A DNA stretch of 34,407 nt, taken from the IMG/VR virus record IMGVR_UViG_3300031576_000209, positions 1 through 34,407 of that record; one strand, 5' to 3'. A program made the translations under genes and the position numbers. The notes under the pieces were generated by a model. It saw only the letters and a program-made list of their open reading frames with translations. It had not been told where the DNA came from and made no database searches. Shown here in pieces: positions 1-34,407 of the stretch. Positions within the stretch are counted from its first letter, which is position 1. Each line of letters starts with the position of its first letter. The DNA is from a virus.

Positions 1-87
1 CTCCTGCCCATCCATCCATCGGCGCCGCAACAATCGATTTTCAGCGATCATGGTATCCAGGTTTGACACTCGATCTTCCAGGTTCAT
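1..87 (-). CDS. Start of an unidentified small protein, cut by the window edge
   Basis: The first 29 codons of a minus-strand gene are visible, beginning MNLEDRVSNLDTMIAENRLL and running off the left edge without a stop. The start is supported by a strong ribosome-binding site (AAGGAGG) ending six bases before the ATG. The visible part is a charged, leucine-spaced helix that could be a short coiled coil, ending in an Arg-rich patch. The function is not recognisable. It is the most distal visible gene of the leftward early transcription unit and its ATG overlaps the stop of the preceding small reading frame (ATGA). Confidence 0.5.
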   Translation of the reverse strand, partial: MNLEDRVSNLDTMIAENRLLRRRWMDGQE

Positions 88-206
88 TTTTCCTCCTTAC
101 CCACAGCCATTTCACGCGTGACGGCGCCGGAAATGGTCCCCTTCGGGCGGACCTTGCCGAGCCGCTGGCGGCACAATTTGCAGTGTCCATCATGTCTCCT
201 CGGCAT
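84..206 (-). CDS. Possible 40-residue zinc-knuckle protein
   Basis: A 40-codon minus-strand frame begins MPRRHDGHCKLCRQRLGKVR and ends at a TGA overlapping the ATG of the next gene, as at many junctions in this unit. It has one CxxC pair close to a histidine and is very basic, so it might bind zinc or nucleic acid. There is no clear ribosome-binding site before this ATG. A competing frame from the ATGATG near 194, preceded by AGGAGA, reads a low-complexity Arg/Pro sequence across the next gene and looks less protein-like. The call is tentative. Confidence 0.35.
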   Translation of the reverse strand: MPRRHDGHCKLCRQRLGKVRPKGTISGAVTREMAVGKEEK

Positions 207-230
207 CACGGCGACCGGCTTGGTGTGGTT

Positions 231-728
231 TCATGGCGCGAGTTCCATGAGCAGCCCTTCGAGGCGTTGATTGTGAGATTCCGTGTCCCAGGCGGCGGAC
301 CTGGCGGCGGGCCCGGCGGTGTCCCAGGTGGCGGCCCTGGCGGCGGCCCTCAGCGTGTCGTCGCCGGTTTCCAGGAAGTCGCGGACGATCTGGGGCGCGT
401 CCCACAGATGGAGCACATCGAGGGCCGACAGGCGCGCCGAGAGCCACAAGACATCCGTGGCGTCGGCGATCCACATCGTTTTACGTCGAGAACAGACGAT
501 CTTGTCGGTGTCGTGGACGACGCGGCCGCCGATCTCGCAGAGGGAGGCCCAGGAGGATGGGGCGTACTTGAGGGCGTCGATGGCGCGCGGGCTGGCGTGC
601 AGGCCGCGCTGACACAGGACGATGGGGCCGTCGTAGGTTTGCCATTCGCCGGCGATGGCTGGGGCGCCGTCACGGTAGACGGGGACGCCGTTGCGGGCGG
701 CGAGGAAATGCCAGGCCAGGCTGCTCAT
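231..728 (-). CDS. DUF7666-like phage protein of unknown function
   Basis: The protein has 165 residues. Its first ~95 residues carry the pattern I associate with DUF7666, common in phages: an opening SLAWHFLA, a central GLHAS followed by DALKYAP, and a positively charged strand containing DKIVCSRR. The C-terminal ~45 residues are an alanine/tryptophan repeat (ARAATWDTA, ARSAAWDT), often seen as a tail on this family. No enzymatic residues are evident and no biochemical function is known to me. The start follows a 13-codon reading frame with an ATGA overlap, suggesting translational coupling. It lies downstream of the recombination genes in the same leftward unit. Confidence 0.7.
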   Translation of the reverse strand: MSSLAWHFLAARNGVPVYRDGAPAIAGEWQTYDGPIVLCQRGLHASPRAIDALKYAPSSWASLCEIGGRVVHDTDKIVCSRRKTMWIADATDVLWLSARLSALDVLHLWDAPQIVRDFLETGDDTLRAAARAATWDTAGPAARSAAWDTESHNQRLEGLLMELAP

Positions 729-766
729 GTGTCCGCCATGCGCTCGTGGGTGGGCTCGTCGGTCAT
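725..766 (-). CDS. 13-codon reading frame with strong RBS (leader or micro-ORF)
   Basis: A frame of 13 codons (MTDEPTHERMADT) sits between the nuclease gene and the DUF7666-like gene. It has a near-ideal ribosome-binding site (GGGGAGG, seven bases before its ATG), while the downstream gene's own site is poor. Its TGA overlaps the next ATG (ATGA). It may act as a ribosome-loading leader that couples translation into the DUF7666-like gene; a functional peptide is also possible. Confidence 0.35.
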   Translation of the reverse strand: MTDEPTHERMADT

Positions 767-821
767 CGCAGCCTCCCCGCTGAGCGTGCCACGGGGCCCC
801 GTGACGTTCCGCCGCCCAGCG

Positions 822-1739
822 TCACGCGCGTTTCCATCCCCACCGCTCCCCCGGCTCGCCGGTCTTGATGTAGCGGCCGAGTCCGTCCGCGTCGAGCGCG
901 GCCACGTCCGCCGTCTCGCGCCCCTTCGTCTCGCTCGGTCCCCACACTTTGCCGTCGCGCTCGACAGCGCCACCGGCCCGGACAAACCCGCGCGCCGCTT
1001 CTTTCGCCACGGCGACCCACTTCTCGGCCAGCGCAATCCGGTCCACGAGCGCCAGGGCCGACGCATCGGTCAGCGCCGTCTCGCCGAGCGGCGCCAGGGC
1101 CGTCTCGATGTGTGCCCGCCAGGTCGGGCAGTGGTGGCGCATGTAGCAGGCCGTCTCGCACCACGGCCCGCGCGTCGCCTCGGCCGGCCGCGAGGCAGCC
1201 GCCTTGATCCTGGCGATCCAGGTCGGCCAGTCCGCGCGCCACGCCGAGCAGAGCGCGCCCACTCGCACGTCGGCGTCTCCGACGAACACCGGCGCCCATG
1301 ACACGGCGTCAGCCTCCCTGGTTAGGCCAGCGGCGATGGCGTAGGCGGCGAGTTGCAGGTTGTCGGTCGCGGGGGGCACCTTGTCGGGTGCCCCGGTTTT
1401 CCAGTCGAGCACCACGAGGCCGTCGGCGCCGCAGTCCAGGACCGCGTCCGCGGTGCCATGCGTGATCTCGGTGCCGTCCTCGTCGCGCAGCACGACCTCC
1501 ACCTCCACGTCCGCGCCCACAGCCCCCGGCCACGTCCCGAGCAGCCCCACGGCCGCGCGGGCGCCCTCGTGATCCGGCTCGTAGTACGGCGCGCCCTCGG
1601 CACGGCCAAAGCCACGGGCGATCTGGTCGTGGATATCGCGGCCACGGTCAGCGGCCTCGGACACCTCGGGGTATTGCGCCGCCAGCGCCGGGCCAAGCCC
1701 GCACCGCTCCGCCAGGTTGAGCGCCGACGGGCGGATCAT
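822..1739 (-). CDS. PD-(D/E)XK exonuclease with probable Fe-S cluster (Cas4/RecB-like)
   Basis: This 305-residue protein has the RecB-family nuclease core: His37 in DIHDQ, Asp98 in HGTADAVLD, Asp112 and Lys114 in VLDWKTG, and the Gln129/Tyr133 pair in QLAAYA. A lone Cys13 near the N-terminus and Cys194, Cys198 and Cys204 (WCETACYMRHHC) near the C-terminus recall the iron-sulfur cluster frame of Cas4 and AddB nucleases. It probably resects double-stranded DNA ends to feed the annealing protein encoded two genes upstream. The start chosen has GGAGG at a good distance and overlaps the preceding stop (ATGA); an in-frame extension to 1946 lacks protein character. Phage relatives are often annotated DUF2800 or PD-(D/E)XK nuclease. 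Confidence 0.8.
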   Translation of the reverse strand: MIRPSALNLAERCGLGPALAAQYPEVSEAADRGRDIHDQIARGFGRAEGAPYYEPDHEGARAAVGLLGTWPGAVGADVEVEVVLRDEDGTEITHGTADAVLDCGADGLVVLDWKTGAPDKVPPATDNLQLAAYAIAAGLTREADAVSWAPVFVGDADVRVGALCSAWRADWPTWIARIKAAASRPAEATRGPWCETACYMRHHCPTWRAHIETALAPLGETALTDASALALVDRIALAEKWVAVAKEAARGFVRAGGAVERDGKVWGPSETKGRETADVAALDADGLGRYIKTGEPGERWGWKRA

Positions 1740-1939
1740 TTGGCGCCTCCACGGATCGCCGCCTTGTTGCGATAGGCAGGCCCCACCGCTCCGGTTTCGA
1801 TTATGTCGGCTAACCAGTAAGTCTCGGCAACCATGTTTCGGACGCGCAGGAATCTCAGAATGGCCGCTCTTTCCTCGGCGCGCCCAGCTTTTCGGGCTTC
1901 CTCGTTCGTGGCTTTCGACTTGTTCGGTTTTTCTTTCAT
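1736..1939 (-). CDS. Small basic helical protein of unknown function
   Basis: The protein has 67 residues: a Lys/Glu-rich N-terminus followed by a predicted helix (AEERAAILRFLRVRNMVAET), then a short tail rich in Lys, Arg and Gly. It overlaps both neighbours by the ATGA arrangement, so it is translated together with the annealing-protein and nuclease genes and may be an accessory factor of that recombination pair. A GGAAGG ribosome-binding site precedes the ATG. No known family is recognised. Confidence 0.65.
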   Translation of the reverse strand: MKEKPNKSKATNEEARKAGRAEERAAILRFLRVRNMVAETYWLADIIETGAVGPAYRNKAAIRGGAK

Positions 1940-2739
1940 GCGACACCTTCCGTCTTTGCGTCGGCCGTCAGCGTCTCCATCTCGTCGAGCTTGAGTTGCG
2001 AGCCGCGCGTGACGGCGCGGCCGACCTTCGCCGAGATCCACTCCATGCGCCTGGCGTCGTCCGGCAGCCACGAGAGCGCGTGCCACAGCGCCGCGTACCG
2101 CTCGCGCGCCGTCGGCGCTTTGTCCTTCGGCGGCACCTTTTCGGCGCCCTTGCCCGCGTTGAGATGCGACCGCTCGCCCTGATACACGCTGAGCTGGTAC
2201 CCGGCGAAGAACCACGCCGTGCCGAGCGCGTTGGTGACCGCGCCCTTCTCCGCCCATTCGCGCTCCGAGTTGTCGCTGCCGCCTGGGATCGTTGGGCCCT
2301 TGGCGACTTGGACACTGAGGCGCTGGCCGTGCTCGTAGGCGTACCAGATGTGGAGGCGGCAGGTCGCGCGCCACGCGTCTACGACTTCCCCGCTTCTCAG
2401 CGTCTGTCTGTATGCGTCGCTCTCCAGTTTCTCGACGTTGAACCCCCAGCCGACACCGAGCGGGCCGAACAGCCCTAGGAGCACGCCGGGCAGGTATCCC
2501 GGGTTGATGTCCGTCAGGCCGATGGCGCCAGCGCGCCCGCCGGAGATGGCCTTGTACGCTCCGGGCGGCAGTTGGGCATCGAGCTTGGCGAACGCCTCGG
2601 CCAGCGGAATGCCGGTCAGCGTGCGGTAGTCAGCGATTGGCGCGCGATCCGTCGGTAGCACCACGCCGGCAAGATTGCCGTCGTTCATTGCGGCAACTCG
2701 CAATTCAGCAGCCTCGGTCATCGTCGGTTTGGCGGTCAT
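1936..2739 (-). CDS. Probable single-strand DNA annealing protein (Rad52/RecT-superfamily type)
   Basis: The product has 267 residues. Two segments point to a phage recombination mediator. Residues ~61-100 contain ISGGRAGAIGLTDINPGY followed by LFGPLGVGWGF, the start of an annealing-protein core. Residues ~166-190 contain KGAVTNALGTAWFFAGY followed by LSVYQGE, resembling the 'KxAxTdAlkxAaxxLG...vYxG' signature of Rad52/Sak/RecT-type annealing proteins. The role would be annealing complementary single strands during recombination-dependent replication or repair. Location supports it, because the gene is coupled to a RecB-like nuclease two genes downstream. The start follows GGAGG. The exact subfamily is uncertain; I rely on pattern memory, not a search. 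Confidence 0.6.
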   Translation of the reverse strand: MTAKPTMTEAAELRVAAMNDGNLAGVVLPTDRAPIADYRTLTGIPLAEAFAKLDAQLPPGAYKAISGGRAGAIGLTDINPGYLPGVLLGLFGPLGVGWGFNVEKLESDAYRQTLRSGEVVDAWRATCRLHIWYAYEHGQRLSVQVAKGPTIPGGSDNSEREWAEKGAVTNALGTAWFFAGYQLSVYQGERSHLNAGKGAEKVPPKDKAPTARERYAALWHALSWLPDDARRMEWISAKVGRAVTRGSQLKLDEMETLTADAKTEGVA

Positions 2740-2957
2740 GTCGAGCCTCCCAGGTTGTCGCAGACGGTGATCAGGTTCTTCGCGGCGCGCTCCAGGTCGC
2801 GGAGCCGCGCATTGAGGTTCGCGGTGGAGAGCGACGGCCCCGCGTAGGTGGAGCGGCAGTCGCGGCACGTCCACAGGTAGAGCACGCCACCGAGGCCGTC
2901 GTCCTGTTCGCCGTTGTAGGCGGCGCCTTCGGCAGAGGCCGAATGATCGCATGTCAT
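2736..2957 (-). CDS. Small putative zinc-binding protein
   Basis: A 73-residue protein with four possible zinc ligands: Cys3 and His5 in TCDHS, and Cys31 and Cys34 in TCRDC. The pairs are separated by a short Gly/Asp-rich stretch and a hydrophobic strand (GGVLYLW), as in a minimal zinc ribbon, and a helical C-terminus follows (NLNARLRDLERAAKNL). A GGAG site precedes the ATG at a normal distance. The stop overlaps the start of the annealing-protein gene (ATGA). The function is unknown; a DNA- or protein-binding accessory role in the recombination unit is an inference. Confidence 0.65.
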   Translation of the reverse strand: MTCDHSASAEGAAYNGEQDDGLGGVLYLWTCRDCRSTYAGPSLSTANLNARLRDLERAAKNLITVCDNLGGST

Positions 2958-3184
2958 TTGATCAACTCCTCGACCGGGCGGCCCGTGTCCGGTGGCTCCG
3001 CGGGCCGCGGCCACGGCGCCGCGAGTTCGGCCCGCAGGTCGTTCACGAGCTTGATCGCATCATCGACGGGAAGGCCGATCCTGACGACGCTAAATTCCGT
3101 GGTCACGGTCACGCTGATTTCGCCGCCGTTGCGGCTCACGACCGCGGCGGCGTTCCCGTTTGTCGCTGCGAATCCCGAGGCCAT
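2954..3184 (-). CDS. Small unrecognised protein
   Basis: A 76-residue product with alternating hydrophobic residues predicted as beta strands (GEISVTVTTEFSVVRIGL), then a helix (DAIKLVNDLRAEL) and a proline-rich end. The ribosome-binding site is weak (GGTGG), but the gene sits within the tightly packed leftward unit, starting just after the upstream zinc-finger gene and overlapping the next gene by four bases. The longer in-frame extension to 3367 has no protein character. No family is recognised. Confidence 0.55.
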   Translation of the reverse strand: MASGFAATNGNAAAVVSRNGGEISVTVTTEFSVVRIGLPVDDAIKLVNDLRAELAAPWPRPAEPPDTGRPVEELIK

Positions 3185-3186
3185 GG

Positions 3187-3396
3187 CTACCACCACTGCC
3201 TGCCGTAGCTGAGCGGCAGCACCGGCCAGTCCGCCGTCTCTCGGCGGTCCGCCTCGCAGGTGCGGCACACCATCTCGCCACTGTCCGAGACCAGCCCGTC
3301 CGACGGTCGCCGGTCGCACTGGACGCAGTGGCTGCTCATGTCGCAGATGTCTCCGCAGTCGTCGCACCAGTCCAAGGGCCGCTCGCGTGTTTCCAT
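3187..3396 (-). CDS. Small double zinc-ribbon protein, first gene of the recombination unit
   Basis: A 69-residue protein with seven cysteines: Cys11/Cys14/Cys18 (CDDCGDIC), Cys24/Cys27 (CVQC) and Cys44/Cys47 (CRTC), enough for one or two zinc ribbons. The start at 3396 has GGAGG five bases upstream. A second in-frame ATG at 3408 lies seven bases after a good -10 box, exactly where a leaderless transcript would begin, so the protein may instead start MEANMETRE (73 residues). Such small cysteine-rich phage proteins often modulate host enzymes or bind nucleic acid, but no specific function can be assigned. It is the promoter-proximal gene of the P3408 unit. Confidence 0.65.
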   Translation of the reverse strand: METRERPLDWCDDCGDICDMSSHCVQCDRRPSDGLVSDSGEMVCRTCEADRRETADWPVLPLSYGRQWW

Positions 3397-3415
3397 GTTG
3401 GCCTCCATGCAGGCC

Positions 3416-3443
3416 ACTATATCCCGTACAGACACGGTGTCAA
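3416..3443 (-). promoter_or_regulatory. Sigma70-type promoter P3408
   Basis: On the minus strand a perfect TTGACA (3438-3443) is followed after 16 bases by TATAGT (3416-3421). Seven bases then separate the -10 box from an ATG at 3406-3408, so transcription would begin at or beside that ATG. It should drive the leftward zinc-ribbon, annealing-protein and nuclease unit. The segment TGTGTTGACAC at its -35 also occurs in P6237. Confidence 0.7.
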
Positions 3444-3447
3444 CACA

Positions 3448-3471
3448 AAAAAGCACGTGACATCCGTTCAG
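3448..3471. repeat. 24-bp repeated element, copy 1 (upstream of P3408)
   Basis: Positions 3448-3471 match 9886-9909 with one difference, in the same orientation. The element contains the palindrome CACGTG within GCACGTGACAT and a run of A at one end, which reads as T on the minus strand. Its end is 4 bases from the -35 box of P3408; copy 2 is placed almost identically beside P9835. This copy also includes the stop codon of the ribbon-helix-helix gene. A shared operator or upstream promoter element is the simplest reading. Confidence 0.7.
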
Positions 3472-3764
3472 GTGCCGAGTGCCGCCGTGCGGAGGAGCGC
3501 GGAGACGGTCACGGCACGCTTGGCGGCGAGAGCCTGGAGCCGCTCGTACTCGGCGGCGGTCAGGCGCACGCCGAACGTGATCGACCTCGCGTTCTCCGCG
3601 TCCACCGCCTTCCGTCCCTTCCCCGTGCGCTTCCCGGCCGTCGCCAGCCCGCGCCATGTGCCGTCCGGTCCACGCTCCAGGGATAGCAGTCGGTACCGCC
3701 GCTGGCGGCACCACGCGATGGCGTCGGCCTCGGTGGCGAATCCCGGCAGTCTGTAGATCGTCAT
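3468..3764 (-). CDS. Ribbon-helix-helix DNA-binding protein
   Basis: The protein has 98 residues. Residues ~58-98 fit a ribbon-helix-helix (CopG/Arc/MobC-like) fold: a strand (SITFGVRLT), helix A (AAEYERLQALAAKR), a short turn and helix B (TVSALLRTAAL). The first ~45 residues form a separate small alpha/beta domain (TIYRLPGFATEADAIAWC). Such proteins bind DNA as dimers and usually repress promoters or help nicking complexes. It is the last gene of the ParB-like/helicase unit, with an ATGA overlap and GGGGAGG before its start. Its stop lies inside the repeat beside P3408, so regulation of that promoter is a plausible inference. Confidence 0.75.
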   Translation of the reverse strand: MTIYRLPGFATEADAIAWCRQRRYRLLSLERGPDGTWRGLATAGKRTGKGRKAVDAENARSITFGVRLTAAEYERLQALAAKRAVTVSALLRTAALGT

Positions 3765-5389
3765 CCGTCCTCCCCTGGTTGTCGTTCGAGCAGCCGCTCG
3801 CGCACGTCGCGCGACAGCGGCTGCCATCGGTTATTGGCCAGCGCATCGAGCACGCGCTTGGCCGTCGTCATCGACATTTCGCGCGCGTCGTAGCCGCGCT
3901 TGCCCAGCACATCGGCCATGCGGAACGTGCAGAGATTCTTGTCTATCCGCTGGAACAGTTGCCCCAGAAGCCGCGACGCCTGCCGCTTCGTGCACGTTGC
4001 CGGAAGCGGCACCTTGAATTTCGCCAGCGTCTCAAGCTGCCTGTCGCTCGCGGGTGCACCGCCGAACCGGTCGTCGATGTGTCTCGGGTCCGGCACTCCG
4101 AGCACCGCGAACGGGTCCACGTCCTGCGTCGCGTACCGCACGTTCGCGCGGACGCCCGCGCGCCTCGCCGCCGCGCGCTTCCGCTCCTCCTCGATCTCTC
4201 GCGCCGCCTCTTCTAGCGCGCGCATCGGGTCCTGCGTGTCGCTCACCTTGCGTTCGGCGAGCGCCCGCACTTCGTCGTCGTACCGGCCGCCGAGGATATC
4301 CACCGCCGACACGAGATGGTGCCGGCCGGAATTGCCCACGAAATCCAGCAAGAGCAGATCGGCTTTGCCGGGCGCGTTCCGCGTGCCCCTTCCGACCATC
4401 TGAGCGTACAGGGCGCGGCTCTTGGTCGGCCGCGCAATTCCGATCAAGCTCAAGCCTGGGTCGTCGTAGCCCTCGGTGAACACGGCGCAGTTGCACAGAA
4501 ACTGGAACTCGCCGCGCTGGTGGCGCGCGATGATCCTCCGGCGCTCGCCCATCTCCGTCGTACCGTCGAGCGCCATCGCCGAGTCCGGCTTGTACCGGTT
4601 CAGCACCTCGGCCAGCCGGTGAGCTGCCTCAATGCTCGTCGTGAACAGCAGCCCGCGCCGGCCGCCCGCCAGATCCACCGTCGGTTTCGCCACTTGGTGC
4701 AGCACGGCCTCGGCCCGCATGATGGCGTCGAGTTGGCCCTGGTTGAGGTCGCCGGCGACGGTGCCCACGTCGGCGAGCCGCACGTCCTCGCACAGGACGC
4801 GCTGGCACCGGATCGGGCAGAGCCAGCCGTCGCGGATCGCGTCGGGTAGCTCGTAGGTGTAGGACACCTCATCGAACACCTGGCCCATGGCCAGCTCGTC
4901 GGCGCGGTCGGGGGTCGCGGTAAGCCCGAGCACTTTCGCGCCGGAGTAGTAGTCGAGCACCTTGCGATAGCTCGCGGCAGGGGCGTGGTGAGCTTCATCG
5001 ACGACCACGAGCGCGAACGCTCCGGGGCCGCCGAATCTCGCAAGGCGCGCGTCTTGGCTGATCGTCTGCACCGACGCCACGACCACGGGCGCCAGCATGG
5101 GCGCCATCTCCTCGGCCTTGTCGATGGCGGGTCGACGGCCCGTGTTGCGCTCGATCCGGTCTGCCGCCTGGCGGACCAGTTCATCACGGTGGGCGAGCCA
5201 GAGCGTGCGCTTGCCCACGCGCGCCAGCACCTCGACGCCCACCTCGGTTTTGCCGAGGCCGGTGGCCATCACGACGAGCGTGGAGCGCGCGTCACCGCGG
5301 AGATGGGCCAGCACGGACTCCACGGCGGCCTCCTGGTAGGGGCGGAGCGCATGACCGGCGCCTGGCACTAGGGCGAGCTGCAGGGTCAT
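3761..5389 (-). CDS. Superfamily 2 DEAH helicase
   Basis: This 542-residue ATPase carries the helicase motifs in order: LRPYQ near 16-19, Walker A ATGLGKT (42-48), DEAH (131-134), motif III TAT (157-159), and in the second RecA domain TEGYDDPGLS and QMVGRGTR (330-337, with the arginine fingers). This is the UvsW/type I restriction R-subunit style of SF2 translocase, which unwinds or remodels branched DNA. The C-terminal ~110 residues, with SDRQLETLAKFKV and ANNRWQPLS, form a small helical domain common in phage helicases. The start was chosen for its ATGA overlap with the ParB-like gene. A role in replication initiation or recombination-dependent replication is likely. Confidence 0.9.
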   Translation of the reverse strand: MTLQLALVPGAGHALRPYQEAAVESVLAHLRGDARSTLVVMATGLGKTEVGVEVLARVGKRTLWLAHRDELVRQAADRIERNTGRRPAIDKAEEMAPMLAPVVVASVQTISQDARLARFGGPGAFALVVVDEAHHAPAASYRKVLDYYSGAKVLGLTATPDRADELAMGQVFDEVSYTYELPDAIRDGWLCPIRCQRVLCEDVRLADVGTVAGDLNQGQLDAIMRAEAVLHQVAKPTVDLAGGRRGLLFTTSIEAAHRLAEVLNRYKPDSAMALDGTTEMGERRRIIARHQRGEFQFLCNCAVFTEGYDDPGLSLIGIARPTKSRALYAQMVGRGTRNAPGKADLLLLDFVGNSGRHHLVSAVDILGGRYDDEVRALAERKVSDTQDPMRALEEAAREIEEERKRAAARRAGVRANVRYATQDVDPFAVLGVPDPRHIDDRFGGAPASDRQLETLAKFKVPLPATCTKRQASRLLGQLFQRIDKNLCTFRMADVLGKRGYDAREMSMTTAKRVLDALANNRWQPLSRDVRERLLERQPGEDG

Positions 5390-6237
5390 TCCCGCGCCTC
5401 GCGCGGCAGATTGGCGAGCTGCGAGGCGGTCAGGTACCCTGAGCCCTGACACGCGGGGCAGTCAGCCACGCCATAGCCTTCCTTGGCCACGTCGCAGTAC
5501 CCGCAGTCCCCGGCCGGCATGGAGGCCCGGATCTCGCCCCCCGCGGCCCGGACCATGCCCCGGAGCCGCTGCCACTGGACGCCCGACCACCCGTGATCGG
5601 GCTCGGCGGTGGTCAGCTTGCCGAGCGCGGCCGAGAGCTGAGCCGCTGCCTCGCTCAACACGCGGCCCAAGGCGGCCCGTTTGGCGTCGTAGTCGGCCCG
5701 TGGGTCCACCTTGGGCTCCTCGGCCTCTCCTGGCGCATCCTGTGCGGCCTCGGCGCGCTTGATGGCACGCTTGACGGTGGACTCCGAGATGCCGGCGGCC
5801 TTAGCTACCGCGAGCAGTGCCGCCGCCTTTGACGCGCCACGGCCGACATTTGTCGGTGTCGCTGGCTTTGACGCGGCGTCCGGTGCAAATGACCCTTTCG
5901 GTCGTGGCGCCAACGCGGCGACAGCCTCCGCGATCTCGGCGTCTGAGAGGCTGCGACGGCGGGCGTTCTCGGCGAGGGCGAGCGACGCCGCCTCGTCGTC
6001 GGTGCACTCGATCACGTCGGCGCGGATGGCGCTGCGCTTGGTGAGCTTGTGGGCGGCGACGCAGTGGAGGCCGTAGAGGACGCGGCGGTCCGGGGTCACG
6101 CCGATGGGCGGGAGAGCGGAGCCACGCTCTAACTCGTCCACGAGGCCATCGAGCACGGCCTGGTCGAGGTGCTTGTCCCAGCCTCCAGGGAGCTTGAGCG
6201 AGGTGATCTTGACAACACTGGTCACGCGGTGGTGCAT
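5386..6237 (-). CDS. ParB-like nuclease-domain protein with HTH and C-terminal zinc ribbon
   Basis: The 283-residue protein begins with a ParB/Srx-type domain (residues ~10-95: LPPIGVTPDRRVLYG, then ECTDDEAASLALAEN). A helix-turn-helix-like segment follows (AKAAGISESTVKRAIKRAE, ~146-163), then a C-terminal zinc ribbon with Cys245/Cys248 (CGYC) and Cys260/Cys263 (CPACQGSG, DnaJ-like). In chromosomal ParB the box after 'YG' has a conserved arginine used for CTP binding; here it reads GLHCVAAHK, so that arginine is absent. It probably binds phage DNA and may recruit the helicase encoded next, whose start overlaps its stop. The ATG lies six bases after a -10-like box with no separate ribosome-binding site, so the mRNA may be leaderless. 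Confidence 0.8.
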   Translation of the reverse strand: MHHRVTSVVKITSLKLPGGWDKHLDQAVLDGLVDELERGSALPPIGVTPDRRVLYGLHCVAAHKLTKRSAIRADVIECTDDEAASLALAENARRRSLSDAEIAEAVAALAPRPKGSFAPDAASKPATPTNVGRGASKAAALLAVAKAAGISESTVKRAIKRAEAAQDAPGEAEEPKVDPRADYDAKRAALGRVLSEAAAQLSAALGKLTTAEPDHGWSGVQWQRLRGMVRAAGGEIRASMPAGDCGYCDVAKEGYGVADCPACQGSGYLTASQLANLPREARE

Positions 6238-6243
6238 GCTGGC

Positions 6244-6272
6244 ACCCTATTCCTGCACAGTCAGAGTGTCAA
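6244..6272 (-). promoter_or_regulatory. Sigma70-type promoter P6237, apparently leaderless
   Basis: On the minus strand TTGACA (6267-6272) is followed after 17 bases by TAGGGT (6244-6249) and then, six bases later, by the ATG of the ParB-like gene. The distance from TTGACA to the ATG is 29 bases, the same as between P3408 and the ATG at 3408, and both share TGTGTTGACAC at the -35. The -10 is a weak match apart from its TA---T frame. Confidence 0.55.
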
Positions 6273-6309
6273 CACAATTATGGTGGCAACGCGGACCCGT
6301 CCTAATTTC

Positions 6310-6967
6310 TTCTTCGGCTCAGAAGGGGAACGCTGAGATCGGTATGGTCCGGGACTGTCCCGGATCCGGGGGCTAACCCAGAAGGTGGCTCGTACGCCTT
6401 CCCCACTGCCGACAGCCGAGCACCGGGCACCGGGTACCATGCTGCGGTTGCGCCGCAGCTTTCACCGGGAGGGCCCTCGGGTTTGCGCGCCTGCTACGAC
6501 GCCCAACGGCCCACGGGTGGGAGCCGAGGCTGCGGCGGCTACTCATGCCGCACATCGCGGTGGCTGGACAGGCTGCTTGCCGTGCACGAGAGAAAGCGTC
6601 CAGGACCTTGCACCCGTGTGAGGGGATGAGCGGGTCTTGGACCAACGCGCCTTGCCCGGTCATCCGGTTTGCGGGGCGCATGGGGTTAGCGAAAGAGCGT
6701 GCACGTTTCGGCAGGTCGCGCTGTCGGTACTCCGTCACCATCCCCTGCGCGGGGTCCGTAGACGGTGCCCACGCCTTGGGCCCAACGGCATCGGCGTGTT
6801 GAGGCTCCGATGGCGACGAGCTTGACAGAGCGCGAGCTATGTCGGACGCTGTTCCCATCGGTCTCCTAGCAGAGCCGATATTCAAGCCCAGGAGCTATCC
6901 AGTCAACAAAAAAAGTTGCGGACGCGCCTAGCAAGAGCCCCGGTGGTGTTCCCCTCGGGGCTTTTGT
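6310..6967 (+). ncRNA. Candidate large structured non-coding RNA (~0.65 kb)
   Basis: No reading frame here looks like a protein, but the strand is packed with complementary segments. Examples: 6346-6354 with 6358-6366 (loop CTG); 6441-6447 with 6453-6459 (loop TTGCG); 6598-6607 with 6633-6642 (10 bp); 6742-6745 with 6751-6754; 6770-6775 with 6793-6798; 6807-6813 with 6855-6861, extended by 6801-6803 with 6863-6865. The 6346 and 6598 helices each contain a G-U pair that would be A-C in the other strand, which favours the plus strand. The region ends in a plus-strand terminator. Size and phage location recall the ROOL and GOLLD RNA classes, but I cannot assign a family. I see no convincing promoter, and the 5' boundary is approximate. 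Confidence 0.6.
6935..6966 (+). terminator. Intrinsic terminator, plus strand
   Basis: AGCCCCG (6936-6942) pairs with CGGGGCT (6956-6962), extendable by one G-U pair, around a 13-base loop, and is followed by TTTTGT. It would end a rightward transcript such as the candidate ncRNA. On the minus strand the same stem is followed by TCTTGC, so it works poorly there. Its T-run ends next to the stop codon of the leftward gene at 6968. Confidence 0.75.
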
Positions 6968-7309
6968 CTATCTGGGGTGGCTCCGCTTCCACTCGCGCAC
7001 CTTCCGGTGGAGGTCGGTGGCGCCTTGGCGGCGGGCTTCTGTCGAGGCCGAGCCGCCGCCCCACGTAGCACAGGCGCGCCCGGACGCTTTGGTCCTGATC
7101 TCGGATGGCGGAGTCAACGTTCCGGCGATGGCGGCGATCTGTTCTGGCGACAGCCGTCGGACGGTGGCCTTCGCGGCCTTCCTGGCCTTTCTCGCGGCGT
7201 GTTTCTTGTGACACTCCCAGCACTGGTGGTACCGCAGCTCCTTTGGCCGCCCACACCGGCATGTCTCGGGGTGGTCGGCGCGGTGGATGAGGGCGTCGAA
7301 CAGGCCCAT
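6968..7309 (-). CDS. Small basic zinc-finger protein
   Basis: A 113-residue, strongly basic protein. Near the N-terminus it has Cys17/Cys19 (TCRCG) and Cys30/Cys33 (QCWECHKKH), a compact zinc-binding site, followed by a lysine/arginine/alanine helix (AARKARKAAKATVRR) and the segment LSPEQIAAIAGTL, resembling a short helix-turn-helix or recruitment helix. It could bind DNA or RNA. The start at 7309 overlaps the HNH stop (ATGA); a GTG nine bases upstream is the alternative. It is the last gene of the P9835 unit, facing the ncRNA candidate tail to tail. No family is recognised. Confidence 0.6.
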   Translation of the reverse strand: MGLFDALIHRADHPETCRCGRPKELRYHQCWECHKKHAARKARKAAKATVRRLSPEQIAAIAGTLTPPSEIRTKASGRACATWGGGSASTEARRQGATDLHRKVREWKRSHPR

Positions 7310-7590
7310 CAGAACCACTCGGCGCGGGGTCGCTCGTAGTCAGCCCGGAGCTTGGCGGCCGTGTCCTCGGCCCAAGCGCGGCGGTCGTCGCGTGTCCACC
7401 GGCGGAACGGGTCGCCGCCGTCGTGCCAGGCGGCATGGTGCTGGCGGCAGAGTGGGAGGGCTGTGTGGTCGTGGGCCTTCTGGCCCAGGCCTCGGCGGCC
7501 GGCGTGGTGGGCGTCCGATGGGTAGGCGGCGCAGATGAGGCAGGGGCGGTGGCGGAGCCAGACGAGGTAGTCCGGGTCTTCGCCGGCCAC
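7309..7590 (-). CDS. HNH-type nuclease (Ref/DUF968-like)
   Basis: A 93-residue protein matching a compact HNH family found in phages: Cys17/Cys20 in PCLICAAYPSDAHH, conserved histidines 28-29, and Cys48 with His51-His52 in LPLCRQHHAAWH, then a helix rich in Trp, Arg and Asp. This is the layout of Ref-type (recombination enhancement) and DUF968 nucleases, with a structural zinc and a single catalytic HNH site. It likely nicks or cuts DNA during recombination or replication. The start is a GTG at 7590 with GAGGTGA seven bases upstream, immediately after the previous gene's stop; the longer ATG frame is unconvincing. Confidence 0.75.
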   Translation of the reverse strand: MAGEDPDYLVWLRHRPCLICAAYPSDAHHAGRRGLGQKAHDHTALPLCRQHHAAWHDGGDPFRRWTRDDRRAWAEDTAAKLRADYERPRAEWF

Positions 7591-7594
7591 AGAG

Positions 7595-7789
7595 TCACCT
7601 CGGGCAGATCCAGAGCCAGCGGCAGGTATCGGAGTCGAACCGGTCCTCGCAATGGCAGACGACGTAGCCGTTGGTGCAGCCGAGGGGGCGGAGCGGCTTG
7701 AGTTTGATCGCGCACTGGCCCGCCAGTGGCCGCGAGTCATCCCAGGTGGCGGCCACGAACAGGAGGGCGAGGAGAGCGGTGAGCTTCAT
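7595..7789 (-). CDS. Small exported Cys-rich protein of unknown function
   Basis: The 64-residue product begins with a classic signal sequence (MKLTALLALLFVAAT) and continues with six cysteines (AGQC, LGCTNG, VCHCED, DTCRW, WICP) that could form disulfides outside the cytoplasm. Early phage genes of this sort may act in the envelope, for instance in superinfection exclusion, but nothing in the sequence proves that. No good ribosome-binding site is visible. It lies between two nuclease genes in the P9835 unit. A tRNA-like TTCGA match on this strand falls inside the gene and is taken as chance. Confidence 0.5.
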   Translation of the reverse strand: MKLTALLALLFVAATWDDSRPLAGQCAIKLKPLRPLGCTNGYVVCHCEDRFDSDTCRWLWICPR

Positions 7790-7830
7790 GGGTTCATGCT
7801 CATGCGGAGTCAGGCCCGAGTCAACCCGAG

Positions 7831-8109
7831 TCAGCGCTTGAGGCCGAGCGCCACTAGCGCGTCGTCGAGGCTGGTCCAGACGCGGAACGGGTCACCGCGC
7901 CAGCGGGAGCGGAACTCGCACTGCTGCGGAGTCAGGTCGTCGATGGTCCGGGGCGTCTTGACCTCGACGAGGTAGGTCTGGTTGCGGAAGCCGACGAGTA
8001 GGTCGACGGGTTCGCCGATGATCTCGACGGTGGCGCCGAGCCGGCGCAACCCGGCGACGAGCGCGGCTTGCGTGGCGTCGGCGCGGTGGATGATGCGTCG
8101 TCGGCGCAT
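7831..8109 (-). CDS. VRR-NUC / PD-(D/E)XK-type small nuclease
   Basis: A 92-residue protein matching the minimal PD-(D/E)XK fold of phage VRR-NUC proteins. A first helix (ATQAALVAGLRRLG) is followed by Asp36 in PVDLLVG, Glu49 and Lys51 in YLVEVKTP, and the LTPQQ segment with its conserved glutamine. The C-terminus (FRVWTSLDDALVALGL) is also typical of the family. Such proteins are structure-specific nucleases or Holliday-junction-resolvase-like enzymes acting on replication or recombination intermediates. Together with the HNH gene this unit carries two small nucleases. The ribosome-binding site is weak. Confidence 0.8.
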   Translation of the reverse strand: MRRRRIIHRADATQAALVAGLRRLGATVEIIGEPVDLLVGFRNQTYLVEVKTPRTIDDLTPQQCEFRSRWRGDPFRVWTSLDDALVALGLKR

Positions 8110-8115
8110 GGGAGA

Positions 8116-8223
8116 TTAGCGCGGCGATCTGCCTGTGATGATCTCGTGAGCCACGGAATCGGGGATGCTGGATAGCGGGCCGAGTACCGTGGCGCCGCTC
8201 ATGGGATCGAGGTGTGCTTGCAT
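8116..8223 (-). CDS. 35-residue small protein
   Basis: A short minus-strand frame starting MQAHLDPMSGATVLGPLSSI has a strong ribosome-binding site (GGGAGG, seven bases before the ATG). It fills the gap between the clamp-like gene and the VRR-NUC gene, ending in TAA six bases before the latter's ATG. The peptide is amphipathic with no signal sequence and no motif that I recognise. Its placement and ribosome-binding site make translation likely; function unknown. Confidence 0.55.
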   Translation of the reverse strand: MQAHLDPMSGATVLGPLSSIPDSVAHEIITGRSPR

Positions 8224-8279
8224 GGTCGTGCCTCCCATGGGGCCCGCGTCAGGGGGACGCTGGCCCGAGCGGGGCGCGA

Positions 8280-8774
8280 CTACGTGGAGCAGGGCATGAT
8301 CACGCCGAAGGCTTCCTTGCCAGCGTTGACAACGATCGGGTCAAGCATTCCGTTTTTTGCGGGGAATGTGAGAGTGACGGTCTCGGCGCCGATCGCGCGT
8401 TGAAGTTTGGCGAGTAGATCCGCGTTCAGGCCGATGGTGATCGTGTTGTGGTCGCCAGGTTTGTAGCTTGGTATCACTTGCTCGTACGGCGGGAAGTCGA
8501 GTCTCGCGCGCGGCGCGGTGCTCCCATTCGGGAGGGCAATCGCGTCGGGCTTAGATGCATCGCCGTGCATGCCGGTCTTGCGAATTGACTTGAGTGCTTC
8601 GGGGCCTACGAGCCCTGAAACTTCGCCGTCCAAGATGTCCGCTGGTACGATGGCCATCATGTGACCATCCATCGCTACGGCGCGGCGCTTGGCCACGTCG
8701 AGGTATACTCCTGTGAGATTTGGTCTCGTCAGATCCTTCGACGCGCACAGTTCTACTTTGTTTTCGATTCTCAT
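8280..8774 (-). CDS. Half-length DNA sliding-clamp-like protein (DnaN-type)
   Basis: The 164-residue protein resembles part of the bacterial polymerase III beta clamp. TGVYLDVAKRRAVAMDGHMM matches the 'GVLLE...ATDGHRLA' signature, FPPYEQVIP matches the 'FPDYxxVIP' loop, and the end (DPIVVNAGKEAFGVIMP) resembles the closing strands of a clamp domain. DnaN has three such domains and about 370 residues; this protein has room for only one and a half, so it would need to oligomerise differently or act as a decoy or accessory clamp. AAAGGA precedes the ATG at 8774 by nine bases; an ATG at 8792 overlapping the upstream stop would add six residues. Confidence 0.65.
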   Translation of the reverse strand: MRIENKVELCASKDLTRPNLTGVYLDVAKRRAVAMDGHMMAIVPADILDGEVSGLVGPEALKSIRKTGMHGDASKPDAIALPNGSTAPRARLDFPPYEQVIPSYKPGDHNTITIGLNADLLAKLQRAIGAETVTLTFPAKNGMLDPIVVNAGKEAFGVIMPCST

Positions 8775-8788
8775 GGTGTCCGTTCCTT

Positions 8789-9235
8789 TCATTTCTGGTG
8801 GTCCGCTGGCGATATGCCAGCGTCGGTCCCCGCGCGCCGACGCGTCGCCGAGCGGCCGTCTGGGCTAAGCTGCGCATGGTGACCGCGCAGGCATATGCGG
8901 TAGCCGGCCACATAGCCCGCCTCGTACCACACGAGTGCACGCCCACAGCGAGGGTGCGGGCACGGCACCCATTCGCCCCTGACGCACGTAGTCGCGTCAC
9001 ACTCGCCGGGCCAGCGTGGCTCGTCCTCCATGCGCGCCGCCGTGTCGGTAGACCCGATTAGGGCCACGATCACGAGACGATCGCGCCCTCGTGGCGGACG
9101 GCGTAGCTCCACGATCGGGGTCCCCGTGGCCGATGGGGGCCGGTCGATCGAGTTCCCGGCCCGCTCTAGGGCCTCGCGCGCGGGGATGGTTAGGCGGATC
9201 TCGTAGCACGGCGGAGACAGGCGTGCGGTGCGCAT
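8789..9235 (-). CDS. Protein of unknown function with C-terminal zinc ribbon
   Basis: The 148-residue product has an N-terminal alpha/beta part (YEIRLTIPAREALERAG, then RDRLVIVALIG) and a cysteine-rich part: Cys79, Cys84, Cys92, Cys97 and Cys115 in ECDATTC, PCPHPRCGRALVWY and YRICLRGHH. The latter looks like a zinc ribbon. The start at 9235 was chosen because upstream codons overlap the neighbouring gene; no clear ribosome-binding site is visible. The gene lies directly upstream of the clamp-like gene. No family is recognised, though the ribbon suggests nucleic-acid or protein binding. Confidence 0.55.
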   Translation of the reverse strand: MRTARLSPPCYEIRLTIPAREALERAGNSIDRPPSATGTPIVELRRPPRGRDRLVIVALIGSTDTAARMEDEPRWPGECDATTCVRGEWVPCPHPRCGRALVWYEAGYVAGYRICLRGHHAQLSPDGRSATRRRAGTDAGISPADHQK

Positions 9236-9243
9236 GGGAGTAC

Positions 9244-9543
9244 TCACGACGCACAGTCGTAGCATCCGCACGACTCATTATCTGTGCAGTAGGGCGCGTA
9301 CCCAGCCACGTGCGCTGCTCGGCCGTGCCCAGGTCCCATCCCGCGCCGTGACGCGCCCCGGTCCAGAGACGACGTGGCGCAGATAGAGACGCCCTCGCCA
9401 GACCACACCACGCGTGTGATCTGCGCGTCCCATGACCTGCCGGTGGCTGTCGTGATCGTGACCGTGTCGCCGGCGGCCGCAGTGCCCCGCACCCTGGCGC
9501 CCCAGGTGCCGTCTCGCAGTTTCGTAGGTGTCGCTGTTGACAT
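9244..9543 (-). CDS. Conserved-looking phage protein with Cys-rich tail, unknown function
   Basis: A 99-residue protein opening TPTKLRDGTWGARVRGT, then GDTVTITTATGRSWDAQITR and VVWSGEGVSICATS, reading like a small beta-barrel domain that recurs in phage and plasmid accessory regions next to nuclease and recombination genes. The C-terminus carries Cys86, Cys92, Cys94 and Cys97 (YCTDNESCGCYDC), a likely metal site. Glycine, arginine and histidine fill the linker. A good ribosome-binding site (AAGGAG) precedes the ATG. I know of no assigned function for this type of protein. Confidence 0.65.
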   Translation of the reverse strand: MSTATPTKLRDGTWGARVRGTAAAGDTVTITTATGRSWDAQITRVVWSGEGVSICATSSLDRGASRRGMGPGHGRAAHVAGYAPYCTDNESCGCYDCAS

Positions 9544-9574
9544 GTGTGTCTCCTTGTGTGTGGTGATGTAGGTG

Positions 9575-9835
9575 CTAGAGCTCGATGTCGGCGCCGGTGT
9601 CGCCGCGTCCGAGACGCGCGCGCAGTGCCTCGGTGCCGTCGTCCGGGCAGGCCACGATCGCGCCACCCTGGACACAGGAGCCCTCACGGGCCCCAGGCGG
9701 CAGACGATCCGTATCGGTCTCATAGCAGCCGTACTCGGTGCAGACCGTCGCGGTCGTGTCCTCGATGCGGTCTACGACGGTCGGCGTGCCGGCGAGCCAG
9801 AGTAGAGCGAGAGAGATCTCGACGATGGCGTGCAT
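9575..9835 (-). CDS. Small exported or membrane-anchored protein, first gene of the P9835 unit
   Basis: The 86-residue product starts with a hydrophobic segment (IVEISLALLWLAGT) that reads as a signal peptide or membrane anchor. A polar domain with four cysteines follows (VCTEYGC, GSCVQGG, VACPDD), perhaps two disulfides, and an acidic tail. GGGGG lies five bases before the ATG, giving a short leader after promoter P9835. Being first in the early unit, it would be among the first proteins made and could alter the host envelope; this is inference from position and signal sequence only. Confidence 0.6.
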   Translation of the reverse strand: MHAIVEISLALLWLAGTPTVVDRIEDTTATVCTEYGCYETDTDRLPPGAREGSCVQGGAIVACPDDGTEALRARLGRGDTGADIEL

Positions 9836-9853
9836 GGTGTCCCCCTACCAATG

Positions 9854-9882
9854 ACTGTACACACGGGCTGTATGCACGGCAA
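9854..9882 (-). promoter_or_regulatory. Sigma70-type promoter P9835 (early leftward)
   Basis: On the minus strand TTGCCG (9877-9882) is followed after 17 bases by TACAGT (9854-9859). The predicted start leaves a leader of about a dozen bases with a GGGGG site before the ATG at 9835. The 24-bp repeat copy 2 abuts its -35. It faces away from the rightward promoter P9961. Confidence 0.6.
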
Positions 9883-9885
9883 GAG

Positions 9886-9909
9886 AAAAAGCACGTGACA
9901 TGCGTTCAG
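9886..9909. repeat. 24-bp repeated element, copy 2 (divergent control region)
   Basis: This copy matches 3448-3471 with one substitution, and the similarity continues as TGCCG after a one-base offset. It contains CACGTG and a five-base A-run, and ends three bases from the -35 of P9835. It lies between the leftward early promoter and the rightward promoter P9961, a natural place for an operator. Confidence 0.7.
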
Positions 9910-9925
9910 TGCCGGCAAGGACAAA

Positions 9926-9954
9926 TTGTCGCGGGCCCCGCCCCTTGGTACACT
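9926..9954 (+). promoter_or_regulatory. Rightward promoter P9961, apparently leaderless
   Basis: TTGTCG (9926-9931), 17 bases, then TACACT (9949-9954), followed after six bases by the GTG at 9961 that opens a coherent DNA-binding domain. There is no room for a ribosome-binding site, so a leaderless mRNA is implied. It would drive the regulator and perhaps the packaging genes. Confidence 0.5.
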
Positions 9955-9960
9955 GTCGAG

Positions 9961-10551
9961 GTGCCCGGCTACGTCACGGCACGGGAGCTGTCCCGCGCGC
10001 TCGCGCTCACCGTCGGCGCAACACGCGGCCTGCTGCAACGCGGCGAGATAGCCGGCGCGGTGCGTCTACTGGACCGAACGCGCACGGCCGAGGATGCGCG
10101 GCTCGGCGACCTGACCGGCACCGACCGAACCGCCCGCGGCCCCGGCCGGTGGCGGATCCCCGTGCCGGGCATAGAGGCGTGGCTCGCCGCGCAGGCCGGC
10201 GCTCCAGTCCCGGCCGGCACGCTGCGTGGGCTCGCCGACCTGGCGCGCCGCCGCGCCCGCAACGACGCGCGCCTTGCCGCCGCGGCGGCGCGCCCTCCCG
10301 CCACCGCCGCCGCCAGGGCGGCGCCGCAGTCGCCCAGGTCAGTGGGGGGAGGGCCAGTAGGTGAAGGGAAAGGTGCAGATGTACCCCCCGCCTCGGAGGT
10401 ATTGAGCCGGCAGACCTACGACGCATCACAGCATCCTGTGATGCCTCACGACTCACATGTATTGAGCGGTGGATCCCCTGCCGCAGCGCGCGACGCGTCT
10501 ATGCCTGTGCGGACATGGACGGAGTGGTGGTCTGAGGGGAGGGGGAAGTGA
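9961..10551 (+). CDS. Excisionase/MerR-type helix-turn-helix protein (putative regulator)
   Basis: The 196-residue protein begins at a GTG. Residues ~1-80 look like an excisionase-type winged helix-turn-helix: GYVTARELSRALALTVGATR, then LLQRGEIAGAVRL, and the wing-like GRWRIPVPGIEAWLAAQ. The rest is an Arg/Ala helix followed by a low-complexity Ser/Pro/Gly tail ending RTWTEWWSEGRGK. It is the first rightward gene, divergent from the early unit, a classic position for a switch regulator. Alternatively it could be a packaging-related DNA-binding protein, since it precedes the terminase region. An inverted repeat flanked by direct repeats lies within its 3' part. The stop overlaps the next ATG (TGATG). 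Confidence 0.65.
   Translation: MPGYVTARELSRALALTVGATRGLLQRGEIAGAVRLLDRTRTAEDARLGDLTGTDRTARGPGRWRIPVPGIEAWLAAQAGAPVPAGTLRGLADLARRRARNDARLAAAAARPPATAAARAAPQSPRSVGGGPVGEGKGADVPPASEVLSRQTYDASQHPVMPHDSHVLSGGSPAAARDASMPVRTWTEWWSEGRGK
10399..10467. repeat. Perfect hairpin flanked by symmetrical direct repeats
   Basis: GCATCACAG (10423-10431), loop CATC, CTGTGATGC (10436-10444) form a perfect nine-base inverted repeat. The nine-base GTATTGAGC occurs on each side (10399-10407 and 10459-10467), 15 and 14 bases from the hairpin. No T-run follows, so it is not an intrinsic terminator. It lies inside the 3' part of the regulator gene and may be a binding site, for example an operator or packaging site. 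Confidence 0.55.
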
Positions 10552-10889
10552 TGGGGGTGCGTGGGCAGAAGGTAGCGTTGTTGGCGAGGAGGAGGGAGGA
10601 GGTAGTGGAGGGGATGAGGGAGTTGGTGGAGGGTGGGGCGATGGATGCGGCTGGGTTAGGTGATGGGGAGGTGCCGCTTGGATGGGAGGAGAAGCGGGTG
10701 AGGGTCGCGCAGGACATGAGGAAGCCGAGGTCGAGGGCGCCTGTGTGGATAGAGGTGATGCAGAGGGCTGTGGAGGGGCACGACCGGGTGCAGGCGGAGC
10801 GAACTGGGAGGGACGTGCTGCTCAGCATTGGGAGCGTGAACGTGGTGGTGGGCCCGGAGTATCCGAAGCTCGTATTGGAGAAGAAGTGA
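10551..10889 (+). CDS. Unknown protein, candidate small terminase subunit
   Basis: The 112-residue product is mostly helical: a basic N-terminal helix (QKVALLARRREEVVEGMREL), a segment with EVPLGWEEKRVRVAQDM, a further helix (APVWIEVMQRAVEGHDRVQ) and a beta-strand end (VLLSIGSVNVVVG). Position, three genes before the large terminase, and size would suit a small terminase subunit that recognises phage DNA, but I see no firm signature. Codon use is striking: AGG for arginine and GGG for glycine dominate and the coding strand is nearly all purine, unlike the later structural genes. Start and stop each overlap neighbours (TGATG). Confidence 0.5.
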   Translation: MGVRGQKVALLARRREEVVEGMRELVEGGAMDAAGLGDGEVPLGWEEKRVRVAQDMRKPRSRAPVWIEVMQRAVEGHDRVQAERTGRDVLLSIGSVNVVVGPEYPKLVLEKK

Positions 10890-11290
10890 TGGGTGACGTG
10901 GAGGTCGCGGCGCCGCCGTGGTGGGTAGCGGGGGCGGTGGTGATGGATCGGAGTGGGAAGAAGGGGGTGGTTGGGATCGACGGGGCTGGGCGGTGGCGGG
11001 TGGCGATGCTAGGTGGGGACGGTCAAGGGTACGTGCTCAATCCGGACCCAAGGGATTGGGTGAAGGAGTGGGAGGCGCGGCTGACGCCGATGCAGGTGAG
11101 GCACTTGCAGTACGAGGCGGACCGGGTTTTGTGCAAGCTGATGGGGCGGTATGGGCTGAAGGAGTGGGAGAGCCTGAAGGACGAGGAGCGGGCGAAGGTG
11201 GGGCAGTGGTGCATGCCGCTTGACGACAAGGACGGGCTGGTAGAGGCGAGGAAGCGGCTGATGGCGGCGATCGAGGGTGGCGTGAAGTGA
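10889..11290 (+). CDS. Unknown protein in the packaging region
   Basis: A 133-residue product with an N-terminal beta-rich part (WWVAGAVVMDRSGKKGVVGI) and a helical C-terminal half (PMQVRHLQYEADRVLCKLM, then LVEARKRLMAAIEGG). It shares the purine-rich composition of the gene before it. No motif is recognised. It overlaps both neighbours by a few bases (TGATG before, GTGA after), so it belongs to the same translation unit as the terminase. A small terminase or packaging accessory role is possible from position alone. Confidence 0.55.
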   Translation: MGDVEVAAPPWWVAGAVVMDRSGKKGVVGIDGAGRWRVAMLGGDGQGYVLNPDPRDWVKEWEARLTPMQVRHLQYEADRVLCKLMGRYGLKEWESLKDEERAKVGQWCMPLDDKDGLVEARKRLMAAIEGGVK

Positions 11291-11757
11291 GGGCGACGGT
11301 AGCGCGGCCGGTGTCGTCCAGGGATGTGCTCCGGGACGAGCAGGTGCGGGACTGGGTGAACGAGGAGGCGTTGCCGGTGCTGCGGCAGGCGCGCGCCGCG
11401 CTGAACGCGGAGAGCGTGGTGGCGACGGCGATCTCGACCGGGGGCACGGGGGTGTACACCGCAGTGGTGACCAGCGACGCCATGCCGGCGGACAGTGCAT
11501 GGCTGGTGGAGGCGCGGGTGCTCGGCAGGAGCGCGACGACCAGGGCGGCGTACGTGCTCCGGGCTCTGGTCTACAACACGGGCGTGGCTGCGCAGCAGGG
11601 GGCGACGCAGGTGGACTACTCGGAGGAGTCGGCGGCGGCCATGGACGCCCGGATCGTGGTGTCCGGGCAGACCGTGGTGGTGGAGGTCAGGGACGCCGGG
11701 GTGGACACGACGGACTGGAGCGCTGTGGCGCGGGTGCTGCAGGAGACCCTGGCGTGA
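11287..11757 (+). CDS. Phage structural-type protein of unknown function
   Basis: The 156-residue protein starts at GTG (overlapping the previous TGA) and ends overlapping the terminase GTG. The N-terminal helix (QVRDWVNEEALPVLRQARAAL) is followed by a beta-rich domain with the pattern WLVEARVLGRSATTRAAYVL, ALVYNTG and SGQTVVVEVRDAG, ending in a TDW-containing segment. This strand pattern recurs in small phage proteins that I associate with virion parts, but I cannot name the family. It may be a virion component or an accessory of packaging. Confidence 0.55.
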   Translation: MRATVARPVSSRDVLRDEQVRDWVNEEALPVLRQARAALNAESVVATAISTGGTGVYTAVVTSDAMPADSAWLVEARVLGRSATTRAAYVLRALVYNTGVAAQQGATQVDYSEESAAAMDARIVVSGQTVVVEVRDAGVDTTDWSAVARVLQETLA

Positions 11758-13208
11758 CCGAGGTGCTCTACAGCCCGTCGCCCGTGCAGCGGGAGTTCCA
11801 CCTGTGCCGGGCGGACGAGGCGCTGCTTGGGGGGGCCGGAGGCCCGGGCAAGAGCCTCGCGCTCCTCATGGACCCCATCGAGACCCAGCTTCCCATCGAG
11901 CACCAGCGGTGGAAGCAGGGGGAGACGGACGAGAGCCAGGGGTGGGCGATCCACTTCAGGCGGGAGTACCCGATGCTGGCCGAGACGATAGACCGGGCGC
12001 ACCGGATCTTCCCCAGGATCGACTCCGGGGTGAAGTGGGACGGCGACGCGCGGCTGTTCCGGTTCTCGTGTGGGTACAAGTACCAGTTCGGGCACTTGCG
12101 GGAAGCGCTCGACTGGCGCATCTACGACTCGCGGCAGTTCACTCACATCGGGTTCGACGAGCTTTGGCAGTTCGAGGAGGAGCAGTACATGCGGCTCGCA
12201 AGGCGGTGCCGCACCAGCGACCCGGTGCTGCTCAAGCTCCGGCGCATCCGGTCCGCAACGATCCCGGCGGGCAACTGGGTCCGCCGCTACTTCGTGGACC
12301 CGTGCCCCAAGGGTCGCACGCTCCTGGTCAACAAGCTGCGGCTCGACGACGGGACGGAGGCGGAGCGATCGCGCGTGTTCATCCCGGCGAGGCTTTCAGA
12401 CAACCCCGACGTGGCGTTCCGTCGCGACTACGAGGCGAACCTTCGCGACAGCCCGACCCACATCCGGCTCGCGCTCCTCGATGGCGACTGGTACGCCGTG
12501 GCCGGGGCGTTCTTCGCGGAGGAGTGGCGCCCAGAGCGGCACGTCGTCGCGCCGTTTAAGGTGCCCCCGGGCTGGTACCGGTTCAGGTCCGGGGACTGGG
12601 GGTACAAGAACCCGACGGTGGTGCTGTGGTGGGCCGCCGACTCGGATGACAACCTCGTCTGCTACCGGGAGCGAACGTGGAAGCGCATGGACGCCGGCGC
12701 CGTGGCCCTGGCCATCAAGGAGACCGAGACGGAGGCGGGCGAGTGGGACGACGCCAAGGACTGTTCGCGGCTCTCGGGTCCCATGGACACGCAGATTTGG
12801 GAGCAAAGGGGCACCATCGGCCCGACCATCTTCGAGACCATGAGCGCCGGCGGCGTCTGGTGGGACAAGTGCACGAAGAACCGGCTTCAGTCGGTCCAGC
12901 AGTTCATCGGCAGGCTCAAGGACGACCAAGGGGAAGTGCCCGCCATTAGGTTCTTCGACACCTGCACCGAGACCATCCGGACCATCCCCGCCATCGCAAC
13001 GAGCGGCACCAACCCGGAGCTTCCCGAGGACGGGGGAGATGACCACTGGCTCGACGCCGTGCTGTATGCTTGCATGTCGAGGATGGGCAAGGGCGCCAAG
13101 GACGAGCGGACTCCGGTGTGGCAGGAGTACGACGACGAGATGGCCCACGCCAGACGCAAGCACTTGAGACAGCGCCAGCAGGGCCGCTACGGCTACGGAT
13201 CCTGGTAA
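11754..13208 (+). CDS. terL: Terminase large subunit (packaging ATPase-nuclease)
   Basis: The 484-residue motor protein drives DNA into the procapsid and cuts the concatemer. The N-terminal ATPase shows Walker A GGAGGPGKS (26-34) and Walker B with catalytic acid IGFDEL (132-137). The RNase H-like nuclease domain opens at RSGDWGYKNPTVVLWW, where Asp281 is the expected first metal ligand, and its last acidic motif is in DDHWLDAVLYA near the C-terminus. The length fits the family. The GTG start overlaps the previous TGA, and the product is fully in frame from there; longer upstream extensions overlap the preceding gene. The portal gene follows with a one-base overlap. Confidence 0.95.
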   Translation: MTEVLYSPSPVQREFHLCRADEALLGGAGGPGKSLALLMDPIETQLPIEHQRWKQGETDESQGWAIHFRREYPMLAETIDRAHRIFPRIDSGVKWDGDARLFRFSCGYKYQFGHLREALDWRIYDSRQFTHIGFDELWQFEEEQYMRLARRCRTSDPVLLKLRRIRSATIPAGNWVRRYFVDPCPKGRTLLVNKLRLDDGTEAERSRVFIPARLSDNPDVAFRRDYEANLRDSPTHIRLALLDGDWYAVAGAFFAEEWRPERHVVAPFKVPPGWYRFRSGDWGYKNPTVVLWWAADSDDNLVCYRERTWKRMDAGAVALAIKETETEAGEWDDAKDCSRLSGPMDTQIWEQRGTIGPTIFETMSAGGVWWDKCTKNRLQSVQQFIGRLKDDQGEVPAIRFFDTCTETIRTIPAIATSGTNPELPEDGGDDHWLDAVLYACMSRMGKGAKDERTPVWQEYDDEMAHARRKHLRQRQQGRYGYGSW

Positions 13209-15307
13209 TGGGCGAGTACGGCAAAGACGACGAGGACGTGGTCGTCGAGGTGCCCCGCCGCGAGGCGCTGCCTTCGGAGGCCACCAACCTGGTCCCGTTC
13301 CTGGCGGACAGCGAGGACGGCAAGGAGTTCCTTGAGAAACTCGCGGACAAGGTGACCTCCGACTTCAAGAAGGATTGGGAGTCGTCCGAGGGCTACCGCA
13401 AGCGCCGCAAAGACCGCTACAAGCTCCTGACGGGTAATCTCGACCCGAAAACGTGGCCGTTCGAGGACTGCGCCAACGTTCACATTCCTGTCATGCTCGA
13501 ACGGGTCCTCCGGATCGTCCACAGGATCTACGCCGAGCTGTTCCCCGAGCGCGACTTCGTGTTCCAGGCAGTGCCGAGTTCCAAGCTCGGCCAGGAGCGC
13601 GCCGACATCGTGACCCTGCACGAGAACTGGCAACTGCGGAAAGAGGTGCCCGACTTCTTCCGCCAGAACCGTCGTGGCCTCTTGGAGTTCATCGCCAACG
13701 GCGACGTGTTCTGGCACAGCTACCGCGACATAGACGGCAGACGCAACCGCCACGAGGTTCTCAACTGCGAGGAGTTCGTCATACCCTACGTCTGGAAGAC
13801 GACCATGGTGGACCTGTCGGATGTCCCGCGGAAGACGCGCATCCTTCGCAAGACCCGCCACGAACTGGAAGACCTCGCGGCCCGCGGCATCTACTCCGGT
13901 GTCGCTGACCTTCTCGAAAAGCTCAAGACCGGATCGTTCGAGCGCGGCCCGGAGTTGGTCGTGAGGCCGGAGGTGGACCGCAGCACTGGTACCGAAGCGC
14001 CTGACTCGGATCGCCAGGCGCCCTATGCGCTCTACGAGCAGCACTCGTGGTGCAAGCTGCCCGGCCAGCCCCGCGAGCGCCCGGTCACCATCACCGTCGA
14101 GGAGCAGACGAGGACCGTGCTCTACGTGTCGCTCCGCGAGGAGGAGGACTGGAAAGACCGCGTCAGGTACGAGCGCGAGATGGCGGAGCACGGTCGCTAC
14201 CAGGCGGATGTCGCCTTCCACCAAAGCCTCGTCCAGCGGGAACAGCAAGTCCGCGCGCGCCTCGCCATGCCCGATGTCCCGCCCGACGAGGGCGCCGTCC
14301 TCGCCGCAGCGCTGGACGCTGGCTCTCCACCGCCCCCGACCATGCCCAAGTGGATGCGCGGCCAGGACGACGTGCCAGAGGCCGTCCGGCTCGTGCCCAT
14401 CGAGGCCTTCTCGCACGGCGTCTGCATCGAGAACATCGACGGCAGCCTCGGCCTCGGCATCGGCCTTCTCCTGGAGGAGTTCAACAAGGCCGCCGACACC
14501 GCCGCGTCGCAGTTCACCGACGCCGCCACGCTCGCGAACGTGACGACGATGATCATGCCGGAAGGGATCAAGATGGACCCGGGCGACACGCGCCTCACCC
14601 CGGGCCTGATCCACAGGGTCCGCGGAGTCTCGGCCGAAACCATCCAGAACGCCTTCAAGGTGCTGCAGTTCTCGCCGGCCAACCCGCAGTTGCTTGAGGT
14701 CATCCGCCTCGCGCTCGACGCCGCCGACGGCGTGTCAAGCGCGCCCGATGTCCTGTCGGGAGAGGCCGGCAAGGCCAACGAGACGTACCGCGGGCTCGCC
14801 ACGCGCGTCGAGCAGGCCACCAGGCAACTGACCGTGCTCGCCACGAACTACATCGAGGTTCTGTCGCAGGTCTGCCGCAACAACGCCCGGCTCAATGCGG
14901 TGTTCCTGGGAGACGAGGAGATGCTGTCCGTCATCGACCCGAGGACGCTCGACAGCCGCCAGATCAAGATCGGACGCGACCTTTACCGCGAGGACTTCGA
15001 GATCTTGTTTTCCGCGGACACCCGGTTCGCCTCCAAGCAGCAGCGCATCTCGGAGGCCGACCAGCTCGTTGGCATGATCGGTGCCCTGCCGCCTCCCGTC
15101 GCCGCGATGATGTTCCCGCCGTCGTTCATCTACGAGGCCGTCGTCAGGTCGCTCAAGGCCAGGGGCATGCACGACATGGTGTCGTTCCTGCCACCACGCC
15201 CACCGCCACCGGGCGCTGGACCGCCGCCAGGACTACAGCCCCCGGGACCGCCCGGACCTCAGCCCCCGGGATCGCCAGGACCCCCGCCCCCAAGGCCGCA
15301 AGCGTGA
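13208..15307 (+). CDS. Portal protein with proline-rich C-terminal tail
   Basis: A 699-residue protein in the P22 gp1 position, long like the podoviral portals. It forms the dodecameric ring at the capsid vertex through which DNA passes. Recognisable parts are the N-terminal clip and wing region (DWESSEGYRKRRKDRYKLL, then CANVHIPVMLERV), a segment with FIANGDVFWHSYRDIDG, and the core helix region LGIGLLLEEFNKAADTAA. Acidic tracts begin the protein (DDEDVVVE). The last ~40 residues are almost entirely proline and glycine, an unusual tail that would be disordered or collagen-like and might contact scaffold or ejection proteins. Confidence 0.9.
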   Translation: MGEYGKDDEDVVVEVPRREALPSEATNLVPFLADSEDGKEFLEKLADKVTSDFKKDWESSEGYRKRRKDRYKLLTGNLDPKTWPFEDCANVHIPVMLERVLRIVHRIYAELFPERDFVFQAVPSSKLGQERADIVTLHENWQLRKEVPDFFRQNRRGLLEFIANGDVFWHSYRDIDGRRNRHEVLNCEEFVIPYVWKTTMVDLSDVPRKTRILRKTRHELEDLAARGIYSGVADLLEKLKTGSFERGPELVVRPEVDRSTGTEAPDSDRQAPYALYEQHSWCKLPGQPRERPVTITVEEQTRTVLYVSLREEEDWKDRVRYEREMAEHGRYQADVAFHQSLVQREQQVRARLAMPDVPPDEGAVLAAALDAGSPPPPTMPKWMRGQDDVPEAVRLVPIEAFSHGVCIENIDGSLGLGIGLLLEEFNKAADTAASQFTDAATLANVTTMIMPEGIKMDPGDTRLTPGLIHRVRGVSAETIQNAFKVLQFSPANPQLLEVIRLALDAADGVSSAPDVLSGEAGKANETYRGLATRVEQATRQLTVLATNYIEVLSQVCRNNARLNAVFLGDEEMLSVIDPRTLDSRQIKIGRDLYREDFEILFSADTRFASKQQRISEADQLVGMIGALPPPVAAMMFPPSFIYEAVVRSLKARGMHDMVSFLPPRPPPPGAGPPPGLQPPGPPGPQPPGSPGPPPPRPQA

Positions 15308-15522
15308 AGGGGTTCGAGGCGCTAGAACCGGACCTCCGCCAGGAGTGGCGCCGCCATCCCGCCGCCGACCCCTACCGCGCGAGCTTGCTGCTCGAAGTCG
15401 CCCGATGCGAACGGGCGATCATAGAAGCCGCGTCAGCCGCACCGGATGTTCTCAACATCAGGTATCTCGCTGGCGCGGCAGAGGGCCTTCGCATCGCCCT
15501 CCGGATCTTCGACAAGGAGTGA
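15304..15522 (+). CDS. Small helical protein after the portal
   Basis: The 72-residue product starts at GTG, overlapping the portal stop by GTGA. It is a single predicted helical unit (PDLRQEWRRHPAADPYRASL, then IEAASAAPDVLNIRYLAGAA and LRIALRIF). Small helical proteins of this kind commonly follow portal genes in short-tailed phages, but their function is unknown to me. It is translationally linked to the portal and precedes the GroES-like gene by five bases. Confidence 0.6.
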   Translation: MKGFEALEPDLRQEWRRHPAADPYRASLLLEVARCERAIIEAASAAPDVLNIRYLAGAAEGLRIALRIFDKE

Positions 15523-15527
15523 CTGTC

Positions 15528-16016
15528 ATGACCGACCTCCTCTCCCAGCGCCTCAAGACCATCGGCGTGCCACCGTGCCCATACCAGCCAGCCTTCGACC
15601 GCATCTGCGTCTACCAGTACCCCGAGGAGATGGCGCGGAGAGAGACGTTCGCCGAGGGCGGCGTCGTCCTCAAGCCCGAAAACGTCAGGGCCCGGGACGA
15701 GAAGGTCTCCCCGAGGGGCCTCCTTGTCGCTGCCGGCATCGAGGCCATGGATTACTTGCGATCCAACTGCATCGCGCTTGGCCACATCGTGTGGACAGCA
15801 CGGTTCTCTCCGTGGGCGCACGTCATCGAGCGCAGGGAAACGGGCGACGTGACCATGATGTTCATGAGGGCCGGCGACATCGTTGGATCGGAAGACGTGC
15901 TGCGCCTCATCCGGGAGGGCAAGGTCGCCATCGAGGTGGGGCCGGACGGCAAACACGTCTACAAAGTGCTCGACGAGGCCGTCCCGCGCTTCGACTTGCC
16001 AAACACAACCGACTAG
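15528..16016 (+). CDS. Candidate phage co-chaperonin (GroES/Cpn10-like)
   Basis: The 162-residue protein has a stretch (residues ~22-124) that follows the Cpn10 fold strand by strand: FDRICVYQ for the first strand; a mobile-loop-like segment ending AEGGVVL, comparable to the GroES 'GGIVL' that contacts GroEL; PRGLLVAAG like 'GEVVAVGPG'; LGHIVWTARFSPWAHVI like 'VGDRVLFSKYAGTEV'; and MFMRAGDIVG like 'ILRESDILA'. A C-terminal ~40 residues are extra. T4 gp31 and relatives show that phages can supply their own co-chaperonin to fold capsid protein; here the gene lies between portal and scaffold. The ribosome-binding site is good. The assignment rests on visual pattern matching only; a head accessory protein with a similar beta-barrel is the alternative. 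Confidence 0.55.
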   Translation: MTDLLSQRLKTIGVPPCPYQPAFDRICVYQYPEEMARRETFAEGGVVLKPENVRARDEKVSPRGLLVAAGIEAMDYLRSNCIALGHIVWTARFSPWAHVIERRETGDVTMMFMRAGDIVGSEDVLRLIREGKVAIEVGPDGKHVYKVLDEAVPRFDLPNTTD

Positions 16017-16027
16017 GAGGAGCGAAC

Positions 16028-16939
16028 ATGCCGAAGCCAGACGACAAGGAGCCCGAAAAAGAGCCATCGAAGACGGAACCGGACGCCCCGGATCCCAAGG
16101 AACCTGCCGAACCGGCCGTCGTGGCCACCGACGACGACGGCAACGTCACCGTCAAGCGCGAGTCGCGCCAAGACCGACGCACCAAACGCTACGACGAATT
16201 AGCACGTGAGCGCGAGGAGTTCCGCGCCAAGGCCGAACGCCTTGAACGCGAGGTGGGGGAGGCCAGGGGCATGGCGCAGGCGGCACAGGCCGCCATCGCT
16301 GCCGAGAGATCGCGCATCCAGCAGTCCCAGCAGCGCGATCCGTGGTCCGCGGCCATCTCCGACATCCGAGGCAGACAGGAACGCATCCAGGCCGTGCTCC
16401 GGAGCGGACAGATCACGACCGAATCGGAGATCGAGAAGCTCAAAGCCGAGTACTACGCCGAGGAGGACAAGCACCGCGAGCTGCTGGAGCGCCGGATCGT
16501 CGAGCGAGTGCGCGGTGAGGTCAGCCAGCAGCACAACCCCGCCGAGTACGAGGCGCAGATCCTGCGGTCGGAGTACCCGGATGTCGCCGATCACCAGAAA
16601 GCGCTCGAATGGGCGACCGGGTTCTTCCGCCAGATGGTCGCCGAGGGAAAACCCGCCAACATCAACACGTCAAGGGCCGCCCTCAAGGCCGCTGGGGAGA
16701 AGTTCGGGATCATCGAGCCGTCCGTGCCCGCCCCCTCGGCCTCCCAGCAGGCCAGATACGGCGCCGTGAGCGCCCAGGCCGGCGGAAACGGCCAGTCCGA
16801 GGGCGTCCGTCTCGACAGATCCGCCCAGCGCATGGCCATGGCGATGTACCCGAGCCTCCCGGAGGAGGAGGCGTTCAGGAAGTGGGCGGTCCACAAGGAG
16901 CGGTGGGAAAAGAGCCAGCAGGACGACAAAGCCTCTTGA
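16028..16939 (+). CDS. Scaffolding protein
   Basis: A 303-residue, highly charged protein. It starts with an acidic Pro/Glu/Asp-rich region (PKPDDKEPEKEPSK), continues with a long coiled coil (residues ~60-180, heptad-rich, with LAREREEFRAKAERLEREV) and ends in a charged helix-loop-helix typical of capsid-binding tails (FRKWAVHKERWEKSQQDD). It should assemble inside the procapsid and leave before or during packaging. Its place, between portal and capsid genes, is the P22 gp8 position. AGGAGGAG precedes the ATG. A promoter -35 box overlaps its last codon. Confidence 0.85.
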   Translation: MPKPDDKEPEKEPSKTEPDAPDPKEPAEPAVVATDDDGNVTVKRESRQDRRTKRYDELAREREEFRAKAERLEREVGEARGMAQAAQAAIAAERSRIQQSQQRDPWSAAISDIRGRQERIQAVLRSGQITTESEIEKLKAEYYAEEDKHRELLERRIVERVRGEVSQQHNPAEYEAQILRSEYPDVADHQKALEWATGFFRQMVAEGKPANINTSRAALKAAGEKFGIIEPSVPAPSASQQARYGAVSAQAGGNGQSEGVRLDRSAQRMAMAMYPSLPEEEAFRKWAVHKERWEKSQQDDKAS

Positions 16940-16965
16940 CAAAGTGTGAAAGTGCCGCCTAGCCT
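16936..16965 (+). promoter_or_regulatory. Putative promoter ahead of the capsid genes
   Basis: TTGACA (16936-16941) overlaps the scaffold stop and is followed after 18 bases by TAGCCT (16960-16965). The ~145-base gap to the next gene otherwise holds a small hairpin (CTCAC at 17025-17029 with GTGAG at 17035-17039) in the predicted leader. Capsid protein is needed in far greater amounts than the proteins encoded upstream, so an extra promoter here makes sense. Confidence 0.5.
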
Positions 16966-17084
16966 AGAGAGCATCGGCCCTTCGCCTCCCAAGCGATGGG
17001 TCAGTAGTCGCCGGGTGTCCTGCTCTCACCGCGAGTGAGCGATGGATGGACGGCTGGGGCGCGAAGAGGAGACCCTTTTCCCCC

Positions 17085-17498
17085 ATGCCTGAGACCCTGC
17101 CGAGAGTGGACCCGAAATCGCGCGCCGTGGACGGCGGCCCGGAGATCCGCATCGAGAACGCGCGGCCGGATCGCGTCTACATGCTCGCGAATCCAGGTGA
17201 CGCCTACTGCGGCCTTCGCTGGGCGCTGGCGCACGGCTGGGAGGTCGAGACGCACCGGAAAGACGGCCCCCGCTTTGCCGGCGCGACCGGAATGAAGGAC
17301 GGCGCCAACATCGAGTACCTGGAACAGGTGCTCGTCTCGCGCCCGAAGGCCGAACACGATGCCGATTTCCAGCGCGGGCAGGCGTACGCCGACCTCGCGG
17401 AGCGCAGGAGCCTCGAACCGGGCGGCGTGGGCCGCGTCGTCGGGGGCACCGGCAAGCTCGCGGTGAATACGTCCGAGATCGAACGAGTCCGCATCTGA
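17085..17498 (+). CDS. Unknown head-region protein
   Basis: The 137-residue product begins PETLPRVDPKSRAVDGG and contains IRIENARPDRVYMLANPGD, a strand-turn-strand element, and WALAHGWEVETHRKDG. Similar small proteins with a 'vYwvn...Gyevv' pattern occur near capsid genes of other phages; function unknown. An in-frame ATG at 17046 would add 13 residues (MDGWGAKRRPFSP); I prefer 17085 because AGGAGA lies upstream of it, though at a rather long spacing, and the protein character starts there. It sits between the scaffold and the head-associated protein, downstream of the putative capsid promoter. Confidence 0.6.
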   Translation: MPETLPRVDPKSRAVDGGPEIRIENARPDRVYMLANPGDAYCGLRWALAHGWEVETHRKDGPRFAGATGMKDGANIEYLEQVLVSRPKAEHDADFQRGQAYADLAERRSLEPGGVGRVVGGTGKLAVNTSEIERVRI

Positions 17499-17514
17499 CG
17501 GAGGAACAGCGAAC

Positions 17515-18126
17515 ATGGCGAACACGGTCATTGGTGGGTTCAGGTTTTACAAGATGCGGAACGGATCCGGCCGGCCCGTCGTCGAGCAGGCGCCCGTCGC
17601 CTCCGGCTACGCCACCGGCATCTTCCGGGGAGATCCGCTCAAGCGTCTCTCGGATGGCACCGTGGACATCGCCGCCGCAGGCGAGAACATCTACGGCATC
17701 GCGGACGGCGCCGTGAGGTTCAACGGCCGCGCCATCCAGGCCAACAGCAACTTCCTGCCGGCCTCGACGACCTACACCGGCGCCCCGGATCCGTCGAACG
17801 ACAACGCCTCGGTCGTGAACGTGATCCTGGCCCGTGACGCCATCTTCGAGGTGGACTGCGACACGGCGCAGGCGTCGATCACGGCGGCGCGCTCCCTGGT
17901 CGGCAACAACGCCGACCACATCGCCGCGGCTGGCAGCACGTCAACTGGCCGTTCGGGCTACAAGCTCGACGGAGCGACGTTCGCCACCACCGCCGCCCAG
18001 TGGCGCGTCATGGGCATCTCGGACCACCAGATCGAGGGCACCAACGACGTGACGGTGACCAACTGGAAGGTGCTCGTCGAAGTGAACGAGTCCATCGAAC
18101 CGCAGTTCTCGACCTCGGGCGTCTAG
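17515..18126 (+). CDS. Head-associated structural protein, possibly decoration
   Basis: This 203-residue beta-rich protein begins ANTVIGGFRFYKMRNGSGRP and carries a GDPLKRLSDGTVDIAAAGE segment followed by IYGIADGAV, a pattern seen in small phage head proteins encoded next to the capsid gene (DUF2190-like or decoration proteins). It has no catalytic motif. The ribosome-binding site (GGAGGA) is strong, suggesting high expression, and the capsid gene follows after 19 bases. Decorating the capsid surface or trimming spike vertices are possible roles; the assignment comes from position and fold pattern. Confidence 0.65.
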   Translation: MANTVIGGFRFYKMRNGSGRPVVEQAPVASGYATGIFRGDPLKRLSDGTVDIAAAGENIYGIADGAVRFNGRAIQANSNFLPASTTYTGAPDPSNDNASVVNVILARDAIFEVDCDTAQASITAARSLVGNNADHIAAAGSTSTGRSGYKLDGATFATTAAQWRVMGISDHQIEGTNDVTVTNWKVLVEVNESIEPQFSTSGV

Positions 18127-18145
18127 CCCCAAGGAGCACAGAGCC

Positions 18146-19057
18146 ATGGCCATCATCACGACGAGTCAGGTCTTCCGCAACCTCAAGATGACGTTGGACT
18201 CGGTGCTGACCGATCCGACCGACAGCCCGGAGAAGGACCTCGTCTACCCGAAGTACATGGTCGTGAAGTCCATGTCCGACAACTACGAGGATGACGCCGA
18301 GATCGCCGGAACGCTGCTCCTCCAGGAGAAGCCGGAAGGCCAGGCTGCGTCCGTCGGCAACATCCAAGAGGGTGGGACCAAGCGCTACACGTCCAAGACG
18401 CAGGCACTGCACATCCACATCGCGGAGGAGGCGCTGGAGGACAGCAAGTACGAGAAGTACATCAACGCCGCCGCGCGTTTGGTCAGGAGCGCCTACAAGA
18501 CGCAGGACTACGACGCCACCAACGTCCTCATCCGGTCAACGAACGCCAGCTTTCCAGGCGGCGTGGACAACCTCACGCTCGGCAACTCGGCCCACACGCT
18601 GCCGTACGGCGGAACTTGGTCGAACATCGCCGACGTGTACCAGACGCCTTCGCGGGCGGCGCTCATCTCGGCCACGACCAAGATCCGCAAGTACCCGAGC
18701 CAGAACGGTCTCATCGAGGGCTACATGCCCGAGACGATCGTGTGCCCCGTCGCCCAGTGGGCGGTGTGGCAGGGCATCCTCGGGTCCACGCTGGTCCCCG
18801 AGTCGAACAACAACGAGATCAACGTGGTCAAGGGCATGGGCATCGAGGTCGTGTCGGTCAAGTACTGGGACGCCGCGTCCACGACCGCGTGGGGCATCGT
18901 CACGGACGCCGACAACGGCCTTCAGTGGCGCAACCGCCGCAAGCTCCGGCGCCGGACCTGGGTGGACAACGACGCCGAGGTGATGAAGTTCGCCGTGTCG
19001 TACCGCGAAGCGCACGGCTGGTCCGATCCTCGCGGCTGGTACCAGGGCAACACCTAG
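18146..19057 (+). CDS. Major capsid protein
   Basis: The 303-residue protein has the features of an HK97-fold capsid subunit: an N-terminal helix and arm (FRNLKMTLDSVLTDP), an E-loop region rich in charged and Gly residues (EGGTKRYTSKTQALHIHIAE), and a C-terminal A-domain with the Arg-rich segment QWRNRRKLRRRTWVDNDAEV and the ending KFAVSYREAHGWSDPRGWY, familiar from Mu gpT-type and related phage capsids. Many copies form the shell around the scaffold. AAGGAG precedes the ATG and the reading frame uses preferred GC-rich codons, fitting the most expressed gene of a virion. Confidence 0.85.
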   Translation: MAIITTSQVFRNLKMTLDSVLTDPTDSPEKDLVYPKYMVVKSMSDNYEDDAEIAGTLLLQEKPEGQAASVGNIQEGGTKRYTSKTQALHIHIAEEALEDSKYEKYINAAARLVRSAYKTQDYDATNVLIRSTNASFPGGVDNLTLGNSAHTLPYGGTWSNIADVYQTPSRAALISATTKIRKYPSQNGLIEGYMPETIVCPVAQWAVWQGILGSTLVPESNNNEINVVKGMGIEVVSVKYWDAASTTAWGIVTDADNGLQWRNRRKLRRRTWVDNDAEVMKFAVSYREAHGWSDPRGWYQGNT

Positions 19058-19070
19058 AGGAGAACGCGTC

Positions 19071-20057
19071 ATGGCAAACGGACTCGACGGGCGCTGGGAC
19101 TTCTCGCCCATTCCATCGAACCGGGCACCCGCCGGGGTGGACCTGGGCTCGGCCATCGTGCTCCCTCCTGGAGCGAACGTGTTCTTCGTGCGCGGGAACG
19201 GTACGACCGTCACCGAGTACGAGATCGACCCGCCCGGCCTGCGCGAGCGGCTTGCCGCATCGGTCAACCAGGCGCTTCAGTACTGCGTCGCCGGCCGCGG
19301 CGACGTGGTGGTGGCGCTGCCTGGCCACATCGAGACCATCTCGGCAGCGGACGGCTGGTCGAACCTCGTGGCCGCCACGCGCATCATCGGCGTCGGCCAT
19401 GGCAACGCGCGCCCGACCATCACATGGAGCGCGGCGGCGTCGAGCCTGCTTCTGAACGTTGCCAACGCCAGCATCGAGAACATGGTCCTGCAACTGGCGG
19501 GCGACCCGGCCGCGACCACGGCGCTCACCGTGGCCGCGCCGATCACCGCCTCCGCCGCCGGGTGTGCCATCCGGGGCTGCCGCGTCAACGCGGGCGTGGA
19601 CGCGGACCAGCTCGTCACCATCGGCGTCACGACCACGGCGGCAGCGGACGACTTCTCGTTCGAGGGGAACCGGCTCTACAGCGCCACGGCGGCCGAGGCG
19701 ACGACGTTCATGCAGTTCGTGGGCGCGGACCGCCTTCGGTTCAACGGCAACCACATCGTCGGGGCGACATCGGCGGTGGCAGTGGGCTGCGTGCGGTTCC
19801 TCACCACGGCATCCCTCGACATCGAGATGCTGGGCAACATCATCCGCAACAACAAGGCGGCGAGTGAACAGGCAGTGACCGGCATGGCCGGCCTCACCGG
19901 AGAGGTGGACCACCTCTACATGACGGTCCTCTCGAACGCCGCCGCGGCCCTCACCGGCGCCTTCTCGACACCGGCAAGCCTCACCTTCGGCCGCCAGTGC
20001 TACGTGGCGAACACCATCGCGGAGCGCGCAGCGCTGTTCGGGACCGAGTCGGCGTAA
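19071..20057 (+). CDS. Beta-helix head or fibre protein A
   Basis: A 328-residue protein with an N-terminal strand-rich part (AIVLPPGANVFFVRGNG) followed by a repetitive parallel beta-helix pattern: GDVVVALPGHIETISAADGW, RIIGVGHGNARPTITW, ASIENMVLQLAG, CAIRGCRVN, RFNGNHIVG, EMLGNIIRNN. It has no pectate-lyase catalytic signature, so it probably serves as a decoration or head fibre. It follows the capsid gene with AGGAGA before its ATG, and its neighbour is a paralogue with the same 'GD-GH-ET' block. Both lie between capsid and the gp4-like adaptor, where P22 has no such genes. Confidence 0.6.
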   Translation: MANGLDGRWDFSPIPSNRAPAGVDLGSAIVLPPGANVFFVRGNGTTVTEYEIDPPGLRERLAASVNQALQYCVAGRGDVVVALPGHIETISAADGWSNLVAATRIIGVGHGNARPTITWSAAASSLLLNVANASIENMVLQLAGDPAATTALTVAAPITASAAGCAIRGCRVNAGVDADQLVTIGVTTTAAADDFSFEGNRLYSATAAEATTFMQFVGADRLRFNGNHIVGATSAVAVGCVRFLTTASLDIEMLGNIIRNNKAASEQAVTGMAGLTGEVDHLYMTVLSNAAAALTGAFSTPASLTFGRQCYVANTIAERAALFGTESA

Positions 20058-20107
20058 CAGACCGCCGGGCCACGGGCTTGGCTCTTGGCTCGGCTTAGGA
20101 GCCAAAA

Positions 20108-20926
20108 GTGGCAAGTCCCAACAACTACAAGACCGGCGCAGGCGGCTCGACCGGCGATACCCTCGCCACCGCTTCGCAGCTCGACCTCTCCGGGCACATC
20201 TGGTACGTCCACAGCGGAACGGGCACGGACGCGGCGTCTCCCCGTGGGCGCGAGCGGGTCAGGCCGCTCGCCACGCTGGCGCAGGCGCACACCAACGCGG
20301 CTGTCGGAGACATCATCGACTTCCTGTCCGGGCACGCCGAGACGCTGACCGCCTCGCAGATCATCGCCAAGGCAGGACTGCGCCTTGTCTCCGAAGGCAC
20401 CGGGACCAGCCGGGCGCGGTTTACCTGCAACGGTGCGGTGGTCATGTTCGACGTGACGGCCGCCGGGGTGCTGCTGGGGAACCTCTACCTGCCGCAGTCT
20501 ACGACTGCGCCCACGCCAGCCCGAGTCCAGATCGCCGCCGTCGGTTGCGACGTGCGCGGCTGCTACTTCGAGTGCGGTGCGAACGACACCGTGGAAGCGC
20601 TCAGGTTCGCCTCAGGGGCGGGCCAGTGCAGCATCCGCGACACCACGTTCATCTCGACGGCAACGAGCGTTGCGGCGCAGCCGGAAAGCGCCGTGGCGGT
20701 GACGGCCGCCATGAGCGACCTCACGCTCGACAACGTCGTCTTCGACGGTGGGACCACGGGGTGGTCGAACCCGTTCACGTTCGACGCCCAGGCGGCCATC
20801 ACCCGGCTCATGGCGACCAACGTGGACCTTCTGCGAGACTCGGACATGACGGTTGCCACCGGCAGCGTCTACGTCGTGGGCATCAGGAACCGGAGCGGAT
20901 CGGCCCGGGTGGTGCTGACGGCATGA
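20108..20926 (+). CDS. Beta-helix head or fibre protein B, paralogue of its neighbour
   Basis: The 272-residue product (GTG start with GGAGCC upstream) begins with a strand segment (GHIWYVHSGTGTDAAS) and a PLATLAQAHTNAAVGDIIDFL block followed by SGHAETLTASQ, then successive beta-helix rungs (RLVSEGTGTSRARFTC, LLGNLYLP, CDVRGCYFEC, CSIRDTTFIS). The GDIIDFLSGHAETLTA block aligns with GDVVVALPGHIETISA in the upstream gene, indicating duplication and divergence. It is probably a virion surface protein. Its stop overlaps the next gene. Confidence 0.6.
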   Translation: MASPNNYKTGAGGSTGDTLATASQLDLSGHIWYVHSGTGTDAASPRGRERVRPLATLAQAHTNAAVGDIIDFLSGHAETLTASQIIAKAGLRLVSEGTGTSRARFTCNGAVVMFDVTAAGVLLGNLYLPQSTTAPTPARVQIAAVGCDVRGCYFECGANDTVEALRFASGAGQCSIRDTTFISTATSVAAQPESAVAVTAAMSDLTLDNVVFDGGTTGWSNPFTFDAQAAITRLMATNVDLLRDSDMTVATGSVYVVGIRNRSGSARVVLTA

Positions 20927-21147
20927 TGACCATCGGTCGCACGTACCACGGGCCACGTCGCAACTGGAACGACACCTGCGACTACTGCGGCGTGGACTGG
21001 CCGAGGCACCTCATGGTGCTCGACGAGAACGGCTTCCTGTCGTGCCCCGATGACAAGGAGGGACGGGTGGAACGGGCACTCAACTACCTGAACGCCGAGG
21101 GCGCCTCCGATGGGCCGCTCATCCGGGGCAAGACGAGAGACTACTGA
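20923..21147 (+). CDS. Small zinc-ribbon-like protein
   Basis: A 74-residue product whose centre holds CDYCGVDWPRHLMVLDENG and LSCPDDKEGR: two close cysteines, a turn, and another cysteine, as in a split zinc ribbon, with only three cysteines visible (histidine may be the fourth ligand). Start and stop overlap neighbours (ATGATGA at the start, TGATG at the end), so it is coupled to the adaptor gene. Zinc-ribbon proteins in this position are reported in other phages without a clear role. Function unknown. Confidence 0.6.
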   Translation: MMTIGRTYHGPRRNWNDTCDYCGVDWPRHLMVLDENGFLSCPDDKEGRVERALNYLNAEGASDGPLIRGKTRDY

Positions 21148-21854
21148 TGCCCGTCTCGGCCAACGCCACGCTCAACTTCACTCGTGACCAGATCATCACG
21201 ATGGCGTACCAGTACGCGCAGCTCGTCCCGTCCGGGTCGGACCCGACGGCGGACGAGATCGCGATGGCATCGAACTTCTTCAACCTCGAACTCATGACGC
21301 TGCAAGCGGAAGGCGTCGTCTTGCGGACCGTCGAGCGGACCACTCTTTCGCTCGTGGCCGGGACGGCGACGTACTCGCTGCCGACCGACGTGATCGACGT
21401 CCAGCAGGGACCGAACGGACAGATGGGGACCATCGTGCCGACCTCGGGCGCCGAGAGCACGGTGCTCAACATCACCCGGACCGACTACCTGAGCCTCGCG
21501 CAGAAGTCGTCGCCGCAGGGACGGCCAACGCAGGTGCTCTTGGAGAAGTTTGCCACGCTCCAAGTGACGTTCTGGCCAGTGCCGGATTCGACATCCGCAA
21601 GCTTCCGGTACGCGAAAGTACGGCTCCTCAAGGACATGGACACCGGTACGGTCACCACGGACCTCGCCCGGCGCTGGTTGCAGGCTGTCACCTACGCGGT
21701 GGCGTCGCAGGTCGCGCTTGCCAAGAGCCAGGCGATGGAACTCGTCGGCTTCCTGCGCGGGGAGGCGGAACGGCTCAAGGACATCTGCCGCGCAGACGAC
21801 GTGGAGCGCGGGCCGATGATGATGCGCGTGGCGCACTCCGGGAGGCGCTGGTAG
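21147..21854 (+). CDS. Head-to-tail adaptor (P22 gp4-like tail accessory factor)
   Basis: A 235-residue protein. The pattern starts with FTRDQIITMAYQYAQLVPSG, then EIAMASNFFNLELMTLQAEGV and a beta-hairpin (TYSLPTDVIDVQ), which is typical of P22 gp4, the first ring protein bound to the portal after packaging; P22 gp4 itself is shorter. The C-terminal helix (QVALAKSQAMELVGFLRGEA) matches the family. It lies just before the tailspike and gp10-like genes, completing the short-tail order. Start and stop overlap neighbours by one base each. Confidence 0.8.
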   Translation: MPVSANATLNFTRDQIITMAYQYAQLVPSGSDPTADEIAMASNFFNLELMTLQAEGVVLRTVERTTLSLVAGTATYSLPTDVIDVQQGPNGQMGTIVPTSGAESTVLNITRTDYLSLAQKSSPQGRPTQVLLEKFATLQVTFWPVPDSTSASFRYAKVRLLKDMDTGTVTTDLARRWLQAVTYAVASQVALAKSQAMELVGFLRGEAERLKDICRADDVERGPMMMRVAHSGRRW

Positions 21855-23530
21855 TGGCCTCTCTCATCTCGTGGCTGGCGCATGCGGGCGCGCGCGACTC
21901 GGCGGGCAACGCTGTGGCGTCAGGGACCGCCTGGTTCTACCAGCCCGGTACCACCACCACTCAGGTGCCAATCTATTCCGACGCGCTGGAGACCACCGCC
22001 ATCTCGCAACCGGTGACGCTGGATGCCGGTGGCCGCGCCAAGGTCTACACGAACGTCCCCGCGCGCATCGAGGTGCTGCAGGCGGCTGGCACGTCGGTGC
22101 TGACAATGGTGGTGGACGACAAGTCAAACACCGTGCGGGCGGAGCAGGTGGAGATCGAGAACGCCGGCTTCTCCGGTGTCTCATCCACCGGGACCGAGAC
22201 GGCCGGCGGTGAGACGAGCTTGCAGGCCGTGCTGTCCCTGGCGCAGACGAGCATGGGGGGCACCGACTGGAAGTACACGGAGAGCGCCAGCGCCACCGCG
22301 CGGACCATGCGCGCCGCCATCGGGCGGTGGGTAACGCCGCAGGACTTCGGCGCGCTTGGCGACGACTCGAACGATGACACAACCGCCTTCCAGGCCGCGA
22401 TCACGCGCGCGATGGCCGCTAACAAGGGCGTCTGGATCGAGCCGGGCATCTACCGCATCAACGCCACGCTGTCGTGCAACGGCGCGACGGCAGCGGGACT
22501 CATCATCGCCGGCGCCAGCCGGGCCGACTGCATCATCAAGAACATGCAGAGCGGAGCCGCCGCGCTCAGCATTGACCTCGGGAGCGCCATCGAATCGAGC
22601 ATGCTGCTCCGCAACTTCCAGGTGACGGCGAACTCGACCAGCACTGGCGCGGCCATCGTGGTTGTGAACGGCGACGGCATCACCATCGAGCACGCCACAA
22701 CCGCCCTCCATCGGATCGGCATCGACACGTCCGCCGTCGCCCACTCGTACGTCGAGGACTGCCTGGTGAACAGCACCGACTCCAACGCCGCAAGCAAGGG
22801 CTTCCGTCTCGGCACGCACGCGACGCTGGTGAAGTCGCGCGTCACCGCAGCGACGAACGGACGAGGCGTGTCGTTCGAGGGAACGTTCGGCCGGTCCAAC
22901 TACTGCCGCGTCGCGGGCGCGTCTATCGGCTACGACCTCACCGCCGCGGACTGCATCACCGACTTCTCCGTGGCCGCGTCCTGCACGACAGGCTGGGCCG
23001 TCGGCAGCGTCGCGCGCTCTGGGGCAACCAACTGTCTCGGGTCGGGGAACACGACTGACATCACCGTGGGCGCCACGGCAAGCTCCGTGGTGGACGTGAA
23101 CAACGCGTTTGCCACGCGCACGGACAGCGACACGAGCGGGCTCCTGTTCACGTTCAACAAGAGCTTCGGCCTGCGGCGGTTCCGTCAGAGCGGCACTGGC
23201 ACCTTCTCGGTGACGCCGAATCTCGGGAAAGGCCCGTTGCAGGTCATCGTACTGACCAGTGGCGGTGGCGCGTTCACGATCAGTGCGACATCGACCGCAA
23301 CGCGCTACGACGGCGAGACGTTCATCATGATCATCAACGCAGGCGGCGCTGCGCCTACGTCCGTTGTGATAGCCGCCCAATACACCGGAGATCTGTCGGC
23401 GCTGACACCGGGAGTCATGGGCAGCGGATCAATCCACGCCCTACTGTGCATCTGGCGCGCGGACACGGCGGTATGGGTGACGACCGAGATTCGCACCGCG
23501 ATTGGTGGGTTTACGGGCAACGTGTGGTGA
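21854..23530 (+). CDS. Pectate-lyase-fold tailspike
   Basis: The 558-residue protein (GTG start) begins with an anchor-like part (TAWFYQPGTTTTQVPIYS, then VTLDAGGRAKVYTNV), a pattern seen at the N-terminus of many phage tail proteins. From residue ~161 it has PQDFGALGDDSNDDTTAFQ, the entry to a pectate-lyase-type beta-helix, followed by parallel-strand rungs (LIIAGASRADCIIKNM, FQVTANSTSTGAAIVVVNG, DGITIEHATTA). Such spikes bind and often cut host surface polysaccharide. Catalytic residues cannot be picked out by eye. Its place between the gp4-like and gp10-like genes differs from P22, where the tailspike gene lies elsewhere. Confidence 0.8.
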   Translation: MASLISWLAHAGARDSAGNAVASGTAWFYQPGTTTTQVPIYSDALETTAISQPVTLDAGGRAKVYTNVPARIEVLQAAGTSVLTMVVDDKSNTVRAEQVEIENAGFSGVSSTGTETAGGETSLQAVLSLAQTSMGGTDWKYTESASATARTMRAAIGRWVTPQDFGALGDDSNDDTTAFQAAITRAMAANKGVWIEPGIYRINATLSCNGATAAGLIIAGASRADCIIKNMQSGAAALSIDLGSAIESSMLLRNFQVTANSTSTGAAIVVVNGDGITIEHATTALHRIGIDTSAVAHSYVEDCLVNSTDSNAASKGFRLGTHATLVKSRVTAATNGRGVSFEGTFGRSNYCRVAGASIGYDLTAADCITDFSVAASCTTGWAVGSVARSGATNCLGSGNTTDITVGATASSVVDVNNAFATRTDSDTSGLLFTFNKSFGLRRFRQSGTGTFSVTPNLGKGPLQVIVLTSGGGAFTISATSTATRYDGETFIMIINAGGAAPTSVVIAAQYTGDLSALTPGVMGSGSIHALLCIWRADTAVWVTTEIRTAIGGFTGNVW

Positions 23531-24954
23531 TGGGCGACTGGGCGACAGACACGCTCCCCTTCTCGCAAGGGCAGATGTCCGGGCTGGCCGAGCTTGCCGG
23601 CGCTCAGCCGCTCGTCGTGAACGCCATCGCGGAGCCCACGGGCACGCTGCTCGCGCGCCCCGGGATCGCGTCATGGTCCGACTTCCCGTCTGCCATCCCG
23701 AACGCCTCTCCCGTCGTGGGCATGGTGCCATTTGGCGGCGACCTCATCTACGTGACCGAGGACCGTCGGCTCTGGCGCCTCACCGGCGGCAGCGTCCTCG
23801 CTCTCACGGACACGACCGACGCGACCACGTCGCTCGCCAGCGCCCTTCGGCCCATCATGCTCGCGCTTCGTGACAAGGTGGTGGTGGCCGGTGGTGGCGC
23901 CATCCAGAAGTGGGTGGGCGGCGCGATCCTGTCTGAACGCCTCGGCGGCTCGCCGCCCGTCGCCACGCACGTCGCGGGCATCGCCACGCGCATCGTCGCC
24001 ATGCGCGCCGACGCCTCGGGGCAGTTCCAGTGGTCGCGTGCAGGAGACGGCGGCCACGAGACATGGGACGCCCTCAACTTCGCGGAGGCGGAAGCGAAGC
24101 CGGACGTGCTTCGGGCGCTCCACGACAACACCAACGAGGTGTTCGCGTTCGGCGCCGAGACACTGCAAGTGTTCAGCCCGGACGCGAACACCGGGTTCAC
24201 GCCCGGTCGGACGCTCAACCTTGGGCTCCTGGCGCCGTACAGCGTGGTCCGCATGGACGACGACTTCGTGTTCCTCGACCGCGAGCGTCGGTTCGTGCTG
24301 ACGGACAGTCGTACGTACGGACCGGACAGCGTCATCTCGACCGGCATCGAGCGGACACTGCGAGAGCTTGGCCGGGTGGACGACTGCTTCGGGCTCCGGA
24401 TGCGGATCGACGCGTGGGACGCGGCAGTCTGGTTCTTCCCCACGGACGGCAAGGGCTTCGTGTGGGAGCGGCGCCTTGGCAAGTGGGCGGAATGGCGCGC
24501 GTGGTCCGGCACCGACTGGGCCGAGCCCAGCATCACGAGCGCCGTGTCGTGGCCCGAGGAGAACGTCATCCTGGTCGGCCTCGCGACGGGTCAGATCGCC
24601 CGTCTTGCCCCCGGGGTGACAGCGGATCTGTCCGCCATCCTCAAGGTGCAGGTGCGCACCCCGTTCGTCGATCACAAGACCAATAACCTCAAGCACTGCA
24701 AGGCCGTCCGGTTCCGCTTCAAACGCGGGGCGCAGACGACCGCGCCCGAAGTGCGACTGTCCTACCGAGACGACACGGGCGCGTTCCGCCCGCTTCCCGC
24801 GCTCACCCTTGGCGGCCTCGGTGAGTACGACCCGGTGGTGGAGGTCCGCAGCGTCGGGACGTACCGCGTCAGGCAGTGGGACATGGTGTACACTTCGACA
24901 CCTGGGTTCACGTTCGTCGGGGCCGAGGAGACGTTCGAGGTACTGGCCAATTAG
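23530..24954 (+). CDS. Packaged-DNA stabilisation / tail plug protein (P22 gp10-like)
   Basis: The 474-residue product is almost the length of P22 gp10 (472). It reads as a beta-propeller-like protein: WATDTLPFSQGQMSGLAEL, then LIYVTEDRRLWRLTGG, VVVAGGGAIQKWVGG, FAFGAETLQVFSPD and FVFLDRERRFVLTDSR, each with repeated strand pairs. gp10 forms the hexameric hub below gp4 and closes the channel so packaged DNA cannot escape. The order adaptor-spike-gp10 is intact and the ATG overlaps the spike's stop (TGATG). A longer frame from 23446 has no protein character. Confidence 0.8.
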   Translation: MGDWATDTLPFSQGQMSGLAELAGAQPLVVNAIAEPTGTLLARPGIASWSDFPSAIPNASPVVGMVPFGGDLIYVTEDRRLWRLTGGSVLALTDTTDATTSLASALRPIMLALRDKVVVAGGGAIQKWVGGAILSERLGGSPPVATHVAGIATRIVAMRADASGQFQWSRAGDGGHETWDALNFAEAEAKPDVLRALHDNTNEVFAFGAETLQVFSPDANTGFTPGRTLNLGLLAPYSVVRMDDDFVFLDRERRFVLTDSRTYGPDSVISTGIERTLRELGRVDDCFGLRMRIDAWDAAVWFFPTDGKGFVWERRLGKWAEWRAWSGTDWAEPSITSAVSWPEENVILVGLATGQIARLAPGVTADLSAILKVQVRTPFVDHKTNNLKHCKAVRFRFKRGAQTTAPEVRLSYRDDTGAFRPLPALTLGGLGEYDPVVEVRSVGTYRVRQWDMVYTSTPGFTFVGAEETFEVLAN

Positions 24955-24965
24955 GAGGGCACGCG

Positions 24966-25370
24966 ATGGCTGACAGGTACGGATCGGCTTTGCAAGGTGG
25001 CCTCGGCGGCGCTGGTATGGGCTACATGGTCGGCGGCCCCATGGGCGCCGCCATCGGCGGCGGTCTCGGCGCGCTCACTGGCTGGCTTTCGGGCAGCTCG
25101 TCCGATGCCCAGCGAGAGGCCAACGAGAAGGCCATGAGGCGGCTCCAAGAGATCCAGCGCGAGCAGTACCGTCGCCGGATGGAGGACCTGCAGCGGACGA
25201 TGGCGTTCTACGAGGCGCCCAAGGCCCTTCTGGCCACGCAGTTCAGAACGCCGCCTCTTCTCCCCATGGGCGCCCAGCCACGACTCGCCGGACCACCGCT
25301 CGGCATGAGGACCGCGCCGACACCGATGGGGCCGACCCCGCTCGACATCCTCTCGCGTGGAGGCCCGTGA
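24966..25370 (+). CDS. Glycine-zipper membrane-type protein, probable ejection component
   Basis: The 134-residue protein begins with a long Gly/Ala-rich hydrophobic segment with GxxxG spacing (GGLGGAGMGYMVGG, then GAAIGGGLGALTGWLSG), typical of membrane-inserting virion proteins, followed by a highly charged helix (REANEKAMRRLQEIQREQYR) and a Pro/Arg tail. Podoviruses such as P22 encode small ejection proteins (gp14, gp7) at this place which help build a channel across the host envelope. No exact homologue is recognised. AGGAGG precedes the start. Confidence 0.55.
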   Translation: MADRYGSALQGGLGGAGMGYMVGGPMGAAIGGGLGALTGWLSGSSSDAQREANEKAMRRLQEIQREQYRRRMEDLQRTMAFYEAPKALLATQFRTPPLLPMGAQPRLAGPPLGMRTAPTPMGPTPLDILSRGGP

Positions 25371-25783
25371 TGCCATTCGACCCGATGGGCACGAACCTTG
25401 CGACCGGCGAGTACGTCCCGTACTACAACCCGTTCCGGTACATGGCGCGCACGCCGACCACATGGGCCGCGACACTGCCGGCCGGCACGGGCACACTGGG
25501 CCAGCGGCAGGCGATCCGGTCGCAGCCTGGCATCCAGTCCGCCGAGATGGGGGCACCCGCGATGCTCGGCCAGCGCCTCACCTACCAGCCCGGTCCTGGC
25601 GGCCAGGGCTCCTACCGATGGATGCAGGAGGGCGCGGACGCGCCTCGCCCAGCCCGGTGGGCACCGTCGTCGATGCCGGGGCAGGGGGGCGCGTCGTACG
25701 GGCCTCCGTCGGCTCTCGAACTGATGCGGAACCGCAAGCGCGGGTTCCTGCCCGAGAGCGGCTGGTACGGAGGGCGTCGGTAA
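25370..25783 (+). CDS. Small Pro/Gly/Tyr-rich virion-region protein
   Basis: The 137-residue product has no clear fold: it is rich in Gly, Pro, Gln and aromatic residues (ATGEYVPYYNPFRYMARTP, RLTYQPGPGGQGSYRW, ELMRNRKRGFLPES). It overlaps the preceding stop (GTGATG junction) and its stop touches the next ATG. Proteins of this composition encoded among ejection genes are often internal virion components. Function unknown. Confidence 0.55.
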   Translation: MPFDPMGTNLATGEYVPYYNPFRYMARTPTTWAATLPAGTGTLGQRQAIRSQPGIQSAEMGAPAMLGQRLTYQPGPGGQGSYRWMQEGADAPRPARWAPSSMPGQGGASYGPPSALELMRNRKRGFLPESGWYGGRR

Positions 25784-27664
25784 ATGCCGACACCGCCCTC
25801 CGCGCTGCCAATCGGCGGTTTGTTCCAAGGAGGGCGCACTGGCGCACTGCCATCGCAGACTGTTCAACGTCCGGCGCCCGAAAAGGAGCCAGAACGCAAG
25901 GTCGGAGATATCAAGGTCATCGACGGTTTAGTCTATGAGTGGAACGGCACCAACTGGACACGGGTTTTCGACAAACCATCCGGGCCACCCGTAGACGATC
26001 CAGAGGCGAAGGCATGGGCCGACAAGATGTCCGAGGGCTCGCAGCCCGGCGCCGGTGAGGAGTGGTGGCGCGAGAACGCCGCCAAGTTCACCCAGCCATC
26101 GACCGCCCAGGACTACTGGGCCGGGCAATCAGGCTACTTCACGGGTCCGTCTCAGTACGAGGGGCCTCAGCGGGCCTACGCCGGTGAGGCGCGGGACCTG
26201 ACCGCGCTCGGGCCTGGCGCCGGGGAGCAGTTCTACACGACCGATGCGTGGAAGTACGCCGACCAGCCCAGCATCACCGAGGCGCTGCGTCTCGGGAACC
26301 TTCCCGGGCTGTGGCAGGAGGGCGCGGCCGAGAGGTTCTACGGCGGCCCGGGTCAAGAGCTTGCGGGCGAGGGTACGCTTGAGGACTGGTTCGCCAAGTA
26401 CGGCGAGCGGTTCACCCAGCCCGGCACGCTCACGCAGAAGATGACCGGCATCGAGGCGCTGATCGGTGGCGCCACTGCCGGGCAGGGCTTCGGCGGCGCC
26501 GCCCTCCCCCAACTCGTTGGTCCGGGCTACACCGAGCGCATGGCGGCCGGCTTCGCGCCCGAGGAGTCGTACTCCGAGCAGTTCCTGACCGGAGAGGGGC
26601 CGGGCGGGCTCGACGCGCTCATGCGGCGCCAGTACGAGCTCGGGGAGCGCCAGCTTGAGAACCGAGCGGCGGCCACGGGGGCCTTCGGTGCCGGGGCGTC
26701 GATGCGTCTCAACGAGGAGCTTTTTGCCGACCTCACCACGCAGCGGACGCTGAACGAGATGAAGCTTCGAGAACAGTCGGACGCCGCCAAGATGGCGCGG
26801 TTTGCGGAAAGCCGGCAACTCATGTCCTCGGCGGACGAGGCGCTGCGCGGGCGGCTCGGCGTCGGCTTCACCGGCGCGCGCGGCATGGACGAGACGGCAC
26901 TGGCACGGGCAGGCGCGCTTCAGGGGCTCTACGGCGCGGCGGATGAGTCGGACCTTGCGCGGCTCACGGCTGGCGCAGGTGTCGCGGGGGCGGCACAGCG
27001 CGTGGGCATCGAGCGGCTGGGCGAACTGGGCACCGCCGCCGAGAGGGCGCAGGCCGCGGAAATGGCGCGGACGCGCGAACGGTTCGTGGAGGCGCGGAGC
27101 GCGGACGAAATGGCCCTCGAACGCCTGCGCGCGAAGCAGTCGGCGGCGGACCTTGCCGAGCGCGCGCGCATGGACCGGGCGCGGCTTGGACTCTCGGGTA
27201 TCCAAACGGGCGCCAAGATCCTCAGTAACATCGAGGACGCCGAACTGCGCCGCATCACGGCCGGTGGGCAGCTTGCCGGCCAGACCTCCGAAGACGCGCT
27301 CAAGTGGCTCGGCGCTCAGTTTGGGGGCGCAAGGACCGTGCAGGATCTTGCGATGGGGCGGCAAGCCGCCGACTGGGACAAGCTGTTCGGGCTTACGGGC
27401 GCCATGGCGGGCAGCTACGCCACGGGCACCGACCGCATCAGCACCGAGCAGCGCGACTTGCAGATGGCGGAAATCGAGGGGCTGCTGCGCGACGGGAAGA
27501 TCACGAGCGAACAGGCCGACAACATGCGGGACATGCTGCTCCAAGGCGCGAACATCGGGCTCAGGCTCCATGAGATCAAGTCCGGCCGTCCAGCGCCAGC
27601 GCCGGTGGGGCGTCCGGCGCCAGCGCCGGTGGGGCGTCCGGCGCCAGCGCCGGTGAAGAAGTAA
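25784..27664 (+). CDS. Large helical virion protein, probable ejection protein
   Basis: A 626-residue protein: an N-terminal segment with KVIDGLVYEWNGTNWTRV, an acidic Trp/Gly region up to ~220, then an almost wholly helical, Ala/Arg/Glu-rich body (~290-600) with GAGASMRLNEELFADLTTQR, GLLRDGKITSEQADNMRDML and similar elements. The C-terminus is three copies of an eight-residue Arg/Pro/Ala repeat (RPAPAPVG) ending in lysines. Length, helix content and place fit the internal, ejected proteins of P22-like phages (gp16/gp20 role) that leave the head with DNA. GGAGGG precedes the ATG. A tape-like assembly role is less likely in a short-tailed phage. Confidence 0.65.
   Translation: MPTPPSALPIGGLFQGGRTGALPSQTVQRPAPEKEPERKVGDIKVIDGLVYEWNGTNWTRVFDKPSGPPVDDPEAKAWADKMSEGSQPGAGEEWWRENAAKFTQPSTAQDYWAGQSGYFTGPSQYEGPQRAYAGEARDLTALGPGAGEQFYTTDAWKYADQPSITEALRLGNLPGLWQEGAAERFYGGPGQELAGEGTLEDWFAKYGERFTQPGTLTQKMTGIEALIGGATAGQGFGGAALPQLVGPGYTERMAAGFAPEESYSEQFLTGEGPGGLDALMRRQYELGERQLENRAAATGAFGAGASMRLNEELFADLTTQRTLNEMKLREQSDAAKMARFAESRQLMSSADEALRGRLGVGFTGARGMDETALARAGALQGLYGAADESDLARLTAGAGVAGAAQRVGIERLGELGTAAERAQAAEMARTRERFVEARSADEMALERLRAKQSAADLAERARMDRARLGLSGIQTGAKILSNIEDAELRRITAGGQLAGQTSEDALKWLGAQFGGARTVQDLAMGRQAADWDKLFGLTGAMAGSYATGTDRISTEQRDLQMAEIEGLLRDGKITSEQADNMRDMLLQGANIGLRLHEIKSGRPAPAPVGRPAPAPVGRPAPAPVKK
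27587..27658 (+). repeat. Three tandem 24-bp repeats at the 3' end of the ejection-protein gene
   Basis: Units begin at 27587, 27611 and 27635, each starting CGTCC and containing GCGCCAGCGCCGGTG. The first two differ at one base and the third diverges only at its end. They encode the RPAPAPVG repeat. Such in-frame tandem copies are prone to gain or loss of units. Confidence 0.85.
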
Positions 27665-27668
27665 CACG

Positions 27669-29081
27669 ATGGCGGCCATCGACTGGAACGTTGGCGGGTC
27701 AGCGCGATCGCCCGGGCCGGACCTTGCTTCGCTGGGCGCGACCCTGGACCTCATTGCTCAGCGTCGCCAGCAATGGGCCAAGATGGAGCAAGAGCGCCAG
27801 ATGGAGGCCGAGCGGATCGCGGCACAGCAAGAGCAGGAGCGGCTGCGCGCCGAGGCGGCGAAGGAGGCAGCGCGGCTCAAGGCCAAGGAGGAGATCGAGA
27901 AGCGCCGGTTCGAGGCGCAGCCCAAGATCCGCGAGGCACTGGAGACGGGCAAGCCGGAGGCAGCCGTGGAGACGGCCCAGATGCTGGGCGGCGAACTCCG
28001 CGGGATACAGTGGCAAGCACCTCCGCCGCCACCGGAACCGGAGATGCCGGGCGCTCCGCAGCCCGGGCGCATGGCTGAGGCAGCCGCCCTTACCCGTGTC
28101 AGTCCCGAAGTATACGCGGAGGTGCGCGGAGCCGAGGCGTCCTACCAGAAAAGTCTGGCGGACCGGGAGGCCAAGATCGCCGCCGACAAAAAGCGGGCCG
28201 AGGAGCGGACATACGAGCTTCTGTACCCGGGCGCCGCGCCGATCTTCATGTCGGAAATGGCAGACGTGAAGGCGCGTCTCGCCGCCGGAGGACGCGAACT
28301 CGCGGGCATGGAAAAGTACGCGGGCATCGTCGCGGAGATGGACAAGCAGTACGACGGCGCCGGCTCTCGCGCCATGGCGCTCGTCCAGGCCCGCGTGAAG
28401 GCCGGACAGGTGGGCACGGACAAGGAGAGCATCGACCAGGTATTCCGGCAGGAACTACAGAACGAACGGGCGGCGTTCGCCAGGGCCGAGAGCGCCATGG
28501 CCGCCCAGGCGGGCCTCGGGATTCGCAGGGCAGAGGCGGCGCGGAAGCCCGAGGAAAAAGAAGGCAAGGTGCTCGCCGAGGCCGAGTCGAAGTTCGAGAC
28601 GGCCACGCGTGGTGTGTTCAATCAGGCCGGGTTCAAGGACCTCCAAAAAGTGTCACACAGCATCCGTGAGACGCTGGACCTCATCGACAAGGGCGGCGCT
28701 GGTGCCAAGCCCATCGTGCTGGGTCGGTTCGTGCGGCTCGGACAGGGACCGGGCGTGCTCTCCGACAAGGACATGCCGGTCTTCTGGAATCGCATAGGCG
28801 GTGTTATTACGCGGACATGGGACGCCGTACAGGACGCCCTCCGCGGTAACATGGGGCGCGACAAGCAGGCGCTTGTCACCCAGGCGCTTATCGAGTTGGC
28901 GCGCAGCACGAAGCGTCGCTATGCCGAGGTCGAGGGCATGATGACCGAGCGGTTCAGCACCGACTACTGGAACAGCGTCGGTGGCAACTGGAAGACGCAG
29001 GCGATCCGGCTCATCAACCCGAAGTACAAGCCGAAGGGCGAAGGCGACCTTGGCGCCAGGATGAAGGAAGCGGACCTCTGA
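27669..29081 (+). CDS. Coiled-coil virion protein, probable ejection protein
   Basis: A 470-residue protein. Residues ~25-110 form a long charged coiled coil (RQQWAKMEQERQMEAERIAA followed by Lys/Glu/Arg-rich heptads). The remainder is mostly helical (KVSHSIRETLDLIDKGG), with a second domain containing RFVRLGQGPGVLSDKD and a C-terminal part with ALIELARSTKRRYAEVEGMM and a Trp-rich end. The domain layout resembles internal proteins of podoviruses that stack inside the head and enter the host with the DNA. It follows the other large helical protein by a few bases and is coupled to the next gene by TGATG. No enzymatic site was found. Confidence 0.6.
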   Translation: MAAIDWNVGGSARSPGPDLASLGATLDLIAQRRQQWAKMEQERQMEAERIAAQQEQERLRAEAAKEAARLKAKEEIEKRRFEAQPKIREALETGKPEAAVETAQMLGGELRGIQWQAPPPPPEPEMPGAPQPGRMAEAAALTRVSPEVYAEVRGAEASYQKSLADREAKIAADKKRAEERTYELLYPGAAPIFMSEMADVKARLAAGGRELAGMEKYAGIVAEMDKQYDGAGSRAMALVQARVKAGQVGTDKESIDQVFRQELQNERAAFARAESAMAAQAGLGIRRAEAARKPEEKEGKVLAEAESKFETATRGVFNQAGFKDLQKVSHSIRETLDLIDKGGAGAKPIVLGRFVRLGQGPGVLSDKDMPVFWNRIGGVITRTWDAVQDALRGNMGRDKQALVTQALIELARSTKRRYAEVEGMMTERFSTDYWNSVGGNWKTQAIRLINPKYKPKGEGDLGARMKEADL

Positions 29082-30880
29082 TGGCAGACGACCTGAAAGC
29101 ACGCCTGCTCGGCCACATCTACGGCATGGATGGCAAGAAGGCCACGGCCGCCCGTGACCTTTGGGCGCAGCACGAGGACGAGCTTGGCCCCATGCCGAAG
29201 GTCATGGTGGACCAGATCGAGGACGGCATGACGACGTTCTTGACGGACGAGGACGAGCCGACCACGTTCACGACCAAGACGACCGGCCGGTTCGAGGGCG
29301 AGTGGCTTGGAGACGGCAAGCCGGCCTCCGTGCGCGCCATGGAAGCGAAGCGCCGGCAGCTTGAGGAAGGACGCGAGGTCGGGACCCCCGACTACACGCT
29401 GCCCGGAGAGATGCGCCCGCTTGGCATGGGGGCTGAGACGGGCACGCCCGAGATGGCCGGCAAAGTGGCGCGCGAGGTGGCGGGGTTCGGGGCTGGGCTG
29501 CTCACGGGCGGTCTCGGCGGCGCGGCGGTGCGAGCGGCACTGCCGGCCATGCGGGCCGCGCGCGCGGCAGCAACGCCACTCGTCGGCGGCGCAGCCGGCG
29601 CGGCGTACGGCGGCGTGACCGGCGGCACGGAAGGCGCCATCGAGGGGGGCACCCTAGGTTTGGCGCTGGAGCCCGCGGCGGCGGGCCTTGCGGCAGGAGG
29701 GCGAGCGGCGGTGGGCTCCGGGCTCGACGTTCTGAGGGCGACCAAGGCGGGCCAGGCATTGGAGAGGTTGCGCGGAGCCGGTTACCGGAAACTGCCGGAG
29801 AAGATTCCGGGGGCCATGCCGGAAGACGCGCGTCTCAAGGCCGCTGAGGCAGCGGCAAAAAAAACGGGTAGGGAAGCCTCGGTGACGCTCATGGGAAAGC
29901 CCGAGGCGTTGGGCAAGGACCCGGGGAAGCTCGTGGCCGTATACGAGCGGCGGTTCGGTAAGCCGTACGAGGCGGAACTTGCCGTCGCCGACGCGTCCCC
30001 GGAAGCGTCGAAACTCGTCGAGGGGGCCGATGCGATATGGGAGTCGCTTGAGAAGTCCCTGAAGAACAAGGAATGGACGGAAGCAGAGCGGTCCTCCATC
30101 TCGGACGCGACCGACGCGGTTGTCGCGGCCATCGACGAGGGAATGACGAACAAGACAGCGCTGCAAATCCGCCGGCACCTCGACCACGTAGCTCGCGCGG
30201 CGGGGTCTACCGGGAAAAGTCCGAAGGATGTCGCGCTGGCGGACGCAGCACAGCGCGCGCGTGAGATCGTCGCCCGTGGCCCGTACGCCAAGGCGAGCGA
30301 AATCTACAAGAGCGGGCAGGACTGGATCCAAGAGGCCCGCGTTCGGCTTGGTCTTCCGACCAAGCGGGAGGGCGAGTTGTTGCCGGAAATGGAAAAGGTC
30401 GGCAGAACACTAGCGGCCCCGGCGGAGACCAAGGGACGGCTCGGCGGCATGCCGCAGAAGTACCCGGAACTGGCGTCGGAAATCGGCGCCGCGGAAGCGG
30501 CCCGGGCGGCAAGTCTCAAAACGACAGGCGAGGCCGCCGCCTTGCAAGAGGCGCTTGACGTGCTCACCTACCGTCCTGGGGCCGGGGTGCCGGCCGCCGC
30601 GTCGGCGGCGCTGTATGCCGCTGGTGCACCGGGCAGAGCGGTCGCTGGCGCGACGGCGGCAAGAGGCGGCTTGCAACTGGCAGCGCCGTTCACCGGACGC
30701 GCGTTGATTCCCGGGCTCGAATCCGTCCAGCGCACCTTGCGGCCACGCGGCGTCTCCCCCGTCCCGTTCTTGCTGCCGGCCGGGAGCTTCTTGCAGGACG
30801 CCCTGGAACAGCGCAGGCTGGACGCGGAGCGGCAACGGTTGGAAACAGAGGAGATCCTTCGCGGCCTTCAAGGAGAGTAG
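29081..30880 (+). CDS. Large Ala/Gly-rich virion protein with membrane segment, probable ejection protein
   Basis: The 599-residue product has a helical N-terminus (ARLLGHIYGMDGKKATAARD), then a glycine-zipper/alanine hydrophobic region at ~130-220 (VAGFGAGLLTGGLGGAAV, GGAAGAAYGGVTGGTEGAI) likely to insert in a membrane, and a long helical second half. A second Ala-rich stretch lies near 490-560 (AAASAALYAAGAPGRAVAGA). This is the third large protein of the block and fits a P22 gp20/gp16-like ejectosome subunit. I see no lysozyme or transglycosylase active site, which some ejection proteins carry. Its ATG overlaps the previous stop. Confidence 0.65.
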   Translation: MADDLKARLLGHIYGMDGKKATAARDLWAQHEDELGPMPKVMVDQIEDGMTTFLTDEDEPTTFTTKTTGRFEGEWLGDGKPASVRAMEAKRRQLEEGREVGTPDYTLPGEMRPLGMGAETGTPEMAGKVAREVAGFGAGLLTGGLGGAAVRAALPAMRAARAAATPLVGGAAGAAYGGVTGGTEGAIEGGTLGLALEPAAAGLAAGGRAAVGSGLDVLRATKAGQALERLRGAGYRKLPEKIPGAMPEDARLKAAEAAAKKTGREASVTLMGKPEALGKDPGKLVAVYERRFGKPYEAELAVADASPEASKLVEGADAIWESLEKSLKNKEWTEAERSSISDATDAVVAAIDEGMTNKTALQIRRHLDHVARAAGSTGKSPKDVALADAAQRAREIVARGPYAKASEIYKSGQDWIQEARVRLGLPTKREGELLPEMEKVGRTLAAPAETKGRLGGMPQKYPELASEIGAAEAARAASLKTTGEAAALQEALDVLTYRPGAGVPAAASAALYAAGAPGRAVAGATAARGGLQLAAPFTGRALIPGLESVQRTLRPRGVSPVPFLLPAGSFLQDALEQRRLDAERQRLETEEILRGLQGE

Positions 30881-30883
30881 GAC

Positions 30884-31321
30884 ATGCACAACATCGGACC
30901 CATCACGCTCGGCACGAACGCGACGCCGCTTCCCGGCAACAGCCAGCACACCTACGTCGTGGACTCGACGCGGTTCAACGATGGCGGGTGGACGGCGGGG
31001 GCCGCGGCGGCGGCGCCCGGCAAGAACCGCGGCGTGCTTGGCGGATCGCGCATTGCCGGGACGATACTGCCCACGGGGCAGGCCGTGACGGTCATCTACG
31101 AGCTTCTGACCGACTACGACGGCACCACGGCGGCGGCGTTCGAGCAGGACACGAACGGGCCCGGCGGTGGTTCGCAGGTGGTGGCGGCCGGGACGACACA
31201 GCCGTTCTCGTGGCTGCCGCATGCGGTGGACTACCGCATCCGGATCCTGGCCGGGGCGACTGCGCCGACGACGCTCAAGACGACTTGCCAGATCGTGTGG
31301 GACCGGAGCGCCGGGGTCTAG
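30884..31321 (+). CDS. Small beta-rich structural protein
   Basis: The 145-residue product starts MHNIGPITLGTNATPLPGN and alternates hydrophobic strands (TYVVDSTRFNDGG, AVTVIYELLTDYDG, HAVDYRIRILAG, TCQIVWDRSAGV), like a small jelly-roll or immunoglobulin-type domain used in virion surface proteins. AAGGAG precedes the start. It lies between the ejection block and the fibres and could be a fibre accessory or attachment part; no specific family is recognised. Confidence 0.6.
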   Translation: MHNIGPITLGTNATPLPGNSQHTYVVDSTRFNDGGWTAGAAAAAPGKNRGVLGGSRIAGTILPTGQAVTVIYELLTDYDGTTAAAFEQDTNGPGGGSQVVAAGTTQPFSWLPHAVDYRIRILAGATAPTTLKTTCQIVWDRSAGV

Positions 31322-31324
31322 TCG

Positions 31325-33586
31325 ATGGCCGTCGTGCCCATCTCGTACGGGCCTTCCCCTCGCAACTGGTTGAAGGGGCAGGACGTGGCAAGCGCGTCCA
31401 CGCTCGCCATCGGCACGGACGGCAACACGTTCGACGTGACCGGCGCGGTCCAGATCGACTACATCTCGACCAAGGCTCTCCGGCCGGGCCACACGATCCT
31501 TCTCAAGTTCGAGGGGGCGCCGAACCTCAACCACAACGCCAGCAGCGTGCCGGCGAACACCGCGTCGATGCTGCTCTCGGGAGACGTGGACTTCCCTACG
31601 AGCGCCGGGAACATCATCGAGCTTTGGTACGACGGCACCAACTGGCGCGAGATCACCAGGAACACGTCGTCGGGCACGGGCGGTGGGTCGTCGGCCGTGG
31701 CGAACTGGACGGCGACGCTGGCGCGGTACTTCCTCATCGACTACGACGGTGGGAGCGACAGCAACGACGGCTACATCGACGCGGCGGCCGGCTCGACGCT
31801 GGCGCCGGCTGGCAAGGCCATCAAAACCATCGAGCGCTTCCACCAGATCTTCCCGCGCTTCGGCAACGGACGCATGGCCGTCGTCCTGGTCAAGCCGCGC
31901 GCAGTGGGCGCCACGTACCGCAACGTCGCGGACACCGCCGACGACGGATTCGACTTCAACGGCGTGACTGGCTACTCGTACCTCCTGCGGCGAGGGTCCA
32001 CGGACCTCTCGAACGACGCCAGCGACCGCGTGACATGCGGGGCCATCGTCGCGACGGCCGGCCCGAACGGCGACAGCAGCTACACCGTCAGTGCCGGGAG
32101 CGTGAGTACGGTCACCAACGCGGCCGGGTCGTTCGGCGCGACGGACGCGCAGACGGGCTACCGGATCCGGTTCACCGGGAACGTGACCGCCGCGCTCGCC
32201 AACGTCACGCGGTTCATCCAACTGAACACGGGAACAGTGCTCACGCTCGGAACGGACCTCGGGACGGCACCGGCCGTGGGGGACTTCTTCTTCATCGAAC
32301 GGCCCGGGGTCCGCATCGCGCGGTTCCTTGATGGGATAGCCGACGGCGGGCGCATCCTGCTCGGGTCCAGCTACAACGACGACACCCGGGTCATCGCCGG
32401 CATCGGCATGACCGCGACGACCGCGAGTGGCGTGCTACAGGTGTCGTCCGGCGGCGCGACGCGCGTGGCGTTCTGCGAGCTTGTCACGTCCTCGACGAAC
32501 ACCGGGTTCAGCACGGTAACACCGTTTGGCAAGCTCTCCGTCACGTCTGCCTACTTCGACGAGACGGGCACGTCACGCACCGTCGGCGGCTTCCGGTCGA
32601 ACATGCACGTCAACCTCGTGGCGCTGCAACTCGCGGTGACGAGCTTCGCGGGCCTGCCGGCGACCGGGCGTGACACGTTCGTCGGTCTCGACACGATGGA
32701 CGTTGGCGGTTCGGGCAGCTTTTGGGTGCAAGCGCCACAGTGCCAGCGCGGTCAGGTGATGGCCGGCCCGAATAGCGTCACCGCACTGTCGCGCTTCGGC
32801 ACGGTGACGGCCACGGCGCGCCGGACGAAGATCAAGGGCTCGGCGCAGGCCTTGGAGTTCGTCGAGTGGTCCGGGCAAGTGTCATCGGTGGACTTCGAGA
32901 ACGTGACCAGCGGCGCCGGGTGCCTGCGCGTGCAGGGCACCGGTTCCAAGGTCGCCATCGACGACTGCGTCGGTTCGACCGGCAACACGGACGTGGGGTT
33001 CCAGATCGGCACGGAGTGCTTCGGCTGCACCATCGTCCTCGGCGTGCGCGTGGCGAACACCGTGACCGGCACGGCCGGCGACATCCGCCTGAACGACAAC
33101 ATCCTCACGACGCACGCGGCATTCACCATCACGAATCTGCCCGACGACAACGGCAACAACATCATCGGCACCGGTGACTCCATCGTGGCGCAGGCGGTGC
33201 AGATCGTGAACCAATCAGGCGCCACCTATGCCGTTGGAGACGTGCTGCGCGGCGACGGGACCACGAACCAGTCCACGAGCGCCCAGGCCAACACAGCGGC
33301 GAACGCCTCTGTCATCGGCTTCGCGCTGACGCCGAACACGAACACCACGGCTGGCTTCATGACCTTCGGCCCTTACGCGTGGGCCAACTTCGACGGCGCG
33401 CCGACTGCGGGCGCCATCGCCTACCTGTCTACGGGCACCGCCCGCAACCTCACCACGACCGTGCCGGCTGTTGCCGGGACGAACCAGAAGCTGCGCGTAG
33501 GACGGGTCATAAAGGTGAGCGGAACCCGGGGCATGGTGCGCTGCTCGACCGAAAACCTTGCCGTGCTGGCGGACGGAGCCGCGTAG
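31325..33586 (+). CDS. Tail fibre/spike 1 with shared N-terminal anchor
   Basis: The 753-residue protein starts with an anchor (~1-110: ISYGPSPRNWLKGQDVASAS, then NTFDVTGAVQIDYI and ELWYDGTNWREI) that is closely similar to the start of the next gene's product. It continues with IDYDGGSDSNDGYIDAA, IKTIERFHQIFPRFGNGRM and beta-helical rungs, and ends with a terminal domain (GDGTTNQSTSAQANTAANAS, AGAIAYLSTG). These are features of receptor-binding fibres or spikes that trimerise along a beta-helix. The specificity cannot be read from the sequence. No lyase active site is obvious. Confidence 0.75.
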   Translation: MAVVPISYGPSPRNWLKGQDVASASTLAIGTDGNTFDVTGAVQIDYISTKALRPGHTILLKFEGAPNLNHNASSVPANTASMLLSGDVDFPTSAGNIIELWYDGTNWREITRNTSSGTGGGSSAVANWTATLARYFLIDYDGGSDSNDGYIDAAAGSTLAPAGKAIKTIERFHQIFPRFGNGRMAVVLVKPRAVGATYRNVADTADDGFDFNGVTGYSYLLRRGSTDLSNDASDRVTCGAIVATAGPNGDSSYTVSAGSVSTVTNAAGSFGATDAQTGYRIRFTGNVTAALANVTRFIQLNTGTVLTLGTDLGTAPAVGDFFFIERPGVRIARFLDGIADGGRILLGSSYNDDTRVIAGIGMTATTASGVLQVSSGGATRVAFCELVTSSTNTGFSTVTPFGKLSVTSAYFDETGTSRTVGGFRSNMHVNLVALQLAVTSFAGLPATGRDTFVGLDTMDVGGSGSFWVQAPQCQRGQVMAGPNSVTALSRFGTVTATARRTKIKGSAQALEFVEWSGQVSSVDFENVTSGAGCLRVQGTGSKVAIDDCVGSTGNTDVGFQIGTECFGCTIVLGVRVANTVTGTAGDIRLNDNILTTHAAFTITNLPDDNGNNIIGTGDSIVAQAVQIVNQSGATYAVGDVLRGDGTTNQSTSAQANTAANASVIGFALTPNTNTTAGFMTFGPYAWANFDGAPTAGAIAYLSTGTARNLTTTVPAVAGTNQKLRVGRVIKVSGTRGMVRCSTENLAVLADGAA

Positions 33587-33590
33587 GACC

Positions 33591-34407
33591 ATGGCCACCC
33601 TACCAATCGCCTACGGCCCGCGCCTCCGCAACTTCATCAAGGGCACCGACATCGCGTCGGCGTCCACGCTCACACTGCCCACCGACGGCAACGTCTTCGA
33701 CGTGACCGGTACCACGACCATCAACCACCTCTCGACCATCGGCATCCCGAAGGGCTTCACGTTCATCCTGAAGTTCACCGCGGCGCTGACCCTGACCAAC
33801 AACGCTGGCGCGCCTCCCGCCAACACGGCGCCAGTGCTCCTCGCAAGCGGCGCCAACTTCACGACCGGCGCCAACAAGGGCATCACGCTGTTTTGGGATG
33901 GGACCAACTTCATCGAGGCGGTGCAAGGCTCCGGCGGTGGCGGAGGGGGTGCCCCCACGGGCGCGTCGTACGTCGTCATGGGTCTCGATGGCACGCTCAC
34001 AGCAGAGCGCGTGGCGACAACGAGTACCAGCGTCTCGGTCGTGGACGGTGGCGCCGGCGGCAGCGTCGAGTTCCGGCGCGCGGCCCTGACCGGTGACGTG
34101 ACAGCCTCCGCCAATGCCAACGCAACAACGGTTGCCAACGATGCGGTCACCTACGCCAAGATGCAGAACGTCTCGGCTGCGTCCCGTCTCGTCGGTCGCG
34201 GTAGTGCCGGGGGCGCGGGGGACCCAGAGGAAATTACACTGGGCAGCGGCCTCTCCATGTCTGGCACGGCACTCGCTGCCACGGCGTTCCCCAAGTTCCA
34301 CTTCTACTCAGACCAGTTCGACAACCCGAACTCCGCGAACTGGATCGTCAACTCGCTGGCCCCAGCCGCCGCCGACTCGCTCAACGCCGCGCTCACGGTG
34401 CGCCGGC
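33591..34407 (+). CDS. Tail fibre/spike 2, partial at the right edge
   Basis: The frame is open for 272 codons and leaves the window. Its anchor (IAYGPRLRNFIKGTDIASAS, then NVFDVTGTTTINHL and LFWDGTNFIEA) matches fibre 1 across ~110 residues. A Gly-rich linker follows (GSGGGGGGAPTGAS), then ALTGDVTASANANATTVAND and LVGRGSAGGAGDPEEITLG, a motif very common in phage tail fibres. TAGGACC lies just before the ATG, giving a rather short spacing to a partial ribosome-binding site. The receptor-binding end lies outside the window. Confidence 0.75.
   Translation, partial: MATLPIAYGPRLRNFIKGTDIASASTLTLPTDGNVFDVTGTTTINHLSTIGIPKGFTFILKFTAALTLTNNAGAPPANTAPVLLASGANFTTGANKGITLFWDGTNFIEAVQGSGGGGGGAPTGASYVVMGLDGTLTAERVATTSTSVSVVDGGAGGSVEFRRAALTGDVTASANANATTVANDAVTYAKMQNVSAASRLVGRGSAGGAGDPEEITLGSGLSMSGTALAATAFPKFHFYSDQFDNPNSANWIVNSLAPAAADSLNAALTVRR

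Follow-up and report, generated by a model that had tools for sequence, protein, structure and literature searches.

Few large phage RNAs are known. ROOL and GOLLD, often encoded near tRNA islands, were recently shown to form RNA-only cages of unknown function; the solved ROOL example has 659 nt, and many GOLLD members exceed 800 nt (PMC12286853). The locus described here belongs to IMGVR_UViG_3300031576_000209, a virus record in IMG/VR of 34,407 bases, possibly a fragment, which was analysed over its whole length (the window; GC content about 68%). An earlier note had proposed a large structured plus-strand RNA at 6280-6967, perhaps ROOL or GOLLD, perhaps a new class. A structured plus-strand RNA is the best-supported reading of the region, owing to the absence of genes, the folding and the terminator, but an identity with ROOL or GOLLD is not supported. 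In Rfam 15 no family reaches its gathering score, and with E relaxed to 10 just two or three meaningless fragments fall on the region. Run singly at E up to 10, the ROOL model (RF03087, 574 positions) gave no match, the 14 control genomes containing no ROOL, and the GOLLD model (RF02032, conserved region, 416 positions) gave none in the record. No tRNA or tmRNA gene is found in the window, the record of which may be a fragment.

The early genes form a leftward block (about 1.9-9.7 kb) and the structural genes (terminase, portal, capsid) a rightward one. A ParB-like gene, read leftward, adjoins the region on the left. Judged by its proteins, the phage is isolated: searches found no relative of the ParB-like protein, one relative of the terminase (31-34% identity), and capsid relatives of 35% identity at best, and the helicase has six relatives in viral contigs (41-49% identity) and none in GTDB genomes. 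In the nearest helicase relatives, L179 and L180, there is no gap of comparable kind beside the helicase; the region is thus no constant component of the helicase replication module, and this weakens the case for an RNA. At the start of the predicted helicase of L179 (3850-5727), IETTPTVAQVSHGHPLRPYQQEAVDSVM is duplicated exactly, which may be an artefact of the assembly. On the other side, the candidate RNA is adjoined by a minus-strand gene (6968-7318). Its product, basic and 116 aa in length, carries four cysteines in a motif (CRCGRPK...CWECHKKH) that may be a zinc ribbon; no PHROG family, Pfam family or phage relative was found for it. Farther along, the minus-strand gene 8280-8792 matches the PHROG families of both phage DNA polymerase processivity factors and RusA-like resolvases and, weakly, the Pfam family of the DNA polymerase III beta clamp; its product may be a sliding clamp.

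The earlier description of about 0.65 kb with no convincing gene was borne out. A codon score trained on genes of the phage itself and applied to all six frames shows no coding signal in 6240-6967, every frame being negative at about 6200-6950. No low-coding stretch of the window is longer than 6121-7140, which overlaps the weakly coding gene 6968-7318. Another longish stretch of low coding score, 10171-10860, lies between the early and structural blocks. The ORFs inside the region have no PHROG match and its two largest no Pfam family; against the phage records one of these two has no match and the other a marginal one (E 0.08). The lack of a coding signal in six frames and of any protein family favours a non-coding RNA. 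That the region is an unrecognised or decayed protein gene is very improbable. The 170-aa ORF 6373-6885 on the minus strand does have a minus-strand gene on either side and an open length of 513 bases, but it starts with TTG, scores -0.11 in codon usage against roughly 0.2-0.4 for most confident genes, has a GC3 of only 0.71 and has no Pfam, PHROG or phage match that was counted; GC-rich DNA yields such ORFs by chance.

The candidate RNA and its domains, as predicted from the fold of one sequence, are as follows:

6288..6967, plus strand: candidate non-coding structured RNA of about 680 nt (no coding signal, plus-strand z of -2.4 to -2.8)
6283..6497, plus strand: domain I, closed by 6290-6299/6478-6487 (10 bp)
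6501..6789, plus strand: domain II, closed by 6508-6521/6768-6782
6567..6725, plus strand: core of domain II, described as stable in the predicted fold
6790..6879, plus strand: domain III, a long interrupted hairpin in the predicted fold

Fold energies were compared with those of dinucleotide shuffles. The plus strand of 6280-6967 reaches -331 kcal/mol, the shuffles on average -311 (z -2.8, 0 of 20 shuffles as good). When the terminator is left out, the z score is -2.4 for the plus strand (none of 40 shuffles as good) and -1.2 for the minus strand (6 of 40). In a control that took in 44 of the 52 windows of equal length, the z score of the region is the lowest among the 44 on the plus strand and the second among the 88 over both strands, the lower one belonging to a coding window on the minus strand. 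This folding of the plus strand, better than 40 of 40 shuffles and than the minus strand and first of 44 windows, argues for an RNA. In windows of 150 nt the region is unexceptional, thus much of the folding signal lies in longer-range pairing. The z scores of the domains for the plus and minus strand, respectively, are -2.4 and -0.8 (I), -2.1 and -1.0 (II), and -2.9 and -2.5 (III), and the plus-strand core of domain II has -3.0 (0 of 60 shuffles), all favoured by selection, since the domain limits were taken from the predicted fold. The RNase P RNA of an actinobacterial genome of 68% GC has, by the same method, a z score of -4.7. The region falls well short of this value, so the effect suggested by the folding is only moderate, although above chance. 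The case for an RNA is weakened by this shortfall, and also by the structural entropy of the whole region, which is no lower than in shuffles.

The helices named in the earlier note are present in the predicted fold. The one placed at 6598-6607/6633-6642 is found as 6598-6608/6632-6642 (11 bp, probability 0.89, two G-U pairs), and 6346-6354/6358-6366 has 9 bp with one G-U pair (mean pair probability 0.85). Helix 6807-6813/6855-6861 (7 bp, 0.97) continues past an internal loop with the pairs 6802-6804/6865-6867 and goes on further to 6790-6795/6874-6879. The G-U pairs had been read as a sign of the strand; they exist, but any predicted plus-strand fold uses them and by themselves they do not reveal the strand, for which the comparison of plus- and minus-strand folding offers the better evidence. 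The core of domain II contains a symmetric internal loop (7x7) made up of purines only, 6589-6595 (AGAGAAA) / 6691-6697 (GAAAGAG), in which tandem G-A pairs may form. The helix that closes domain I has a pair probability of only 0.45, a further weakness of the RNA interpretation. A linker joins domain III to the terminator. An 8-bp pairing, 6372-6379/6683-6690, was dropped as compatible with chance.

The 3' end of the candidate is formed by one further element:

6931..6967 (6931-6943/6955-6967), plus strand: intrinsic terminator, 13-bp stem, TTTT in the 3' arm (pair probability 0.95)

The terminator claimed in the earlier note is the strongest hairpin-plus-TTTT signal on either strand: among the TTTT sites of both strands, the one at 6962 (plus strand) has the most stable preceding hairpin (-22.5 kcal/mol). 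It points rightwards, and to the left of it the analysis identified no gene read in this direction, which favours a stand-alone transcript. The hairpin abuts the stop codon (6970-6968) of the leftward gene 6968-7318, hence its use in both directions is possible. The main rival, a serious one even if we think it somewhat less probable than not, starts from this position directly after the stop codon: the region would be an ordinary spacer, the hairpin 6931-6967 would end the leftward operon, perhaps as a two-way terminator, and the GC-rich DNA would fold by its composition. The moderate z score, the unremarkable short windows and the one minus-strand coding window of lower z fit this explanation. 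On the other hand, the T run belongs to the plus strand, and on the minus strand the stem is followed by CTCTTGCT only, not by a good T run; a spacer of 700 bases is costly for a compact phage genome; and all shuffles are exceeded by the plus strand, not by the minus strand.

Upstream, three putative promoters are of relevance:

6244..6272, minus strand: promoter of the ParB-like gene, TTGACA-17-TAGGGT, start on ATG 6237
3416..3443, minus strand: second leftward promoter, start on ATG 3408
6254..6281, plus strand: weak promoter-like site, TGCACA-16-AATTAT, predicted start about 6288

The two leftward promoters have a common consensus, TTGACAC..TG.CTGT.C.GGA and after it a -10 box TA...T, with 2 matches in the window and 2 matches in 0 of 100 shuffles, the pattern being derived from the same two sites. 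Together with the starts on an ATG in both cases, this suggests that they drive co-regulated leaderless early mRNAs. Leaderless starts are common in Actinobacteria, which makes an actinobacterial host plausible. Since the promoter at 6272-6244 would start transcription on the ATG of the ParB-like gene, the region is not a leader of this gene, and this again favours a separate RNA. The rightward site 6254-6281 ranks 18th among 68,734 positions of both strands in a sigma-70 weight scan. The predicted start lies two bases 5' of the first long helix; the position of the site directly before this helix supports an RNA, and its low strength, below that of the ParB-gene promoter, detracts from it.

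The adjacent ParB-like gene also raises the possibility, which we consider improbable, of a DNA element, either an origin of replication or a site at which the ParB-like protein acts in partition. The minimum of the cumulative GC skew at 5740 and a perfect 17-base inverted repeat at 6348-6364 (TCCGGGACTGTCCCGGA, one occurrence in the window) are in line with it, and the repeat, as DNA, could be a protein-binding site. However, a search found no iterons, the repeat is not found a second time even with up to 3 mismatches allowed, the lowest-GC 60-mers show no AT-rich stretch, and DNA sites explain neither the strand difference in folding nor the terminator.

The collection of homologues called for in the earlier note yielded none. 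Neither blastn against 72,556 plasmid records and 50,697 phage records (the latter at E 0.01 and 10) nor a DNA search in a sample of about 900 bacterial genomes found a homologue; records closely similar to the window were possibly excluded from the searched sets, and such empty results, having no positive control, show little. Four pattern scans of IMG/VR (the purine internal loop, TGGGGTTAGCGAAAGA, the CCCAACGGC pair and AGCCGATATTCAAGCCC) and one of GTDB genomes (the purine loop) gave no homologue either, with numbers of matches close to the estimated chance; the best inspected matches lie in coding genes or align no better than shuffled sequence. A single-sequence covariance model of 6567-6725, run on phage loci and on a sample of 794 genomes from two phyla, gave nothing convincing, and one of 6789-6880, run on phage loci, gave no match. 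An 18.9-bit covariance-model match in L182 (E 0.035) was taken as chance, and three short matches to one 3' segment in capsid-relative phages were rejected, as they lie inside protein genes. That no homologue was found, and hence no covariation to back the predicted helices, weakens the argument for an RNA; the lack of any visible conservation also suits an ordinary spacer.

In general, we see about an even chance that the region encodes a structured RNA of about 680 nt that is specific to the phage and transcribed independently. A stand-alone non-coding RNA would then have a gene of its own in the phage. Its transcription would start near 6288 and run rightwards, divergent from the leaderless ParB-helicase transcript, as far as the strong intrinsic terminator, which lies where the converging operon, read leftwards, has its 3' end. 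The RNA would fold into three domains and most likely work in trans during infection as a stable folded molecule, alone or protein-bound, much as is proposed for ROOL and GOLLD. That it stands for a new class among the large structured RNAs encoded by phages, with no relation to these two, transcribed from its own promoter during infection and functioning as a folded RNA or a ribonucleoprotein, is doubtful, and we put it forward only tentatively. If true, another independent class would help to show whether large phage RNAs solve a common infection problem. As a single sequence with no relatives, it is a candidate for testing and not yet a basis for further work.

With respect to known systems, the candidate, as a large RNA near an HNH gene (7309-7740), recalls HEARO and the IscB-type guide RNAs, but this gene encodes a 143-aa DUF968-type phage HNH protein, not IscB or IsrB, and no Rfam match links the RNA to them. 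It differs from GOLLD in the absence of a model match and of a tRNA nearby, and is shorter than the many members above 800 nt; both would be large structured phage-encoded RNAs of unknown function, the structure of the candidate being predicted. From ROOL it is set apart by the missing model match and tRNA island, by its high GC content and by being known from one sequence only. At the same time, it resembles ROOL as a large phage-encoded non-coding RNA of similar length, with a multi-domain and complex, albeit predicted, fold.
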